Shown here: positions 1-64,000 of the stretch, one piece after another
Layout: every line of letters begins with the position of its first letter
How positions within the stretch are numbered: the first letter of the stretch is position 1
NCBI GenBank assembly: GCA_014163555.1
Contig: JACJGO010000002.1
Location: 1 to 64,000, forward strand
Direction: 5' to 3'
Length of the DNA: 64,000 bases
Source: Flavisolibacter longurius
Lineage (GTDB): Bacteria > Bacteroidota > Bacteroidia > Chitinophagales > Chitinophagaceae
Made by a program: the position numbers and the translations under genes
The notes under the pieces: model-generated
Database searches by the model: none
What the model was told of the DNA's origin: nothing
The model's input: the letters and a program-made list of their open reading frames with translations, nothing else

Positions 1-104
1 TCGGCTGGATTGTCTGCATTAAGTGTGGTTTCGATTGTTTGAAAGTATTCCTTAATGGACTTTTTTTCCAGAGCTTCAAAGTCAAGCCTTGCAAGTGAGG
101 TCAA
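1..104 (-). CDS. possible partial protein-coding gene, C-terminus outside window
   Basis: The minus strand is open from a TTG codon at 104 to the window edge and reads like real protein (charged, helix-forming, containing EALEKKSIKEYF). An in-frame TAA lies two codons before the TTG (the codons between are AAC and GAC) and no ATG is available, so this is either a gene with a TTG start or the remnant of a longer gene that lost its 5' end. Too short to assign a family. Confidence 0.3.
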   Translation of the reverse strand, partial: MTSLARLDFEALEKKSIKEYFQTIETTLNADNPA

Positions 105-506
105 GTCGTTTTAATATGTGGGCTAACAGTAGTATATACGCTAATATACGCTGCTTCAATAACCGCGTTTATTTTTCCTTGCGATTCAGTATCAACGATC
201 AGGAAAAATAGACGCGGCAAAGGGCCACCCGCGCAAATACAAACTTTTATAAGAACAAATTATGTATAGGACTATTGATCTTCCCCATACCCACAGCCAA
301 ATAGCTGGCAGCTTTGTTTAGAAGAATCTATCTGCAGGCAGTTCGCTAGCCGTTAATGCAAGCCTGTGCAAGCAGTTGATAGTCCTGATTTTTCTAACGT
401 TGCTAAATATACGGTACCACCCATATATGATTTATGAAATAACCCAAAATGGGTATAGCCAACCACGCTCTTAAACACGTAGCCAATCCTTCCCTATACA
501 AAAAGC
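105..506. other. non-coding stretch
   Basis: About 400 bases with no convincing reading frame on either strand. A short imperfect duplication (TATACGC-like words near 135-150) is the only local structure seen before the palindrome that starts at 507. Confidence 0.5.
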
Positions 507-560
507 ATCAAGTCCATATCAAGTGCATTAAACAACGCACTTGATATGGACTTGATCCAA
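507..560. repeat. 20-bp perfect palindrome built from 11-base words
   Basis: Two arms of 20 bases (507-526 and 537-556) are exact reverse complements around a 10-base spacer. Each arm is itself a near-duplicate of an 11-base word: ATCAAGTCCAT then ATCAAGTGCAT on the left, ACTTGATATGG then ACTTGATCCAA on the right. It resembles the 7- and 8-base word palindromes elsewhere in the window but with a different period. It could also act as a terminator or cruciform; no T-run follows. Confidence 0.7.
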
Positions 561-600
561 TGAATGTCCTGGGCAAACATGAGCAAAGCTATCTTCCCGC

Positions 601-822
601 CTAATCTTCCAACTCTTCGCAATGGTGGCCTTTTTGGGCCAGGGCTTCAATGACCTGTACCGGCCGGCACCTGGAGGTTTCCACCCTTAGAATCCGCTCC
701 CAGTCGGAAAGGTCGAAGTTCCACCGCCCCTCCCCTTCCACCAGGTTATTGAGCGTATCCTGCACCAGGGCAATGTCCCCCACACTGGCCACGGATGTTC
801 TGAAAACAAACACTTCTTTCAT
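601..822 (-). CDS. small HMA-like hypothetical protein
   Basis: A 73-residue protein. The predicted pattern (strand MKEVFVFRTSV, helix with DTLNNLV, strand, helix, C-terminal acidic tail EELED) resembles the ferredoxin-like fold of heavy-metal-associated domains, but there is no CxxC metal site, so metal binding is not supported. The ATG at 822 was chosen because residues before it are low-quality and overlap the upstream DinB gene. It lies 11 bases downstream of the DinB gene on the same strand and is probably co-transcribed. Function unknown. Confidence 0.6.
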   Translation of the reverse strand: MKEVFVFRTSVASVGDIALVQDTLNNLVEGEGRWNFDLSDWERILRVETSRCRPVQVIEALAQKGHHCEELED

Positions 823-833
823 CGCATCATAAT

Positions 834-1325
834 TTAGGGACGGTCCCAGAATGGCGGCGGCTCGATGCCCAGTGACCGGAGATACACATAACCTTGGGCC
901 CGGTGGTGGATCTCGTTGTCGATAAAATAGAAAAGGGAAGCCCAAACCGTATTTTCATACATGCCAAAGAGGTTGACCGTTTCGTGGAAACGTTCGGCCG
1001 GGATCTGCCGAAACAGCGCATCAATTTCAACGGTGGCGGCATCCCAGCGTTCGAGCAGGCTGGCCTTCTGGTTCTGGTGGTCGAACTCCTCGTTGAGCTT
1101 CGTGGTGGCTCCGCTGACGATCTCCTGCAAGCCCGGCACGGCTATGCCCAGCAGTTCCATCACCATGGCAGCAAAGGGCCGCATGCCGCCAATGGAAAAC
1201 GTGAAAAATTGATCCTCGGGAAAGGCTTCAATCACCCGGCGGGTCAGCTGGCGGTGGCCCTGCCAGTGGCGCAGCAATTCTTCCTGTGTAATAACCTGTC
1301 TTGTTTGCTGAACTGTTGTTTGCAT
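834..1325 (-). CDS. DinB family protein
   Basis: A 163-residue four-helix protein of the DinB/YfiT superfamily, whose members use three histidines to hold a divalent metal and often act as thiol-dependent S-transferases. Candidate ligands are His20 or His24 (HWQGHRQL), His83 (EFDHQNQ) and His140/141 (NEIHHRAQ); the last motif and the following GYVYLRSLG are typical of the family. The ATG at 1325 is preferred over one eight codons upstream because the family begins close to the first helix. Substrate cannot be inferred. Confidence 0.8.
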   Translation of the reverse strand: MQTTVQQTRQVITQEELLRHWQGHRQLTRRVIEAFPEDQFFTFSIGGMRPFAAMVMELLGIAVPGLQEIVSGATTKLNEEFDHQNQKASLLERWDAATVEIDALFRQIPAERFHETVNLFGMYENTVWASLFYFIDNEIHHRAQGYVYLRSLGIEPPPFWDRP

Positions 1326-1544
1326 ATGGATTCTGTTTTGTTGACACAAAGTTTCCTCCGCCCAGTGACAACCCTATGTCAGCAGCAAAAAAGGAAAACA
1401 AAGTTTTTTTTCCGGAAGTGAAATGCTGTTGTTTTTGCTGGTGCGGCCTTGTTCAATCGAGTTCTCCCAAATGAGGATTGGTAGCCTTTTCTCACCCCCT
1501 TGGAAATGGCTCAAAAACAGTAGTTTTAAGCATAAAATCAAACC

Positions 1545-1799
1545 ATGCCCACAACCTACGAATCATTTAAAGTCACGGGTGAAAACCTGGTTAACAAGAT
1601 CAAAGAACTGGTGCGGGAAGGAAACATCCGCAAGATCATCATCCAGGACGCGGCCGGCAAAGAGCTCATGAGTTTTCCCCTGACGGTTGGCGTGGTAGGC
1701 GCCCTGTTTGCCCCGGTGCTGGCGGCGGTTGGCGGCATTGCCGCGCTGATGGGCGATTACACCATCACCGTGGAGCGGGAAGCCAAGGACGTAAGCTGA
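1545..1799 (+). CDS. DUF4342 domain protein
   Basis: An 84-residue protein matching the DUF4342 pattern: an N-terminal amphipathic helix (TGENLVNKIKELVREGN), a short strand pair (RKIIIQDAAGKELMSFPL), then a glycine/alanine-rich hydrophobic stretch (residues ~46-70) that could insert in the membrane, and a charged tail. In other bacteria the domain sits beside chaperone-like or membrane-stress genes, but its role is unknown. It stands alone here, 74 bases ahead of the next gene. Confidence 0.75.
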   Translation: MPTTYESFKVTGENLVNKIKELVREGNIRKIIIQDAAGKELMSFPLTVGVVGALFAPVLAAVGGIAALMGDYTITVEREAKDVS

Positions 1800-1873
1800 A
1801 GCCGTACCAAGGCTTTCAACCCTTCCAACCGTTATAAATTAAACACCGGTTTCACCACCCTAAACAACGCTAT

Positions 1874-2761
1874 ATGACAACGCTCCTTTCCGTAGAAGAC
1901 CTTTCTGTCCACCACCAATTACTGACAGACCTTTTTCAATGGCCGCAATCGGCAGCGGAATGGGAGCAGTACAAACTGTCGCCGGAACAACTGGATCATT
2001 TTGAAGCATACGGCTATGTCAGTAACATCAAGCTGCTGGAGGAAGGGCAGGTAGCTAAACTAACGGAGGAACTGCAGCTGCTTGCCGATCCTTCGCACCC
2101 GGGTCATCACCTGTTTTACGAATACCACAGCAACGAATCCACCGTTGCCGACACAGTGCTGTTTCATGCCCTGGGTGCCTGGCGCATTACCGAAGGTTTT
2201 CATGATGTACTCTGGAACCCGGCCTTTGTGATGGCGGCCAGCCAGTTGCTGGGTGCCCGGGGTGTACGCTTCTGGCACGACCAGCTTTTTTGCAAACCGG
2301 CACACCATGGCGGCGTGGTGGCCTGGCACCAGGATTATTCGTACTGGACCCGCACGGGACCCATTCAGCACCTGACCTGCTGGGTAGGACTGGATGATGC
2401 CACCACCGAAAACGGCTGCCTCTATTATGTACCGGGCAGTCAACGCTGGGGACTGCTGGACAAACCCGAACTGGCCGGCGACATGGAAGGCCTGCAGCAA
2501 TACCTTACCGAAGAACAAAAGGCGGCGTTCAAACCCGTGCCCATCGAGCTGAAAAGGGGCTACGCTACCTTTCACCATCCCCTGATGGTGCACGGCTCGT
2601 ATGAAAACCACTCAGACAGGCAACGAAGAGCCTTTGTGCTGAATGTATTTGCCGATGGTACCCGGTCCAATTCCGGCGATGTTTTATTGAATGGCGTGCC
2701 GCCGATTAAAGAAGGCGAGAAAATGGAAGGACAGTTTTTCCCCTTGCTCTTTACACCATAA
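1874..2761 (+). CDS. phytanoyl-CoA dioxygenase family protein
   Basis: A 295-residue Fe(II)/2-oxoglutarate oxygenase of the PhyH family. The iron triad is visible as His152 and Asp154 (WHQDYSYW) and His240 (PLMVHGSYEN), with Arg251/252 placed to bind 2-oxoglutarate. Surrounding text such as TCWVGLDDATTENGCLYYVPGS is characteristic of bacterial PhyH proteins that hydroxylate small molecules rather than CoA esters. The gene is followed by a strong terminator and then by the accessory island, so it is likely the last core gene before it. Substrate unknown. Confidence 0.85.
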   Translation: MTTLLSVEDLSVHHQLLTDLFQWPQSAAEWEQYKLSPEQLDHFEAYGYVSNIKLLEEGQVAKLTEELQLLADPSHPGHHLFYEYHSNESTVADTVLFHALGAWRITEGFHDVLWNPAFVMAASQLLGARGVRFWHDQLFCKPAHHGGVVAWHQDYSYWTRTGPIQHLTCWVGLDDATTENGCLYYVPGSQRWGLLDKPELAGDMEGLQQYLTEEQKAAFKPVPIELKRGYATFHHPLMVHGSYENHSDRQRRAFVLNVFADGTRSNSGDVLLNGVPPIKEGEKMEGQFFPLLFTP

Positions 2762-2800
2762 AGCTCAGAAACACAAAACCTGCAATACGAAATAAATTGA

Positions 2801-2825
2801 AAACGCCGGCTTTGCGCCGGCGTTT
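2801..2825 (+). terminator. rho-independent terminator of the dioxygenase gene
   Basis: Ten-base perfect stem AAACGCCGGC / GCCGGCGTTT around a five-base loop, 40 bases after the stop codon. It ends in TTT only; A-rich and T-rich ends make it usable in both directions. Confidence 0.8.
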
Positions 2826-2829
2826 CCGC

Positions 2830-2995
2830 TGTAGCCCCAAGGGTTGAAAACTCGAACCAGCTACTGAAAGATTTTAAGGATTTATGTCTCTTATTGGGAA
2901 TTAATGGATAAAACTGGCCAGTAAAAAGTTCGAGTTTTCGAGGTCTATATTAATTAAGTGACATCGTTTATTACAATAAGCTACCGAAGTAGCTT
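2830..2995 (+). repeat. island repeat copy 1 (92-bp core plus flanks)
   Basis: First of three copies in the same orientation. The core runs 2847-2938 and is bounded by an 11-base inverted repeat, AAAACTCGAAC and GTTCGAGTTTT. It starts after TGTAGCCCC (2830) and is followed by a conserved tail that ends in a hairpin AAGCTAC-CGAA-GTAGCTT (2978-2995). An internal AGGA...TCTC pairing is weaker here than in copies 2 and 3. No open reading frame inside. Origin unknown: candidate recombination site, MITE-like element or structured RNA. Confidence 0.8.
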
Positions 2996-3111
2996 GCATT
3001 CAATTTCTAAGATGATGTTCAATTCCGCAATTACTTTAATGTAACTGGCTCACGGTCATATACTAACCAATGTTTTAATGAAACATTTACGCTATCTGCC
3101 GGTTGGCCAAC

Positions 3112-4020
3112 CTATTCTTTTTGACCGGCTGAGGCTACCAGCACATCTTTATTTTCCAATAAAAACTCCCTGACTGTTTTGGCAGGTCTACCGAGGATGT
3201 AGGGAATATCATTTTGAACCATTGACATATACGACATTCTTCCATCCAGCATATGTGTAACAAAGTCGATGTTTGCGCTTGCATACCAACTATCAGCTCC
3301 CTTTGAAATCCAGTCTTCAATCAGCTGTTTGAATTCTTCAACCCCTTTCTCTTCGCATTTGATTTGGAGTCCGGTTACCTCACTCATTAGCTGGGCAATC
3401 TCTTTTCCATTAAAGCTCTCTACACTCAACCAATAGTCTTTACCAGCATGCCGTTGAGGGCCATCCATCAAAACTTTTGCTGCAACAGCGGCTATATCGC
3501 TTGAAGCAATGTATCCTACCCTGCGGTCTTCCCAATAAGTAGTATAGGTAAGATTTTTTGGCAGGTAGGCACTTGTAAGGGCTTCCATAAACATATTCGG
3601 ATGGAGGTGTGTCCAGGCAATACCACTTGCCTCAATGTATTTTTCAATCATCTGGTGCCATGCAAAGTGAGCATCCGTTGTATCCCATTCAGCAAATACA
3701 CCCACATGTACGATATGACTGACGCCTGCTTTTTTCGCAGCGTCCACTAATGTTTTACTCTGCGTGAGCATTCCAACCGTGTATCCTGTTAAGAGAAATA
3801 CCCGGTCAACACCGGCAAGAGCCAAAGCAAACGTCGTTGGGTCATCAAGGTCAAGATACTGGCAGTCTTTCCCTTCTCTACAAAGTTGTTCCACCACTTC
3901 CTGTTTACGGGAAGTGATACGGACATTGACAGCTTTACCTTCCAGTTCTTTTACGACTTGCTTGCCGATCGTTCCGCTGGCACCTAAAACAAGTATTGTC
4001 GGCTTTTGATTATATTCCAT
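3112..4020 (-). CDS. NmrA-like NAD(P)-binding protein
   Basis: A 302-residue atypical short-chain dehydrogenase of the NmrA/HSCARG group. The nucleotide-binding motif GASGTIG is at residues 13-19, followed by VRITSRK, the position that selects the adenine-side phosphate. The usual SDR catalytic YxxxK is not evident, so a redox sensor or quinone-oxidoreductase-like role is as likely as catalysis. It is the last gene of a four-gene minus-strand operon (gaps of 36, 17 and 28 bases) concerned with redox stress, all inside the A+T-rich island. Confidence 0.8.
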   Translation of the reverse strand: MEYNQKPTILVLGASGTIGKQVVKELEGKAVNVRITSRKQEVVEQLCREGKDCQYLDLDDPTTFALALAGVDRVFLLTGYTVGMLTQSKTLVDAAKKAGVSHIVHVGVFAEWDTTDAHFAWHQMIEKYIEASGIAWTHLHPNMFMEALTSAYLPKNLTYTTYWEDRRVGYIASSDIAAVAAKVLMDGPQRHAGKDYWLSVESFNGKEIAQLMSEVTGLQIKCEEKGVEEFKQLIEDWISKGADSWYASANIDFVTHMLDGRMSYMSMVQNDIPYILGRPAKTVREFLLENKDVLVASAGQKE

Positions 4021-4056
4021 TGGGATATATTTAGAATTATTAAAAGAATGATTCCT

Positions 4057-5076
4057 TCATCTTTCCACATTGATCTCCTTCATGATTTCTGCAAATAACC
4101 GGGTAGATTTTATTCTGTCGTTGATATCATACATGGTGTTTACAACAATAAGTTCATTAACACCGGTTTGTTCCAGAAAGGCTTTTATCTCTTTCTTTAC
4201 TGTTTGCTTACTACCGACAAAAGAATACTTCAGCATTTGATGGATGGAAGAATGTTGCAACACTTCTTTTAAATCCGCTGTCAGCGCCGTTGGTGGCTGC
4301 AATGAGTCCCTGGCACCGGTTAACACACCCATAAACATTCTGATTAGGCTCGTAAACAGCTGCTCTGCTTCCTCATCCGTATCTGCGGCTAGCACATTTA
4401 TGCCAGCCAGGGTATAGGGTTGTTGCAGGTCTTCCGAAGGCTGAAACTCCTGGCGATAAATCTTCAATGCCTGCAGTAAGTAAGTGGATGCAAAGTGGCT
4501 GGCAAAAGCATAGGGTAACCCCTTTTTAGCCGCCAAATGTGCACTATCAGTACTGGACCCTAATATATACAGCGGTACATCCGTGCCTTCCGCGATGGCT
4601 GCTCTAACATTTGATCGTTTGTTTTCGGCCGAAAAGTACCGCTGGATCTTTTCTACTTCTTCCGGAAAGGCCTGTGCTGCCCCATAAAAATCGGAACGGA
4701 TGGCGTGTGCCGTTTGCTGGTCTGTGCCTGGTGCCCTTCCCAGACCTAAATCAATGCGATTAGGATATAAATGCGCCAATGTCCCAAACTGTTCTGCAAT
4801 AATCAAGGGCGAGTGATTAGGAAGCATGATACCACCGGAACCTACCCGAATGCTGGTGGTGTTTTCTGCTATATACCCAATGAGCAGTGAAGGGGCATTA
4901 CTGCCAATATTATCAGAGTTATGGTGTTCGGCAAACCAAATGCGTTTGTAACCGCATTCTTCCGCTGCTTTTGCCAATGCCAATGAATTGTGCAGGGTCT
5001 GTTGTATACTCTGCCCTTGTGAAACAATGGCTAATTCCAAAATCGAATAGGCAATTTTTTGTTGATCCATGCTCAC
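4057..5076 (-). CDS. LLM class flavin-dependent oxidoreductase
   Basis: A 339-residue luciferase-like monooxygenase (bacterial luciferase fold, TIM barrel, FMN-dependent). Recognisable family segments are RIWFAEHHNSDN, RVGSGGIMLPNHSPLIIAEQ and RIDLGLGRAPGTD, which together mark the MsnO8-type subgroup. Family members oxidise small organic molecules with reduced flavin; substrate cannot be read from sequence. It lies in the middle of the stress operon, 17 bases after the Ohr gene. Confidence 0.88.
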   Translation of the reverse strand: MSMDQQKIAYSILELAIVSQGQSIQQTLHNSLALAKAAEECGYKRIWFAEHHNSDNIGSNAPSLLIGYIAENTTSIRVGSGGIMLPNHSPLIIAEQFGTLAHLYPNRIDLGLGRAPGTDQQTAHAIRSDFYGAAQAFPEEVEKIQRYFSAENKRSNVRAAIAEGTDVPLYILGSSTDSAHLAAKKGLPYAFASHFASTYLLQALKIYRQEFQPSEDLQQPYTLAGINVLAADTDEEAEQLFTSLIRMFMGVLTGARDSLQPPTALTADLKEVLQHSSIHQMLKYSFVGSKQTVKKEIKAFLEQTGVNELIVVNTMYDINDRIKSTRLFAEIMKEINVER

Positions 5077-5093
5077 ACTCGTTATCTGAACTT

Positions 5094-5516
5094 TTATTGA
5101 TTCGTTGTTGTCAATATTACTTCAATGTTATTTCGGGTGGCGTTGGAGTAAGGACATACTTGATGTGCCCGTTCAGTAAGTCGTTGTGCTTCTTCTATGG
5201 AAACTTCAGGAATATTTACTGCCAGTTCGACTGCCAATCCAAATGCACCACCTTCGAGCGGTCCAATGGATACTTTTGCAGTCACTGAGGTTTCACCCGT
5301 TTTTACCTTTTCCAAACGAATGGTATGGTTAAGGGCACTGTCAAAACAAGCTGCATAACCGGCAGCAAAGAGTTGTTCGGGGTTGGTGTAATCATCATTA
5401 GCACCACCCATTGCTTTGGGTGCTCTTACCTGAACATCCAAAACGCCGTTATCTGATATTACATGCCCATTTCTTCCACCTGTTGCCGTTGCTGCGGCTG
5501 TGTATATTGCTTTCAT
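5094..5516 (-). CDS. Ohr family organic hydroperoxide resistance protein
   Basis: A 140-residue thiol peroxidase that reduces organic hydroperoxides using two reactive cysteines and lipoyl-protein electrons. Cys57 (GYAACFDSAL) and Cys121 (HQVCPYSNATRNN) are both present, as is Arg15 which activates the peroxidatic cysteine. Length and the paired motif VCPYSNATRNN distinguish Ohr from OsmC. It sits between the flavin monooxygenase and the F420-reductase-like gene and is the clearest indicator that this operon answers peroxide or electrophile stress. Confidence 0.93.
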   Translation of the reverse strand: MKAIYTAAATATGGRNGHVISDNGVLDVQVRAPKAMGGANDDYTNPEQLFAAGYAACFDSALNHTIRLEKVKTGETSVTAKVSIGPLEGGAFGLAVELAVNIPEVSIEEAQRLTERAHQVCPYSNATRNNIEVILTTTNQ

Positions 5517-5544
5517 TTTTATTTGTTATTAGTTATTGCTTATC

Positions 5545-6294
5545 CTACTTTGTTCCCACCTGGTATAAACGGTTTCCCGCTAAAATATCTTCGTATCGAG
5601 GGTTTGGCCAGGTATCCATATTTACCAGTCTATTCATGATAAAATCCCTGATGGCAGGAGCTTTTCCCTTTTCCGCGTCAGCAAGTGCTTTATGTAATTC
5701 TGCCGCATTCAGTTCCGTGCAATAGGCAGGGGTGCCCGGTTCTTGTCTCCAGGATTCGGAAAGACTTCCACCATCCACAGTATCAAAACCGGTGATGCCA
5801 ACTATTTCAGCTGCTACTTTTTTATGTGGCTCGTTATCCCCAGCTATCGAAATGGCTATTCTTCCTTCTTCATTTGCAGCTTTCCCTTTGTGTTTGAAAG
5901 TGTATGCCAAAATATTGTTGAATGCCTTAATAACCGGCCTTCCCAGCGTTTCAGATATGTATTCACTTTCAGTCTTACCTTGTAAACCTGGCAATTCGCC
6001 ATCACGCAAAGGATAGTAATTAGAGGTATCCATAATTACTACTTCTTCGGGTACGTCTTGCAATAAATTCTTTGGCAAGTCTTTATAGGCATTGAAGGGA
6101 ATAGAAAAAATAATAACGTCCACATCTTTTACAACATCTTCTATAGTGGCAGCTGCTGCTCCCAAACGTGTAGCTATTTTTTGGAGTTCAGCCATATCCC
6201 TGGTATTCGTAACTTTTACCTGATGCCCTGCATGAGATAGTTTTTCTGCCAGGGTGCTCCCAATGGAGCCAGTACCTAATATTCCTATTTTCAT
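5545..6294 (-). CDS. NADP-binding F420-reductase-like oxidoreductase
   Basis: A 249-residue protein with an N-terminal Rossmann fold (GTGSIG at residues 7-12, then VTNTRD binding NADP phosphate) of the coenzyme-F420-dependent NADP reductase family. Bacteroidota generally lack F420, so the real cofactor partner is probably another flavin or quinone. It is the first gene of the four-gene minus-strand operon and is divergent from the HxlR regulator gene, with the operator in the 144-base gap between them. Confidence 0.8.
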   Translation of the reverse strand: MKIGILGTGSIGSTLAEKLSHAGHQVKVTNTRDMAELQKIATRLGAAAATIEDVVKDVDVIIFSIPFNAYKDLPKNLLQDVPEEVVIMDTSNYYPLRDGELPGLQGKTESEYISETLGRPVIKAFNNILAYTFKHKGKAANEEGRIAISIAGDNEPHKKVAAEIVGITGFDTVDGGSLSESWRQEPGTPAYCTELNAAELHKALADAEKGKAPAIRDFIMNRLVNMDTWPNPRYEDILAGNRLYQVGTK

Positions 6295-6387
6295 TTTCGG
6301 TATTTATTTATGTTTAGTGAATTGCTTTCAGCTCCCTTTTACTGTATTAGTTTGCTATAAACAATGATTTGCAAACCTAGCCATTAT

Positions 6388-6424
6388 TACTTTCCTTTGT
6401 AAAGTACTTTCCCAAAGGAAAGTA
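6388..6424. promoter_or_regulatory. likely HxlR-family operator
   Basis: TACTTTCC at 6405-6412 and GGAAAGTA at 6417-6424 form a perfect 8+8 inverted repeat with a 4-base spacer. A further direct copy, TACTTTCC, lies at 6388-6395, 17 bases upstream. The site is 14 bases before the regulator's start codon and within the divergent gap, which fits autoregulation plus control of the operon at 6294-3112. Confidence 0.75.
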
Positions 6425-6438
6425 TTATAAGAAATCTC

Positions 6439-6789
6439 ATGGCAGTAAAAAAAGCACATAGTTCTTGCTTGGATACGGTAAAGCCGGTGCGGGATGCACT
6501 GGACGTTTTACACGGCAAATGGAAATTGCCGATCATTATTTCAATTGGAGTGGGTAATGACCGATTTACAGATATTCAGGAGAGTATTCCCGGTATCACG
6601 CCGAAAGTATTGGCAAAGGAACTGAAAGACTTGGAACAGCACCAATTAATCAAACGGATTATAACAGAGGGTTACCCGGTTAAAATATCGTATAAGACCA
6701 CAAAACATTCAGAAACATTGTGGCCGATCATTTATGCCTTAAAGGACTGGGGGCTACATCATCGAAAGAAGATTTTCAACCAAGCATAG
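6439..6789 (+). CDS. HxlR family transcriptional regulator
   Basis: A 116-residue winged-helix protein. The family signature is clear: Cys10 near the N-terminus followed by LHGKWKLPIIISIG, then RFTDIQESIPGITPKVLAKELKDLE (recognition helix) and the wing. HxlR proteins respond to aldehydes, quinones or disulfide stress, often through that N-terminal cysteine. It is transcribed divergently from the Ohr/flavin-enzyme operon, which it probably represses from the adjacent operator. Confidence 0.92.
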   Translation: MAVKKAHSSCLDTVKPVRDALDVLHGKWKLPIIISIGVGNDRFTDIQESIPGITPKVLAKELKDLEQHQLIKRIITEGYPVKISYKTTKHSETLWPIIYALKDWGLHHRKKIFNQA

Positions 6790-6856
6790 AGCAGAGGAGT
6801 TCCACAACGCAAGTCATGTCAACTTATAGTTTTATTATCCTTTTTTATCCCTTTAC

Positions 6857-6911
6857 GTCCCAAAACAGCCCAAACTTTCCCGTTTCTGCCCACAACGGAC
6901 ATTTGTAGCCC
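6857..6911 (+). repeat. duplicate of the tRNA-Arg 3' flank (left copy)
   Basis: Fifty-five bases match 12300-12354 with three mismatches. The right copy contains the last six bases of the tRNA-Arg(CCT) gene plus its 3' flank; this left copy ends in the same TGTAGCCC and runs straight into island repeat copy 2. The arrangement resembles attachment-site direct repeats left by tRNA-targeting integration, although no integrase gene is present between them. Confidence 0.75.
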
Positions 6912-7024
6912 CAAGGGTTGAAAACTCGAACCTTTTACTCAAAGATTTACAGGATTTGTGTCCTTTACTGGGTGTTACCGGGTAAAACTGACCATCAAAA
7001 AGTTCGAGTTTTTCGGGGTCTATA
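6904..7024 (+). repeat. island repeat copy 2
   Basis: Same 92-base core as copy 1 (6921-7012), with identical 11-base terminal inverted repeats. The internal hairpin reads AGGA...TCCT here and GGGA...TCCC in copy 3, a compensatory change that supports a folded structure. The downstream hairpin found after copies 1 and 3 is missing. The remainder of the gap up to 7296 holds no gene that I can recognise. Confidence 0.8.
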
Positions 7025-7296
7025 AAAACATTTTCACTTCACATTTCCCTTCCTTAGTAAAATGTTCAACCTCCTTTTTCAGAAGAAATTATTGAAATAT
7101 GGGGGAGCGAATATCGACCGATAGCAATCTTGAAACTTACATTAATTGCTTCTTATTTTTAAAAATTGCATTATAGTATCGATGGCTGACAAAACTTCGA
7201 TATAAATGCTAGCCCCAACGATTACCAGAACCCTACCAATAATACATCGTACCTTATAGAGCTTTACAGAAGAGCTGAGGCGCAACGTTTGGTGAA

Positions 7297-7857
7297 ATGA
7301 AACTCCTGATAAAAAATATGGTCAGCCTACGTTGCAAAATGATTGTAAAGTCGGTTTTGCACGAGTTAGCCATACAATCCATCCTGGTAGAGTTAGGAGA
7401 GGTAGAGATAAGGGGCGCTCTCTCACAAAAAAAAGCCCGGTTGCTCCGCGCTGAATTACTGAAATTTGGCTTTGAACTCATGGAGGATAAGAAAAGTATT
7501 CTTATTGAGAAAATTAAAAACATCGTCATTGAAATGATCCATTACAGTGATGAGCCACCGCTCCTTAATTTTTCTGACTTTTTGAGCCAAAAGCTCGCTT
7601 ATGATTACCGCTATCTCTCTACTTTGTTTTCTGAAGTAAAAGGCGTTACCATTGAACACTATATCATCTCCCACAAAATAGAAAAGGCAAAAGAACTCCT
7701 CATCTACAATGAATTAACACTGACTGAAATCGCCGAAGCGCTGCATTACAGCAGTGTTGCACACCTCTCCAACCAATTTAAAAAAGTAACCGGCCTGACG
7801 CCGTCATTTTTCAAGAAGATGAAGCACAAACGCCTAACTGCCCACGAAGACCTCTGA
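7297..7857 (+). CDS. AraC family regulator with HMA-like N-terminus
   Basis: A 186-residue protein. Residues ~1-65 have the layout of a heavy-metal-associated domain (KLLIKNMVSLRCKMIV...GFELMED) in which the first cysteine of the usual CxxC is serine. Residues ~85-180 are an AraC/XylS double helix-turn-helix (IEKAKELLIYNELTLTEIAEALHYSS...LSNQFKKVTGLTPSFFKK). This architecture is common in Bacteroidota, typically next to metal or small-molecule genes. It precedes a cupin gene by 121 bases and may control it. Confidence 0.85.
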   Translation: MKLLIKNMVSLRCKMIVKSVLHELAIQSILVELGEVEIRGALSQKKARLLRAELLKFGFELMEDKKSILIEKIKNIVIEMIHYSDEPPLLNFSDFLSQKLAYDYRYLSTLFSEVKGVTIEHYIISHKIEKAKELLIYNELTLTEIAEALHYSSVAHLSNQFKKVTGLTPSFFKKMKHKRLTAHEDL

Positions 7858-7978
7858 CTTGCAACCTGTTCATATCTGAAAACTATGTAACATTTTACCC
7901 GTAATGCTGTAACGGCAGACCGGTTGATTAGACCCAATTTTAGGGTATGAAAAAACCATTGTGTAAACCTTCATCGGT

Positions 7979-8332
7979 ATGAGCAATCAAGCTGATAGAA
8001 TTGAAGTTGAAAAAGGCATTGCGCATATCATTGTTGAAATCATTGAATATGTACCCAACGCCGTAGTGAGTAAGACTATTATAAAAAAAACAACAGGAAA
8101 TGTTACTGTTTCGTCGCTTGACGCAGGAGAAGAATTAGGTGAAAAAACATTAGCCTTTGATAACTACATCCAAATCATTGACGGTGCTGCCGAACTAAGC
8201 ATCAATAATAAAAGCTACAAATTGAGACTCGGTGAAGGCATCACAATACCCGCCCATGCAAAGCACTGCTTTAATGCCGCCCAACAGTTCAAAATGATTT
8301 CTACCATTATTAAAAGCGGCTTCGAAAGTTGA
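7979..8332 (+). CDS. cupin domain protein
   Basis: A 117-residue single-domain cupin: beta strands around TTGNVTVSSLDAGEELG, YIQIIDGAAELSINNK and GEGITIPAHAKHCFNA. The first cupin motif lacks the HxH and Glu metal ligands, so an enzymatic metal site is unlikely and a ligand-binding or sensory role is more plausible. Located downstream of the AraC-type regulator on the same strand within the island. Confidence 0.75.
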   Translation: MSNQADRIEVEKGIAHIIVEIIEYVPNAVVSKTIIKKTTGNVTVSSLDAGEELGEKTLAFDNYIQIIDGAAELSINNKSYKLRLGEGITIPAHAKHCFNAAQQFKMISTIIKSGFES

Positions 8333-8564
8333 TTCAGTAACATAGCAGTAAGGTTTGTTTTTAATCCTGCCCTTGAAAATTATTACCAGTGTATCTGAAT
8401 GGATGTATAACAATCAAAGTCTGAAGCAAGAATAGGGAGACCGAAATCGATAACACAAAACCTATGGGCTACAACACTTTTACAAGATACATTTCTGGCT
8501 ATTAAATTTTGGGCTACAGATCGTTCTGTGTTACGCATTCAATCACTTTTAAAATCCTTGAACC

Positions 8565-8882
8565 ATGGATTTGTCTACCAACTTTTTGTTTCGCAATAAA
8601 CTATCCAGTTGCCTTGTCTTTATTGATAGTTCCTCCACTCCCTGCTACGTCTTTGTGGAGCTTCAAGACGAAGATCTCATTGCTGAATTTGGAGAGGAGA
8701 TAACTGTCAAGACAGATTTTGAAAAACGATTGCCCAAAAAGGATGATTACCCTGCCTTGATAGAACTAAGACAAAGCATTTTCGTAGCTATCAAATTTCT
8801 TCCTGATTTTGTTGCTGCCCATCATAAAATAGAATTATTAGAAAATGGGAGTTCCAGATCTTTCATAACCGAGATCGGTTAA
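8565..8882 (+). CDS. hypothetical protein
   Basis: A 105-residue reading frame with plausible protein composition: alternating hydrophobic N-terminal strands (SSCLVFIDSS, CYVFVELQDEDLI), an acidic central part, a helix (ALIELRQSIFVAIKFLPDFV). No family recognised. It lies alone between the cupin gene and island repeat copy 3, with 232 bases upstream and no clear promoter. It could be a real small island gene or a chance frame. Confidence 0.45.
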   Translation: MDLSTNFLFRNKLSSCLVFIDSSSTPCYVFVELQDEDLIAEFGEEITVKTDFEKRLPKKDDYPALIELRQSIFVAIKFLPDFVAAHHKIELLENGSSRSFITEIG

Positions 8883-9091
8883 TTCATTATGAATTATCGT
8901 TTTAATTTTGCCTGAGCAACAGATGGAAGGCTATTACAAATTAGAAAGTCTTATACGCTGCGCGGTAATCCGATCTCTTTAAAAGCATTTCATGCTCCAT
9001 GAAATTTAAAGCAAGTTCATGCATTTTGCGCTGGCCTTCTTTAGGTTTGTTACGTATTAGTTCATCAAATCAACAGATGCGCTTAGTTTCA

Positions 9092-9351
9092 AAATAACCT
9101 AACTTTCCCCTCTTTCTGACAGACATGTAAAGGGTTTGGTACCAACAGTTTGGTTTTGATAAATCGCTACCTTAGTGACCTTAACCATACCCAAGGGTCG
9201 AAAACTCGAACCAAATACTCAAAGATTTTAGGGATTTATGTCCCTTATTAGGTATAAGTAGGTAAAACTGACCAGCAAAACGTTCGAGTTTTTCTAAGTC
9301 TATATTTGCAAGTGACCACGGTCAATTATTGAAAGCTACTTCTGTAGCTTT
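9092..9351 (+). repeat. island repeat copy 3 with degenerate leader
   Basis: The 92-base core is 9201-9292, with the same terminal 11-base inverted repeats and the strongest internal hairpin (GGGA...TCCC). Bases 9092-9130 are a decayed version of the tRNA-flank motif that precedes copy 2 (CCTAACTTTCCC...TTTCTG). The conserved tail after the core ends in a hairpin at 9332-9351. Bases 8883-9091 hold nothing recognisable. Confidence 0.75.
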
Positions 9352-9358
9352 TTTTGTT
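9332..9358 (+). terminator. hairpin and T-run ending repeat copy 3
   Basis: Eight-base perfect stem AAAGCTAC / GTAGCTTT with a TTCT loop followed by a T-rich run, a good rho-independent terminator. The equivalent hairpin after copy 1 (2978-2995) has a different loop and lacks the T-run, so the hairpin belongs to the repeat rather than to a neighbouring gene. Confidence 0.7.
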
Positions 9359-9465
9359 TTGAGGTAGTAGAGCTCACAGCAACTGCACGATCTTCTAACA
9401 AAGATTTATTGTGCTTCACCATCAATCGCCACAGAGATAAATACTTATCTTCATTATCATCCTTT

Positions 9466-12237
9466 ATGACATACGATTCTTCCCTTGCCGATTTTTATGA
9501 AAAAGCCGCTTACATCAAACTGTTTGACGCACTTGCCGGTCACAATTTGCTTTTAGAAGCTAATCCCCCATTTTTTACCATTTTGGCTGCCACGACCCAA
9601 CGTCTTCAAGATGTAGGTATGACTAAAGAAGCTGTTATCGGCAAAGCACTTTTTGAGGCACATCCAGGAAATCCCACTGACCCGTCCGACAATGGCGTTA
9701 GCAATCTACGTTCCTCCTTAGAAAACGTTTTGCGGTACAAAGAGATTCATCAGCTTCCGGTTCAGCGGTATGATTTGCCAAACGACCAAGGTGGCTTTAC
9801 AGAAAAGTATTGGAGGGCGAGCAACCGGCCTGTGCTGAACAAAGAAGGTGAAGTCGCTTATATCATTCATACAGCCGAAGACATAACCCATGAAATAAAA
9901 GCACGGGAGTTGGAAGAAAAGATAAAAGGCTTGGAGCAGGCTTACGGACTGTTTATGCAGGCCCCCTTTGCCATTCACATTTTCACCGGCCCTGATTTAG
10001 TTATTGAACTGGCCAACCCACCAACCTTGCAATTGTGGGGCAAGATGGAAGACCCCACCGGCAAACGCTTTTTAGACGTGCTGCCCGAACTGAAAGGACA
10101 TGGCTACGATGAAATGATGCAAGAAGTGATGCAAACCGGCATCAGCAAGTTTTTTTATGAAGTACCGCTCCAGTTGAACCGACCGGGCAAAGAACCCGTT
10201 GGTTACTTCAATTTTGTTTACCAGCCGTACTACAAAGAAGGGGCTCCAAAAGCCGAAAGTATTCTGATTATTGCCAATGAAGTGACAGAACAAGTACAAG
10301 CAAAAAAGAGTATAGAAGAAAGCGAAGCCCGTTTTCGAAATTTAATAGACGAGGCCCCGGTGGCCACCTGCCTGTTTGTAGGTACCGACCTGGTAATTGA
10401 AGTTGTTAACCGGTCCATGCTCGACATTTTTGGCAAAGGAGACCATGTTCGAGGAATGAAGCTTACCGATGCGCTTCCCGAACTGGCAAGCCAGCCTTTT
10501 CCTCACCTGTTGCGCCAGGTATTGTTGACGGGTGAACCTTATACAGGTCTTGCTGCAGAGGCAGAATTATTTAAGGACGGCAAATGGGACACCTACTATT
10601 TTGATTCCACCTACAAACCGATACGCAACGCTGCCGGGCAAGTATATGCCGTTTTGGGTATGGCAATAGACGTAACCGATCGGGTAATGGCGCAGAGAGC
10701 CCTGGAGGGAAGTGAGCGCCGGTTTCGTGCTCTTGTAAATGCCTCATCGGATGTGCTTTACAGCATGAACGCAGACTGGACAATTATGAATCCTTTGGAC
10801 GGCAGAGGATTTCTTTTAAACGCCCATGCACCCGTAAAAAATTGGATGGAACGAAACGTTCACCCCTCAGAATTTGATACCGTTAAAAAAACAATTGCTG
10901 CTGCCATTGCGAACAAAACTGTTTTCCAGCTGGAACACCGGGTTGTAACGGTTGACGGCAGTGTGGGATGGACTTTTTCACGTGCCGTGCCTCTGTTAGA
11001 TGATGAGGGTAACATCATAGAATGGTTTGGTACCGCTACCGACATCACCACCCGAAAATTGGTAGAACAAGCATTGAAAGAAAGTGAAAGCCGCTTCCGA
11101 AGTCTTGCCGACCAGAGCCCCATCTTTGTTTTTATCATTGAACCCGATCCGCAAGCTCCGGTCAATTACTGGAATAAAGCGTGGTTGGACTATACAGGGC
11201 AAAGTATGGAAGAAGCAAGAGGCAGGGGATGGGAAGGCATCATTCATCCCGAGGACCTCTCTGTTGTGATGGAAGCTTATGCTCCTGCATTTGAAAAGAA
11301 GGAGCCCTACTTTATCCCTCCTGTAAGAACCAAGCGTTTTGACGGTATTTACAGATGGCATACGTTTAAAGGTAATCCCCGCTTTGCAGCCGATGGCAGC
11401 TTCCATGGATATGTTGGCGTAGGCTTCGATGTTCATGAACAAAAAATGGCAAAGGAACGGCTGGAGTTCCTGGTAAAGGAACGAACCAAAGAACTGGCTG
11501 AAGCAAATCAAACACTGCAAATAATCAACAAGGAACTGCAGCGCTCCAACCAAAACTTAGAAGAGTTTGCTCACGCCGCTTCGCATGATCTGAAAGAACC
11601 GGTGCGCAAGATTCATTTTTTCACCAATCAATTAAAAGATCAGCTCAGTTCCCAGCTTCATGAGAGCCAGGCCAGAGCCTTCCACCGCATTGAGAATGCC
11701 ACAGAGCGAATGGGTAATTTAATTGACGATCTGCTTCTTTACTCTCATGTGAGCCAGCGGCCACACCAGACAGAAAGCGTTGACCTCAACCAGCAAGTGC
11801 AACGGGTGTTGGAAGATTTGGACCTGGATGTAGAAGAAAAGAAGGCAATCATTACAATTGGGAAGTTGCCTGTGGTACAAGGATACAGAAGACAGCTGCA
11901 GCAGCTTTTTCAAAACCTGATCAGTAATGCCATGAAGTATAGCAAGCGGGATACAGCACCTCAAATTCGCATCCATGCTAGTGAAGTCTCCGAGGATGGA
12001 AGGTTGCACCACCTGATCGCAATAACGGATAACGGCATTGGCTTTGAGCAGGAATACGGAGAGAAAATTTTCCAGATGTTTACCCGCCTGCATGGAAAAG
12101 CCGAATACAGCGGAACGGGTGTAGGACTATCGATTGTAAAAAAAGTAGTCGAAAATCACAATGGGTTTATCAAGGCTGAAAGTGTCAGCGGCGAAGGTTC
12201 GGTGTTCAAAATTTATCTACCCCTTCAAAACTACTAG
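9466..12237 (+). CDS. multi-PAS sensor histidine kinase
   Basis: A 923-residue soluble kinase with no predicted membrane segment. About five PAS domains are stacked in residues ~10-670 (SEARFRNLIDEAPVATCLF, SERRFRALVNASSDVLYSM and SESRFRSLADQSPIFVFII mark three starts), then a coiled coil, HisKA with the phospho-acceptor in FAHAASHDLKEPVRK, and HATPase_c (N box QNLISNAMKYS, G1 ITDNGIGF, G2 GTGVGLSIVKK). The ATG at 9466 is chosen because the PAS-like fold begins there; a start at 9409 is possible. No response regulator is adjacent, so its output partner is elsewhere. Bacteriophytochrome-like cytosolic redox or light sensing is possible but no chromophore motif is seen. Confidence 0.9.
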   Translation: MTYDSSLADFYEKAAYIKLFDALAGHNLLLEANPPFFTILAATTQRLQDVGMTKEAVIGKALFEAHPGNPTDPSDNGVSNLRSSLENVLRYKEIHQLPVQRYDLPNDQGGFTEKYWRASNRPVLNKEGEVAYIIHTAEDITHEIKARELEEKIKGLEQAYGLFMQAPFAIHIFTGPDLVIELANPPTLQLWGKMEDPTGKRFLDVLPELKGHGYDEMMQEVMQTGISKFFYEVPLQLNRPGKEPVGYFNFVYQPYYKEGAPKAESILIIANEVTEQVQAKKSIEESEARFRNLIDEAPVATCLFVGTDLVIEVVNRSMLDIFGKGDHVRGMKLTDALPELASQPFPHLLRQVLLTGEPYTGLAAEAELFKDGKWDTYYFDSTYKPIRNAAGQVYAVLGMAIDVTDRVMAQRALEGSERRFRALVNASSDVLYSMNADWTIMNPLDGRGFLLNAHAPVKNWMERNVHPSEFDTVKKTIAAAIANKTVFQLEHRVVTVDGSVGWTFSRAVPLLDDEGNIIEWFGTATDITTRKLVEQALKESESRFRSLADQSPIFVFIIEPDPQAPVNYWNKAWLDYTGQSMEEARGRGWEGIIHPEDLSVVMEAYAPAFEKKEPYFIPPVRTKRFDGIYRWHTFKGNPRFAADGSFHGYVGVGFDVHEQKMAKERLEFLVKERTKELAEANQTLQIINKELQRSNQNLEEFAHAASHDLKEPVRKIHFFTNQLKDQLSSQLHESQARAFHRIENATERMGNLIDDLLLYSHVSQRPHQTESVDLNQQVQRVLEDLDLDVEEKKAIITIGKLPVVQGYRRQLQQLFQNLISNAMKYSKRDTAPQIRIHASEVSEDGRLHHLIAITDNGIGFEQEYGEKIFQMFTRLHGKAEYSGTGVGLSIVKKVVENHNGFIKAESVSGEGSVFKIYLPLQNY

Positions 12238-12299
12238 GAAGACAACATATTTGAATCGAACTTTTATCGAGAAGCTGTTGTACCTTTTTGAGTATTCCC

Positions 12300-12354
12300 G
12301 TCCCAAAACAGCCCAAACCTTCCCATTTCTGCCCAAAACGGACATTTGTAGCCC
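12300..12354 (-). repeat. tRNA-Arg 3' end and flank (right copy of direct repeat)
   Basis: Partner of 6857-6911 (three mismatches in 55). Six bases overlap the 3' end of the tRNA gene; the rest is its downstream flank. Together the two copies bracket 5.4 kb that includes repeat copies 2 and 3, the AraC/cupin genes and the PAS kinase. Confidence 0.75.
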
Positions 12355-12420
12355 GGACAAGAATCGAACTTGTATCTAGAGTTTAGGAAACTCCTATTCT
12401 ATCCATTGAACTACCGGGCC
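12349..12420 (-). tRNA. tRNA-Arg (anticodon CCT)
   Basis: The minus strand folds as a complete cloverleaf: acceptor GGCCCGG / CCGGGCT (first pair G-U), D stem GTTC / GAAT, anticodon stem GGAGT / ACTCT with loop TTCCTAA giving anticodon CCT (reads AGG), and T arm ACAAG-TTCGATT-CTTGT. CCA is not encoded. tRNA genes of this kind are common integration targets, which matches the duplicated 3' flank. Confidence 0.93.
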
Positions 12421-12427
12421 GGGCTAC

Positions 12428-12506
12428 AGTTCAAAGGGCGAAGTCTATGGTTCATAGTCCGTAATCAATTGACTATGAACGTTGAACTCCCGACTCTGAA
12501 CTGACC
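12428..12506. repeat. period-7 word palindrome next to tRNA-Arg
   Basis: Five 7-base units on each arm. Right arm 12472-12506 has units of the form ACTnnGA (for example ACTATGA, ACGTTGA); left arm 12428-12462 carries their complements (AGTTCAA, AGTCTAT). The longest exact pairing is GTTCATAGTC with GACTATGAAC. It lies between the tRNA 5' end and the promoter of the TPR gene. Confidence 0.75.
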
Positions 12507-12547
12507 AGCGGGTCGCAAAATAACAAAGATTTGTTCACCGCTCGTCT

Positions 12548-12555
12548 TATCTTTG
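12548..12555 (+). promoter_or_regulatory. Bacteroidota -7 promoter element
   Basis: TATCTTTG matches TAnnTTTG and lies 20 bases before the start codon of the TPR gene. A TTTG at 12530-12533 could be the -33 element, though the spacing is shorter than usual. Confidence 0.55.
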
Positions 12556-12575
12556 CCAACTCTCAAAAAATTTCT

Positions 12576-13229
12576 ATGAAATTTTACAACTGGCTGATTA
12601 AATACCGACTTTACCTTGGACTGGCTTTGATTGTGATTGGCCTGGCATTGAACCTGACCGTCAGCGGCTTCTGGCCGGTATTCCCACTTTACCTGATTGG
12701 CGTGATCCTTATTGCCGGTCATTTCTTTTTTGGCCCGCTGCGCCTTATCCAGGTGCACATGGAAGAAGGCAACATGGACGAAGCCGAGCGGATTGTCAAC
12801 TCCATCAAATATCCCAACCTGCTGTACAAACCCATTCGCTCGGTGTATTATACCCTCAAAGGAAACCTGGCTATGATGAAGCAGGATTTTGAAGGCGCCG
12901 AAAAAAACATGAAAAAAGGCCTCGACCTGGGCATGCCCATGAAAGAAGCCGAAGGTGCCAGCCTGCTGCAAATGGGAATGCTGGCCCTGCAGAAAAACGA
13001 CCTGAAACAGGGTGAAAGCTATATTCGCCAGGCCCTTCGCAAAGGCTTACCCGATAAGGAAAACCAGGCGGCTGCGTACCTGCAGATGTGTTCTATTATG
13101 ATGAACAAGCGGGAGTTCAGGGCGGCCAAAGATTTTTTCCGGAAGGCAAAAGCACTCAAGCCCACCACGCCGCAGATTGTTGACCAGATCAAACAAATCG
13201 AAAAATACATTTCCCGGATACCGGGTTGA
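12576..13229 (+). CDS. membrane-anchored TPR protein
   Basis: A 217-residue protein. Two hydrophobic segments (residues ~12-30 and ~34-52) anchor it in the inner membrane, followed by a basic turn and about four tetratricopeptide-like helix pairs (AERIVNSIKYPN, AEKNMKKGLDLG, GESYIRQALRKG, AKDFFRKAKALKP). TPRs mediate protein contacts; the partner is unknown. The start at 12576 is 20 bases after a -7 element. Its stop codon touches the palindrome that separates it from the convergent SRPBCC gene. Confidence 0.75.
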   Translation: MKFYNWLIKYRLYLGLALIVIGLALNLTVSGFWPVFPLYLIGVILIAGHFFFGPLRLIQVHMEEGNMDEAERIVNSIKYPNLLYKPIRSVYYTLKGNLAMMKQDFEGAEKNMKKGLDLGMPMKEAEGASLLQMGMLALQKNDLKQGESYIRQALRKGLPDKENQAAAYLQMCSIMMNKREFRAAKDFFRKAKALKPTTPQIVDQIKQIEKYISRIPG

Positions 13230-13232
13230 GGT

Positions 13233-13331
13233 CAATGGACAATTGACAACAGGCAACAGGCAAAGGGTCGCTCCTTTGCCTGTTTCTTTTTCTTGCCCAT
13301 TGTCTATTGCCAATTGCTTATTGTCTATTGG
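13233..13331. repeat. period-7 word palindrome filling a stop-to-stop gap
   Basis: Left arm 13233-13267 is five 7-base units beginning CAA (CAATGGA, CAATTGA and so on). Right arm 13295-13329 is five units of the form GnnnATT (GCCCATT, GTCTATT). The centre forms a 10-base hairpin CAGGCAAAGG / CCTTTGCCTG. The array starts 3 bases after one stop codon and overlaps the stop codon of the opposing gene. Confidence 0.8.
13257..13290 (+). terminator. terminator at the centre of the palindrome
   Basis: CAGGCAAAGG (13257-13266) pairs with CCTTTGCCTG (13273-13282) and is followed by a T-rich run, so it can terminate the TPR gene transcript. Confidence 0.65.
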
Positions 13332-13822
13332 AAGCGCAGCGCCATCCCCTCTCCTTCCCAGCTTCCAAACAGGGCTATGATCTTCTGGTAGCGATAGGTA
13401 AATATTTTTTGCAGTTCTTTTTTTACGACAATCCCGTGGGCAATACTGCCCAGCACACCAAGCGGCAGGCGGTAGTGCACAATGTCGGTCATCTCTACCC
13501 CGCCTTCGATGGGCTTGAAGTGGTGCTGGTGATGCCATAGTTTGTATGGGCCCTTGCGCTGCTCATCCACAAAATACCGGCCTTCCACTACGTGGGTAAT
13601 CTCGGTCATCCACGAAAGCGGAATGCCCAGCAACGGTTTTACGGTATAGGTCATCACCTGGCCGGCATATACGGCATCGCCATAAACATTGTTGGTTACT
13701 CTCAGGTTCAGCTCCGGGGGCGTTACCGCCTTCAGATTATTGGCGTCTGAAAAAAAGGCCCAGACCGCATCGATACTGGCCGGCACCTTTTGCACGCTTT
13801 GCAAGGAATACACTTTACCCAT
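13325..13822 (-). CDS. SRPBCC family protein
   Basis: A 165-residue START/Bet v1-like protein (polyketide cyclase or dehydrase group). Family landmarks: N-terminal QSVQKVPASIDAVWAFFSDANNLKAVTPPEL, central WMTEITHVVEGRYFVDEQRKGPYKLWHHQHHF and EMTDIVHYRLPLG. These are the typical segments of bacterial proteins often mis-named cell-division inhibitors. Predicted to bind a hydrophobic ligand in a helix-grip cavity. Convergent with the TPR gene; its stop codon lies inside the word palindrome. Confidence 0.8.
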   Translation of the reverse strand: MGKVYSLQSVQKVPASIDAVWAFFSDANNLKAVTPPELNLRVTNNVYGDAVYAGQVMTYTVKPLLGIPLSWMTEITHVVEGRYFVDEQRKGPYKLWHHQHHFKPIEGGVEMTDIVHYRLPLGVLGSIAHGIVVKKELQKIFTYRYQKIIALFGSWEGEGMALRFQ

Positions 13823-13896
13823 TCTTTTTCAACAATTAAGGATTCAGATAGTTGAAGGAAATCCCTCCAAACACCAAACCACAAACACCAATCCTT

Positions 13897-13904
13897 TATC
13901 TTCG
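13897..13904 (+). promoter_or_regulatory. -7 element of pyrH
   Basis: TATCTTCG, one mismatch to TAnnTTTG, 18 bases before the pyrH ATG. Confidence 0.45.
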
Positions 13905-13922
13905 CACCGCTAACAAAAATCT

Positions 13923-14636
13923 ATGCTTCCAAAATACAAACGCATTCTGCTGAAACTTTCCGGCGAGTCGCTGATGGGTGATAAAAGCTTTGGCTTTGAT
14001 ACCACTGTTATTAATCAATATGCACAGGATATCAAATCCATCACCGAGTTGGGTGTGCAGGTAGCCATCGTTATTGGCGGTGGAAACATCTACCGGGGGA
14101 TGAACGAAGCCGAAACCGGTATTGAACGGGCTCACGGCGACTATATGGGCATGCTGGCCACCGTCATCAACGGTATGGCCCTGCAGGCCGGCCTTGAAAA
14201 AATTGGCGTGTACACCCGCCTGCAAAGTGCCATTAAAATGGAGCAGATTGCCGAGCCGTATATCCGCCGCCGCGCTATCCGCCACGTGGAGAAAGGCCGT
14301 GTAGTGATCTTTGGCGCCGGTACCGGCAACCCTTATTTCACCACCGATACCGCCGGTTCGCTGCGGGCCATCGAGATCAAAGCCGATGTAATTATGAAAG
14401 GCACCCGTGTAGATGGCATCTATTCGGCCGATCCTGAAAAAGACCCGACAGCAACCAAGTACGGAAAGATCACCTACCAAGAGTGCATCACGCAAAAGCT
14501 GAATGTTATGGACATGACTGCTTTTACGCTGTGCATGGAAAACAATTTACCCATCGTTGTATTTGATATGAACAAACCCGGAAATTTACGCAGAGTAGTA
14601 ACCGGTGAGAAGGTAGGTACATTGGTTTCAGCTTAG
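13923..14636 (+). CDS. pyrH: UMP kinase
   Basis: A 237-residue amino-acid-kinase-fold enzyme that phosphorylates UMP to UDP with ATP in cytoplasmic pyrimidine synthesis. The N-terminal [13 protein letters not shown], the phosphate-binding GGGNIYRG, the hexamer segment [14 protein letters not shown] and [17 protein letters not shown] are diagnostic of bacterial PyrH. Length is standard. It is separated from its usual frr/tsf partners here, standing alone between an SRPBCC gene and a coiled-coil protein gene. Confidence 0.96.
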
Positions 14637-14720
14637 CCGTAAATTTACGAAGGAGTATTACGTATAAACTTTTGCAGAAAAGCTTTAGCTTGTCCCCGCA
14701 AAACTGACTGGAGACACCCC

Positions 14721-15626
14721 ATGCTAATTTTTACACTTCCTTCCGGACTTTTAGAAATCACGATTTTCGGGTTTGCCGTTGTGGCCTTTGTGCTGGCTGT
14801 ACGTTTTTTTATGGACAGCCGAAAGCGCCTCGAAGAGCTTTTTCCCGGTACCGTAAATCCACGCAAACTTTTACCCTTTGGTTTCGACCGCAGTGGCTTC
14901 CTGATTCCCAAACAGGGAGCACCAAAAGAAAAGCCGGCTGCCCGGGTTTTCTTTCGCTCTTCGGAAACTACGTCGCCTGATTCCACCAAAAGCGAAATAC
15001 GCGAACTGCGGCAGCAGGTAAAACAGCAGCAGCAGGAACTGGAAAGAGCCCTGCACAAAATGGCGCACATCGGGCAAAAATCGGCAGTGGAAGAAAAGAC
15101 GGCTACGATCCTGGCCGACCAGCAGCGACTGGAAAGCCTGCGCCTGCAACTGGAAAAAAAGGACGCCGAAATTCAGCGGCTGAAGCAGCAGGAAACCTAT
15201 GCCCAGAAAATGCAGGAGCGTTTTGAAGAAGTGCAGGCCGAGTTTGAAACCCTGCAGGAAAAAATGCAGCAGATGGAACAACAGGCCTGGCAAACGGCCG
15301 ACCTGACCATTCAACTGGAGCATGCCGAACAAACAACGCTACGCCTGGAAGAAGCACTGGCCAAAAAGGATGAAAAGCTGCGTGACCTGAGCCTCGAAAA
15401 CCAGCGCCTTCATGATACATTCTCGGAATTGCAGGAACGCCTTTCGGAAGCTAACCTGCAGCGCCAGCAACTGTCCAAAAAAGTGCAACTGCTCGAATCG
15501 CTGAATGCCGATATGCAGTCGATGGCCGAATCGAACCGGAAATTAAAAACCGAAATTGCCCGTGTTGCCGAGCTGGAAAGCATGCTGCAGATGATTTCGG
15601 AAGAGCGTCACAGCTACCGGAGATAA
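14721..15626 (+). CDS. membrane-anchored coiled-coil protein
   Basis: A 301-residue protein with one N-terminal membrane segment (residues ~8-28, LLEITIFGFAVVAFVLAVRFF), a proline-rich linker and then a continuous coiled coil from ~95 to ~290, rich in Gln, Glu, Leu and Lys. No enzymatic domain. Similar proteins in Bacteroidota are annotated only as hypothetical. A structural or scaffolding role at the inner membrane is an inference from architecture alone. Confidence 0.65.
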   Translation: MLIFTLPSGLLEITIFGFAVVAFVLAVRFFMDSRKRLEELFPGTVNPRKLLPFGFDRSGFLIPKQGAPKEKPAARVFFRSSETTSPDSTKSEIRELRQQVKQQQQELERALHKMAHIGQKSAVEEKTATILADQQRLESLRLQLEKKDAEIQRLKQQETYAQKMQERFEEVQAEFETLQEKMQQMEQQAWQTADLTIQLEHAEQTTLRLEEALAKKDEKLRDLSLENQRLHDTFSELQERLSEANLQRQQLSKKVQLLESLNADMQSMAESNRKLKTEIARVAELESMLQMISEERHSYRR

Positions 15627-15645
15627 AAATCTTTTCATTAGAAGA

Positions 15646-15675
15646 GCCAGCCTTACCGCTGGCTTTATTTTTTGT
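15646..15675 (+). terminator. rho-independent terminator
   Basis: AGCCAGC / GCTGGCT stem (15646-15652, 15659-15665) with a six-base loop and a TTATTTTTTG run, after the coiled-coil gene. Confidence 0.8.
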
Positions 15676-15676
15676 T

Positions 15677-16171
15677 ATGAAGCCTGTTTTCGTCACGGGT
15701 CTTTTCCTGTTTCTTTGTTTTTCGTTTTGCCGTGCACAGCAAGGTTTTGAGTCCCGGCGCAATGCCATTTCATTTGAACTGGGAAAAACCGGCCTTATTT
15801 ATAACCTGAATTTTGATCACAAGTCCGTTGGGAAAAAGCACGGCTTTCGCCTGGTTGCCGGATCCAACTTTGCAAAGTATTTGAATGCTTTTGTTGCCGG
15901 TGCCGGTGGGTATTACCTGGCAGGAAAATCAACGCATTTTCTTGAGCTGGGCCTGGACCTGCAGTATCTCGTGGTAGATGAAGTCAGCGATGATCAAAAA
16001 GGCTTTGTCCTGATCTATCCCGATTATTCCATCAAAACATTTTACCCCAGCCTGAATGCAGGGTATCGCCGCTACGGGAAAAAGACCCTGTTCCGCCTTG
16101 GGCTTTCCCCGGGCCTTATCGATAGTGAATTTATGCCCGGTGGTTATATCAGTTACGGTTTTCTATTTTGA
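15677..16171 (+). CDS. secreted outer-membrane-barrel-like hypothetical protein
   Basis: A 164-residue protein with a signal peptide (KPVFVTGLFLFLCFSFCRAQ, cleavage after AQ) and alternating short strands with aromatic residues (GLIYNLNFDHKSV, GFRLVAGSNFAKYL, GGYYLAGKSTHFLELGLDLQYL) ending in YGFLF, an aromatic C-terminus typical of outer-membrane beta barrels. Probably a small eight-stranded barrel. No specific family is recognised. Confidence 0.6.
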   Translation: MKPVFVTGLFLFLCFSFCRAQQGFESRRNAISFELGKTGLIYNLNFDHKSVGKKHGFRLVAGSNFAKYLNAFVAGAGGYYLAGKSTHFLELGLDLQYLVVDEVSDDQKGFVLIYPDYSIKTFYPSLNAGYRRYGKKTLFRLGLSPGLIDSEFMPGGYISYGFLF

Positions 16172-16435
16172 CGTTTGTAGCGTTTTTTTTCTGCACAAAC
16201 TATAGCGTGTCATTTCCCTAGTAAAAGATTCACTGGGCTAAATGACCTTGTGAATACACAAGGTGGGGTAGATGCACACCCTTAAACCCTTTTCCCTTAA
16301 GCCGGTTATACAAACGGTTTATGAGCTGTTATTGTCAACAGCCGTTTCTCAAGCACAGCAGTGTTTCTTCTTTGCCATTCCGCATAGCTGAAATCTGAAA
16401 AAACTACCATGCAAAAAATTATTGTGCTCTAAAAG
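16172..16435. other. non-coding gap with short hairpin
   Basis: The only structure seen is a perfect 8-base hairpin ACCTTGTG / CACAAGGT at 16245-16264. It may end the upstream transcript, though no T-run follows. Confidence 0.4.
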
Positions 16436-16465
16436 AAAACGGACCTGCCGCAGCAGGTCCGTTTT
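16436..16465 (-). terminator. strong terminator of the M1 peptidase gene
   Basis: Thirteen-base perfect stem AAAACGGACCTGC / GCAGGTCCGTTTT with a four-base loop. The A-rich and T-rich ends let it act on both strands, but the nearest gene end is the peptidase on the minus strand. Confidence 0.85.
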
Positions 16466-16491
16466 CTCCATCACCAAAGCAAGCTTAGTTT

Positions 16492-16526
16492 GCCGATTGC
16501 TTATGGCCGATTGTCAATTGTTTCTT
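16492..16526. repeat. single-armed period-7 array
   Basis: Five phased units, for example GCCGATT (twice) and GTCAATT. No reverse-complement arm is found nearby. The words belong to the same style as the CAATTG-type array at 13233-13331. Confidence 0.6.
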
Positions 16527-16529
16527 GTC

Positions 16530-18479
16530 TCACGTCGCCGGTTTGTAGGTATTGTTCTTCCGGTTCAGATCGGGCAGTTTTTTATCGGGGTCAATAACCA
16601 CTTCGGTGATCTTGCTTTCGGGATAGACATAAAACGTTGCTTCGCTTCCCTTCATCCACGATTCCACCGGAACGGTGATAGTGTGCACCTTACCGTTGGC
16701 TTCTTTTACCTGAACCGGCACCGGCATGGCCATCTGCTCCAGGTTGTGCAGGGTAATGGCAACGCCTTGCTCAATCTTGGTGCTGGTAGGCGTTACGCTT
16801 CTTACGGCTACATCCAGTTTGTAGTTGTTCAGCACCCAGGCCCGCCAGAACCAGGCAAGGTCTTCGCCGGCTGCATTTTCCATGGTGCGGAAAAAGTCCC
16901 AGGGAGTTGGGTGCTTGTACGCCCAGGCCTTGATGTATTCACGAAAGGCGGCATCAAAACGTTCGCGGCCCAATACCACATCCCGCAGGGCGGTCAGCAT
17001 CTGTGCCGGTTTTTCGTAGGCCGCGATGCCCAGGTTCACTTCCATAATCTGATCGGGCTTGGTATAGAGGGCTTCCATTTTATCGCTGAAAACATAACGC
17101 ACCAGATCATCGCCGCTGAAATACGAAAACCCGGCAAATTCACCCTTGTTAAAGGCCTTTGTTGAAAGGCCGTTGATGAATGTATTAAAGCCCTCGTCCA
17201 TCCAGGCATATTTCCGCTCGTTGGTACCCACAATCATGGGAAACCAGATATGCCCGAACTCGTGGTCTGTTACTCCCCAGAGGTCAGCGCCGGCGGACAT
17301 GTAGCTGCAGAATACAATCCCGGGGTATTCCATTCCGCCCACAATACCCGCTACGTTAATGGCAGTTGGGTAGGGATACGAAAACCATTTTTCGGAATAA
17401 TGTTCAATGGAAGCTTTGACAAATTCGGTGCTGCGCTGCCAGCCATTTGTTTTGATGCTTTCCACCGGGTAGGCGCTCATCGCCAGCGACTTCTTTCCAT
17501 CGGGAAGATTGATGCGGGCTGCGTCCAGCACAAAAGCCCGGGAAGCGCCAAAGGCTATGTCTCTTGCATTCTGCATACGGAAACGCCAGGAGAGATTACC
17601 GCCGGAGGGCCGGCTCTTTGCATCGGTTACTTCGTTGGCGGCACGAATGGGTACTGTTTTGTCGCTGGCCCGAGCCTGCGCCAGCCGGGAGACTTGCGTG
17701 GATGTATACACGTCTTTTTCATTTACCAGTTCACCGGAACCCACGATGATCAGGTTGGCCGGTGCGGTAATGGTATAATCAAAATCGCCATACTCAAGAT
17801 AGAACTCACCGGCGCCCAGGTAAGGAAGGGTGTTCCAGCCCTGCTGATCATCGTACACACACATGCGGGGATACCACTGGGCAATGGTGTACACCCAACC
17901 GTTCTTTGTTTTCAGCCGGCCCATGCGGTCGGTGCCGTATTCGGGAACGGTGAACTCAAAGGCAATGGAAAGCACTGCTTTTTTACCGCCGGCTTTCAGG
18001 GCTTCCTGCAGCCAAACCTGCAGGCGGGTGTCGCTGGTGATGGTTTTCGGCGTGTATTTTTTCCCGTCCACATCCACCGAAACTGATTTGATTACATGTC
18101 CCTGGGTAAAACCGGCATTGGCATACCGGCCGCCGCCGGGAGCCGACGAGCTGCCGGTGCCGCGGGAATCGGCCCGAAAGATGTTCTGGTCCAGCTGCAG
18201 CCAGAGATAGTTCAGGGCATCCGGACTGTTGTTGGTATAGGTGATGTCCACCGTGCCGGAGATCTTGTGCTGGGCCGTATCCAGCGCAACGGCCAGTTTA
18301 TAGTCGGCGTGGTTTTGCCAGTACTGTGGTCCCGGCGAGCCATTGGCCGAGCGGTACACCGTGCCGCTGTTGGGATAAAAATCAAGGGCGAAAAGTTCCT
18401 TTGGGTTAAACTTCGAAGTCTGTGCAAAAGCGGCCAGCAAACTAAAGCTTGCCAGGAACAACAGGGAGATTCGTTTCAT
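16530..18479 (-). CDS. M1 family zinc metallopeptidase
   Basis: A 649-residue secreted aminopeptidase-type protein. It starts with a signal peptide ([19 protein letters not shown]) at the ATG at 18479; an ORF extension upstream runs through a repeat and is rejected. The zinc site is HEFGH with the third ligand in MDEGFNTF, and GGMEYPG is the exopeptidase (GAMEN-like) substrate loop. The C-terminal part ends in beta-rich repeats. It probably trims peptides in the periplasm or at the cell surface. Bacteroidota often have several such paralogues. Confidence 0.9.
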
Positions 18480-18533
18480 CAGGTTAAATACTTTATACGT
18501 AAATGAGAAAAGAAGCCATTGCACAAAAGCCGG

Positions 18534-18597
18534 GTGGTGAGTGGTCAGTGGTGAATGGTGAGTAACTACATTTTTTACCACTGACCACTCACCACTT
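18534..18597. repeat. period-7 word palindrome with 19-bp perfect arms
   Basis: Left arm units GTGGTGA, GTGGTCA and two more (18534-18561); right arm ACCACTG, ACCACTC, ACCACTT (18577-18597). Bases 18534-18552 and 18577-18595 are exact reverse complements. The same word family recurs at 34816-34928. It lies between the M1 peptidase start and the nucleotidyltransferase stop. Confidence 0.85.
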
Positions 18598-18658
18598 ACG
18601 GAGGATATTTATAAAACGGCTTGTTGTTTCAACTATAAAATTATGCCCGGGCAAATGT

Positions 18659-19366
18659 TCAGGGAAACATTGCTTCGGCAATGGCCACACTTTCCGGTTT
18701 GCCCACATCGATCACTTTGTTCTCAGTATGATCGTAGCCCGCAATTTTGTACTGCGGTGCCATGGAAAGATAAACATCGATCAGCGAGAACTTGCCCGTT
18801 TGTGTGATGGCGTCAAAAACTGTGGGCTCAAAAATGGCGATGCCGCTGTACGCTTTCTGGATGTAGTCATCGGCCTGCACGGCAATGCGTTCAATCAGTG
18901 CCGGTGCCGTGTTTCGCCAGCCGCACAGCCGGTTGTATTCATTGAAAAGAAGATACCGGGAGGTAGGCCGGTCGCTTACGGCCAGCGAAACGTCGGCGCC
19001 TTGCTGCTGGTGAAAATGGAGGAAAGCCTTGAGGTTGGTATCCGTCAGGATATCGACATTGAGGGTTAAAAAGGTGCCGTCCTGCAGGTGCTCTCTGGCT
19101 TTGAGAAGGCCGCCACCGGTTTCCAGCACTTCATCTTTCTCATCGCTAATAATGATATTGCTCCCCCAGCCGGCCGCCTTTTCAATGGCCTCAACAATCT
19201 GGTCGGCAAAATGGTGCACATTCACCACCACATCAGTGATGCCGTATTGCTGCAGGTATTCAACATTTCGTTGTAAAAGGGATTTCCCGTTCACGACGGC
19301 AAGGGCTTTCGGGTGCTTGTCGGTCCAGGGTTTAAAACGGGTACCCAAACCGGCGGAAAAAATCAT
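18659..19366 (-). CDS. MurU-like sugar-1-phosphate nucleotidyltransferase
   Basis: A ~235-residue nucleotidyltransferase. The pyrophosphorylase signature IFSAGLGTRFKPWTD is at the N-terminus, with HPKALAVVNGKSLLQ, VVVNVHHFADQ and the metal-binding LNVDILTD. In Pseudomonas, MurU makes UDP-MurNAc from MurNAc-1-phosphate made by AmgK; here the next gene upstream on the strand encodes an AmgK-like kinase, so amino-sugar recycling is likely. The start is uncertain: ATG 19366, TTG 19375, or ATG 19453, the last adding a low-complexity glycine/proline-rich leader that looks like translated repeat. Confidence 0.82.
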   Translation of the reverse strand: MIFSAGLGTRFKPWTDKHPKALAVVNGKSLLQRNVEYLQQYGITDVVVNVHHFADQIVEAIEKAAGWGSNIIISDEKDEVLETGGGLLKAREHLQDGTFLTLNVDILTDTNLKAFLHFHQQQGADVSLAVSDRPTSRYLLFNEYNRLCGWRNTAPALIERIAVQADDYIQKAYSGIAIFEPTVFDAITQTGKFSLIDVYLSMAPQYKIAGYDHTENKVIDVGKPESVAIAEAMFP

Positions 19367-19511
19367 GGCTCGCAAACCAGCCCCCACTCTACCCAATGGG
19401 GGATTGCCATTCGCACCAACCTCGCCTTCGGCTACTCTATTTTCTTGATTCATTGATTTCTAAATTCAGTCATCAGACTATAAGCTGCAAGCAAATATTA
19501 ATCCTTTTCCA

Positions 19512-21026
19512 TTAAACGGTAGCCGGGCTTTGTGCAGCGCCATTCCCTTCTTGAGGTGCGGGAGGGCTCGGTAAAGGATTCTTCCATCCCTTTGCTTCCT
19601 GCTCACGGTGGCAGAGTTCTACCTTTACTTTGTATTTGCTGCGCAGGTGCCTGGCCATGGCATCGGCCGAATACACGGAGCGATGCTGCCCGCCGGTGCA
19701 GCCAAAGTTGATAGCCAGGTGATCGAACCCACGCTTGATGTATTCTTCTACGGTAATGTCAACAATGTCAAACACGCTGTTTAAAAAATCCTGTATACGG
19801 GTTTGCCGTTCCAGGTATTCCATTACCGGCCGGTCGCGGCCATGAATTTCCTTGTACTCGGGATAACGTCCCGGGTTGTCGATGCCGCGGCAGTCGAAAA
19901 CAAAACCGCCACCGTGAATGCTGTTGTCTTCGGGTATGCCTTTCCGGTAGGAGAACGAGCAAACCTTTACTACCAGTGGTGTGCTTTCATCGGCCTGGAT
20001 GGGAGTAAACCGTTCAATCACTTCATCGGTGATGCACAACTGCAGCACCTTTTTAAACTCCGGTACGGAAATGCCCATGCTGTTATTCTCCACAAACCAC
20101 TTCAGGTTTTTGAGGGCCTGCGGAATGCTGGTCAGAAACTGGGCCTTCCGTTCAAACAGGCCGCGAAACCCGTAAGCGCCCAGCACCTGCAATAGCCGTA
20201 TCAACACAAACCCGTTGTACTGGCTGCGAAACACATCACGGTCGACACCATTTTCCACCACGGCTTCAAAATGATCAATGTAGCGTTCCAGCAACGTGTC
20301 TTTCCATTCATCCGGAAGGTTGGCCCGGGCCTGCCAAAGCATGCTGGCCACATCGTATTGCGGTGCCCCTTTCATGCCGCCCTGGTAGTCGATAAAATTC
20401 ACCGTCTTATCACCGCTTACCATAATGTTCCGGCTCTGGCAATCGCGGAACATAAAGTATTTGTATTCGGTATGCGTAAGGTAAGTGCTCAGCGCTTCAA
20501 AATCATCAATCAGGCTTTGTTTATCGTAAGGCTTGCGCAGGGCATCCAGAAAATAAAATTTAAAATAAAGCAGGTCAGCCATGATGGCCTGTTTGCCAAA
20601 TTCTTTGTTGGTCAGACATTTTTCATAATTCAGTCCGTCGTCGCCTTTTACCTGCAGCCTTGCCAGTTGCTTCAGGCTTTCGTCGAAAAGGTCGTACACT
20701 TCCTGCGTGTACCCTTTTTCTTCGAGCACATCCAGTAACGACACGTCGCCCAGGTCTTCCTGCAGGTAGATGGTCTTGTCATAGCTAACGGCTACTACTT
20801 CCGGTACAGGTAATGCTTTACTTCGAAATTGGTCGGAGAAATAAACAAAGGTTTCATTCTCGGCCACATTCAACCCATAGGTACCGATAACCGTTTCCCC
20901 GGCCTTATTGTGCAACCGGAAATACCGCCTGTCGCTGCCCGACTGGGGCAACACATCTACCCTTGCCGGCTCCTGTCCACACCAGCTTTTGTATAATATC
21001 GAAACCGCATTAATTAATTCCTGCAT
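19512..21026 (-). CDS. AmgK-like phosphotransferase fused to a RapZ C-terminal domain
   Basis: A 504-residue two-domain protein. Residues ~1-335 are an aminoglycoside-phosphotransferase-fold kinase: SDRRYFRL (nucleotide loop), catalytic loop FRDCQSRNIM (194-200) and metal Asp213 in FIDYQGG, as in AmgK. Residues ~345-485 match the RapZ C-terminal domain, including SFSYRKGIP, VFDCRGIDNP and GCTGGQHRSV (442-451), the part that senses glucosamine-6-phosphate in E. coli RapZ. The C-terminal tail (NPLPSPPAPQEGNG) looks like translated repeat. With the MurU-like gene downstream (59-145 bases, depending on that gene's start codon), it suggests coupled cell-wall sugar phosphorylation and sensing. Confidence 0.87.
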   Translation of the reverse strand: MQELINAVSILYKSWCGQEPARVDVLPQSGSDRRYFRLHNKAGETVIGTYGLNVAENETFVYFSDQFRSKALPVPEVVAVSYDKTIYLQEDLGDVSLLDVLEEKGYTQEVYDLFDESLKQLARLQVKGDDGLNYEKCLTNKEFGKQAIMADLLYFKFYFLDALRKPYDKQSLIDDFEALSTYLTHTEYKYFMFRDCQSRNIMVSGDKTVNFIDYQGGMKGAPQYDVASMLWQARANLPDEWKDTLLERYIDHFEAVVENGVDRDVFRSQYNGFVLIRLLQVLGAYGFRGLFERKAQFLTSIPQALKNLKWFVENNSMGISVPEFKKVLQLCITDEVIERFTPIQADESTPLVVKVCSFSYRKGIPEDNSIHGGGFVFDCRGIDNPGRYPEYKEIHGRDRPVMEYLERQTRIQDFLNSVFDIVDITVEEYIKRGFDHLAINFGCTGGQHRSVYSADAMARHLRSKYKVKVELCHREQEAKGWKNPLPSPPAPQEGNGAAQSPATV

Positions 21027-21131
21027 CTGACAAAAATAATAGGCAATCAGCCAGCAGCAATGGCAGGCAGGAGCTGTTTTCTTTTTTTAGCAAAAACGCT
21101 GGCAGTCGCTACGGGTTACTATAGAAAGGAA

Positions 21132-21161
21132 AAGGGCCGGTCAGCAAAATGACCGGCCCTT
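21132..21161 (-). terminator. bidirectional-type hairpin
   Basis: Twelve-base perfect stem AAGGGCCGGTCA / TGACCGGCCCTT with a six-base loop, between the minus-strand T9SS gene end (21205) and the fusion gene start (21026). It most likely terminates the T9SS gene. Confidence 0.75.
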
Positions 21162-21204
21162 CGAACCACGTATTGAAAGAAGCGTTTCTTATTACCAGAA
21201 ATGC

Positions 21205-24200
21205 TTACTGAAGAATAAATTTCAAAAGACTTACATCTTCAAAAGTAACTAATCGTACCACATAGGTGCCCTTGCCATACTGTGATAGATTGGCCATCCG
21301 GATTGCATTGGCGCCTTTCTGCACCTGCACTTTTTGGCTGCTCACTACTTTCCCAGCCACATCCATCAGGTCAATTGTAACGATTTCATTGCGGTTACTG
21401 GTGACGTTTAAAACGGCCTGGCTGTGTGCCGGATTCGGGAAAAGAGAAACAGATGGTTGCTCTTTGGCCTGTACCGTAACAATGCTGCTGTAGGTAAAGC
21501 TTCCATTCTCATCTACCTGCTTAATCCGGTAGCAATATTTCTGCTCACGGGCTGTAACATCCGTAAATACATACTGGTTTTCTGCTGCATTCACAGGAGA
21601 ATAATTAACCACACCCACCGGTTCATACCGCGAACAATCGGCACTTCTTTCCACAACATACTGCTTCACCTGTTGTTCCGATGCCACTACCCATTTCACC
21701 TGGTTCCCGGTTGCTGATTTTTGAGCGGCTATGCTGAGGAAACGAACAGGGAGAGTGATCTCGTTCACGGTTAAAGCAGCAGCGGCCGTTGCAACGGGAC
21801 AGCCCGAAAAATCATTGGCTTCCACCACAAGGTTATAAGTGCCGGGTGTGGTGAAGGCTCGGGTTGTTAAAGACAGATTACTGCTACCCGGCGCCTGTGT
21901 GCCGGCATACGTAACACCGGATGCCGCATGAATCACCGAATACCACAAACCGGTTTGAATATTGCCGACCGTATAGGTTTGGGTTTGTCCCTGCTGAATG
22001 GCAGACGTTGGCGGATTGATGGTTGGAGAAGCCGGCGCACTACAGGTAACGGTTCTTTCTGCTATTGCCGCACTGCAATCTATTTTTTCGGTACCTGTTG
22101 CTCCGGATTGAAACGTAACCGTTAATTTACCACCATTGTAAAACGGCTCTGCAGAGGTGATACTCCAGGCGATGTTTGACCCGGTGGTATTCAGTGTTTG
22201 TGAGCCTACCAATGCACCATCCAGGTATAACCTTACAACACTTCCGGTTGTTGTTACATTCACCGTTCCGCCAGCCGTGTACGGAGCGGTTGTTCCGTAA
22301 GAGGCGGCACCAAAACTTGCACAGGCAGTTGTTACTGCTGCCACGGTAACGGCGGCAGATGCGGCACTGGCTGTTCCGCATGAACCTGAAGAAACCGTTG
22401 TGGCCGTATACGTATCCGTAGCTAGCAGTGCCGGTACGGTAACCGACCAGGCCCCGTTTGCATCGGCTGTTGTGGTCCATGGTCCGGCGGCGGTGCCTGC
22501 GGTTTTGTTAATCCTGATACTGGCATTGGCGGCCGATGTACCGCTGATTGTAGTTCCACCTTCCTGTAATTTATTGCCAGGAGCGGTAATAATGGGCGGT
22601 GTGTTATAACAATGAACAGATGTGGTGTTATAAACAGCACACGTATTGGATGCATTGGTACCCAGATAAATGGCAATGTTATCGGTTGCCCGTAGCTGGA
22701 GATTTTCAAACAGGTACGAAGTCGTGTTTGCCGGAATGGAAACGGAGTTGATCAGTTTTCCACCGATAAACAGGTAAGCCCTTTGCAAACTTGCACTGGC
22801 AGGAACTGACCCGGATATCGAAGTATGGAAAGGATAGATCACAGCAGGGAACGTGATGCCGGTGCTTTGTGTCAGAGGCGCTACTGCGGAAGATCCTGTT
22901 GTAATACAGGTGAAAACCGGCGTGGAAGAACAACCATTCCCGGTTAAAATGACCATATATGTACCGCCACTCAAATTACCCGAACCTCCGGAACAAGCCC
23001 ACCAGGTAAATGACGTGGGGGTGTAGGTCATGTTGGCATCGTTGGCGTTTTGCAACGTCATGCTGGTGCCATCGAATTTATAAATTTCGGCCCTGGTAGC
23101 GCCGGTTGTCATGCTGCCACAAATTCCTTTACTGCTGGACTGCGTTAATACAGAAGGATTAATGGTTGCGGCACAACTGGAATAAACACTTGCTGAATAC
23201 AAACACTCCGATTCGCCAGCGCCTACCGCCCTGGCTGCATATGCTTCACCGGTGCTAACCGTTACACCGGCTATGCTCCAGCTGGCACCGGAAGCTACCG
23301 GCGCAGACGTTGCTGCCACAAAGGTCCATACCCCGGCCACCTGTTTGTACAGATTGATCGTAGCGGAAGTTTGTCCACCGGAAGCAGCCGTCCATGTACC
23401 GGATATGGTTACATTACTGCCTTGCGTAATCGTACTTGTAATGGTTGGTGTTGACGTGCATTGGCCGAACGTATTCGTTGTGCTTCCACTGAGCTCATTT
23501 AAACTCACTCCCGGACTTCCGCCAAGGGCCGCCATCCAGGCATCAGCCGTCAATGCATAATTGCCATCGTTCACCCCAAAGACATCGGACCGATTCCCTT
23601 GCAAAGCTGATGTGGGAGAGCTTACCGTAGTAGCCACCATTCTGAATTTATTGCTGGCAATGATTTGATGTAAGCCTGTGAATTGTGCGATGGGCAGATA
23701 AAAATCAAAGAAGTAATCCGCATCGTTATGGGTGGTGGACAACGCTTTGGAGACCTGGTAGTTATTGTTTTCAACGGCATGCTGTTGCACTATACTGCTT
23801 CCAGCCTTGCCGTCCACTTCGTACAGGACCACACGGGTTGTATTGCCTGTCATCAGCACCAATTCCCACTCAAAACCGGGGTTTCCATTGCCCGATGTTG
23901 TAGGCGCAATATAATTCGGGTCTGCCTGCGAACCGGTGTTACCGGCTCTCATATCGGCATCAATTAACACGCTATACGCTTTGGCTCCTGAACTGATTCC
24001 ACTGACGCGGAGACGGAACAGTAAATTGTTGCCATCAAAATGCAACATCATCCCGGTTTCGTCAGTTGGCGTTGTTACCAGGTCGGTAAAGCTACCCGTG
24101 GCGCCTGTTTTTAAATCACCAACAGGTTCCGAAAAAGGAAGTCTCACCACTTTAAAAGGAATACGACTTTCTGCAACATCATTGCTGATAAATCCATTGG

Positions 24201-24348
24201 TGGTAGCAGCGGTAAAACCATTGGCTCCGGGATCAAGGACGGCATTCACAGCATGACGCTTTATAATCTGTCCGGGAAGTTGTGCAAAAGCAAAATTGGA
24301 AACGAAAAATACGGCCGTAGCCGCCAAACAGCGCAGGAGGTTTCTCAT
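21205..24348 (-). CDS. T9SS-exported surface protein with sorting domain
   Basis: A 1047-residue protein with a signal peptide (LRCLAATAVFFVSNFAFAQ), a large low-identity beta-rich middle containing Ig-like/adhesin-type segments (GTTAPYTAGGTVNVTTTGS and similar, Thr/Ser/Gly-rich), a conserved stretch LPVRFLSIAAQKSATGNQVKW and a C-terminal Por secretion tail (SLFPNPAHSQAVLNV...GTYVVRLV). The tail directs passage through the type IX secretion system and anchoring on the surface. Function of the body is unknown; adhesion is an inference. It occupies the place after atpA. Confidence 0.85.
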   Translation of the reverse strand: MRNLLRCLAATAVFFVSNFAFAQLPGQIIKRHAVNAVLDPGANGFTAATTNGFISNDVAESRIPFKVVRLPFSEPVGDLKTGATGSFTDLVTTPTDETGMMLHFDGNNLLFRLRVSGISSGAKAYSVLIDADMRAGNTGSQADPNYIAPTTSGNGNPGFEWELVLMTGNTTRVVLYEVDGKAGSSIVQQHAVENNNYQVSKALSTTHNDADYFFDFYLPIAQFTGLHQIIASNKFRMVATTVSSPTSALQGNRSDVFGVNDGNYALTADAWMAALGGSPGVSLNELSGSTTNTFGQCTSTPTITSTITQGSNVTISGTWTAASGGQTSATINLYKQVAGVWTFVAATSAPVASGASWSIAGVTVSTGEAYAARAVGAGESECLYSASVYSSCAATINPSVLTQSSSKGICGSMTTGATRAEIYKFDGTSMTLQNANDANMTYTPTSFTWWACSGGSGNLSGGTYMVILTGNGCSSTPVFTCITTGSSAVAPLTQSTGITFPAVIYPFHTSISGSVPASASLQRAYLFIGGKLINSVSIPANTTSYLFENLQLRATDNIAIYLGTNASNTCAVYNTTSVHCYNTPPIITAPGNKLQEGGTTISGTSAANASIRINKTAGTAAGPWTTTADANGAWSVTVPALLATDTYTATTVSSGSCGTASAASAAVTVAAVTTACASFGAASYGTTAPYTAGGTVNVTTTGSVVRLYLDGALVGSQTLNTTGSNIAWSITSAEPFYNGGKLTVTFQSGATGTEKIDCSAAIAERTVTCSAPASPTINPPTSAIQQGQTQTYTVGNIQTGLWYSVIHAASGVTYAGTQAPGSSNLSLTTRAFTTPGTYNLVVEANDFSGCPVATAAAALTVNEITLPVRFLSIAAQKSATGNQVKWVVASEQQVKQYVVERSADCSRYEPVGVVNYSPVNAAENQYVFTDVTAREQKYCYRIKQVDENGSFTYSSIVTVQAKEQPSVSLFPNPAHSQAVLNVTSNRNEIVTIDLMDVAGKVVSSQKVQVQKGANAIRMANLSQYGKGTYVVRLVTFEDVSLLKFILQ

Positions 24349-24468
24349 ATCAGTTTATATTGGATTTCGAACTGGCCGTAAAAGAAATTCAAAAACCTCG
24401 TTGCATCAAACTTTCCCTTCCTTTTTTATGCATTCTTTCGTTGAACAGACAAAATATGCCGGTAAAGA

Positions 24469-24496
24469 AAAACCCCCTGCGCTAACAGAGGGTTTT
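24469..24496 (-). terminator. terminator after atpA
   Basis: AAAACCCCCTG pairs with CAGAGGGTTTT (10 of 11), directly downstream of the atpA stop on the minus strand. Confidence 0.75.
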
Positions 24497-24514
24497 CCTT
24501 TATTGAGATAAATG

Positions 24515-26101
24515 TTATCGTTTGTACTGTGCACTGATGTTGTTTGCCAATTCCACCATTTTGGCGATGCCATCTTCCGGCAATGCACCTTTTTTGAACT
24601 GGTTCAGTACTTCCGGATGTTTGTTTTCCATTTCCATCAGGAACTGCTCTTCAAACTCTTTTACCTTGTTTACCGGAACATCACGCAGCAAACCTTGTGT
24701 ACCCAAGTAGATGATGGCCACCTGCTTTTCTACTGGTACCGGGGCATACTGCGGCTGCTTCAGGATCTCCACGTTACGGGCACCTTTGTCCAGTACCAGT
24801 TTGGTAGCGGGGTCAAGGTCACCACCGAACTTAGAGAAGGCTTCCATCTCGCGGTAAAGGGCCTGGTCGAGCTTCAGCGTACCAGCCACTTTCTTCATCG
24901 ATTTGGTTTGCGCATTACCACCCACACGGCTAACCGAGATACCTACGTTGATCGCAGGACGGATACCAGCGTTAAAGAGGTTCGACTCCAGGAAGATCTG
25001 TCCGTCGGTGATAGAGATCACGTTCGTTGGAATGTATGCCGATACGTCACCAGCTTGTGTTTCGATGATCGGAAGGGCAGTTAAAGAACCACCACCTTTT
25101 ACCAGGTGACGGATGCTTTCCGGCAGGTCGTTCATCTGGCGGGCCACTTCGTCGTTGGCAATTACCTTGGCGGCACGTTCCAGCAAGCGGCTGTGGAGGT
25201 AGAATACGTCACCAGGATAGGCTTCGCGGCCCGGCGGACGGCGCAGCAGCAGCGATACTTCGCGGTAAGCCACGGCTTGCTTGGAAAGATCATCATAGAT
25301 GATCAGGGCAGGGCGTCCGGTGTCGCGGAAGAACTCACCGATAGCAGCACCCGCAAACGGAGCGTAGAACTGCAGCGGAGCGGGATCGGAGGCAGAAGCC
25401 GCAACGATGGTTGTGTATGACATGGCACCGGCATCCTGCAGGGTTTTCATCACACCCGCAATAGTCGATGCTTTCTGGCCAATGGCTACGTATATACAGT
25501 ATACAGGGTTACCTGCGTCGTAAAACTCTTTTTGGTTGATGATGGTATCGATACAAATTGCAGTCTTACCCGTTTGACGGTCGCCGATCACCAGCTCACG
25601 CTGACCACGGCCGATGGGAATCATCGCATCGATGGCCTTGATACCTGTTTGCAGCGGCTCTTTTACCGGCTCACGGAAAATTACACCAGGGGCTTTGCGC
25701 TCCAGCGGCATTTCGTAACGTTCGCCAGCAATGGGACCTTTACCATCAATCGGCTCACCCAGGGTATTTACCACGCGGCCAACCATGCCTTCGCCTACTT
25801 TAATAGAGGCGATCTGGCCGGTGCGACGCACTTTTGACCCCTCTTGCAAAGAACCCATCTCACCCATCAATACCGCACCCACGTTATCTTCTTCCAGGTT
25901 CAGGGCAATACCTTGAACACCGTTTTCAAATTCCACCAGTTCACCGGCACGAACGTTGCCCAGGCCGTAAACACGGGCAATCCCATCGCCCATTTGTAAA
26001 ACCGTTCCTACCTCTTCCAGGTCGGCACCGGCATTGAAACCGCTCAACTGCTGGCGCAGTATGGCACTGATCTCATCTGGTTTTATTTCAATATCTGCCA
26101 T
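24515..26101 (-). CDS. atpA: F1 ATP synthase subunit alpha
   Basis: A 528-residue F1 alpha subunit. The P-loop [10 protein letters not shown], the family signature [14 protein letters not shown] and the N-terminal crown region ([14 protein letters not shown]) are intact. It forms the alpha3beta3 hexamer of ATP synthase on the cytoplasmic face. ATG 26101 is chosen because the upstream frame runs into the promoter region. It has its own -7 element, is set off from atpH by a terminator, and is followed not by atpG but by a T9SS cargo gene. Confidence 0.97.
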
Positions 26102-26122
26102 TACACAAATTTTTAAGTGGCG

Positions 26123-26130
26123 CAAAGGTA
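26123..26130 (-). promoter_or_regulatory. -7 promoter element of atpA
   Basis: TACCTTTG on the minus strand, 21 bases before the atpA ATG, matches TAnnTTTG; a TTG about 23 bases upstream may be the -33 element. Indicates atpA is transcribed separately as well as by read-through. Confidence 0.6.
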
Positions 26131-26329
26131 AGTGTTCAGGGTGTTGTTTTTGCCAAAAAATACAAATATTTAAAGGGCAGAATGAAAAAGCACACCACCC
26201 TTAATTGTTGATGGAATTTTAGTGCGTATATCACACAACGAACAACTGTTTCGACGTTGGCTGTTTATATATAACCTGTATTTTTCTTCTTTCGCAAAGC
26301 GGAGAACTCACCTACCGCTATAAACAAAA

Positions 26330-26351
26330 CAGCCGGGTAAAAACCCGGCTG
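26330..26351 (-). terminator. hairpin between atpH and atpA
   Basis: CAGCCGGGT / ACCCGGCTG, nine-base perfect stem and AAAA loop, 25 bases after the atpH stop. Few T residues follow, so it may be an mRNA-stabilising end rather than a full terminator. Confidence 0.6.
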
Positions 26352-26375
26352 CTATATCATTGATCAGTTTATCTC

Positions 26376-26939
26376 TTACCGCACTTTGTACACAAAGTCG
26401 TTGTTCTCAAATTTCCGGGAAACCTGCTTCAGGTCATAAGAAATGCTGGCGTCCACCAGTTGATCGCCGGCCTGCAGGATGAAGCCACCAATGATGGCTG
26501 GATTTACCACTTCTTCCAACTCCAGTTTCTCAATATTGGTTGCCTTTTTTACCTGGTCGATAATAGAGGCTTTTACCGCATTGCTCACGGGCACGGCCGT
26601 TGTCAACTTTACAACCCGGATGCCTTTATAGTCTTTGTACTGGCTGATAAAAGCGGTGATGATTTCCGGCAGAAGTCCCTCACGGGTTTTGGTTGTCATC
26701 AGTCGTACAAAGGCCGTCGTCAGCTCGCTTACCTTACCGGCCGTAACGGCTTCGAGGGCTTTCAGCTTTGTTTCCGATTTTACAACCGGGCTACGAAGAA
26801 GATTTAAAAATTCACGGCTTCCTTTTGTCAGGCGCTGCAGGTACAGCATGTCGCTGTACACAGTTTCCAACTGGCCTTTCTCCACCGCGAAGTCAAGCAG
26901 TGATTTTGCGTATCGGGAAGCTACTCTGGGGTTTGGCAT
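26376..26939 (-). CDS. atpH: F1 ATP synthase subunit delta
   Basis: A 187-residue delta (OSCP) subunit that joins F1 to the peripheral stalk. The N-terminal domain begins PNPRVASRYAKSLLDFA and the conserved C-terminal segment VVNPAIIGGFILQAGDQLVDASI is present. ATG 26939 is used; upstream residues are encoded by the GAGC word array and are rejected. It follows atpF after an 84-base gap filled by that array. Confidence 0.95.
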   Translation of the reverse strand: MPNPRVASRYAKSLLDFAVEKGQLETVYSDMLYLQRLTKGSREFLNLLRSPVVKSETKLKALEAVTAGKVSELTTAFVRLMTTKTREGLLPEIITAFISQYKDYKGIRVVKLTTAVPVSNAVKASIIDQVKKATNIEKLELEEVVNPAIIGGFILQAGDQLVDASISYDLKQVSRKFENNDFVYKVR

Positions 26940-26958
26940 TGTGTATTCTTTTGGCAGC

Positions 26959-27016
26959 GAGCTTCGAGCAATGAGCCGTGAGCAAAAAGCTCGAAGCTCG
27001 GGGCTCAACGCTCAAC
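26959..27016. repeat. period-7 GAGC word palindrome in the atp operon
   Basis: Four GAGCnnn units on the left (26959-26986, e.g. GAGCTTC) and four GCTCnnn units on the right (26989-27016, e.g. GCTCAAC) separated by two bases. GAGCTTCGAGC and GCTCGAAGCTC pair perfectly. It fills the gap between atpF stop and atpH start. Confidence 0.85.
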
Positions 27017-27023
27017 GCTTTCT

Positions 27024-27518
27024 TTAACTCAATTTAATATCGTCAATCAGACCTTTGATGTGTTGTTCCTGGGCTTCGGGGGTAGCAAGCTGCTTGCGCA
27101 GTACTTTTTCAGTAACCTCGATCACCAGTTTACCCACTTCATTTTTCACGTCGGTAATGGCGGCCATTTTTTGGGCGTTGATCTGTTGCTGGGCTTCCAG
27201 GATAATTTTGTTGGCTTCTACTTTTGCCTGCTCTTTGGCCTCGGCCACAATCCGGTCTTTGGTATCGCGGGCTTCTTTCAGCATAGCCGATCTTTCTTCA
27301 CGGGCCCGTGCCATCAACTCTTCGTTCTCACTTTTCAGTTGTGCCATTTCACGCTTAACCTTTTCGGCTGTTTCCAGCGAACCGGCAATGTTTTTTTCGC
27401 GTTGGTCCAAAGAGCTCAGGATGGGACCCCAGGCAAATTTGCGCAGCACAAAAAACACAATCAAAAAGGCCAGCAAGGTCCAAAACAGCAGTCCTAATTC
27501 AGGAGTAAGTAATCTCAT
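27024..27518 (-). CDS. atpF: F0 ATP synthase subunit b
   Basis: A 164-residue peripheral stalk subunit: one N-terminal membrane helix (LLTPELGLLFWTLLAFLIVFFVL), then a long charged helix that dimerises. The FAWGPILSSLDQRE hinge is typical of Bacteroidota AtpF. Flanked on both sides by word palindromes within the operon. Confidence 0.95.
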   Translation of the reverse strand: MRLLTPELGLLFWTLLAFLIVFFVLRKFAWGPILSSLDQREKNIAGSLETAEKVKREMAQLKSENEELMARAREERSAMLKEARDTKDRIVAEAKEQAKVEANKIILEAQQQINAQKMAAITDVKNEVGKLVIEVTEKVLRKQLATPEAQEQHIKGLIDDIKLS

Positions 27519-27529
27519 ATACGAAATGT

Positions 27530-27619
27530 GATAATTTGATAATTCGATAATTTGATAATGAGGTGTTGCTTACCGCAGTTTTTCCTTCATTATCTCATTA
27601 GCTAATTGGAAAATTAAAA
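27530..27619. repeat. period-8 GATAATT word palindrome in the atp operon
   Basis: Left arm is four 8-base units, 27530-27561 (GATAATTT, GATAATTC and so on). Right arm is four units at 27588-27619 (CATTATCT, CATTAGCT, then AATT-type). It lies between atpE and atpF. Confidence 0.75.
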
Positions 27620-27654
27620 CTGCACCCGCCGCCCTGTGCTTTGAGTGCAGTTTT
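27616..27654 (-). terminator. intercistronic hairpin between atpE and atpF
   Basis: AAAACTGCAC pairs with GTGCAGTTTT across a 19-base loop, just after the atpE stop; T residues follow on the minus strand. A partial terminator here would raise atpE expression over atpF, consistent with the many c subunits per enzyme. Confidence 0.55.
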
Positions 27655-27660
27655 GTTTTT

Positions 27661-27951
<291 letters not shown>

Positions 27952-27953
27952 CT

Positions 27954-27990
27954 ATGAGCTTCGAGCTTTTCCGGCTCACAGCTCATGGCT
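27954..27990. repeat. short period-7 palindrome between atpB and atpE
   Basis: Units ATGAGCT, TCGAGCT on the left (27954-27967) and GCTCACA, GCTCATG on the right (27974-27987). Shares the GAGCTTCGAGC sequence with the array between atpF and atpH. Confidence 0.7.
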
Positions 27991-27993
27991 GTT

Positions 27994-29247
27994 TTAAATT
28001 ATCACCGGCTCCGTTGGCGGGTTGCCATGATGGGCGTCGCCTTCGTGCTGGTGGTGGTCTTCGGCTGCCTGGCCAATGAACACCGCTGTCAGGTTGGTAA
28101 AGATGAAGGCCTGGATAAACGCTACCAGCACTTCAATCACATAAATAAACACCGCAAACGCAATGGAGATCGGTGAGAAACCAATACCAATGCCAGCGCT
28201 CATGTTACCAAAAATGAAGATCAGCGAGATCAGACAGATAATGATAATGTGGCCTGCCAGCATGTTAGCAAACAGACGAATGATCAGGGCGAACGGCTTG
28301 GTAAAGATCGACAGGATCTCCACCGGGATCATGATCAGCTTAATGCCATGCGGCACCGGAGGCCAGAAAATGTGTCCCCAGTAATGCTTGTTGCCGCTGA
28401 AGGTGATTACCAGAAAAGAGATTAGTCCCAATACCGCCGTGAAAGCAATATTACCCGTTACGTTAGCCGCACCCGGGATCAGTCCAAAAATGTTATTGAT
28501 CAGGATGAAAAAGAAAATAGTCAGGAGGAGTGGCATGTATTTGCGGTAGGCAGGGCCGATGTTGGGTTTGGCCACTTCATCGCGAACAAACTGGATAACC
28601 GGCTCGATGGCATTTTGCCAGCCCTTGGGCGCCGAGGTCACACCCTGGCCGGTTTTATAACGCTTGGCCACAGAGGTCATCAGCAGTACCAACACGATCA
28701 AGGCCAGAAACATTTGCACCACGTTGCGTGTCAGCGAAAAATCGTACACTTTAATGTTTGGCAGAACGTTGCCGTTGTTATCCACTGCTACAATTTGCTC
28801 GTCGCTCAGCAGGCGAATCTCGTCTTCGCTTACGCCTTGTTGTTTCAACTGCTCTTTGTAATGTGCGGTAATAATGCGGTAGCCGTTGTAAGCATCCTCA
28901 CCATGGTGAAACTTTGACGAGCTGAAAAAGGAAAGACCTCTTCCGGGCTCATATAATAAGATAGGTAAGGGAATGGTAGCATGGTGTTGCTCGCCGTCGC
29001 TGCCTTCCCAGGAGAAAAAGTGAAACTCGTGACCGTCCATTACGTGGCCGAAGATTACCTTGTTGGCATCGAACTTTCCTTTCTCCTCGTGTCCCTCGCC
29101 GCCTTTTTCGTCGGCGGTGTGGTGCACTTCGTCTTCTGCCTGCAGGTTTCTGTCAGGGTCATTTTGCGAAAAAGAAGGATTAGAAAAAAGCGTCAACAAT
29201 AAGCCAAAAACCGCTACTGATAAGGATTTGATTCGTCCGGATGCCAT
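27994..29247 (-). CDS. atpB: F0 ATP synthase subunit a
   Basis: A 417-residue proton-channel subunit. Unlike most bacteria it has a signal-like N-terminus (SLSVAVFGLLLTLFSNPSFS) and a ~180-residue histidine/glutamate-rich extracytoplasmic region before the five or six membrane helices, as in other Bacteroidota. The essential arginine is in PFALIIRLFANMLAGH. ATG 29247 is chosen because an alternative at 29271 falls inside the -7 promoter element. Confidence 0.93.
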   Translation of the reverse strand: MASGRIKSLSVAVFGLLLTLFSNPSFSQNDPDRNLQAEDEVHHTADEKGGEGHEEKGKFDANKVIFGHVMDGHEFHFFSWEGSDGEQHHATIPLPILLYEPGRGLSFFSSSKFHHGEDAYNGYRIITAHYKEQLKQQGVSEDEIRLLSDEQIVAVDNNGNVLPNIKVYDFSLTRNVVQMFLALIVLVLLMTSVAKRYKTGQGVTSAPKGWQNAIEPVIQFVRDEVAKPNIGPAYRKYMPLLLTIFFFILINNIFGLIPGAANVTGNIAFTAVLGLISFLVITFSGNKHYWGHIFWPPVPHGIKLIMIPVEILSIFTKPFALIIRLFANMLAGHIIIICLISLIFIFGNMSAGIGIGFSPISIAFAVFIYVIEVLVAFIQAFIFTNLTAVFIGQAAEDHHQHEGDAHHGNPPTEPVII

Positions 29248-29268
29248 CACGTTTTCTGAAATTTGGCG

Positions 29269-29276
29269 CAAAGATA
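29269..29276 (-). promoter_or_regulatory. -7 promoter element of the atpBEFH operon
   Basis: TATCTTTG on the minus strand, 21 bases upstream of the atpB start; perfect TAnnTTTG match. Sets the start choice for atpB. Confidence 0.65.
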
Positions 29277-29383
29277 AGGAGGATAGCCGAAAAGAGGGAG
29301 TGATGGAAAAAGTTTGTAAGATTTAGGAAATTGATAGTAGAAACAGGACCTCTGTTTAAAGACAGTGATGACAGTTCTCGCCT

Positions 29384-31183
29384 TTAAACGAGGCTTGTTT
29401 TCTTTTCAAACTGCATCCGGTGCAATTTGCTGTAAAAGCCACCCTTTGCCAGCAGTTCCTGATGGGTGCCTACCTCTTTCAATTCGCCTTTATCCAACAC
29501 AATAATCATATCAGCCCGCTGAATGGTGCTCAAGCGGTGGGCAATCACAATAGACGTACGGTCGGCCACCAGGCGGTTGATAGCTTTTTCGATCAGGTAT
29601 TCGCTTTCGGTGTCAATGGAAGATGTAGCCTCATCCAATATTAAGATGGATGGATTGTACAGGAGGGCCCGGATAAAAGAAAGTAATTGGCGCTGCCCCA
29701 GCGAAAGCGTGGCGCCGCGTTCCATCACATTGTAATCGTACCCGCCGGGAAGCTGCAAAATGAAGTCATGCATGCCAATCAGTTTGGCGGCTTCCTCTAC
29801 CCTTTCCCGCGGAATTTCGGGGTTCATCAGGGTAATGTTGTCCAGCACGGAGCCGGGAAAGAGAAACACATCCTGCAACACGACCCCGATATTTTTGCGC
29901 AGCAAATCCGTGTTATACTTATCTATAGATACATCATCAATCCGGATCTGTCCGCGCTGAATCTGGTACAGGCGGTTCAGCAGCGAGATGATGGTGGTTT
30001 TTCCACTGCCGGTATGGCCAACAATAGCGACGGTTTGCCCGGGCTCGATGCGGAACGAAATGTCTTTCAGTACCGAATGATCTTCGGTATAGCCAAACCA
30101 AACCTGGTCGAATTCGATCTTTCCCTTCACAACGTTCGGCGCATACGCATCGGGGGGCGAAGGCGGCAGTTCGTCCTCGTTGTCCAGCACCTTGAATACC
30201 CGTTCGCTGGCGATCATGCCCATCTGCAGCACGTTGAACTTATCGGCAATTACCCGCAACGGACGAAAGATCAGGTTGAGGTAAAGTATAAACGCTGTTA
30301 TTTTCCCCTCCTGGCCTGACTGCACGGCAATGGCCTCTTTGGCCGCCCAATACACGATCAGTCCCATGGAAAGCGCCAGCACAATTTCTACCAGCGGGAA
30401 AAACACCGAATAAGCAAAAATGGCGTGGATGTTGGCGTTGCGGTGCTCCTTGTTGATGGCATCGAATTTTTCCCGTTCCCGCTTTTCCGCAGCAAAGGCC
30501 TGTACAATGTACATACCCGTGATGTGCTCCTGCACAAAAGCATTAAGGGCCGATACGGCATTACGTACGCGGTGAAAGGACCGGTTAACGCTTTCTTTAA
30601 AATAGTAGGTACCTATAATAATAATCGGAAAGGGAATCAGCGAGATCAGGGTGAGTTGCCAATCGGTCCAGAACATAATACCCAGTACGCAAAGAATGGA
30701 AAGCAGGTCGGCGATAATGGGAATCAGGCCATCGGCAAAAATATCGTTGATGCGTTCGATATCGTCCACTGTACGGGTGGTAAGTGTGCCGATGGGGGTA
30801 CGGTCGAACTGGCGCAGGTTGAGGTTGAGCACCTTGCCAAAGACCTTTACCCGCATATCTTTTACCACGGTTTGGCCCAGCCAGGCGGTGGTATAGGAAA
30901 AATAAAACCGCAGCACGGTTTCCAAAAGCGTAAAGCCAATCTGCAGCACAATCACCCATACCAAGGCATCAATGGCTCTGTCGGCAAAACTGCGGTCGGC
31001 GCCAGCAATGTATTTATCTACGGTAAGCTGAATGAGAAAAGGCCGCACCGGCGTGAAGGCTGCCAGCACAATGGCCAGCACAATAGAGCCGATAAACCGG
31101 CCCCGGTACGGGCGGGTGAATTGCAAGACCCTGTTCAATAAGCTAAAATCAAAAAAAGACTTCTTCCCGCCGGTAGTGCTCAT
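29384..31183 (-). CDS. MsbA-like ABC transporter, fused permease and ATPase
   Basis: A 599-residue half-transporter. Six membrane helices (residues ~30-310) precede the nucleotide-binding domain: Walker A GHTGSGKTTI, Q-loop VVLQDVFLFPG, signature LSLGQRQLLSFIRALL, Walker B ILILDEATSSID and switch His in VIAHRLSTI. A homodimer exporting lipid, peptide or drug substrates is expected. The signature is LSLGQ rather than the more usual LSGGQ. Its start lies 10 bases from the GTTCAC word array. Confidence 0.92.
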   Translation of the reverse strand: MSTTGGKKSFFDFSLLNRVLQFTRPYRGRFIGSIVLAIVLAAFTPVRPFLIQLTVDKYIAGADRSFADRAIDALVWVIVLQIGFTLLETVLRFYFSYTTAWLGQTVVKDMRVKVFGKVLNLNLRQFDRTPIGTLTTRTVDDIERINDIFADGLIPIIADLLSILCVLGIMFWTDWQLTLISLIPFPIIIIGTYYFKESVNRSFHRVRNAVSALNAFVQEHITGMYIVQAFAAEKREREKFDAINKEHRNANIHAIFAYSVFFPLVEIVLALSMGLIVYWAAKEAIAVQSGQEGKITAFILYLNLIFRPLRVIADKFNVLQMGMIASERVFKVLDNEDELPPSPPDAYAPNVVKGKIEFDQVWFGYTEDHSVLKDISFRIEPGQTVAIVGHTGSGKTTIISLLNRLYQIQRGQIRIDDVSIDKYNTDLLRKNIGVVLQDVFLFPGSVLDNITLMNPEIPRERVEEAAKLIGMHDFILQLPGGYDYNVMERGATLSLGQRQLLSFIRALLYNPSILILDEATSSIDTESEYLIEKAINRLVADRTSIVIAHRLSTIQRADMIIVLDKGELKEVGTHQELLAKGGFYSKLHRMQFEKKTSLV

Positions 31184-31193
31184 GTTTCAAAAA

Positions 31194-31225
31194 GTTCACA
31201 AGTTCGCTCGTTCACGAGTTCACAA
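31194..31225. repeat. period-8 GTTCAC array downstream of the four-helix-bundle gene
   Basis: Four phased 8-base units (GTTCACAA at both ends, GTTCGCTC and GTTCACGA between). It begins 8 bases past the stop of the four-helix-bundle gene (in its direction of transcription) and uses the same word as the palindrome upstream of that gene. Confidence 0.8.
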
Positions 31226-31232
31226 GTTAATT

Positions 31233-31628
31233 TTATCGGTCTTTATATTTTACGCCTTTCAGTTCGGATGTTTCCAGGTAAGCGATCAACTTTTGCAGCA
31301 TAACGATGATCTCTTTCGACAAGGCAAAGAGTTCATCAAATTCTTCTTTTTGCACATAAGCCCTGTCCAGTGCCCGGTAAAGCTGCGAACGAAGTTCGCC
31401 ACAAGAACCTTTCGCAACGTAAAGAAACTGCAGAAACTCTTTATTGCCACTTCGCTCAAAACCTTCTGCAATATTATCCATGATAGAACCGGCAGCGCCT
31501 TCAATTTGTGCAATCAGGCGGTAGTTCCGCTGAAAACGGCCTGTATCGATATAATTGCCAACTTTTTGGTTGAGAACTCTTGCCTTCTGCCAGGCCTGGA
31601 TTTCTTCAAAGCAGGTAAAGGTTGCCAT
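31233..31628 (-). CDS. four-helix bundle protein, S23/IVP family
   Basis: A 131-residue protein of the 23S rRNA intervening-sequence (S23) family: FEEIQAWQKARVLNQKV in helix 1, then IAQIEGAAGSIMDNIAEGFE, FLYVAKGSCGELRSQLYRA in helix 3 and a final amphipathic helix. The family forms pentameric barrels with basic surfaces that bind nucleic acid; Avd of diversity-generating retroelements is a homologue. It is not within rRNA here. The gene fits exactly between two arrays of the same GTTCAC word, suggesting that gene and arrays are one mobile or maintained element inserted between two unrelated minus-strand genes. Confidence 0.9.
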   Translation of the reverse strand: MATFTCFEEIQAWQKARVLNQKVGNYIDTGRFQRNYRLIAQIEGAAGSIMDNIAEGFERSGNKEFLQFLYVAKGSCGELRSQLYRALDRAYVQKEEFDELFALSKEIIVMLQKLIAYLETSELKGVKYKDR

Positions 31629-31636
31629 ACGAACAA

Positions 31637-31731
31637 GTTTATGGGTTTACGAGTTCACTTGTTCACAAGTTAGTATATAAGTTTTCGGACCACAACTTGT
31701 GAACATGTAAACCTGTGAACGTGTGAACTTG
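31637..31731. repeat. period-8 GTTCAC palindrome upstream of the four-helix-bundle gene
   Basis: Left arm is four units at 31637-31668 (GTTTATGG, GTTTACGA, then GTTCAC types). Right arm is four TGTGAACn-type units at 31698-31729. TGTTCACAAGTT (31660-31671) and AACTTGTGAACA (31694-31705) pair perfectly. The right end stops 4 bases before the next gene's stop codon. Confidence 0.85.
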
Positions 31732-31734
31732 CCT

Positions 31735-33921
31735 TTACGCTCCGCGTTCCTCGCCGCCCATCGCATTTTTGTAGGCTTTGATAAAAATGGCACCCAGGTT
31801 TTTGTGCGGGGGCACATAGTCGCCGAAGCCGTCGATGTTTTTGTATTTGCGTTCAAATTCCCGCCAGAAAGGAATCCAATCGATGTTTTTCCCGGTACGC
31901 AGGTTTTCCATCATCATGTCGATGAGCGGCTGGTTAAACACCAGCTTCCCGATTTGCTTGGAAGAGATGATGTGGGCATCTTCGGCATGCTCCAACACAT
32001 CATGAATCACATTGTAGCCGCCGCACGAACCCATGAACACGATCTTGGCGGTTGGCGCCAGCTGCTCGATGGTATACGGAGCATAATAACTGTGACCGCG
32101 GTGAATGACTACCGTAGGCTCCAGCCCTTTTTCGGCCAGGTAATCGCCCAGCGCAGCCTGCGCCCGGTCCACCTCACCGGAGACTTCGTCGAGCGGTTTA
32201 TTGGCGAAAATCTTTATCGGCCGGCCTTTGATAGAGGTAAAGGTGATCCACTGGCGGTTTTCCTCCCGGCGCCAGAGGCTGGAAGAAAACTGCGGAACAA
32301 AGTTGGCATAGTTCATCCGGCCGTCTTTATCGCCATAAAAAAATACCTGTATCACTACCTGGCCGGAGTCGCTGCCCCCAGCCAGCGTTTTATAATTTAC
32401 GCTGTACACGGGCGGTATGTTAAACTCCCTGGAAAGGTCAATGGTAGTATCCTCGGAAGAACGGAATAACTTATACAGGAGGTCGTAGATCACTAAACCC
32501 CGCTTGTTGTTGCTGCGGGCGGCTTCTTCGTAATTGAGCCGTACGTTGGCAAGCATCTGGTCGGCCACGGGCTTCATGGTTTCGGCAATGGAGGCATAAG
32601 AGTCAGCCACATCCACACCGTCTTCCAGTCCATCCGATTTATCCAGGTTGTTTACAAAAGCCGTCATCAGCACCCTTGCCCGGTCGCCGTCGGGGAACGA
32701 AGCCAGGAAGTTTGTCAGGGTGTTGTAACCGGCTGCCACCTTAATGAATTTTTTGAAATAATCAAAGCCAACGCTCATCAGGAGCGAGTCGCCGCGGTTA
32801 CCGATCTTCTGCATCAGGCGTGGGTACACACCTTTTGTATAACTGGATGTATACAGGTCGGTTTCGCCGGCAATCACCAGGTAATACAGTTCCTGTGCGG
32901 TCAGCGGGTTGAGGGCAGCAAAGCGAACCGCGGGGTTTTCCACCTCGTGCAGATCGTTGATGCTTTTGATAAAATTATCCAGTCCTTTTTTGGTCAGCAT
33001 GGCCTGGAGGGCCTTCATCTCCATGATCTTTTCTCCTTCCAGTTGACGCTGCACATAATCCATACGGGTCTTTACCAGCAGCTTGTAATATTTTACGGGA
33101 TCGTCTTTAACGGCTTCAATTTCGTCAATGGTCTGGCGTCCCTTGATCAGGTTGTCCAGGAAAGGAAAGTACAACTGGCCGCTGGTGCTTTTGGCCATTT
33201 TGGATATGGTACGGATGATCGGGTCGTCGATGGAGCGGATGGCATATCCCAGCTTGTTATCGGCTGCGGCATAGTCGTACAACTGGCGCGGATTCTTATG
33301 ACCGGCAATTTTGATCAGGCTATCGCGGAAGGGAACATCAGGGTTGTCTTTGAGGGTAATGAACACCTTATCAGGGTAAAGCGTAGCAAATTTCAGCACC
33401 ACTTTATTCTGCACGCTACGCAGGCCCGGGTTGCCATCAAAGGCCTGGGAGGCTAAAAGCACATTGGCCACTTCGTACTCCTGCCGGTCCACGATCGCTT
33501 CTATGCTTTGTATTTTTTTATCCTGCTGAATGGCATCGTTATAGGCCGTCAACAATATGGGCAGGTTGGAGGGTGTAAAGGTCCGGCTGCGAAAATCAGT
33601 GGAAACTTTCCTGAGCATCCGCTCCAGGCCGCGCAGGTAGCCGATCTTTCGCTGGTCGCCCATGCTGTCGCTGTCGATACTGCACTGCAGGGCATTGACC
33701 TGCTGGATCAGGGCATGATTTACATAGTGTACAACATCGTCATTATCGCCTTTTGCAAGACCCGATTTCAGTACAGCAGCCTGGGCTTTATCTACATTGT
33801 CATGCCAGAGCCGGCGACTGATAGGCGGCTTGCAGGTAAGATCGGTAACGGATTGAGCCGACAGTGCAAACGCAAAAAAACTAAAACACACAGATAAAAC
33901 AGCTCGGTTGGAGTAAGACAT
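31735..33921 (-). CDS. large secreted protein with clan-CD-peptidase-like C-terminus
   Basis: A ~728-residue protein with a signal peptide (SVCFSFFAFALSAQ). Most of it is helical and has no recognised domain. Near the C-terminus, VVIHRGHSYY followed 20-odd residues later by KIVFMGSCGGYN has the spacing of the His and Cys blocks of clan CD proteases (caspase, CHAT, gingipain types): a hydrophobic strand ending in His-Gly and one ending in small-Cys. IISSKQIGK after it fits the next strand. Similarity to any peptidase family would need profile searching. Start ATG 33921 or 33930. Confidence 0.7.
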   Translation of the reverse strand: MSYSNRAVLSVCFSFFAFALSAQSVTDLTCKPPISRRLWHDNVDKAQAAVLKSGLAKGDNDDVVHYVNHALIQQVNALQCSIDSDSMGDQRKIGYLRGLERMLRKVSTDFRSRTFTPSNLPILLTAYNDAIQQDKKIQSIEAIVDRQEYEVANVLLASQAFDGNPGLRSVQNKVVLKFATLYPDKVFITLKDNPDVPFRDSLIKIAGHKNPRQLYDYAAADNKLGYAIRSIDDPIIRTISKMAKSTSGQLYFPFLDNLIKGRQTIDEIEAVKDDPVKYYKLLVKTRMDYVQRQLEGEKIMEMKALQAMLTKKGLDNFIKSINDLHEVENPAVRFAALNPLTAQELYYLVIAGETDLYTSSYTKGVYPRLMQKIGNRGDSLLMSVGFDYFKKFIKVAAGYNTLTNFLASFPDGDRARVLMTAFVNNLDKSDGLEDGVDVADSYASIAETMKPVADQMLANVRLNYEEAARSNNKRGLVIYDLLYKLFRSSEDTTIDLSREFNIPPVYSVNYKTLAGGSDSGQVVIQVFFYGDKDGRMNYANFVPQFSSSLWRREENRQWITFTSIKGRPIKIFANKPLDEVSGEVDRAQAALGDYLAEKGLEPTVVIHRGHSYYAPYTIEQLAPTAKIVFMGSCGGYNVIHDVLEHAEDAHIISSKQIGKLVFNQPLIDMMMENLRTGKNIDWIPFWREFERKYKNIDGFGDYVPPHKNLGAIFIKAYKNAMGGEERGA

Positions 33922-34112
33922 GCGCCTCATAAAACAAATTTAATACCCGAAGTGCGAAAGCGGGGTTAATCTTCCTTTTGCTGACGAGGCAGGGCTCTAT
34001 TTGGTTGTCATAAAACAATTTGTTTCTAACAAAACCATGAAGTCTTTATTAATTAATCATTAAGTCTGCTGCTGCCGGAAAGCCAGCCCGGGCGGAGTAA
34101 ATGCTTTTCCTG

Positions 34113-34120
34113 TAGGTTTG
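34113..34120 (+). promoter_or_regulatory. -7 promoter element of the response regulator gene
   Basis: TAGGTTTG, perfect TAnnTTTG, 18 bases before the ATG at 34139. Confidence 0.55.
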
Positions 34121-34138
34121 CCGCAAAGTAGTTGACCG

Positions 34139-34819
34139 ATGGAAGCAAAGAACCGGAAGGTATTGATCGCAGACGACGAACCGGATATTATAGAAATCCT
34201 GAAGTACAACCTGGAGAAAGAAGGGTACGAAGTCATTACGGCAAAAGACGGCGATGAAGCCCTCCACAAAGCCAAACAAACCTCTCCCCAACTGATTGTG
34301 CTGGACATGATGATGCCCAGGAAAAGCGGTATGGAAGTGTGCGAATTGCTGCGGGCTCAAAACCAGTTCCAGGATACGCTGATCATGTTCCTGACCGCCC
34401 TGAATGACGAGACCACGCAGCTGAAAGGCTTTGACACCGGCGCCGACGATTACGTGAGCAAGCCCGTTAGCACCTCTGTTTTTGTAAGCAAGGTAAATGC
34501 TCTTTTCCGCCGGGTCATTCCGTCCGAAAACAAAGTGCTCCGGGCCGGCGTGCTGGAAATCGATCCCGAACGTTTTGTGGTGAAGCTGGACGACAAGGAG
34601 ATCATCCTGGCCAAAAAAGAATTTGAACTTCTTTACCTCCTGGCCTCCAAACCGGGCCGGGTGTTCCTGCGCAACGAGATCCTGAGCCAGGTGTGGGGCA
34701 ATGATGTGATTGTTGGCGACCGCACCATTGATGTGCACATCCGCAAGATCCGCCAAAAACTGGGCGTTGACTGTATTACAACGGTGAAGGGCGTTGGGTA
34801 TAAGTTTGAATTGACGTGA
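34139..34819 (+). CDS. OmpR/PhoB-type response regulator
   Basis: A 226-residue regulator: receiver domain with the acidic pair DDEPD, phospho-acceptor Asp in LIVLDMMMPRKSGME and Lys in YVSKPV, then an OmpR winged helix (EFELLYLLASKPGRVFLRNEIL, RTIDVHIRKIRQKLG). Works with the PhoR-like kinase 113 bases downstream. In Bacteroidota this pair is usually phosphate- or envelope-responsive. Its stop codon overlaps the word palindrome. Confidence 0.92.
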   Translation: MEAKNRKVLIADDEPDIIEILKYNLEKEGYEVITAKDGDEALHKAKQTSPQLIVLDMMMPRKSGMEVCELLRAQNQFQDTLIMFLTALNDETTQLKGFDTGADDYVSKPVSTSVFVSKVNALFRRVIPSENKVLRAGVLEIDPERFVVKLDDKEIILAKKEFELLYLLASKPGRVFLRNEILSQVWGNDVIVGDRTIDVHIRKIRQKLGVDCITTVKGVGYKFELT

Positions 34820-34928
34820 GTGGTGAGCTTTGAATGGTGAGTAAGAGAATCCAAATCTTATCTCAAAAAACCATGGAATCATACTAATTTATAGTACTCA
34901 ACTCACCACTGACGACTCACCACTCACG
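34816..34928. repeat. period-7 GTGAGTG palindrome between regulator and kinase
   Basis: Left arm is four units at 34816-34843 (GTGAGTG, GTGAGCT and two more); right arm is four units at 34901-34928 (ACTCACC, ACTGACG and so on). A 13-base exact pairing closes the outer ends (34815-34827 with 34916-34928). It overlaps the stop codon upstream and ends 4 bases before the next ATG, occupying the whole gap. Confidence 0.85.
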
Positions 34929-34932
34929 AAAA

Positions 34933-35985
34933 ATGTTCCAGACAAAAAACCTTTCTCCCCGCAAGCTATCTGCCCTCACAGCCCTGGCCCTTTCCATCCC
35001 GATCAGTGCCGGCATTTACCTGCTGGAAAGGTCTTGGCAGATTGGTGTGGCGGCGTTTGTGCTGATTTTCCTGGTGAGTTATTTTTTGATCTTCAACATT
35101 ATCCAAAACTTTATCTACCGCAAGATCAAACTCATTTACAAATTCATTCACCAGACAAAGGCTACCCGCCGCGAGGAGATGTACTATAAATACATTTTGC
35201 CCCAGAAAAGTATCGATGACGTGCGGGAAGATGTGGAAGCCTGGGCGGCGCAGCAAAGCCGCGAAATGGATATCCTGAAACAGAACGAAGTGTACCGGAA
35301 AGAATTTTTGCAGAATCTCTCCCATGAATTCAAAACACCAGTGTTTGCCATCCAGGGCTATATTGATACCTTGCTCAATGGTGCCCTTGAGAACCCCGAC
35401 GTGAACCGGCGCTTTTTGGAAAAAGCCGGTAAGAACGCCGAGCGGCTGGCAAACCTGATCAACGACCTTGACGGCATTTCCAAGCTCGAACGCGGCGAGC
35501 TGAAACTTTCCCCGCAGAATTTTGTGATTCAGGATGTCATCCGCGAAGCGTTTGAAAGCCTTTCCATCAAAGCCGAAAGTGCCGGGATTGATTTTTCATT
35601 TAAGAAAGGTTGCGAGAAACCGGTTGGCGTGTATGCAGATAAAGAGAAAATTCACCAGGTGGCATACAACCTGATTGACAATGCCATCAAGTATGGCAAA
35701 CCCGGCGGGCATATCGTTGCCAGCGTGTACAACACCGACGACCGTACGATTTTGACGGAGATCAGCGACAACGGCATCGGCATTCCCGAAAAATTCCTGG
35801 GCCGCATTTTCGAACGGTTTTACCGCACCTCCGGCGGCCGCAACAAAGATGTAAAGGGTAGCGGGCTGGGATTGGCGATTTGCAAACACATCATCGAGGC
35901 GCATGGCCATACCATTCATGTGCGCAGCAAGGAAGAAGTGGGTACTACAATCGGGTTTACACTGGACCGCAGGAAAGAAGCTTAA
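34933..35985 (+). CDS. PhoR-like sensor histidine kinase
   Basis: A 350-residue membrane kinase. Two adjacent hydrophobic segments (residues ~12-55, LTALALSIPISAGIYLL and VAAFVLIFLVSYFLIF) leave almost no periplasmic loop, so it senses membrane or cytoplasmic signals. HisKA has FLQNLSHEFKTPVFAIQGY; HATPase_c has NLIDNAIKYGKPGG, SDNGIGIPEKF and GSGLGLAICKHI. Operon partner of the response regulator upstream. Confidence 0.92.
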   Translation: MFQTKNLSPRKLSALTALALSIPISAGIYLLERSWQIGVAAFVLIFLVSYFLIFNIIQNFIYRKIKLIYKFIHQTKATRREEMYYKYILPQKSIDDVREDVEAWAAQQSREMDILKQNEVYRKEFLQNLSHEFKTPVFAIQGYIDTLLNGALENPDVNRRFLEKAGKNAERLANLINDLDGISKLERGELKLSPQNFVIQDVIREAFESLSIKAESAGIDFSFKKGCEKPVGVYADKEKIHQVAYNLIDNAIKYGKPGGHIVASVYNTDDRTILTEISDNGIGIPEKFLGRIFERFYRTSGGRNKDVKGSGLGLAICKHIIEAHGHTIHVRSKEEVGTTIGFTLDRRKEA

Positions 35986-36164
35986 CGACCTATAGCAATC
36001 GACAGCCGGCTGTTGTCTCTCCACAACAGCCTTGCCCAAATGAGTCCAAACCTATCCGTTTCATTTTGCAGAAATCTCCTGATTTACCCATTCTGCCCGA
36101 CGAAATAATATAGGCCAACGTTTCTGTATTACCTTTTTGTTATCCTTTCGTAACTTTCTTAGTC

Positions 36165-37355
36165 CTGAGAACGCTAATCACGATAGGATTTGCCTTTCTG
36201 CTGCTTTGCATCACACCGCAAAACACCCGGGCCCAGCACAATGCCGGACCCGTAGATTTTTTCGGAGTTTCCCTGCATGTACCGGCTTATAAATCACCAG
36301 CTTACAAAGGACCGCTGACAGAAGCCTCCGTTCAGGAATACCTGCAGGCCATCGACACGGCCGCCCTGGCTCCTTTCCTTTCGACTCTTCAGGCTTACAA
36401 AAAGGAGTATCATCCTGATGACTGGCTGTATTACCAGTTGGTGCGGAAGATGGCGCAGCAGATCAGTCCTAAAGGGGATAACTATTACCAATATACGTTT
36501 TACAAATGGTGGTTCCTTGTGCAATTGGGCTACGATGCAAGGCTGACAGTGGCTGCCGATTACCTGTTGTTTTATGTGCAGTGCGATGAAAGCATTTATA
36601 ACATCCCTTCAAAGATGATAGCGGGACGCCAGTACGTTTGCCTGAACTACCACGATTACGGCAGCATTGATTTTGAAAAACACCGGTTTTCCGATGCTTC
36701 GCCTTTTGTTACAGCTGGCGCCAGGCCATTTTCCTACAAAGTGAGCAGCCTGCCGGATTTTAACCCTAATACTTATACTGAAAAAGATGTGCAGTTTTCC
36801 GACGGGCTGCGGGAGTACAGCTTTCGCATCAAGGTAAACCCGCAGGTAAAAACCCTGTTCACCAATTATCCTGCGGTGGATTATGACCTCCAGTTTAACA
36901 TGCCGCTGAGCAAGGCAACGTACGAATCGCTGATTCCTTCCCTGAAAAAACAGGTGAAAGGCCAAAAGCCGAAGGACGGTGTGGCTTTCCTGATGCAGTT
37001 TACCCGTTATGCTTTTTTATTCAAGCCCGACACCGAAGTGTTTGGCGCCGAAAAGCGCTTTTCGCCGGAGCAGACCTTGTTGTATGAATACAGCGACTGT
37101 GAGGACAGGGCGGCGCTGTTCTTTTTCCTGGTGAAAGAGATTTACAACCTGCCGATGCTGGTGCTTACTTATCCCGAGCATGTAACCGTGGCCGTGCAGT
37201 TTGACAAGGCCTATGGAAAAACCATACAGTATAACGGCAAGCTATACACCGTTTGCGAGCCCAGCCCGCAAGGTATGGATCTGCGCATTGGCCAGTTGCT
37301 GCCGCAGTTCGATAAAAAAACCTATCATATCGCTTATGCCTACCAGCCCAACTAA
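36165..37355 (+). CDS. transglutaminase-like secreted protein with CTG start
   Basis: A ~396-residue protein. The frame is open from 36114, and residues from the CTG at 36165 give a good signal peptide (RTLITIGFAFLLLCITPQN, then RAQ). There is no ATG or GTG before the signal; the first conventional candidate, TTG 36438, would lose it, so a rare CTG start is proposed. The C-terminal part has the transglutaminase-fold triad pattern: Cys in YEYSDCEDRAALF, His in TYPEHVTVAVQF, and an acid in YTVCEPSPQG. The family includes peptidases and cross-linking enzymes. Alternative: a sequence error hiding an ATG. Confidence 0.7.
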   Translation: MRTLITIGFAFLLLCITPQNTRAQHNAGPVDFFGVSLHVPAYKSPAYKGPLTEASVQEYLQAIDTAALAPFLSTLQAYKKEYHPDDWLYYQLVRKMAQQISPKGDNYYQYTFYKWWFLVQLGYDARLTVAADYLLFYVQCDESIYNIPSKMIAGRQYVCLNYHDYGSIDFEKHRFSDASPFVTAGARPFSYKVSSLPDFNPNTYTEKDVQFSDGLREYSFRIKVNPQVKTLFTNYPAVDYDLQFNMPLSKATYESLIPSLKKQVKGQKPKDGVAFLMQFTRYAFLFKPDTEVFGAEKRFSPEQTLLYEYSDCEDRAALFFFLVKEIYNLPMLVLTYPEHVTVAVQFDKAYGKTIQYNGKLYTVCEPSPQGMDLRIGQLLPQFDKKTYHIAYAYQPN

Positions 37356-37385
37356 TAAATGTCTACGAAAACAGATGAATAGCAT

Positions 37386-37418
37386 AAAAAACCCGCCTTC
37401 ATCAAAGGCGGGTTTTTT
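37386..37418 (+). terminator. terminator between convergent genes
   Basis: Fourteen-base stem AAAAAACCCGCCTT / AAGGCGGGTTTTTT with a five-base loop; serves the transglutaminase-like gene and, in reverse, the receptor gene ending at 37435. Confidence 0.85.
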
Positions 37419-37434
37419 ATGCCAGCGAAATTTA

Positions 37435-39870
37435 TCAGTTGTTGCTGCCGGAACTTAACAGGTCGTCGTTGGTCACGCCTTTTTTCTTCGACACACTTTC
37501 TGTCATCTTGCCAAAGTTCCAGGTAAGGCTTAACGACAAGGCCCGGAACGGACTGGTGGTGCTGGAAATGTATTCAAACGAAGGATCGATGGTACGCAGT
37601 TCCCAGTTGCGCTCTTTTTCGAAAAAGTTGGTAACACCACCCGACACTGTCAGCTTTTCATTGAACATTTTATAGCCCATGTGAATGCCGTACCAGATAT
37701 TCAGTGGGTAGCTCGTTTGAATGGTAACCGGCGCCCGGAAGAAGCCAGCAAAGCCACTTGCCGTAAATCGCTTCGAAATAGAATAACTGGTATTAAGGTT
37801 GGCATTGCCGCTGATACCGCTGTTCACCAAATCCGGCAGAAATTTATTCTCCACGCGGTTGTACCGTACGTTTCCGTTCAGGAACACCGACCAGTCGTTG
37901 TTAAGCTTAGTACTGAAATTTCCCTGCACACTCAGCGAAAAGTCCTTGCCCACGTTGTCGCTGGTGGTGGTGGTTACACCTTTGGGTGCGTCAAAAGTGG
38001 CGTATTGCACAATCAGGTTATCGCTGTATGAACCGGTGAACGTAAGGCCGGCAAACGTTCGGCCTTTCATCAGCCTTGTTTGAATGGCCAGGCTGTGAAT
38101 GGTTTGGGGCTGCAGGTTCGGATTTCCATAGGTAATGTACCGCGGATCATTGTCGTTGCGGAACGGGTTCAGGTTCTGGATAAAGGGCCGCTGAATGCGG
38201 TCGCTGTACGTAATAACCGTTGTAAACGAATTGCTGAATTTTGTGGTAGCCTGCAGGTTGGGCAGCACGTTCAGGTAGGATTGGGCCACTTTTGTTTTGG
38301 CGGAAATAAAGTTTCCGTCAACCGTGGTGTGTTCCAGCCTTGCTCCCAGGCGGAAAGTTGTCTTACCGGTTTTAAAACTATAGCTGCTATAGGCGCTCAA
38401 CACGTTCTGGTCGTACCGGAAGCGGTCGGTGTTGCTGGCATTGAGCTGGTAGTCTTCCGTATTGGTGGTTTTAATGCGGCTGATAAAATCTGATTCGGCT
38501 TTGCGCAGGATGGCCTTTAGTCCCACCTCCAGCTTTTGGCTTTTGGCCAGGGGCAGCAGGTAGTCAGACTGAATGGTATATTGCTTGTTGACCGCTTCAC
38601 TGTTGTTGATGACATAACGGTCGTTGGCCACCGGGTTGTCCATCACGCTGTTCAGGAAGGTGTTGTTGATGCCAAATTCGGCATTGGTGCGAATACTAAA
38701 TTCTTTCTCTTTGTTGCCGCTGAACTTTTTAATGTAATCGGCACCCACGCTGGTTGTTGGCATGTTGTATTCACTATCCAAGTCATAATAACTAATGCTG
38801 TCGATACCGTTGGAATACGAAGTGGTGATGGTTTGGTCCAGAACATGACGGTTCTTGCCTCCACTAAGATTGCCATAAAAAGCAAAAGTGTTCAGCGAGT
38901 CCATTTCGTAGCTGATCTCCGCGTTGCCAAATTGCCAGAGATTGTTCATGGTACGGGCACCGGCCAGTTCGCGGCGGGTAAAATCGGACGGAACCAGGGG
39001 CGTTGTTACCATGCGGCTCTTGGCGGGGACGTTGTTGCCGCCATTCAAACCATAATACATGGTCATGCCCCATTTGCCAAACTTGGCGCTGAAGTTCGTG
39101 TTCACATTATACCAGCCAATCTGGTTGGCCCAGATGTTGACCGAGCCGTTATACCCCACTACTTTTTTCTTGGTGATGATGTTGATAATGCCACCCACTC
39201 CCTCCGCATCATACTTGGCCGAAGGCGACGTGATCACTTCGATTTTCGTAATCACCGATCCGGGAAAACCTTTCAGGGCTTCTTTGGGATTCTGGGCAAA
39301 CATGCCGGTTTCGCGACCATTGAGCAGCACTTTAAAATTCGACTGCCCGTTTACGGTAACATTGTTGTCGCCATCCACACTCACAAATGGTGTTTTGCGC
39401 AGGATGTCAATGGCTGTTTCGGTTTTGGTTGCCGGATCATTCTCTACATTAAAAATGATCTTATCATCCTGCTGTTCTACCAGCGGTTTGCGGGCCGTTA
39501 CCACAATCCCTTTCATGGTAGCGGAAGCCGGTGAGAGCTGCAGTTGCTTCAGGTCTGTCACTCCACCTGAAGTAACGGTGAGAGGCACCTGTTTTTCGGC
39601 AAAGCCGGTATGTGAAAGCAACAAGGTGTAGCTGCCCGTATCAATGCCTGCAAGACTGAACTTTCCCTTGTCGTTGGTAAAGCCCACCTTCAGGGCCTGT
39701 GGCGCCAGGGTAGCACCCTTGTGCAGTTCAACGGTTACATACTGCAGGGGCTTGCCGGCGGTGCTGTCGCCAACTGTTCCTTCAATGGTTGCCTTTGATT
39801 GTGCTATTGATGTCAATGCAACAACTTGCAGCAGCAAGAAAGCCAGTCCCTGTAAAGCATACTTTTTCAT
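37435..39870 (-). CDS. TonB-receptor-like outer-membrane barrel protein
   Basis: An 811-residue outer-membrane protein. Signal peptide (LAFLLLQVVALTSIAQ), a carboxypeptidase-regulatory-like domain (~residues 25-110: IEGTVGDSTAGKPLQYVTVELHK), a plug with IDILRKTPFVSVDGDNNVTVNG and AEGVGGIINIITKKK, then a ~600-residue barrel of the OMP_b-brl_3 type. No TonB box is evident. Substrate unknown. It is monocistronic between two hairpins or gaps. Confidence 0.85.
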   Translation of the reverse strand: MKKYALQGLAFLLLQVVALTSIAQSKATIEGTVGDSTAGKPLQYVTVELHKGATLAPQALKVGFTNDKGKFSLAGIDTGSYTLLLSHTGFAEKQVPLTVTSGGVTDLKQLQLSPASATMKGIVVTARKPLVEQQDDKIIFNVENDPATKTETAIDILRKTPFVSVDGDNNVTVNGQSNFKVLLNGRETGMFAQNPKEALKGFPGSVITKIEVITSPSAKYDAEGVGGIINIITKKKVVGYNGSVNIWANQIGWYNVNTNFSAKFGKWGMTMYYGLNGGNNVPAKSRMVTTPLVPSDFTRRELAGARTMNNLWQFGNAEISYEMDSLNTFAFYGNLSGGKNRHVLDQTITTSYSNGIDSISYYDLDSEYNMPTTSVGADYIKKFSGNKEKEFSIRTNAEFGINNTFLNSVMDNPVANDRYVINNSEAVNKQYTIQSDYLLPLAKSQKLEVGLKAILRKAESDFISRIKTTNTEDYQLNASNTDRFRYDQNVLSAYSSYSFKTGKTTFRLGARLEHTTVDGNFISAKTKVAQSYLNVLPNLQATTKFSNSFTTVITYSDRIQRPFIQNLNPFRNDNDPRYITYGNPNLQPQTIHSLAIQTRLMKGRTFAGLTFTGSYSDNLIVQYATFDAPKGVTTTTSDNVGKDFSLSVQGNFSTKLNNDWSVFLNGNVRYNRVENKFLPDLVNSGISGNANLNTSYSISKRFTASGFAGFFRAPVTIQTSYPLNIWYGIHMGYKMFNEKLTVSGGVTNFFEKERNWELRTIDPSFEYISSTTSPFRALSLSLTWNFGKMTESVSKKKGVTNDDLLSSGSNN

Positions 39871-40074
39871 AAAAGCGGTTGAGGTTTATCATTACGAAAC
39901 AGATCGTAAATTGAAACTTTTTTGCATCCGGTTCTGGCCCGTTTACATAAAAGGGAAAAAAAGGCGTATGAAGTGTTGCAAACCGGACGGAATGGTGAAA
40001 GGGCAAGCGCAGTGAGCCGTGTTTTTGGGATGCGTTCAACACCTCGCAAGAGCACAAAACGCCTTTCCATGGCC

Positions 40075-41193
40075 TTATTCAACAATGGTTGTTTTTATGC
40101 GCAGAGATGTGCCTTCCAGCAGGTCATCGGCTTCATCATGATCTACCAGCCGGGGTTTGAATGTGGCCGTTACTTCGTAGGTGCCGGCCGGAAAAGTTTG
40201 CGCACTTACGGTGGCAAAAACATCGCCCCGGTTGTTAGCCAGCACACCGCCATTGGGCACGCCCCCGGATCCGCGGATCACCTGGATACCAGCCGGCACA
40301 TGGTCCGAATGTGCCACACTGGCGATGGCAATGGGATGATTTCCCCTGTTTTTAAATGTTGTGGTTTGCAGAAACCGTACGGCACCCACCGGTGCATCCG
40401 GCGTTGTTACCGTGCCATTGTCGAAAGAGAGCGGGGCTTTTACATCAACAATGACTTTATAGGTTTTCACTCTTGCGGCGGATTTCACCACGGCATAAAA
40501 AACTTTGGGAAAGGTAAAATCAATGGCCAGGCCTCCTGTGGGATATACCGTATTGGCTTGCTCTGGCACACCAGCATCATCCTGCAGGTAAAACAAACCT
40601 GTTCCATTAAAATTCATGGTTGGTGTTAAGGACGAAAAAGCGGTTCCTGCAGGCACAAAGACAAAAACTTTTCCCATGGTGGCTACGCCTTCTATGATTC
40701 GCGAAGCTTCCACATCGGCAGGCAAAAAGGGATTCTTTGCTTTTTCAAACCGAAAAGCGGTTAGTGCCGGTTCCACATCGGGCTGCACCGCTGCTTCAAC
40801 GACGGTGACAACATAGTGCACTCTTTTTGATGCATCCTTTTTGGATGCGATGCTATATACCTGCACCCGGTTCTGAAAGTTTTGCAGCTGGCCCAATTGG
40901 GGACTTACCGTAAAATCGTTGTTGGTGAAATTGGAGGTTTTTGGTGTTAGGCTTGTCAGTGCCGTGCCGCGGGGAACGGTTACGCGGATCTCCCCCTGCT
41001 GTGTTTCCACACCATTACTTATGATGGGATGCGTAAGGCTGATACCGATATAGTCCGTTTCCTGCAGTTTGAAATCTTCCAGAAGAACTTGGGAAAGGTC
41101 AATTTCGGCTGGGGTAACCGGATCTTTTTTGCAGGCGGTTAGCGCAGCGACTAAAAACAGGGCAATGGCCCATTTCCATTTTGCGTGTGGCAT
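40075..41193 (-). CDS. lipoprotein of DUF5018/adhesin-like type
   Basis: A 372-residue lipoprotein: lipobox ALTACKK (Cys20) and a beta-rich body with two repeats of the form LTSLTPKTSNF and FSSLTPTMNF following FKLQETD/FRFEKAKNP strands, which resemble DUF5018-type surface domains. Its last ~110 residues (APVGAVRFLQTTTF...TFPAGTYEVTATFKPRL) look like an Ig/CARDB fold. Probably surface- or periplasm-exposed binding protein; target unknown. Confidence 0.7.
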   Translation of the reverse strand: MPHAKWKWAIALFLVAALTACKKDPVTPAEIDLSQVLLEDFKLQETDYIGISLTHPIISNGVETQQGEIRVTVPRGTALTSLTPKTSNFTNNDFTVSPQLGQLQNFQNRVQVYSIASKKDASKRVHYVVTVVEAAVQPDVEPALTAFRFEKAKNPFLPADVEASRIIEGVATMGKVFVFVPAGTAFSSLTPTMNFNGTGLFYLQDDAGVPEQANTVYPTGGLAIDFTFPKVFYAVVKSAARVKTYKVIVDVKAPLSFDNGTVTTPDAPVGAVRFLQTTTFKNRGNHPIAIASVAHSDHVPAGIQVIRGSGGVPNGGVLANNRGDVFATVSAQTFPAGTYEVTATFKPRLVDHDEADDLLEGTSLRIKTTIVE

Positions 41194-41530
41194 GTTGGTT
41201 GGTTAAAGGGTTAAAACAAGGCCCCAAAACTAACGGGACTGCCTACGGGCAAAAATGCAAAGGTTTGATCAACCGGAGGGAATGATGGATGAATGGTAGA
41301 AAAGTGGATATGAAATTGAAAGTATAAAGGTGTTGAAAGTTGGCAATGAAAATGTCTTTGTTGCCTAATTTAAACTTCCCAGATTTCCGTAAGCAGATTT
41401 GACAGAAAGCAATCCTTTCCTTACTTCAATACATACCGTTTGGTAGTTGTCTATTAAAACAACACTTTCATCTTTCACCAAACAACGAATACACAGAAAG
41501 AAAACGCAAACTTCATTTTCTGTTTTATCC
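41194..41530. other. non-coding gap
   Basis: No gene, hairpin or repeat recognised. Short frames here lack protein-like composition. Confidence 0.5.
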
Positions 41531-42862
41531 TTACCTCGGTACCAAGAGTACACTTAAGCCCCCTGCGCCAATCGCACCTGTAAGCGGCACCGCCTGCCCA
41601 TTTTTCCAGTATGTGGCTGCAGAATAATTTGGCCCTCTGTCAAATCCTGCAACATACACATCGTTGCCAAAAACCGCAATTGAAAATGCAAGAGCACTGG
41701 CTGATCCATCCGTTAGCGGAACCTCTTGGCCATTTTTCCAGTATTTTGCAATAGAATTAGAATAACTCCCTTCATATCCGGCTACATACACATCGCTACC
41801 TTTAACAGCAATGGCAGTTGCAAAAGCGTGTCCGAATCCATTCGTAAGCGGCACCGCCTGCCCATTTTTCCAATACTTTGCAACATGTGTCGTACTGTTC
41901 ACCTCTGACCCAGCCACATAGACATCGCTTCCAACAACTGCCATTGCATGTGCATAAGCCTGGTGGTTTCCATTGGTTAGAGAAACAGCCTGTCCGTTTT
42001 TCCAGTATTTGGCCACTCCGTTATCATGGCCTGAGACATAGATATTGCTGCCAACAACAACAATACCCGTAGCCTCGGCATTTGCCGAGCCATCCGAAAG
42101 GTTTACCGCCTTACCATTTTTCCAGTATTTGGCCACAGTATGGGCACTTTTAAACTCCCATCCTGCGACGTATACATCGTTTCCACTAACAGCAATGGAT
42201 GTAGCTCCCGCACCCGTTGCCCCTGTTAAAAATATTTCCTTCCCGTTTTTCCAGTACTTCGCTCTGTTCTCACCATAATTAAAAAAATCACCCTCTTCCC
42301 CAGCTACATACACATCATCGCCTACTACGGCAATAGAAGTAGCCTTTGCATTCGGAGACTGACTGGGCAGGCTTACCGACAGCCCGTTTTTCCAGTATTT
42401 GGCCATATCATTCTCCTGTCCTGTCACATAGATATCCATCGATGCGTTCGTTGTTTGCGCGGTTACAACTACCGATACCGTATCCAATGAAAACAATCCG
42501 CCTGCGTCTGTCACTTTCAATTGAAACTGGTACGTTCCTTCCACCAGATTATTTACTTGTGTCTGCACGGTATTCGCATTGTCAATGCTGAACGAACCAG
42601 GTCCTGAAATCTTTGTCCAGAGATAAGCCATAATTGCATTTTCAGGGTCAGATGAACATCTTCCATCCAGTAGCATATTATTGACAGGCAATAGAATGAT
42701 TTGATCACCGCCTGCACAGGCAACAGGTGGTTGGTTTTGTGTAACAACCGGTGGCTGATCCTGTATGTTGCATCCCTCACACGAATACTCTTTTTTGCAG
42801 GACTGGATAAAACTCGTTGAAATGACTATTGAACACACGATGGTAAAAAAAGTCCATTTCAT
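41531..42862 (-). CDS. lipoprotein with PKD domain and seven-repeat predicted beta-propeller
   Basis: A 443-residue lipoprotein (lipobox FIQSCKK). Residues ~45-135 are a PKD-like domain (DGRCSSDPENAIMAYLWTKISGPG, TYQFQLKVTDAGG). Residues ~145-443 contain seven repeats of 40-47 residues, each with a YWKNG motif and a following DVYVAG strand, the number expected for a seven-bladed propeller. DNA repeats are close enough to suggest recent internal expansion. Ligand unknown. Confidence 0.82.
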   Translation of the reverse strand: MKWTFFTIVCSIVISTSFIQSCKKEYSCEGCNIQDQPPVVTQNQPPVACAGGDQIILLPVNNMLLDGRCSSDPENAIMAYLWTKISGPGSFSIDNANTVQTQVNNLVEGTYQFQLKVTDAGGLFSLDTVSVVVTAQTTNASMDIYVTGQENDMAKYWKNGLSVSLPSQSPNAKATSIAVVGDDVYVAGEEGDFFNYGENRAKYWKNGKEIFLTGATGAGATSIAVSGNDVYVAGWEFKSAHTVAKYWKNGKAVNLSDGSANAEATGIVVVGSNIYVSGHDNGVAKYWKNGQAVSLTNGNHQAYAHAMAVVGSDVYVAGSEVNSTTHVAKYWKNGQAVPLTNGFGHAFATAIAVKGSDVYVAGYEGSYSNSIAKYWKNGQEVPLTDGSASALAFSIAVFGNDVYVAGFDRGPNYSAATYWKNGQAVPLTGAIGAGGLSVLLVPR

Positions 42863-42995
42863 TTTGATGCGATTTAAAGGTTATGGTACACTTCACCGGT
42901 GTGACTGAAAAATTCAGTTTTTGCCAGGTATTTGATTAAGCACGTAGCTACCTTTTATAAAATGCAGCCGAAAGCAATTATTTGTTGAGCCTTCT

Positions 42996-45536
42996 CTACT
43001 GTGGTTTTGATTTTCCCGGCAGGTGCACTTTCAATTCCAGCATAATCAACCGGCCAATGGAGGGTGAGCCTACAAATTCAATTTGTTCGGTATTAAAAAG
43101 ATTGGTGACGCCAAGATTTACCCGGCACTGGGTTGTGAACTGATAGCCAGCTTGTAGGTCAACGGTGGTAAAGCTACCCAACGGTCCCCAGTCGAAATTC
43201 TTTGGATAGTAGCGAGGCTCGCCGGTATCTGGATGAGGACCGCCATACACCGAACCTCGTTTCCCTTTTCCCGCTTCTGTACCGATTTGGTTGCCGCTAT
43301 AAAAATCATACTGCTCTAACCAGCGGGTGGCGATATTGATAAAGAGCTTTTGCTTCAACAGGTTTTTTATATCGAGTAAGACCATGCCCCGGTGCCGCGG
43401 TGCGTTCAGGCTTCTTTCTTCGGAAGAAACAAACTTATCGTCGTTTGCATCGTTTTCCATTTTGTCCTCTGTTATGTCCGAATCAAACCAGGAATATTTT
43501 AGGCCCAGGCCGACAAATTTGCTGAACGTGTAATTCAGTCCCAAATCAGCCCCGTAAATTTTTACCTTGCCATAGTTAAAAAATGTAAGAAAGGAAGCAC
43601 CTTGCAGTTTGCCGTTGGCATCCGCCGTGCCGGCAAATGGCATGCTGTGTGTTACCGGGATTCCGTTTACAGATATTGCACGGCCCCGAACCATATTGGC
43701 CGGACTGATAAACTGTTCACTGGTACCATTGTAATAATTCACATCGGCAAAAAGCTTTTCGGTGATCCGCCCACGATAGCCGACCTCCCATGTACGAACC
43801 AGTTCCGGTTTCAAGGGTTTTGTATTGACAATTGATTCCGGGTCGTTAAGAGTTGCTCCCTCCGGAACATACTGAATGCCATTGCCGCCATTGCCGAACA
43901 AAAACCCGTTGATACCCGCATACTGGTTTAATATACTCGGCATGGAATAGGCCTTACCCCAGGTGATACGGATACTGCCTTCATTAATACTTTTCACCAG
44001 CGCCAGCCGCGGCGCCAGGAAGTCGCCAAAATTGCTGTGATGATCCAGCCGTGTTGCGCTTACAAATCGCAGGCCCCAGGGCAGGGATTTTTCTACCTGC
44101 AAAACGGCACCATATTGTGTTACCCGTATACGTTCAAACTTATCCACCAGGCTAACGCCATAACCATTGGGTTTTTCTATCTGGTAACTGGCACCCGCCA
44201 CCACCCGCAGGCCCGCTTTTGTAAGGGAATAATTGTACTGCGCTTCCGCATTCAGCCGCTGGCTCCGCTCCTTGATCCGGTTACCCAATCTTGTTGCATA
44301 GATCTCGGCTTCTTCCGGCGTTCTGTTATGCGGCGGCCGGGTTTGAATATAAAAATCACGGGTATAATTGGGAAGGATAATCGAGGCCCCCAGGTTGCCC
44401 CACGTGTTATACACGGTAGCAAAAAACCGGGGATGCGCCAGGCGGCCCTGTAAAAAACCATAGGTCATATCCCGCATCTGGTTGCGGCCCGACGTGGTTA
44501 CCTGCAGGCGGGTAAACTGGCTGCCGCCACCCGATACGATAAAATCCATTTGGGGCAACACTTTGTAGTAGGCATGCATTTCACCACGGATACGCTTAAA
44601 CGTAAAATCCGTGATGCGTTCCGGTATGCCGATCGCTGCGGGGCTATTGGGGTTGGGCACGTACACCGGATCATACCACTTGTAATCCTGCCCCGTGACA
44701 TGCTCGCCGGTTACCTTGAAAGCAAGTTTTGAATTGACCACTGCGGCGTGCCGGATCCGGCTGCTGAACTGGTATTGGCTGCCGGCGCTTACCGATACCG
44801 TCGTACCCGGGTATTTCCTTGGATCTTTTGTGATGTAGTTGAACAATAGATTGTGTGCATTGGGACCATAAAGCGCTGTTTGCGGCCCCGGCAGCATTTC
44901 AATTTGGTCAATATCATCTTTTTGGGTACTGCCGTTGTTGAACATGGGCAAACTTCCGCTGGCGGCTGCCATGGTATTGCGGCCATCCACCAGTTGCAAA
45001 ACCCTTATGTTGAAGGCACTGTGTAGGCCCCTGGCATTAAACGTGGTTTCATCCACGCCGGAGCGGGTGTATTCAACCCCCTGCACCCGCGATAGCAGTT
45101 CCCCTACATTCGACCCCGCAAATTGAGCAATGTCTTTGGCACTGATAATTTGAATAGGCGCCGGTGCTGCTGTAATTTTTTCGGGCCTCCGAGAAGCAGA
45201 TACCACCACTTCATTTCCCGGGCGGTTGTCTGCCAGCAGTCTGACATTGACTTCTGCTGTTTGCCCTTCGGCTACTGTTACGGGAAGCTCGATGCTCTCG
45301 TAACCCACATGCGAAATCAGGAGTATATGCCTGCCGGGATGAATAGCAGTCAAAACAAAGACTCCATTGGAATTGGTGAGCACAGTTGCCGACGCTCCCT
45401 TTAGCACCACTGTAGTGCCGGGTAAATTTTCAGCCGTTTGCCCGTCGGTAACCTTGCCTTGAATGGTTCCGGTCTGCTGTGAAAACAAAACATTCTGGAT
45501 GAGAAACAAAGCGATGAACAAAATGGCTTTACGCAT
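42996..45536 (-). CDS. TonB-dependent receptor
   Basis: An 846-residue receptor: signal peptide (RKAILFIALFLIQNVLFS), carboxypeptidase-regulatory-like domain (GTIQGKVTDGQTAENLPGTTVVLKG), plug (VVVSASRRPEKITAAPAPIQII, GVDETTFNARGLH) and a 22-strand-type barrel ending in LELKVHLPG. FNARG(L)H in the plug suggests iron-chelate or cobalamin-type transport, but specificity is not readable. It lies 50 bases downstream of the LytTR regulator gene, probably in one operon. The ATG at 45536 is used because earlier residues lack a signal. Confidence 0.9.
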   Translation of the reverse strand: MRKAILFIALFLIQNVLFSQQTGTIQGKVTDGQTAENLPGTTVVLKGASATVLTNSNGVFVLTAIHPGRHILLISHVGYESIELPVTVAEGQTAEVNVRLLADNRPGNEVVVSASRRPEKITAAPAPIQIISAKDIAQFAGSNVGELLSRVQGVEYTRSGVDETTFNARGLHSAFNIRVLQLVDGRNTMAAASGSLPMFNNGSTQKDDIDQIEMLPGPQTALYGPNAHNLLFNYITKDPRKYPGTTVSVSAGSQYQFSSRIRHAAVVNSKLAFKVTGEHVTGQDYKWYDPVYVPNPNSPAAIGIPERITDFTFKRIRGEMHAYYKVLPQMDFIVSGGGSQFTRLQVTTSGRNQMRDMTYGFLQGRLAHPRFFATVYNTWGNLGASIILPNYTRDFYIQTRPPHNRTPEEAEIYATRLGNRIKERSQRLNAEAQYNYSLTKAGLRVVAGASYQIEKPNGYGVSLVDKFERIRVTQYGAVLQVEKSLPWGLRFVSATRLDHHSNFGDFLAPRLALVKSINEGSIRITWGKAYSMPSILNQYAGINGFLFGNGGNGIQYVPEGATLNDPESIVNTKPLKPELVRTWEVGYRGRITEKLFADVNYYNGTSEQFISPANMVRGRAISVNGIPVTHSMPFAGTADANGKLQGASFLTFFNYGKVKIYGADLGLNYTFSKFVGLGLKYSWFDSDITEDKMENDANDDKFVSSEERSLNAPRHRGMVLLDIKNLLKQKLFINIATRWLEQYDFYSGNQIGTEAGKGKRGSVYGGPHPDTGEPRYYPKNFDWGPLGSFTTVDLQAGYQFTTQCRVNLGVTNLFNTEQIEFVGSPSIGRLIMLELKVHLPGKSKPQ

Positions 45537-45585
45537 TTCAGTTGTTTTTGGTTTCGAAATTGTGCAGGCAAGCAATAGCGCCTTG

Positions 45586-46320
45586 CTAGCTGCCCTGCAG
45601 TTTTAAAAACTGGTTCCGGTAAAGTTTTCCAATGGGTAGTTCTGTCTCTCCTATTTCAACAGTTTCCATGGTAAAGGATTTCAGTTTTCGCAGCGAAACG
45701 ATATAGGAGCGATGCACCCGCAGGAACTGGCTTTCGGAGAGCATGGCTTCTACGGATGCAATGGTTTGCCGGGTGATGATGTGACCGTTTTCGGTGTAAA
45801 CTTTTACATAGTCTTTGTCACTTTCAATGTATAGGATATCATCCAGCAACACTTTGATCATCTTCCGATCAACCCTCAGGTAAATAAAGGAAGCAAGTGG
45901 TTTGGTGCTTTCCGGGGCTGGCAACGGCGGTTTTTTTAGTTCCTGTTGCTTTTGCGGCAGGGCTTTATTTACGGCCCGCAAAAAACGGTCGAAGCGGATG
46001 GGTTTTAGCAGGTAATCAATCACATCCAGCTCGAAGCCTTCATGGGCATATTCTTTATGCGCCGTGGTAAAAATGATCTTGGGCGAATTGCGCATACTGC
46101 GTACAAATTCGGTTCCGGTGAGCTGCGGCATGCGGATGTCGAGAAAGATAAGGTCCACCGACTGCTCCAGCAGGAAAACGGAGGCGTCGATAGCATTGCC
46201 AAATTCGCCTGCAAGCTGCAGGGTGGGAATTTTTTCAATATACCGCCGGACTACATCCCTTGCCAGGGGTTCATCATCAACAATGATGCATTGTGCCTGT
46301 ACCTGGTTTCCATTATGCAT
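45586..46320 (-). CDS. LytTR family response regulator
   Basis: A 244-residue regulator: receiver domain (IIVDDEPLARDVV, Asp in LIFLDIRMPQLTG, Lys in LLKPIRFDRF) and a LytTR DNA-binding domain (SFIYLRVDRKMIKVLLDDILYIESDKDYVKVYT, FLRVHRSYIVSLRKLKS). Overlaps the kinase gene by 8 bases, so translation is coupled. LytTR proteins bind paired short repeats upstream of their targets. Confidence 0.94.
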   Translation of the reverse strand: MHNGNQVQAQCIIVDDEPLARDVVRRYIEKIPTLQLAGEFGNAIDASVFLLEQSVDLIFLDIRMPQLTGTEFVRSMRNSPKIIFTTAHKEYAHEGFELDVIDYLLKPIRFDRFLRAVNKALPQKQQELKKPPLPAPESTKPLASFIYLRVDRKMIKVLLDDILYIESDKDYVKVYTENGHIITRQTIASVEAMLSESQFLRVHRSYIVSLRKLKSFTMETVEIGETELPIGKLYRNQFLKLQGS

Positions 46321-47488
46321 AATGTATTTCAGATAATAAGGGTGACGTAACTATAACCTGTCCTTCTATTGGCTGTCGCGTTAATGCTACCTGCAGGTCC
46401 ACAATAAACACCTCTTCATCTTCCGTTACCTGGAGGGTATGCTTGTCTTTATAGAGCAGGTTGAGTCGCTGTTTTACATTGGCAATACCAATACCCGGTT
46501 TATGTGGCTCTTTGCCCGCCGGCGCTTTGCCATTCATCAGCTTCATTACCAGCGTGGTTTCTTTCACTGCAATGGTCAGGTTGATCCAGGGGTGTTCGAG
46601 CACATGACTGGCACCGTGTTTAAAACAATTCTCCACAAAGGGAAGCAACAGAAGTGGTGCGATATAAATATCTTCAGTAGCTGGCGGCATGGCCATATGC
46701 ACTTCGAGCTTATTACCGTAACGGATCTTTTCCAGGCTGATGTATTCCGTTATCATTTGAAGCTCCTTCTGCAGGGGCACCAGAGGCTTTTGCCCTTCGT
46801 ATAAAATATACCGAAGCATGTCCGAGAGGCCCATGATCATTTTCGAGCCCTTGGGCGATTCGGTTTGCGTTTGTGAAAAAATGTTATTGAGTGTATTGAA
46901 TAAAAAGTGCGGGTGCACCTGTGCTGTCAGCAGTTGAAGTTGGGACTGGGCATTTTCTTTTTGCAACTGCAGGTTGTAGTGATCTTTCAGGTACCAGTGT
47001 TTCATCAGCTTCATACCCACTGTAGATGTAACGCCTAACATACCGCCCTTCATCGCTGCCATCAATCCCATAAAAAATGTAACATTTTCTGGACGTTGCG
47101 TATTCGGTATAAACCGCTCAGGCAATAAAAACTGCAGGATAGGCTGATTAATGTGCTCTGTCAGGAAAAGTGTAATGCAACCAACACAATACCATAAAGC
47201 AGCTGTCAGGAGAAACCCTTGCAGATATTTCCGTTTTAAAAAAAACCTGGGTAGAATGAAATAAAGAATGGGATACGCTAAAAGCAACTGCGGTAGAATC
47301 AACAATAAACTCTCCGTTAATGTATACGGAAGATTCCTGAAATACATAATCTCCGGACCTCCGAAGGAATTGGCCGCATGTAATAAACCATAATAGATCC
47401 AGTAACAGGTCCAGAAAAGCACATGTCGTACGATACGATACCGTTTTTCATTAGAGAAAACCAATTTGTTATCAAGAATGGAACGCAT
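46313..47488 (-). CDS. LytS-type sensor histidine kinase
   Basis: A 391-residue kinase of the His_kinase (LytS/YehU) family. Four membrane helices (residues ~20-180) replace a sensor domain; the phospho-acceptor is in VHPHFLFNTLNNIFSQ and the ATPase core in LLLPFVENCFKHGA and GIGIANVKQRLNLLY. It is the first gene of the kinase-regulator-receptor unit. It is transcribed away from the haloperoxidase-like gene across a 242-base gap with a palindrome. Confidence 0.92.
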   Translation of the reverse strand: MRSILDNKLVFSNEKRYRIVRHVLFWTCYWIYYGLLHAANSFGGPEIMYFRNLPYTLTESLLLILPQLLLAYPILYFILPRFFLKRKYLQGFLLTAALWYCVGCITLFLTEHINQPILQFLLPERFIPNTQRPENVTFFMGLMAAMKGGMLGVTSTVGMKLMKHWYLKDHYNLQLQKENAQSQLQLLTAQVHPHFLFNTLNNIFSQTQTESPKGSKMIMGLSDMLRYILYEGQKPLVPLQKELQMITEYISLEKIRYGNKLEVHMAMPPATEDIYIAPLLLLPFVENCFKHGASHVLEHPWINLTIAVKETTLVMKLMNGKAPAGKEPHKPGIGIANVKQRLNLLYKDKHTLQVTEDEEVFIVDLQVALTRQPIEGQVIVTSPLLSEIHYA

Positions 47489-47550
47489 GACACATTAAAT
47501 TAAACCATTTCGTAAAGAATCAAAAGGAAATGCGACTGTGGTTGTCAAAC

Positions 47551-47575
47551 CTGCGACAAACGCCTTTTGTCGCAG
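47551..47575. promoter_or_regulatory. palindrome in the divergent gap
   Basis: CTGCGACAAA and TTTGTCGCAG form a ten-base perfect inverted repeat with a five-base spacer. A third half-site, TTTGTCGCA, recurs near 47650. Could be an operator for the LytTR regulator or another factor. Confidence 0.45.
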
Positions 47576-47674
47576 ATGAACACAAAGCCATCTAAGAAAC
47601 GATAGGGACAAACCCACACAACCCGCTTTCCGCAGCAGCCGCGCTGTTCTTTGTCGCAAAAGCAAATTTTACCC

Positions 47675-47688
47675 TTTCGCATACGATA
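47675..47688 (+). promoter_or_regulatory. 14-base motif shared with the rpiA upstream region
   Basis: TTTCGCATACGATA is identical to 59650-59663. Here it is 43 bases before the ATG of the haloperoxidase-like gene and immediately precedes a T-rich stretch that may serve as the -7 region. Confidence 0.45.
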
Positions 47689-47730
47689 GTTTTAATCTAT
47701 CAACTGCACGCTTCACTAAAATCTACAATC

Positions 47731-49104
47731 ATGAAAAAAAGTCACTACCCGCTAAACGCGGTCTTTTGCATTCTTCTTTTCTCGCTGTATGCCTGTAAGA
47801 AAACCGACCTTTTGGAAAAAGGCGGACGCCCCCAACCGTTTGAAAACGGATTTGCCGACAATGAAATGGTGATGTACTGGAACGATAAAGTGAATACCGT
47901 GCTGGGCGTGCCTATGAACCAGCCTACCCGCAGCCGCCTGTATGCGATGATGGAAATTGCGGTACACGATGCCCTCAACAGCATCAAGCCGAAATACAAG
48001 CGGTATGCACTTACGGATGTCCGAGAGCCGTTTGCTTCTCCCGATGCTGCCGTTGCCAGTGCTGCTTACTGGGTGATCATAGGACTGAACCGGCAGGGAG
48101 CCTTCCCGGTAGATACCTGGTACAAGGAAAGCCTGGCCAAAGTACCCGACGGACAGGCCGAAGAATTAGGAAAAGCGTTGGGTAAAAAGGCTGCTGACGC
48201 CATTATTGACAACCGTACCAATGACGGATTTGCACAAACCATCCTTACTTCACCGACTCCCCCCAATGGAACTAATCCTGGTGAATACCGTTCCACTGTA
48301 ACCGCCGTGAACTACGTGCCCACCCAAACTCTCTTTCCCTTTCGAATCCTTCACAACTGGGGCACTGTAACAAAGCCTTATGTCATTGAAAGCAACCAAC
48401 AATTCAGACCTCCTGTTGGCCCTTATTCCGTTACGTCAGAAGAATATACAGCCGACTTTACTGAAGTCAAAACAAAAGGCGCAAGGGCAGGCAGCACCAG
48501 AACGGCAGAGGAGGAGAAGATTGCACATTTCTGGAGTGAGAACCGGCCATCCATCCTTTGGAATACCCTTGTACGGAAAGCCATCGAGAACAAAAAACTC
48601 GATGCCTGGAAAACAGCACGACTCTTTGCCCTCATGCATGTGAGTATGGCAGAAAGCATCAACACGCAGTTTAATGCTTCTTATTATTACTATTATTGGA
48701 GGCCCGAAACGGCGGTTCGTTTGGCAGCAACAGATGGCAATAATAATACACAAGGTGATCCCAATTGGTTACCGTATCTGTCGGAAACGCCTACCTCGGT
48801 TTCACCGCTTGTGCCGGGGTACCCAAATGGCTTTGCTGCCTATGGCGGAACCACAGCAGAAATCCTTCGCCTGTTCTTTGACACGGATCAAACCTCTATT
48901 GCGCTTACCTCCTCCACAACCAATCCTGCGGTCCCTGACCCCAAACCAACCCTTCATTTCTCCACCTACTCTGAAGCTGCGAGAAGTAATTCTCTCGCCA
49001 TGGTTTATTCAGGCTGGGACTTTCGAAAATCAGTCCTTGACGGTGAAACAATGGGTAGACAAATAGCCAACTACGTATTTACCCATGCCTTCGGGGAAGA
49101 ATAG
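47731..49104 (+). CDS. degenerate vanadium-haloperoxidase/PAP2-like lipoprotein
   Basis: A 457-residue lipoprotein (lipobox LYACKK, Cys22). The overall layout is that of secreted vanadium-dependent haloperoxidase-like proteins of Bacteroidota: NDKVNTVLG..., MEIAVHDALNSI, YYYWRPETAVR (Arg324-Pro325). The two later catalytic motifs are altered: the expected PSGH is PNGF (365-368) and the expected G-H-x-R-x-D region reads SGWDFRKSVLDG, losing the vanadate-binding histidine. It may be catalytically dead or use another chemistry. Divergent from the LytS kinase gene. Confidence 0.82.
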   Translation: MKKSHYPLNAVFCILLFSLYACKKTDLLEKGGRPQPFENGFADNEMVMYWNDKVNTVLGVPMNQPTRSRLYAMMEIAVHDALNSIKPKYKRYALTDVREPFASPDAAVASAAYWVIIGLNRQGAFPVDTWYKESLAKVPDGQAEELGKALGKKAADAIIDNRTNDGFAQTILTSPTPPNGTNPGEYRSTVTAVNYVPTQTLFPFRILHNWGTVTKPYVIESNQQFRPPVGPYSVTSEEYTADFTEVKTKGARAGSTRTAEEEKIAHFWSENRPSILWNTLVRKAIENKKLDAWKTARLFALMHVSMAESINTQFNASYYYYYWRPETAVRLAATDGNNNTQGDPNWLPYLSETPTSVSPLVPGYPNGFAAYGGTTAEILRLFFDTDQTSIALTSSTTNPAVPDPKPTLHFSTYSEAARSNSLAMVYSGWDFRKSVLDGETMGRQIANYVFTHAFGEE

Positions 49105-49512
49105 AGGTCGCAACCATTTCTTACCAGGTCATAACCTTAAATATCCTGTTGCCAATAACTGCTGCAAGTAAACCCTTCAGGTGCCTGATCCAACCTCACC
49201 AGGTGAGCGGGCACCTGAAGGGTATACTTTGTTTTTAATCTTGCTCTTTACAGCTCCATGAAAAACGATAAGTGTCTAGCAATACTATTCATAAACATCA
49301 CCGACAGCTGCCGGGTGAATGAAAGATGTTTTTCAGTAGCGAATAGCGTCTTTCCTAAAAATGATAAATACATTACTATATGATTTTGGCAACCTATGGC
49401 ACTTCTGATCGCACCAAAACGCACCTTTTGATTTTCCTTTACCCTTTGCAGATTACATTTCTATTTTTTAGATTTAAGTGAGATAAAATTCAACCATATA
49501 CAAATCCCTGCC
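49105..49512. other. gap holding a cruciform; otherwise featureless
   Basis: Contains the inverted repeat at 49173-49222. Bases 49223-49512 show no gene or repeat that I can recognise. Confidence 0.5.
49173..49222 (+). terminator. long hairpin after the haloperoxidase-like gene
   Basis: CCCTTCAGGTGCC (49173-49185) pairs perfectly with GGCACCTGAAGGG (49210-49222), and inside the loop CTCACC faces GGTGAG. A TACTTTGTTTTTAA run follows, so it can terminate the upstream transcript. Confidence 0.65.
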
Positions 49513-50406
49513 ATGAGAGTACCAATCTTCATTCTGCTGTTTTTATTGTCAGCCGGCAGTAATGCCCAGGTAAAACTAATTCCCTTGTACAAAGGTGTGG
49601 CGCCCGGCTCAGAAAGCTGGAACTGGAAAGAGGGTGAAACCAGCAATACGCCCATGAAGATGAAAGTGGCATACAATGTTACGCAGCCCACACTGACCGT
49701 GTTTACTCCCGACAAGCCGAACGGCACGGCCGTAATTCTCTTTCCTGGTGGGGGTGGCCGTGTGGTCAATATTGAGAACGAAGGCTCCAAGATTGCTGCC
49801 GTATTTACGAAAAAAGGGATTACGGTATTTGTGCTCAAATACAGGGTAGCGCAAAGCAAAACAGCCGATCCCTGGCAGGAAACCATTAACAGCTTAAAAG
49901 ACACGCAGTCGTTACGCAAGGAAATGGAACCAATCCGCCAACTGGCCAACAACGATGCCACTGCTGCACTTGGTTATGTACAGCAGCATGCTGCCGAGTA
50001 CAAGATCCAACCGCAAAAAATCGGAATCATTGGTTTTTCTGCCGGTGGTTCCATGGCCATCCGGCTGGCCACCAATAAAGATCAAACATCCCGGCCCGCT
50101 TTCGTTGGGCTGATTTATTCTGTTTATAATCCTGCCATTTACGACCCGGTGCCTGCCGATGCACCACCGGCTTTTATTGCCTGTGCTACAGATGATGTCT
50201 TTGCGTCCTCAATTAACAGTACCCGTTTGTACGACGCCTGGGTAGGGGCCAAACGCCCGGCCGAGTTACATATTTTTGCCAAAGGTGGTCATGGGCTACG
50301 AGGCAGTGCATCCGCTGCCAACTGGATGGAGCGGTTTGAAGAATGGCTGCAGACACTAAACTTTCTTCCGCAGGCCGAAAAAGAATCGACGGCTAAAAAC
50401 GGTTGA
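49513..50406 (+). CDS. secreted alpha/beta hydrolase, acetylesterase-like
   Basis: A 297-residue hydrolase with a signal peptide (PIFILLFLLSAGSNAQ). The oxyanion region is LFPGGGGRVV, the nucleophile is the Ser of IGFSAGGSMA, the acid likely Asp in CATDDVFA and the base His in KGGHGLRG. The layout matches BD-FAE/acetyl-xylan-esterase-like enzymes of Bacteroidota that deacetylate plant or microbial glycans. No glycan locus is adjacent, so the natural substrate is open. Confidence 0.85.
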   Translation: MRVPIFILLFLLSAGSNAQVKLIPLYKGVAPGSESWNWKEGETSNTPMKMKVAYNVTQPTLTVFTPDKPNGTAVILFPGGGGRVVNIENEGSKIAAVFTKKGITVFVLKYRVAQSKTADPWQETINSLKDTQSLRKEMEPIRQLANNDATAALGYVQQHAAEYKIQPQKIGIIGFSAGGSMAIRLATNKDQTSRPAFVGLIYSVYNPAIYDPVPADAPPAFIACATDDVFASSINSTRLYDAWVGAKRPAELHIFAKGGHGLRGSASAANWMERFEEWLQTLNFLPQAEKESTAKNG

Positions 50407-50417
50407 GCAGGGAAAGA

Positions 50418-50771
50418 CTAGGCTTTCTTTTTCTTTTTCGAAACTTTGGCCCGTGCATTGAAATCGAGGCAGAGATCCATCCAATACACAAATGCTTTCT
50501 TTGACTGGAACCCCGACGGGCTGACATAGCAATAACCCCGCAGTTCTTTTCCTTTCATAACCATGGGCAGATAACCATCTTTTTCGGCAACGGTTTCCTG
50601 CAGAGCGGGATCAAAGCGGCACATCAGGTTTTCGTCACTCACACAGATGCACATTTTGTCATTCACCATAAAGGTGAGACCGCGGAACATTTCTTTCTCA
50701 TGGATGTGTAGCTGCGGAAAATTCAGAAGATACTCCCGGATCCTGTCGGCAAGGCCCGTGTCGTAAGCCAT
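50418..50771 (-). CDS. TfoX N-terminal domain protein
   Basis: A 117-residue protein matching the TfoX/Sxy N-terminal domain: AYDTGLADRIREYLLNF, EKEMFRGLTFMVNDKMCICVSDENLMCRFDP and MVMKGKELRGYCYV. Ends in a lysine-rich tail (KVSKKKKKA). Single-domain forms like this are widespread and not shown to control competence. ATG 50771 is used since the family starts MAYD. It lies 35 bases downstream of the lipoprotein gene. Confidence 0.85.
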   Translation of the reverse strand: MAYDTGLADRIREYLLNFPQLHIHEKEMFRGLTFMVNDKMCICVSDENLMCRFDPALQETVAEKDGYLPMVMKGKELRGYCYVSPSGFQSKKAFVYWMDLCLDFNARAKVSKKKKKA

Positions 50772-50806
50772 TTGTATATAGATTGAAGAGGTGAAAACTG
50801 AAAGGA

Positions 50807-51625
50807 TCATTTAATCAAATCGGCGTAGGCACTAATCAGGATATTGTAATCATCTACCACCCAATCGCCAATGCCAGCGCCCTTGTAGGAACCGGTGCGC
50901 AGGTACCGCTCGTACAAGCCATAGGCTGCCTGTGCACTGCTGTCGTTGTAAAAGCTTCCTTTCCATTCTGCCGGAACCATCTCGTACGGATAGATGCCGA
51001 TGCCGCCGTTGTAGATCTTCACCGGCCCTTTTGAATACTCAAACGAAACCACGTCCTGCTTTCTGTCTTTTGCCGCTTTTAAAACCAGGGCCAGGTGTTT
51101 GATATAAGCTGCCAGCCGTTGGGTCAGCTCTTTTTGGTCTTCGGCCTTTGCCGGCTTTGTGCGCCACTCGTTGTTGGCGCCATAAAACGGATCGTCTTTG
51201 TAAAGCCTGAGCGGGCCGGCTACCTTGCGGTATTTTAAAACCCGTCCGCCCCTCTCCACCTGCAGCGAGGCATAGGCATTACCGGCGTTGTTTTTTTCTT
51301 CTGCAAGGGTGGCACTTTTCGCCTTCGCATTGGCACCCGTTAATTCAACAGCACCGCCGTTTGTATCCCATCTCCCGATTGTAAAGTTTCCGGGACTATC
51401 CATTTCGGTAAAACTGTTGTCGCCAAAAAAGCTGAGCATCGAACCTTCTTTCACGTCCTTTTTCAGGTCCACCGACGCCGAAAAACTTAACTCCGTTTCA
51501 TCCATTAGGGTGATGTCATACAATTGCCAGGTTCCTTCCAGTCCTTTATCACTGGTTGATTGTATAAGGGTGCATCCGCTGAGGAGCAGGATGCAAAGCC
51601 AAAGGCTGATAATTTTTGTTGTCAC
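50807..51625 (-). CDS. hypothetical lipoprotein with GTG start
   Basis: A 272-residue lipoprotein. The GTG at 51625 is chosen because it begins exactly at a lipoprotein signal (TTKIISLWLCILLLSGC); the longer ATG frame adds 68 residues without protein-like character. The body has a lipocalin-like opening (GTWQLYDITLMDETELSFS, SFFGDNSFTEM, GRWDTNGGAVELTG) and a helical second half ending VVDDYNILISAYADLI. Function unknown. Confidence 0.65.
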   Translation of the reverse strand: MTTKIISLWLCILLLSGCTLIQSTSDKGLEGTWQLYDITLMDETELSFSASVDLKKDVKEGSMLSFFGDNSFTEMDSPGNFTIGRWDTNGGAVELTGANAKAKSATLAEEKNNAGNAYASLQVERGGRVLKYRKVAGPLRLYKDDPFYGANNEWRTKPAKAEDQKELTQRLAAYIKHLALVLKAAKDRKQDVVSFEYSKGPVKIYNGGIGIYPYEMVPAEWKGSFYNDSSAQAAYGLYERYLRTGSYKGAGIGDWVVDDYNILISAYADLIK

Positions 51626-51789
51626 GGTAAAGCGGCTAGTTTTATTGGATGATGTTTGTTTGCCTTTTTGTGCAAGATTGCTAATAAACAACCGGTGCCC
51701 AAAGGCTGCGTAAAGATATCTGCATCCACCCATTTCGTCAAGCTGGTGCTTTTCACTGCTGTCTTTATTTTGTTGCGGACTGAAACGCG

Positions 51790-52293
51790 TTATTGCTTTT
51801 TTGCCCGCTGCCGGTTTTGCTGCAGCCAATTCGCCGCCTTATCGGTTAAGGGCAGGTAGATAAAGGACCCATCCTTGATAAAATAAAAATAGCGGCAGCT
51901 ATCCTGCCTGGCGGCGAAGTAAACGGTCTTCAGTACGTCTTCCCCCTTCAGCAAAAAAAGTTTGCCTTCTGAGCGACACGGCCTTGCTTTGGGCTCCTGC
52001 ACATACACGCCATTCAGCTCCTGCAGGAAAGATTGTACCTGCGCCGTATCGGCAGTTTCTGTGTACGTAAAAAAGCGGGAATAGCGCAATGAATCCCCAT
52101 CGGGATCATCGTAAAACAATACCTGCAAACTATCGGTATTGGCCAGCGCCGGTTCCAGGTCAAATACCCGTTTGGTAATTGATATCGCTGCTGTTGTATC
52201 CTCGCGACCCGCCGCTTTGCCGTTGCTGTTGCTGGCACAGGACAGCAGCAAGGTTGTACCAACAATAAGAAAGAAGAAACCTTTTTTTATCAT
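51790..52293 (-). CDS. hypothetical lipoprotein
   Basis: A 167-residue lipoprotein (IKKGFFFLIVGTTLLLSCAS). The body contains strands such as LQVLFYDDPDGDSLRYSRFFTY and GKLFLLKGEDVLKTVYFAA with three further cysteines; no family recognised. It precedes the GTG-start lipoprotein gene on the same strand by 164 bases. Confidence 0.65.
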   Translation of the reverse strand: MIKKGFFFLIVGTTLLLSCASNSNGKAAGREDTTAAISITKRVFDLEPALANTDSLQVLFYDDPDGDSLRYSRFFTYTETADTAQVQSFLQELNGVYVQEPKARPCRSEGKLFLLKGEDVLKTVYFAARQDSCRYFYFIKDGSFIYLPLTDKAANWLQQNRQRAKKQ

Positions 52294-52318
52294 CGCCTTA
52301 AATTTCAGGAATAACAAA

Positions 52319-52340
52319 GCCGCTCCGAAAAGCGGCCTTG
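52319..52340 (-). terminator. short hairpin after the beta-helix lipoprotein gene
   Basis: GCCGCT / AGCGGC, six-base stem with a six-base loop; on the minus strand it is followed by a short T-rich run. Weak but well placed. Confidence 0.5.
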
Positions 52341-52361
52341 CAAAACTAATCAGGACAAGTA

Positions 52362-53738
52362 TTAATTATAGCTATTGGTTTGCGGTGTAAAAGAGGCCCA
52401 GCCTGTCAGCCAGTTTGTGGTGCCAAAGGCGCCACGGAAAGTGCCAGCCGTAAAGAAGGCATCCAGCCCGGTGTAGCTGGCGCCGCTGAGCGCCGGTGAA
52501 CCGGTTTTGGGCAGATAGTTCGGCGCATCCCAATTGAAAGGTGCTTCCAGCATGATGTCGGCCGCATTGGTGTAGGTAACCGTGCCGGCCGCTTCAGCCT
52601 TGGCCTTCACCTCTGCTTCACTCATGACAGCTGCAGCAGCGGCATCTACTTTATAGGGAGAGGCTAGTGCATGTACCAGGTTGTTTTTGAACACCGAGCT
52701 TCCGGCTTTAAACGCTTCTGCAGTCGCTGCACTTTCCATCGAAAACCCACCTTTTGGAAAGCCCACCATGATGGAGTTGTGCACTTCAAACTGAACGGCT
52801 CTACGCCAGCGGTTGGCAAAGTTCAACTGCGCATTCGTCTGCGCATCACCGTTAGGGCCAATCCAGGTTATATTGGAAAGTACCGGCTTGGTAAACGGTG
52901 TAGCGCTTGTTCCCGTTCCGTCATTGTCGGCTTCAACGCCATTACCCGCATCGGTATCGGCAATCTCCGGACGGCGCTGTACCACTGCGTACTGGATTTT
53001 TCCGGTGTAACCAAAGTCAAAGTCCAGGTCGTCATCGGATGTGGCATAGGACACCAGGTATCTGGCATTGACGGTACCGCCAAAAAACTCATAGGCATCA
53101 TCGTTACCATACGATACTTGAATGTATTCCAGTGTGGTGCCGGAACCTACACCACCGAGGGTAAGACCGTTGATCTCGGAGCCCGGTTCGGCTGCGATGC
53201 CGGCCCACTCGATGCGTACATAGCGCAGGGTGCCGGAATTGTCGGTTGCATTGGTACCGCCATAGCGACGGTCCACACCGCCTTCGATCAGGGGCGCCGG
53301 CGAAAGCGGACGGTTGGTAGGTGCATTTCCCAGGATGATGATGCCGCCCCAGTCGCCACGCTGGCGGCTGCCGGCTGGCTTACCGGAAGTGAATACGATG
53401 GGCTCCTGGGCCGTACCCGTAGCTTCGATCTTAGCGCCTTTTTCGATGATCAGGGCGCCTTTTTGTGAAACATCGCTTTTCAGGACAGTGCCTTTCGGGA
53501 TAGTGAGGGTAGTGCCTGATGTAAAGTACACGTAGCCTTTGATAGTATACGTACCGCCAGTAAGGGTAATGTTTCGCTCATAAGACCCCTGAAGCACACG
53601 GCTTACGTTGGGATCTTCGTTATTGGTACCCGGCGTTGTTGTACCATCTTCTTCGAGATTAACTTTTACGCATGCCGGCAGTGTTAATGCAAGGGCAAGT
53701 ACTACCAACAATTGTTTGAACCTTTTCATGCTTTTCAT
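52362..53738 (-). CDS. right-handed beta-helix-like lipoprotein, TonB-receptor partner
   Basis: A 458-residue lipoprotein (LLVVLALALTLPACVK). After a linker come strands typical of a family found beside TonB receptors in Bacteroidota: GYVYFTSGTTLTIPKGTVL, GALIIEKGAKIEATG, EPIVFTSGKPAGSRQRGDWGG and YEFFGGTVNARYLVSYATSDDDLDFDFGYTG. The stacking of short strands suggests a parallel beta helix. It begins 14 bases after the TonB receptor gene ends, so it is the receptor's probable surface partner. Ligand unknown. Start ATG 53738 or 53729. Confidence 0.8.
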   Translation of the reverse strand: MKSMKRFKQLLVVLALALTLPACVKVNLEEDGTTTPGTNNEDPNVSRVLQGSYERNITLTGGTYTIKGYVYFTSGTTLTIPKGTVLKSDVSQKGALIIEKGAKIEATGTAQEPIVFTSGKPAGSRQRGDWGGIIILGNAPTNRPLSPAPLIEGGVDRRYGGTNATDNSGTLRYVRIEWAGIAAEPGSEINGLTLGGVGSGTTLEYIQVSYGNDDAYEFFGGTVNARYLVSYATSDDDLDFDFGYTGKIQYAVVQRRPEIADTDAGNGVEADNDGTGTSATPFTKPVLSNITWIGPNGDAQTNAQLNFANRWRRAVQFEVHNSIMVGFPKGGFSMESAATAEAFKAGSSVFKNNLVHALASPYKVDAAAAAVMSEAEVKAKAEAAGTVTYTNAADIMLEAPFNWDAPNYLPKTGSPALSGASYTGLDAFFTAGTFRGAFGTTNWLTGWASFTPQTNSYN

Positions 53739-53752
53739 TTTAATGCGTTCTT

Positions 53753-56554
53753 TTAGTTTGATTTGGTCTTTAGGTTGAAATCGTATGTAAACCCGATGGT
53801 AACAGTCGTTCCCTGTTTGTAGCCGTAGTTGATCCTGTCACCCTGTCCAAAGTTGTAACCGGCTTTGCCCGAAGGATTGTCGTAGAAAGCAAACTTGTTA
53901 TTCAGAATATCCGACACCGTTAGCTTCAGTTCACCATTTCCATTTAATACTTTGCGGGAAGCCTGGAAGTCGAGCAGGTTGCGGGGCTTTTCATAAATAT
54001 CATAAAAGCCGGCGCCATTCGGATCCCCTACCAGGTAAAGGCGCGGACCTACCCGGTTGTAAAGCAGCGAAGCATTCCACACAGGCGTCGTGTACTGGAA
54101 ACCACCGTTCACCAGGTAAGGCGACTGGCCATAGAGCGGACGGTCCTGGGCCGCCTCTTTGCCCGAAGCCTGCGTGGTGCTGAGGGTAACTTTTGAATCA
54201 AGGACCGTAGCGTTCCCAATAAACGTAAAGTTCTTCAGGCCTTCGCTGATAAAGTCCAGTCCCTTGCGGATCTCGAACTCAGCACCCAACAGGGTTGCTT
54301 TGTCCGCGTTGGCATAGGTAAAAAGCCAGCGGTCGCTGTTACTGCCAGGGTCCATACGCAGCTCGATGGGATCATCAAAATGTTTGTACAGCGCTCCTAC
54401 CGAAACCACTTCACCGGAGCGTGGATAAAACTCGTAGCGCAGGTCGCCGTTCAGGATGGCGGTCCGCTTCAGGTCCGTGTTCCCGCTGATGCCCCAGATC
54501 TGCTCATAATCGAAGAACTGGAAGGGGGCAATCTCGCGGAACTCCGGCCGGGCCACGGTTTTGGAAGCGGCAGCACGAAGCTGGTGTTTTGCATTCAGGC
54601 TGTAGGTGAGGTTTAGCGACGGCAGGATGTCCCATTTCTCGGTGTTCACCACAATGCGTTTCAGGGAAAGATCACGGCTGTGCAGGAACTGCTCGAAGAA
54701 TTCAGCCCTAACGCCCCAGATCACCCGTAAATCGGACCCGATCTTGTTATCGAACATCGCAAAGCCGGCATTGAGCGCCGAGATACCAAAGTATTTGTCT
54801 GTATTCTGGGTTTGCTCGTCGAGGTAAAGACCATTGCTGTTGATATTGTCCGGCTGAAATGCCTGGTCGTACGGAACCGTGATATCAGTGTTTGTAGATG
54901 CCGGGCGGTAGCGGAAAACGCGGGACTTGAAGTCGCGGAAGCGCACCAGGGTACTGCCCCCGGCCTTGAAGGTTTGTTTCTGCCCACCCATGTCAAAGGG
55001 AATGGCCAGGGCAGCGTTGCCACCAATACTGTAGTCGTTGAGGGTAGAGAAAAAGCGGCGGGTGTCGTCGTCATCCATCTCGTAATGTGAAGCCGGATCG
55101 CTGAGCGGCTGCACGTATTGCGCCGTGCGGAAGTCAGGTTGCTGTTTGTTGTTGTAGGATACGTTGCCGTTCCAGGTGAGGCGAATGCCGGACTTTGTCA
55201 GTGCATGTTCACCTTCCAGCTGCCCGCTGTAGAGGAAACGCTGGTTGAGGAACGAAGAGCGCAGGTTTACGTTCTGCAGGCGGCCGGTGTGCTCCAGGTT
55301 GCGGGTGTAGTACACATCGTCGTAGGCCTGGTTGAACAGGTTTTTCAGGGAAATCTTGTGAACGCCGCGTACATAGGAAAGGTTGATCAGGCCACCGGCA
55401 TTGACGCTGTAACGGTTCTGCGTTTCGCTGCCGCTGAAGATGGGCGTACGCACCTGCTCGAAGCGGCCACGTTCTACTTCATCATAGATAACCATGCCGC
55501 GACGGTGATAAAGCGATACAATGGAACCGAAGGTGCCGTTGTTTTTTTTCGACCGGCTGAAGGCTGTCCAAGTGAGATTAAGTGTGGTGATAGGCATCGC
55601 CTTTGCCGTCTTTTCCGTGTATACATCACCGGGAAAGTCTTTGGTCAGGCGGATTTTTTCGGCATCGGGCAGGGAACGGTAAGCGGTGGTAGATGGAATG
55701 GAAGCCGGCAGGCTGCGGGTTCCGTTATCAAAACCCAGCCAGTCCCACTGGTTGCGGGGGTTGCTGGTAAAATCGTTGAAGGTGGACTGCGTGTTATAGC
55801 CTAATGAAACACCAATGGAAAGTTGGTTGCGGGTAGGTACGTCTTTCGTACGAATCTGTACCAGGCCACCGGCAAATTCACCGGGAAGATCCGGCGTAGC
55901 AGTTTTGTTGATCATGATGTTGTCCACCATCTGCGCCGGTACCAGGTCAAATGAAAACACTTTTTTATCGGGTTCGGAAGAAGGCAACTGGGCGCCGTTG
56001 ATCATCGCTTGGTTATACCGATCGGAAAGACCGCGAACCACCACGTATTTGTTATCCTGGATGGAAGCACCGCTCACCCGCTTCAGCACTTCGCCAGTAT
56101 TGCGATCGGGGGTGCGGCGGATAAAATCGGCCGCCAGTCCGCTGGAAAGAGCGGTGTTGTTTTTCTGGAAGGCAATAAGGGCATTGGTGGACTCCTGCCG
56201 GCGGGTAGAGGTGGCCCTTACCACGATGGCATCGCCCATTTTGGAAGCGGTTTCGAGCAACACGTTCAATTCATTGGCCCCGGTGGTGGTCACATCTACT
56301 TCGGCAATGCTCTTGAGTGAGTAGCCCACGGCACTGATCTCGATCGTGTATTTGGTGCCGGTAGAAAGATTCAGGAAATAGATTCCCTCTACGTTGGTAG
56401 TGGTACCGGTGGTGGTGCCCACAATCTTGATGGAGGCACCGGCAACCGGTTCGCCTTTATCATTGGTAACCTTTCCGCTGAGGCGGGCGGTTTGGGCAAA
56501 GGTGGTAGAGAGAAGTAGCAGGAAACAGACAGTGAGCCACGAACGGATCGGCAT
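53753..56554 (-). CDS. TonB-dependent receptor
   Basis: A 933-residue receptor with signal peptide (SWLTVCFLLLLSTTFAQ), carboxypeptidase-regulatory-like domain (ARLSGKVTNDKGEPVAGASIKI), plug (RTPDRNTGEVLKRVSGASIQDNKYVVVRGLSDRYNQAMING) and barrel ending TVTIGFTYDFNLKTK. The plug text VVVRGLSDRYNQ is shared with receptors that sit beside the beta-helix lipoprotein type found next in this operon. It likely imports a ligand captured by that lipoprotein. Confidence 0.9.
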   Translation of the reverse strand: MPIRSWLTVCFLLLLSTTFAQTARLSGKVTNDKGEPVAGASIKIVGTTTGTTTNVEGIYFLNLSTGTKYTIEISAVGYSLKSIAEVDVTTTGANELNVLLETASKMGDAIVVRATSTRRQESTNALIAFQKNNTALSSGLAADFIRRTPDRNTGEVLKRVSGASIQDNKYVVVRGLSDRYNQAMINGAQLPSSEPDKKVFSFDLVPAQMVDNIMINKTATPDLPGEFAGGLVQIRTKDVPTRNQLSIGVSLGYNTQSTFNDFTSNPRNQWDWLGFDNGTRSLPASIPSTTAYRSLPDAEKIRLTKDFPGDVYTEKTAKAMPITTLNLTWTAFSRSKKNNGTFGSIVSLYHRRGMVIYDEVERGRFEQVRTPIFSGSETQNRYSVNAGGLINLSYVRGVHKISLKNLFNQAYDDVYYTRNLEHTGRLQNVNLRSSFLNQRFLYSGQLEGEHALTKSGIRLTWNGNVSYNNKQQPDFRTAQYVQPLSDPASHYEMDDDDTRRFFSTLNDYSIGGNAALAIPFDMGGQKQTFKAGGSTLVRFRDFKSRVFRYRPASTNTDITVPYDQAFQPDNINSNGLYLDEQTQNTDKYFGISALNAGFAMFDNKIGSDLRVIWGVRAEFFEQFLHSRDLSLKRIVVNTEKWDILPSLNLTYSLNAKHQLRAAASKTVARPEFREIAPFQFFDYEQIWGISGNTDLKRTAILNGDLRYEFYPRSGEVVSVGALYKHFDDPIELRMDPGSNSDRWLFTYANADKATLLGAEFEIRKGLDFISEGLKNFTFIGNATVLDSKVTLSTTQASGKEAAQDRPLYGQSPYLVNGGFQYTTPVWNASLLYNRVGPRLYLVGDPNGAGFYDIYEKPRNLLDFQASRKVLNGNGELKLTVSDILNNKFAFYDNPSGKAGYNFGQGDRINYGYKQGTTVTIGFTYDFNLKTKSN

Positions 56555-56750
56555 GCTTTCGAATTTGCTGCAAAAGACGGCTACTTATGTTACCGCATTG
56601 TTAGAGCCGTGTTATCGAAAGATGAACTGAATGTTACCGGAATGTTATCACTATGCATGAAGTTTCTGGGAGTGGAGAAAAATTACAGCGATAATATATA
56701 AGGAAACCGCGTATCAATTCTCTGCTTCATAAAGAATGCATCTATTTCTC

Positions 56751-56764
56751 TTGATATAGATCAA
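56751..56764 (+). promoter_or_regulatory. perfect FNR/CRP-type box
   Basis: TTGATATAGATCAA is an exact TTGAT-N4-ATCAA palindrome. Its centre is about 65 bases upstream of the start expected from the -7 element at 56810, a class I activation distance. No -33 TTG is evident at that promoter, which fits dependence on an activator. Confidence 0.65.
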
Positions 56765-56809
56765 AGGCATTTCTTACCCTGCCTCAATGGTGAGGCCTCT
56801 CAGCCTTGG

Positions 56810-56817
56810 TAGCTTTG
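56810..56817 (+). promoter_or_regulatory. -7 promoter element of the detoxification operon
   Basis: TAGCTTTG matches TAnnTTTG, 28 bases before the YceI start codon. Confidence 0.6.
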
Positions 56818-56844
56818 CACTATCAATAAACAAAAACAAAAATT

Positions 56845-57399
56845 ATGGCAAACGTAAAATGGACAATAGACCCTTCGCACTCAGAAGTACAGTTTAAGGT
56901 AAAGCACCTGATGATCACTACCGTTACCGGTTATTTCAAAAAATTTGACCTGCAGGTGGAAACAGAAACCGATGATTTCACCACGGCAAAAAGCATTGTG
57001 TTTACGGCTGATGTGGACTCTATCGATACCAACAACCAGCAGCGGGACACCCACCTGAAATCGGCAGATTTCTTCAATGCTGCCGAGCACAGCCAGCTCC
57101 GGTTTGAGGGTACAAAATATGAAGCCGGTGGTGACGAGGCGAAACTGCACGGCGAATTAACCATCCGTGGCGTGAGCAAGCCCATTACCCTGAATGTGGA
57201 TTTTGGTGGCATTGTGGTGGACCCGTATGGACAAACCAAAGCCGGTTTTACCGTTAGCGGAAAGATCAGCCGGAAAGAGTTTGGTCTGACCTGGAATGCC
57301 GTTACCGAAGCCGGCAGTGTTGTGGTGAGCGACGAAATTAAAATTCATGCAGAGGTGCAACTGGTAAAACAGACACAATCTGAAACCGTTACAGCGTAA
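56845..57399 (+). CDS. YceI family protein
   Basis: A 184-residue lipocalin-like barrel: WTIDPSHSEVQFKVKHLMITTVTGYF, then FTADVDSIDTNNQQRDTHLKSADFF and the C-terminal EFGLTWNAVTEAGSVVVSDEIKIHAEVQ are diagnostic. Related proteins bind polyisoprenoids such as quinones. There is no signal peptide, so it is cytoplasmic here. It is the first gene of the operon, which makes quinone binding relevant to the dioxygenases that follow. Confidence 0.92.
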   Translation: MANVKWTIDPSHSEVQFKVKHLMITTVTGYFKKFDLQVETETDDFTTAKSIVFTADVDSIDTNNQQRDTHLKSADFFNAAEHSQLRFEGTKYEAGGDEAKLHGELTIRGVSKPITLNVDFGGIVVDPYGQTKAGFTVSGKISRKEFGLTWNAVTEAGSVVVSDEIKIHAEVQLVKQTQSETVTA

Positions 57400-57410
57400 A
57401 TTGTATACAA

Positions 57411-58346
57411 ATGGAAAACAGGATACTGGGCCTGCATCACATAACCGCTATTGCAGGCGAAGCGCAACGGAACTTTGATTTTTATACCAAGGTGCTGGGA
57501 TTGCGGCTGGTGAAAAAAACCGTCAATTTCGACGATCCCGGCACCTATCATTTTTATTTTGGCAACGAGGTTGGTACACCCGGTACGATTCTGACATTCT
57601 TTCCCTGGGAAGGCATCCAAAAAGGAAAAACAGGAACCGGCATGGCGACCGAAATCGGTTATGCAGTACCGAAGGACAGCCTCCCGTTTTGGCAGGACCG
57701 TTTTGCAAAACAAGGTGTAAAACAGTCAGCCATAGCCGAACGGTTTGGCGAACGCCACCTGTTGTTTGAAGACAGGGATGGCCTGCAGCTTACGCTTATT
57801 GAAACCGCCACGGACGACAGGCAACCCTGGACCACCAGCGATGTTTCGGCCGATGTGGCGCTGAAAGGTTTTCACAGCGTGGTGCTGACCGTGCAGAACA
57901 GCGCTCCTACCACGAAAGTGCTGACCGATATCTTGGGTTATCAATTGCAACAGGAAGACGGCAACCGCTTTCGCTTTGCGACAGATGCTATCAATACGGC
58001 TAATATTGTGGATCTGGTAGAAAGGCCGGGCGGCCAACGCGGCATCAATGCCGGTGGCACCAATCACCATGTGGCCTTTCGTGTCAAGAATGACAACATC
58101 TTAATGGACGTGCGGGAAAAAGTACGCAGTGCCGGGTTGAATATCACTGAAAAAATCGACCGCAATTATTTCTACTCACTTTATTTCCGCGAGCCCGGTG
58201 GTGTTTTGTTTGAGCTGGCATCCGACAACCCGGGGTTTGCTACCGACGAAACAGTAGCCGAACTGGGAACACACCTGATGCTGCCTGCGCAGTACGAACG
58301 CAACCGTCAGCGCATCGAAGAAGTGTTGCCGGTTCTTCACGCTTAA
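57411..58346 (+). CDS. MhqO-type ring-cleaving dioxygenase (copy 1)
   Basis: A 311-residue vicinal-oxygen-chelate protein with two VOC modules. Metal ligands: His9/10 (LGLHHITAI), Glu in the first module, His in NAGGTNHHVAF and Glu in FREPGGVLFELASDNPGF. In Bacillus the MhqA/E/O proteins of this type protect against quinones and hydroquinones. A second copy lies at 60378. Eleven bases after yceI. Confidence 0.88.
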   Translation: MENRILGLHHITAIAGEAQRNFDFYTKVLGLRLVKKTVNFDDPGTYHFYFGNEVGTPGTILTFFPWEGIQKGKTGTGMATEIGYAVPKDSLPFWQDRFAKQGVKQSAIAERFGERHLLFEDRDGLQLTLIETATDDRQPWTTSDVSADVALKGFHSVVLTVQNSAPTTKVLTDILGYQLQQEDGNRFRFATDAINTANIVDLVERPGGQRGINAGGTNHHVAFRVKNDNILMDVREKVRSAGLNITEKIDRNYFYSLYFREPGGVLFELASDNPGFATDETVAELGTHLMLPAQYERNRQRIEEVLPVLHA

Positions 58347-58356
58347 AACAAAACAA

Positions 58357-58674
58357 ATGATAGAAGACGTTCGCTTACAAATAAACGAAACCGGGCAAGG
58401 TGCCTTTTTAATCGAGGATGGCGAGGAGCAACTGGGTGAGATGGCGATCAGTATTTCCGGCAGCAACCTGACCGTGTATCATACTGAAGTGTCTCCGAAA
58501 GCGGAAGGTAAAGGCTTCGCCAAAAGGCTGCTGGCGGCGATGGTGGACCATGCCCGTAAGAACAATTTAAATGTAGTGCCGCTTTGCCCCTATGTGCATG
58601 CACAGTTCAAGCGTCACCCGGAAGACTATGCGGATGTATGGAAGGGGCCCGGCAGCGAAAAGGAGTCGATATGA
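58357..58674 (+). CDS. GNAT-fold N-acetyltransferase, YjdJ type
   Basis: A 105-residue minimal acetyltransferase of the Gcn5-related YjdJ group: EEQLGEMAISISGSNLTVYHTEVSP, acetyl-CoA loop EGKGFAKRLLAAMVDHARKNN and VVPLCPYVHAQFKRHPEDYADV. The target is unknown. Its stop overlaps the next start by the ATGA arrangement, implying coupled translation. Confidence 0.85.
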   Translation: MIEDVRLQINETGQGAFLIEDGEEQLGEMAISISGSNLTVYHTEVSPKAEGKGFAKRLLAAMVDHARKNNLNVVPLCPYVHAQFKRHPEDYADVWKGPGSEKESI

Positions 58675-59201
58675 AAAAGCGTGATACTGCGATCATTGAA
58701 CCCAGAACGATTTTTTTAGGTGCCGCTGATGCACCGGTTACCCTCTTGGAGTTTGCCGATTATGAAACGGAATCAGCAGCTACTGTGCATGACTGGATCA
58801 AAGAATTTTTGTTTCAATATGAAGGCAAACTGAAGTTTAGCTTCCGGCACTTTCCGTTGCGGCGTTTTCACCAGAAAGCACAAAAGGCTGCCGAAGCCGC
58901 TGTGGCCGCCGCGCAGGAAGGTAAGTTTTGGGAGATGCATGAAATGCTGTTGCAGAATCGTCGGGCCCTCGGCACAATTAGTTTAAAGTCCTACGCCAAA
59001 GAAATTGGTGTGACCAACAAACGTTTTTTGGACGAGTTGATCAACGGCACCTATGCCTGGTCGGTGCAGGACGACCTTGATGAAGGTCTGCGGATGGGTG
59101 TTACCCAAGTGCCGACATTTTTTATCAATGGCGAAAAACTGGAAGGTCCTGTACCAAAAGAGGTCCTGCAGACCAGGCTGGAAAAAGCCATCGACAATTA
59201 A
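58671..59201 (+). CDS. cysteine-free DsbA-fold protein
   Basis: A 176-residue thioredoxin-superfamily protein with DsbA-like helical insert: VTLLEFADYETESAATVHDWI, LKFSFRHFPLRRFHQKAQKAAEAA, FWEMHEMLLQNR and the cis-proline loop GVTQVPTFFING. In active relatives the first motif holds CxxC; here it reads ETESAA and the whole protein has no cysteine. It cannot act as a thiol oxidoreductase; chaperone or adaptor roles remain. ATG 58671 overlaps the previous stop. Confidence 0.85.
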   Translation: MKKRDTAIIEPRTIFLGAADAPVTLLEFADYETESAATVHDWIKEFLFQYEGKLKFSFRHFPLRRFHQKAQKAAEAAVAAAQEGKFWEMHEMLLQNRRALGTISLKSYAKEIGVTNKRFLDELINGTYAWSVQDDLDEGLRMGVTQVPTFFINGEKLEGPVPKEVLQTRLEKAIDN

Positions 59202-59210
59202 AATAAACGC

Positions 59211-59630
59211 ATGGAAAAAACAAACGTGCTTGGTTCGACAGTAGCGGTAAACAAAGGTGTTTTGTATCACACCGATCTGCAAACGGGACCCTTTCATTTC
59301 ATAGCCGATGAACCCGTGGCCTATGGCGGCGCTGCTACCGGTCCTTCGCCAATTGATTTTCTCTGTATGTCGCTGGCTTCCTGCAAAGCCATCACGGTTC
59401 GTATGTACGCAGCCCGCAAAGGCTGGAAACTTGAGGAGGTTGATGTAAAGGTAAATTTTGTAAAAGCGGATGCAACGACGGCAAGCGGCAATACTTTTTA
59501 CTGCGAAGTAAAACTAACCGGTGAACTGGATGCTGCCCAACGCAAACGCATGCTGGAGATCGCACAGGTTTGCCCGGTTGAACGGCTGCTGGGCAAAGAG
59601 AACACAGTGATGACGACGATGGTGAAGTGA
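59211..59630 (+). CDS. OsmC family protein
   Basis: A 139-residue OsmC/Ohr-fold peroxidase-like protein. Two conserved cysteines are in SLASCKAITVRMYA and IAQVCPVERLL, where Ohr would have longer motifs, so it belongs to the OsmC/YhfA side of the family. Expected to reduce organic peroxides or bind small electrophiles. Nine bases after the DsbA-fold gene. Confidence 0.88.
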   Translation: MEKTNVLGSTVAVNKGVLYHTDLQTGPFHFIADEPVAYGGAATGPSPIDFLCMSLASCKAITVRMYAARKGWKLEEVDVKVNFVKADATTASGNTFYCEVKLTGELDAAQRKRMLEIAQVCPVERLLGKENTVMTTMVK

Positions 59631-59649
59631 GTGATAAGTGAAGGCAAGT

Positions 59650-59663
59650 TTTCGCATACGATA
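59650..59663 (+). promoter_or_regulatory. 14-base motif upstream of rpiA
   Basis: TTTCGCATACGATA, identical to 47675-47688, 30 bases before the rpiA ATG. It overlaps TACATTGC, a possible weak -7 element, so rpiA may have an internal promoter. Confidence 0.45.
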
Positions 59664-59692
59664 CATTGCATTTAAACAATAAACCGATTGCC

Positions 59693-60367
59693 ATGGAGAG
59701 TACCGATCCCAAAAAAACAGCCGCGGAAAAGGCGGTGTCGTACATAGACGACAACATGGTCATTGGGTTGGGAACAGGATCAACTGCGTATTGGGCCATT
59801 CAATCCATTGGTAAAATGGTGAAACAGGGATTGCACATCAAAGCCGTTTGTACATCCTCAGCAACGGAAAAACTGGCAAGAGGGGTAAAGATTCCCATCG
59901 TGACATTTTCGGATATCCAACAGGTTGATCTTGCCATTGATGGTGCCGATGAAATTGATCCGCGAAAGGCCCTGATCAAGGGTGGCGGCGGTGCCCTGTT
60001 GCGGGAAAAAATAGTAGCGTACAACAGCCAGCAATTTCTTGTCATTGCCGATGAAAGCAAACGGGTGGAAAGGCTTGGTCGTTTTCCCCTCCCGGTGGAA
60101 GCGCTGCCCTTTGGCGTGGAAAGAACGTTGCAACACCTGCAGGCGATTTGCAAAAGCGCTAGCATCCGAATAGCGAACGGTTCACCCTACATTACAGATA
60201 ACGGCAACTACATTATTGATTGTCCGCTTGAAACCATTCCCGATCCGGAAGCGGCGCAGATTGCCATCAAAACTATTCCCGGTGTGCTGGAAACCGGGCT
60301 GTTTTTTTCCTTAAGAAATTGCATTGTCATTATTGGCTACAAGGATGGAAGTGTAGAGTTATTTTAA
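59693..60367 (+). CDS. rpiA: ribose-5-phosphate isomerase A
   Basis: A 224-residue isomerase of the pentose phosphate pathway (ribose-5-P to ribulose-5-P). GLGTGSTAYWAI binds phosphate, followed by DLAIDGADEIDP, LIKGGGGALLREKIVA and ESKRVERLGRFPLPVE, all catalytic-site segments. ATG 59693 is preferred to 59666 because family members start near this point. Its placement in a detoxification operon may support NADPH supply. Confidence 0.95.
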   Translation: MESTDPKKTAAEKAVSYIDDNMVIGLGTGSTAYWAIQSIGKMVKQGLHIKAVCTSSATEKLARGVKIPIVTFSDIQQVDLAIDGADEIDPRKALIKGGGGALLREKIVAYNSQQFLVIADESKRVERLGRFPLPVEALPFGVERTLQHLQAICKSASIRIANGSPYITDNGNYIIDCPLETIPDPEAAQIAIKTIPGVLETGLFFSLRNCIVIIGYKDGSVELF

Positions 60368-60377
60368 AACAAATTGT

Positions 60378-61331
60378 ATGGATCAACTGATAACAGGCAT
60401 TCACCACGTAACGGCCATTGCCAGTAACGCACAAAAGAACATTGATTTTTATACCGGCGTGCTGGGTCTGCGCCTGGTGAAAAAAACGGTCAATTTCGAC
60501 GGACCCGATGTCTATCATTTTTACTATGGCGATGAACAGGGAAGTCCCGGCTCTATTCTTACCTTTTTTCCCTACCAGGGACTCGTGAATGGCCGGCACG
60601 GAAAAGGCATGCTGAATACCACAACGTTTTCGGTGCCCACCTCTTCACTTAACTTTTGGCTCGATCGATTGAAGCGCTTTGATGTAGCGTACAAAAGACC
60701 GCAGGAACGCTTTGAAGGCGAAACCGTGGTGTATTTTGAAGATGAAGATGGACTGGGGCTGGAACTTGTTTTTAATGACAATGACTACCGAACCGGTTAT
60801 GCAAAAGGGCCTGTTGCCCAGGAACATGCCATCAAAGGCTTTTACAATGTAGAGATTTGGGAAGAAGGCTACGAACGCACGGCTGCCCTCCTAACCGAAC
60901 AACTCGATCACCAATTGGTAGTTGAGAAAGCCGGCCGTTTCCGGTTTGCCGCCAAGGATGCACCGGGAAATTATGTGGATATTATTTGTGCTCCCGATAG
61001 CATGAAAGGCCTGGCCGGCAGCGGCACCGTGCATCACATTGCCTTTGCTACTCCCGATGCCGAAACCCAGAAAGAAGTACGCCTGCGGATTGTGAAACGT
61101 ATGTTGAATCCGTCGCCCATTCTCGACCGCAGTTATTTTACGTCTATCTATTTCCGTGAGCCCGGTGGCGTGTTGTTTGAAGTGGCCACAAACGGCCCTG
61201 GTTTTGCTGCAGATGAATCACCGGAAACCCTCGGCGAAGCCCTGAAACTGCCACCCCAATTTGAAGCCGATCGTGAGAGTATTGAAAACAGTTTACCACC
61301 CATTTCCCTTAACATTAAAAAGTATCAGTAA
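60378..61331 (+). CDS. MhqO-type ring-cleaving dioxygenase (copy 2)
   Basis: A 317-residue paralogue of the 57411 gene; segments such as NIDFYTGVLGLRLVKKTVNFDGPD align closely also at DNA level. Metal ligands: His in GIHHVTAI, Glu in EDEDGLGLELVF, His in GTVHHIAFA and Glu in FREPGGVLFEVATNGPGF. Expected to open quinol rings or sense quinones. Directly followed, 2 bases later, by the MhqD-type hydrolase gene. Confidence 0.88.
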   Translation: MDQLITGIHHVTAIASNAQKNIDFYTGVLGLRLVKKTVNFDGPDVYHFYYGDEQGSPGSILTFFPYQGLVNGRHGKGMLNTTTFSVPTSSLNFWLDRLKRFDVAYKRPQERFEGETVVYFEDEDGLGLELVFNDNDYRTGYAKGPVAQEHAIKGFYNVEIWEEGYERTAALLTEQLDHQLVVEKAGRFRFAAKDAPGNYVDIICAPDSMKGLAGSGTVHHIAFATPDAETQKEVRLRIVKRMLNPSPILDRSYFTSIYFREPGGVLFEVATNGPGFAADESPETLGEALKLPPQFEADRESIENSLPPISLNIKKYQ

Positions 61332-61333
61332 TC

Positions 61334-61969
61334 ATGCACCAGAAAAATATTCATACCGCAGGAAAAACGCTTAACAAAGACAGCAAGGTTTTGATCATGA
61401 TCCATGGCCGGGGCGGCAGCGCAGAAGACATTCTTTCGTTGGCATCACACCTGCATGTGGCAGATTTCACCCTCTTGGCACCGCAGGCGACTAACGGCAC
61501 CTGGTACCCGTATTCGTTCCTGGCGCCACCGGCACAGAATGAACCCTGGCTTTCCTCCGCATTGGCGGTTTTGAAAAAAGTTGTGGATGATCTCAATGCA
61601 CAAGGCATTTCATCCGACCGAATCTATTTCCTGGGCTTTTCGCAAGGCGCCTGCCTTACACTGGAATTTGTTACCCGCTATGCAACCCGGTATGGTGGTG
61701 TGGTGGCATTTACCGGTGGATTGATCGGTGATAAAATTCACCCTGAAAACTACAGCGGTGATTTTGCCGGCACGCCTGTTTTCATTGGTACCAGCAACCC
61801 CGATCCGCATGTGCCTGTAGAAAGAGTGTATGCCACGAGCAATATCTTAAAAGACAAGGGAGCAGCCGTTACAGAAAAAGTCTATGAAGGCATGGGACAC
61901 ACCATCAACGCCGACGAAATTGCCAATGCCAACAACCTGATTTTTCATTCGACAGCAATAACACCGTAA
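61334..61969 (+). CDS. MhqD-type alpha/beta hydrolase
   Basis: A 211-residue carboxylesterase/phospholipase-type hydrolase. Oxyanion text MIHGRGGSAEDIL, nucleophile Ser in FLGFSQGACLTLEF, Asp in SNPDPHVPVERV and His in GMGHTINADE make a full triad. In Bacillus MhqD is co-regulated with the MhqO dioxygenase in hydroquinone resistance; the same pairing is seen here. Confidence 0.9.
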   Translation: MHQKNIHTAGKTLNKDSKVLIMIHGRGGSAEDILSLASHLHVADFTLLAPQATNGTWYPYSFLAPPAQNEPWLSSALAVLKKVVDDLNAQGISSDRIYFLGFSQGACLTLEFVTRYATRYGGVVAFTGGLIGDKIHPENYSGDFAGTPVFIGTSNPDPHVPVERVYATSNILKDKGAAVTEKVYEGMGHTINADEIANANNLIFHSTAITP

Positions 61970-61972
61970 ACA

Positions 61973-62326
61973 ATGTTCCGGATTACCAGGGTTTATAGCG
62001 ACAGCAATGGGGATAGCCATTTTGCAGACTTTGAAATTGAACTGAAAGAAGCCGGTAGTATTGGAAAGCTTTCCGACACCTTGCCAGCAACGGGTGTGGT
62101 GTTTCGTGAAGTGGCGCCAACATACGATTACCATTTCCACACCGCGCCACAAAAACAATACATCATCCTGTTGGACGGCGAAATTGAAATCCAAACGTCT
62201 TTGGGGGAAAAACGAACCTTTAGCGCCGGTGATGTATTGCTGATGGAAGACACGACCGGCAAAGGCCACAAAACACGCAACCTGCAGCCTATTCAGCGAA
62301 GATCCATCTTTATTACCCTACCCTGA
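61973..62326 (+). CDS. cupin domain protein
   Basis: A 117-residue cupin. DYHFHTAPQKQYIILLDGEIEI holds the HxH metal pair followed by a Gln in the usual Glu position; a third ligand His lies in GKGHKTRNL. Similar proteins are annotated as quercetin-dioxygenase-like. It begins 3 bases after the hydrolase gene and likely acts on a ring-cleavage product, an inference from context. Confidence 0.8.
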   Translation: MFRITRVYSDSNGDSHFADFEIELKEAGSIGKLSDTLPATGVVFREVAPTYDYHFHTAPQKQYIILLDGEIEIQTSLGEKRTFSAGDVLLMEDTTGKGHKTRNLQPIQRRSIFITLP

Positions 62327-62402
62327 AAAGCCAATCCGGGAGTTATTGAAAAACTGTTTGTAGATTTAAAGAACCAACAGAAACCAACCAAACTCCCTTC
62401 AT

Positions 62403-62786
62403 ATGGCAGCTAAATCAGCAATGGACCTGGTAAAGGAAGCCAAGCAAAACGTTGAGAACCTTTCTCCCGAACAGGTGGAGCAGGAACTTTCCACCGGCAA
62501 CGCAACATTAATCGACATTCGCGAAAGTGAGGAACTGGACCAGACCGGGAAGATACCCGGCTCGGTGCATGCACCACGAGGCATGCTGGAGTTTTATGCC
62601 GACGATTCGCTTCCTTACCACAAGCCGGAGTTTGATAAAAATAAGCGCATCATCCTGCATTGCGCCTCCGGTGGCCGCTCAGCACTGGCTGCCTCCACAC
62701 TCAAACAAATGGGGTATGAAAATGTAGCCCACCTCGATGGCGGCATCAAGGCCTGGAAAGAGGCGGGCAAACCGGTGAACGGGTAA
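62403..62786 (+). CDS. rhodanese-like domain protein
   Basis: A 127-residue single-domain sulfurtransferase: TLIDIRESEELDQTGKIPGSVHAPRGML and active loop LHCASGGRSALAA with the catalytic Cys. The HLDGGIKAWKEAGKPV end is typical. An extra helical N-terminus (~25 residues) precedes the domain. Last gene of the operon, 76 bases after the cupin gene, followed by a strong terminator. Confidence 0.93.
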   Translation: MAAKSAMDLVKEAKQNVENLSPEQVEQELSTGNATLIDIRESEELDQTGKIPGSVHAPRGMLEFYADDSLPYHKPEFDKNKRIILHCASGGRSALAASTLKQMGYENVAHLDGGIKAWKEAGKPVNG

Positions 62787-62862
62787 GCACTCCTTTTCGC
62801 CAATCCTGATTATTCTTCACCCTTACGCAGGGAGATGGGCTTTTGTTTTGAGGAAAATAAAA

Positions 62863-62880
62863 GCCCCTCCAAGGAGGGGC
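62863..62880 (+). terminator. operon terminator
   Basis: GCCCCTCC-AA-GGAGGGGC, eight-base GC-rich stem, 76 bases after the rhodanese stop. Confidence 0.75.
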
Positions 62881-63517
62881 CAGTTATGTCAAGGCGCTTG
62901 TTTTAATTTTAATTTTTTCAAGGGACAAGTCGGACGCCTTTTGTCTTTACAAAGGATGATGGATTTGGTTCTTTACAGGACGCTGGTTTGGTGGCGATTC
63001 AAAGGAAATGGAAAAAAGAAGTTGACTGATATTGGATTTTGGTTTTTTTCTTCGGATATCGGATTTCTTACAAAAACTTACTGAACGGTTTTCAAGGATT
63101 TTGGTTGCTGATTTTTCAGTTGGTATTGGATTGGATTGATAGTGTCTATCAATCAACTTCTGACACAAAAGTAGTACGGCAGAGGGCGCTGTACAAGAGC
63201 AGTTCTGCCCTTTTTTAATGCGTAGTTTGGTCACAATTTTTTCGCAAACACCACCCCCGTTTTTCGTAAATGTACGAGCTGAAAATGCAGCTTTCACGAA
63301 GCGTAAACTGTTCGACTATTCTAAGGAAAACACTTAGCAAACGGTTTGTGCAACGAGGCAAAATGCAGGCAGGCACCTGTATTTCCCTCTATGAGAAGAG
63401 AATATGGATCATTAAGGTCAGGATAGCAGATATTACACCAATCAATAGGGAAATCCCGATAACGGAACCGACCACCGCGTAGGTTTTTCCTTTTCGTACC
63501 CGCAGCCGCGCCGAAAT
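62881..63517. other. non-coding gap
   Basis: About 640 bases with frames of poor composition on both strands and no repeat or RNA fold recognised. Confidence 0.45.
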
Positions 63518-63715
63518 TTATCGTTGTGCCAGGTACATCAACAAACCTGTAAAAGCGCCGATAAACAAACCGTAGAAGATACCATCCGAAAATGCGGTAT
63601 GAATTACATGGCTCCAACACATCCCGGTAATGGCGCCGGCTATCCCGGCCAGAAAAATTGTACGCATAACATTCACCTTGGTTGAATGAGTATTTACCGG
63701 AATAAACTTTTTCAT
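63518..63715 (-). CDS. small membrane protein
   Basis: A 65-residue protein with two hydrophobic helices (RTIFLAGIAGAITGMCW and GIFYGLFIGAFTGLLMYL). Start is uncertain: ATG 63715, ATG 63667 directly before the first helix, or ATG 63808, which overlaps the preceding stop by the ATGA arrangement but adds an unconvincing leader. Function unknown. Confidence 0.5.
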   Translation of the reverse strand: MKKFIPVNTHSTKVNVMRTIFLAGIAGAITGMCWSHVIHTAFSDGIFYGLFIGAFTGLLMYLAQR

Positions 63716-63804
63716 TCCCAAGCCTTCGTCACTCTCGCTTTCAAAAGGTAGGGGTAACCTCCTATGCAAATAAGGAACTAAAATCAAGGCAGCAGACCCG
63801 TCCG

Positions 63805-64000
63805 TCATTGCAACGGCACCACTAAAATTAAAGGTTTTTTTAATTTATTCTCGATGCCTTTCACAGAAGTTTGGTTGGCATTGTACGCATCAAGATGGCT
63901 GTTGGCCAACACGTAAAGTTTGTTTTTATAGAGGGCTGCCGTGGTAGGGTCTTCCATGGCCGGGTGCCCTTTGGAAAGCAGGGTTTCGCTCTGTACCCCG
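63805..64000 (-). CDS. partial SMP-30/gluconolactonase-like protein
   Basis: The last 64 residues of a gene entering from the right edge. The text ETLLSKGHPAMEDPTTAAL followed by NKLYVLANSHLDAYNANQ is the closing blade of NHL/SMP-30-like six-bladed propellers of Bacteroidota; the protein ends LKKPLILVVPLQ. The N-terminus is outside the window. Family assignment rests on this one blade. Confidence 0.6.
   Translation of the reverse strand, partial: GVQSETLLSKGHPAMEDPTTAALYKNKLYVLANSHLDAYNANQTSVKGIENKLKKPLILVVPLQ

Follow-up and report, generated by a model that had tools for sequence, protein, structure and literature searches.

The window analyzed here, 64,000 nucleotides of the Flavisolibacter longurius genome, contains a small gene framed by arrays of one short word, and the arrangement raises the question of whether gene and arrays form a single genetic unit and, if so, of what kind. 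We conclude that the block is probably a copy of a repeat element in two parts, an S23 gene and a frame of inverted short arrays, and that this element is mobile and driven by the S23 protein itself. The gene (31233–31628, minus strand; 396 bases, 131 amino acids) encodes a four-helix-bundle protein of the S23/IVP family. It had been described in the first-pass annotation as lying between a GTTCACnn array and a GTTCACnn palindrome; the sequence confirms this, and three arms can be distinguished. Arm 1 (31194–31228, plus strand), on the 3' side of the gene, comprises four 8-base units (GTTCAC AA, GTTCGC TC, GTTCAC GA, GTTCAC AA), the second with GTTCGC, and closes with a fifth GTT. It stands immediately upstream of the start codon (31183) of an ABC transporter gene (29384–31183, minus strand). 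Arm 2 (31637–31671), a period-8 array with its GTTCAC sense on the plus strand, lies between the gene and arm 3 and reads GTGAAC on the gene strand. A 22-base loop (31672–31693) separates it from arm 3 (31694–31728, minus strand; four GTTCACnn units plus GTT), the 5' arm of the gene, and together they form a palindrome of the type also found without a gene. Arm 3 lies directly past the upstream gene's stop codon (ORF end 31735). The 731-residue product of that gene had no match at 1e-3 in Pfam or NCBIfam, so that its earlier clan-CD label stays putative. Read along the gene strand, a GTTCAC arm, the loop and a GTGAAC arm precede the gene, and another GTGAAC arm follows it. As first described, the block lies within the gap between a start codon and a stop codon (31183 to 31735); it occupies the whole of this gap between two co-directional genes, all on the minus strand.

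The assignment to the S23/IVP family held up. The protein matches PF05635 (3.4e-30; 104.8 bits, cut-off 33.8) and TIGR02436 (1.3e-28; 99.4 bits, cut-off 24) over the whole domain in each case, with PF05635 as its sole Pfam match at 1e-3, and a phmmer comparison with XCC0516 (2gsc) gave 9.6e-10. A single-sequence structure model has four helices at low confidence (pLDDT 61). The isoelectric point is 7.7, and the median over 157 S23 cores is 8.6; since this is merely mildly basic, it is by itself no argument for nucleic-acid binding. No match to phage records was found at E 1e-5. Unlike the intervening sequences (IVSs) of 23S rRNA, the block lies between protein genes and not inside rRNA genes, and a tRNA was the sole Rfam match across the window. 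Folded as RNA, the palindrome gave z-scores of -5.6 (plus strand) and -5.3 (minus strand); the single arm at 31190–31232 folded alone gave -0.8.

If gene and arrays belong together, other S23 genes should carry arrays as well. We assembled 158 S23 loci: 10 from the window's own genome (G000; 5.66 Mb, ten S23 genes), 68 from relatives and 80 named loci. The last come from a scan with a narrower S23 alignment, as the best 80 of 549 relatives, and are therefore biased to one S23 subfamily. Two loci (L036, L038) were left out for short flanks, leaving 156. In a blind test, we reverse-complemented the right flank of each locus and aligned the left flank to it, with mismatched pairs as the null (median 12, 95% point 17, 99% point 22). 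The inverted match exceeded 17 at 98/156 loci, where about 8 were expected (own 6/10, relatives 47/66, named 45/80), as against 11/730 for the remaining ORFs across 864 kb of G000 and 1/220 of those encoding 80–200 amino acids. Many other S23 genes therefore carry arrays that match from one side of the gene to the other, and the proposal came through the refuting tests set in the first-pass annotation. Matches in direct orientation above their own 95% null were found at 1/10, 3/66 and 18/80 loci of the three sets. The inverted match was insignificant at 58/156 loci, including 4/10 of G000. By eye, all ten G000 genes are flanked by arrays, with about nine words among them; L010 and L012 have the same word, and the arms at L011 and L012 are weak. 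A test for shared 5-mers was discarded as too permissive, being passed by 60% of mismatched pairs.

Some kind of array was present in 134/312 flanks (period 7 in 83, 14 in 20, 8 in 24, other in 7) and in four of at most 156 control stretches. The GTTCAC family of the window has period 8, whereas most S23-flank arrays have period 7 or 14 (103/134). Five of the 13 named loci not labelled Bacteroidota exceeded 17 (three Chlorobiota, one Neomarinimicrobiota, one labelled only as bacterium); those that did not were from Alphaproteobacteria, Nitrospirales, Omnitrophota, SAR324, Liptonbacteria, Anaerolineae, Gottesmanbacteria and a Clostridia MAG. Short arrays were seen by eye at some non-Bacteroidota loci scoring 17 or less. 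Four plasmid loci (one from Riemerella, two from Nostoc, one from Calothrix), taken from 12 records among the matches listed, scored 24–34 inverted and 11–15 direct.

Some frames sit at sites that S23 genes occupy repeatedly. In 28 loci, from as many genomes across Bacteroidota, the gene lies between the same two genes, which we take from resemblance to be fadJ and fadA. At this site 15/28 loci exceeded 17, and true arm pairs scored a mean of 18.0 against 12.7 for mismatched pairs (0/5000 permutations as good), the true partner ranking first in just 5/28. The better fit of own arm pairs indicates that both arms tend to change together, and the persistence of S23 at one site in 28 loci indicates that some copies are long-lived. 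Recurrence was also noted among the named loci at a six-locus site (L095, L098, L109, L133, L150, L158) and a ten-locus site (including L087, L092 and L123); one recurrent site precedes what is presumably, by resemblance, a succinate dehydrogenase iron-sulfur gene. An in-frame stop interrupts at least 12 S23 genes, which is what decaying copies would show. In the sole two unsaturated pairs of 11, dN/dS was 0.06 and 0.07.

We then asked whether the word travels with the gene, using pairs of loci without detectable homology between their neighbors and, as threshold, the 99% point of 812 pairs lacking S23 similarity (6 of which exceed it). The word was shared in 8/8 pairs at unrelated sites with at least 75% S23 identity; these represent four lineages and are not independent. 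The window's own lineage gives an example: its relatives with 76–81% identity occupy other sites in G003 and G008 and carry the same word. Sharing fell to 2/5 at 70–75%, 4/11 at 65–70%, 7/34 at 60–65% and 16/208 at 55–60%, then to 28/901 and 36/1410 in the bins down to 45%, 27/1387 at 40–45% and 7/1288 at 35–40%, so that the link is nearly gone below about 55%. The S23 leader may contribute part of the left-flank signal. With right arms alone and a 1% baseline, the counts were 4/8 at 75% or more, 3/5 at 70–75%, then 5/11, 10/34, 30/208 (55–60%), 87/901, 107/1410 and 67/1387 (40–45%), and are thus raised at low identity too. Sense outscored antisense in all 8 pairs at or above 75%; only these 8 count, because the other 13 of 21 polarity pairs had been picked by sense similarity. 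Among close relatives, then, the claim that gene and arrays are one unit is supported. It does not extend to a global link of word and protein: a Mantel test that set the similarity of S23 proteins against that of their words was null (r 0.03, with 308/2000 permutations as high). A word–protein code, if there is any, must therefore change fast.

What a given site contains differs between relatives. At the window gap, which the first-pass annotation had proposed to compare for an empty site, gene-less frames were seen by eye in G003, G006 and G008 with GTTCAC arrays and in G014 and G012 with other words. The array is absent from G002, G004, G005, G007, G013 and G015, the next gene differs in G009 and G011, and other repeats are present in G010 and G016 (all by eye). 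G008 encodes a 76% relative of the window S23 protein at another site, where G000 in turn has a GTTCAC frame without a gene; the two genomes thus have gene and empty frame the opposite way round at the two sites.

A wider comparison was made with G014, the closest relative of G000 among the genomes compared, for which 9 of its ten S23 genes were taken. In 11 of 14 comparable S23 slots the other genome has an array or an S23 gene, and in 3 it has neither; arrays occur in 59/536 gaps (binomial 7.6e-9, slots treated as independent). Three slots hold dissimilar S23 genes in the two genomes (one pair without a BLAST hit, the others at 24% and 37% identity) between neighbors that are 82–98% identical, and the arms differ at all three. 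In the L015/L177 pair, the flanks agree on both sides up to a few bases from the outer ends of the arms. L009 has a weak partial match in G014. At the rny–rplS slot (L010, L028, L029, L173), the S23 gene of G000 points the opposite way to that of G001, G012 and G014; by eye, the arms there enclose a terminator-like hairpin besides S23, and the hairpin differs between sisters. At one further slot of G000 (L263:1850–2620) we noted by eye a Y1/RAYT-transposase-like gene with its own GGCCATGC palindrome; the same slot in G008 (L183) has an S23 gene with arrays instead. No near-identical S23 copies were found among those taken from six genomes as partial sets, the best pair reaching 82%. Neither target-site duplication nor an excision product was seen, and the slots of L014, L175, L179 and L165, where the relative has no arrays, are too diverged for a duplication to be read by eye.

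Arrays also occur without a gene, both in the window and elsewhere in the genome. The window contains 5 period-8 and 9 period-7 regions, compared with 0–1 in each of three Markov shuffles. A gene-less palindromic period-7 pair at 13228–13331 (fold z -3.65) agrees in word with the S23 locus L015 (scores 21 and 22). The gene-less period-8 GATAATnn array at 27520–27619 (fold z -2.1) has an inverted arm of weaker make; its left arm (27520–27569) matches the word of L014 at 21, its right arm at just 13. The palindromic period-7 array at 18529–18602 (GTGGTGA word, fold z -9.9) has, by eye, a like word beside the S23 genes L176 of G014 and L187 of G015. The gene-less period-7 array at 34896–34931 (ACTCACC word) reaches only 14 with its best own S23 match. 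The suggestion that the other window arrays are gene-less relatives of the block is supported at 13228–13331 and 27520–27569, which match the words of two other S23 genes of the same genome. One matching word describes the arms of the window block; it does not describe the ten S23 genes of G000, with their roughly nine words.

Across G000 there are 76 exact GTTCACnnGTTCAC matches, which were grouped by hand into about 39 places, and none of the reversed pattern. Among 36 stretches taken for the GTTCAC places outside the window, arms of at least three units occur in both orientations in 13, in one orientation in 21 and in neither in 2. Such arms number 47, of which 40 are exactly four units long; the rest comprise 4 arms of three units and 3 of five. 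An extra GTT follows one period past the last unit in 45/50 arms, the window included, while one period ahead of the first unit GTT is outside the six commonest triplets; the typical arm in G000 is GTT(CACnnGTT)x4. A nearly constant length and a polar structure make this arm unlike a slippage repeat. The spacers in the 36 stretches are biased (AA 37, GG 22; CA, GC and TA once each). Four arms have the order AA-GG-TC in common, as if these were copies of common descent. By eye, GTTCAC arms, often single, are nested in or adjoin ACGTGAAAC palindromes at L205, L208, L214, L216, L218, L220, L230, L232, L234 and L240:17762–17924.

In 464 kb of G000, 26/36 arrays are intergenic. An inverted partner lies no more than 200 bases away for 17/26 of these, and at 1.2–1.4 kb for 0/26. 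In 864 kb we counted 67 gene-less intergenic array segments, 29 of which match an own S23 word at 17 or more. At a score of at least 20, at least one G000 segment is matched by 8/10 own S23 loci, 28/55 loci of the genus, 2/11 from G018–G037 and 3/80 from other taxa. With G003 (400 kb, 40 gene-less segments) the corresponding counts were 6/10, 8/55, 1/11 and 6/80.

Matched frames, linkage of word and gene among close relatives, gene-less relatives of the frame, and differing cassettes at the same site in sisters are all directly observed. S23 lineages have words of their own, the arm in the window lineage being GTT(CACnnGTT)x4; gene and word are found together at different intergenic sites, and most GTTCAC frames of G000 have no gene, in the manner of non-autonomous copies. 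From these observations we infer how the element might work. An S23 pentamer may bind arms of its own word, as a DNA hairpin or as RNA, and may promote copying or capture of the framed DNA through host replication or recombination enzymes. We know of no catalytic domain in S23, so movement would need host enzymes. S23 would then stand to its arrays as the RAYT transposase stands to REPINs. Of the original label "mobile or programmed element," mobility is what the gene and frame swaps between relatives suggest, and "programmed" found no support. Against mobility, reciprocal gene presence could reflect reciprocal loss, and arms that enclose a hairpin besides S23 at rny–rplS are odd for a point insertion.

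Long residence, the lack of near-identical copies and of target duplications, the 58/156 unmatched loci, and positions inside operons leave room for another reading, in which the element regulates or is processed at the RNA level. The arms would pair in a polycistronic mRNA like the stem of an rRNA IVS, S23 would be made from the loop and bind the stem, and the unit would tune the expression of its neighbors, its spread being incidental. The gene-less arrays lie in co-directional gaps in 45 cases, convergent gaps in 19 and divergent gaps in 3 of 67 (from crude ORF calls and without a baseline), which is in keeping with this proposal. So are the RNA folds of the array palindromes, with z of -3.6 or lower in 3/4 and -2.1 in the fourth, and the operon gap that keeps S23 with matched arms in 28 loci. 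PMC4990558 also describes rRNA IVSs with S23 ORFs as being excised by RNase III. However, a cis-regulator would be expected to stay by its target, and one S23 lineage adjoins unrelated genes in different species, while the same site in sisters has dissimilar S23 genes and words, gene-less frames, or nothing. We consider this reading unlikely.

Alternatively, certain gaps might simply be permissive: repeats would expand there, template switching would copy them to the opposite arm, and S23 would happen to land between them. The reuse of slots between G000 and G014 fits such a scheme, as do the better-than-average match of arms within a locus and the L183 slot, where a Y1-transposase-like gene and its palindrome take the place of S23. 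On the other hand, other small ORFs are seldom framed (the 1/220 above), and flanks at Y1_Tnp genes are periodic in just 1/40. The near-constant, polar GTTCAC arm and the word that accompanies close S23 relatives to new sites also argue against chance landing, and we regard this explanation as improbable.

A very improbable alternative treats the arrays as ordinary REPs that Y1/RAYT transposases encoded in the same genomes move in trans, S23 being cargo. Y1_Tnp matches are indeed present in 29/38 genomes, and inverted-matching flanks above 17 were found at 12/20 Y1_Tnp genes examined. These flanks are non-periodic palindromes, however, and G025 (98% complete) has 6 S23 genes among the matches listed and no Y1_Tnp match. 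RAYT as the engine was rejected on repeat type. There is next to no probability that S23, as a homolog of the Avd protein of diversity-generating retroelements (DGRs), partners a reverse transcriptase that copies the arrays, because no RVT_1 match was found in G006, G008, G011, G012 or G016 (at least 92% complete, with 8–18 S23 genes among the matches listed), while G019, G021 and G022 have RVT_1 but no S23 among the matches listed; this distribution largely refutes a reverse transcriptase as the engine. The Pfam accession PF05635 occurs three times in PMC10053308.

Returning to the mobile, S23-driven element, we tentatively suggest a broader model, which we hold to be possible but not the likelier outcome. 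S23 would be a five-fold ring that reads five evenly spaced contacts in each arm (here, GTT triplets spaced by CACnn) and would thereby drive a class of selfish elements across Bacteroidota, Cyanobacteria and other phyla, underlying unexplained heptamer and octamer arrays including those of Xanthomonas and Nostoc. The TRAP ring, which reads spaced triplets, offers a likeness. The S23 protein of X. campestris is described as a homopentameric torus (Lin et al., 2006, cited in PMC4990558), and five GTTs per arm would suit such a ring.

Several phyla are known to have short heptamer and octamer arrays for which no partner gene had been described, and S23 is a possible partner. The link offers a testable function both for the S23 pentameric ring and for these partnerless arrays. 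If true, the known systems would gain one that is REPIN-like but relies on a protein other than a transposase, and the matching words that relatives at other places and in other species often carry suggest an undescribed family of mobile DNA elements. A search of titles and abstract openings in the open-access literature found no link of S23 genes to such arrays. This suggests that the association is undescribed, the heptamer arrays themselves being already known. We set the element apart as new because the definitions of REPIN/RAYT systems, rRNA IVSs and DGRs each depart from it at a defining point.

The Avd protein of DGRs shares the fold family of S23, is pentameric, and works with a reverse transcriptase and a template repeat; the S23 elements differ in that five S23-rich genomes have no RVT_1 match. 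Like heptamer simple-sequence repeats, S23-flank arrays are tandem, have units of about 7 bases (8 in the window family) and are mostly intergenic. In 23S rRNA IVSs, according to PMC4990558, complementary sequences on either side of an S23 ORF pair into a stem; the IVSs are patchy in distribution and treated as selfish, and the function of the S23 protein is there stated as unknown. S23 genes of the window type differ in being intergenic between protein genes, in having periodic arrays as arms, and in having several words per genome.

Among published arrays, the TAACTGA repeats of Beggiatoaceae, Cyanobacteria and Bacteroidetes are intergenic tandem heptamers with a horizontal-looking spread, and their author considers a repeat-binding protein as mobile element (PMC4679880). 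They differ in being direct repeats, mostly right before start codons in the main genome as that source describes it, and the terms "S23," "four helix" and "intervening" do not occur in PMC4679880. Heptamer arrays are also described for Xanthomonas, with the word GGGAATC: 186 and 183 arrays in two genomes, the majority of four units, with 70 and 75 convergent pairs. The Xanthomonas and Nostoc heptamer arrays are mostly intergenic and dispersed, with few between divergent ORFs (PMC4692102). These arrays may be the same thing as S23 frames. They differ in that no gene partner is reported, with "S23" and "helix bundle" absent from the main text, and the authors find generally no link of the Xanthomonas arrays to mobile elements, which counts against the mobile reading.

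A close counterpart is the REPIN/RAYT system, whose logic the first-pass annotation had already invoked. PMC3116915 describes REPINs as dispersed extragenic inverted doublets with hairpin potential, in families tied to particular genes and with non-autonomous copies. S23 frames are likewise dispersed inverted doublets; the S23 gene lies inside a copy of its own repeat, and gene-less copies exist. They differ in that the S23 protein is a four-helix bundle with no Y1/HUH tyrosine transposase domain, and in that S23 repeats are arrays of 7–8-base units, whereas REPs are non-periodic palindromes tagged with GTAG or CGTC. Given that the logic of the element is REPIN-like, a variant of a REPIN-type system would be the more cautious description; the best reading is a repeat element of REPIN/RAYT-like type, so far undescribed, that has a protein other than a transposase.
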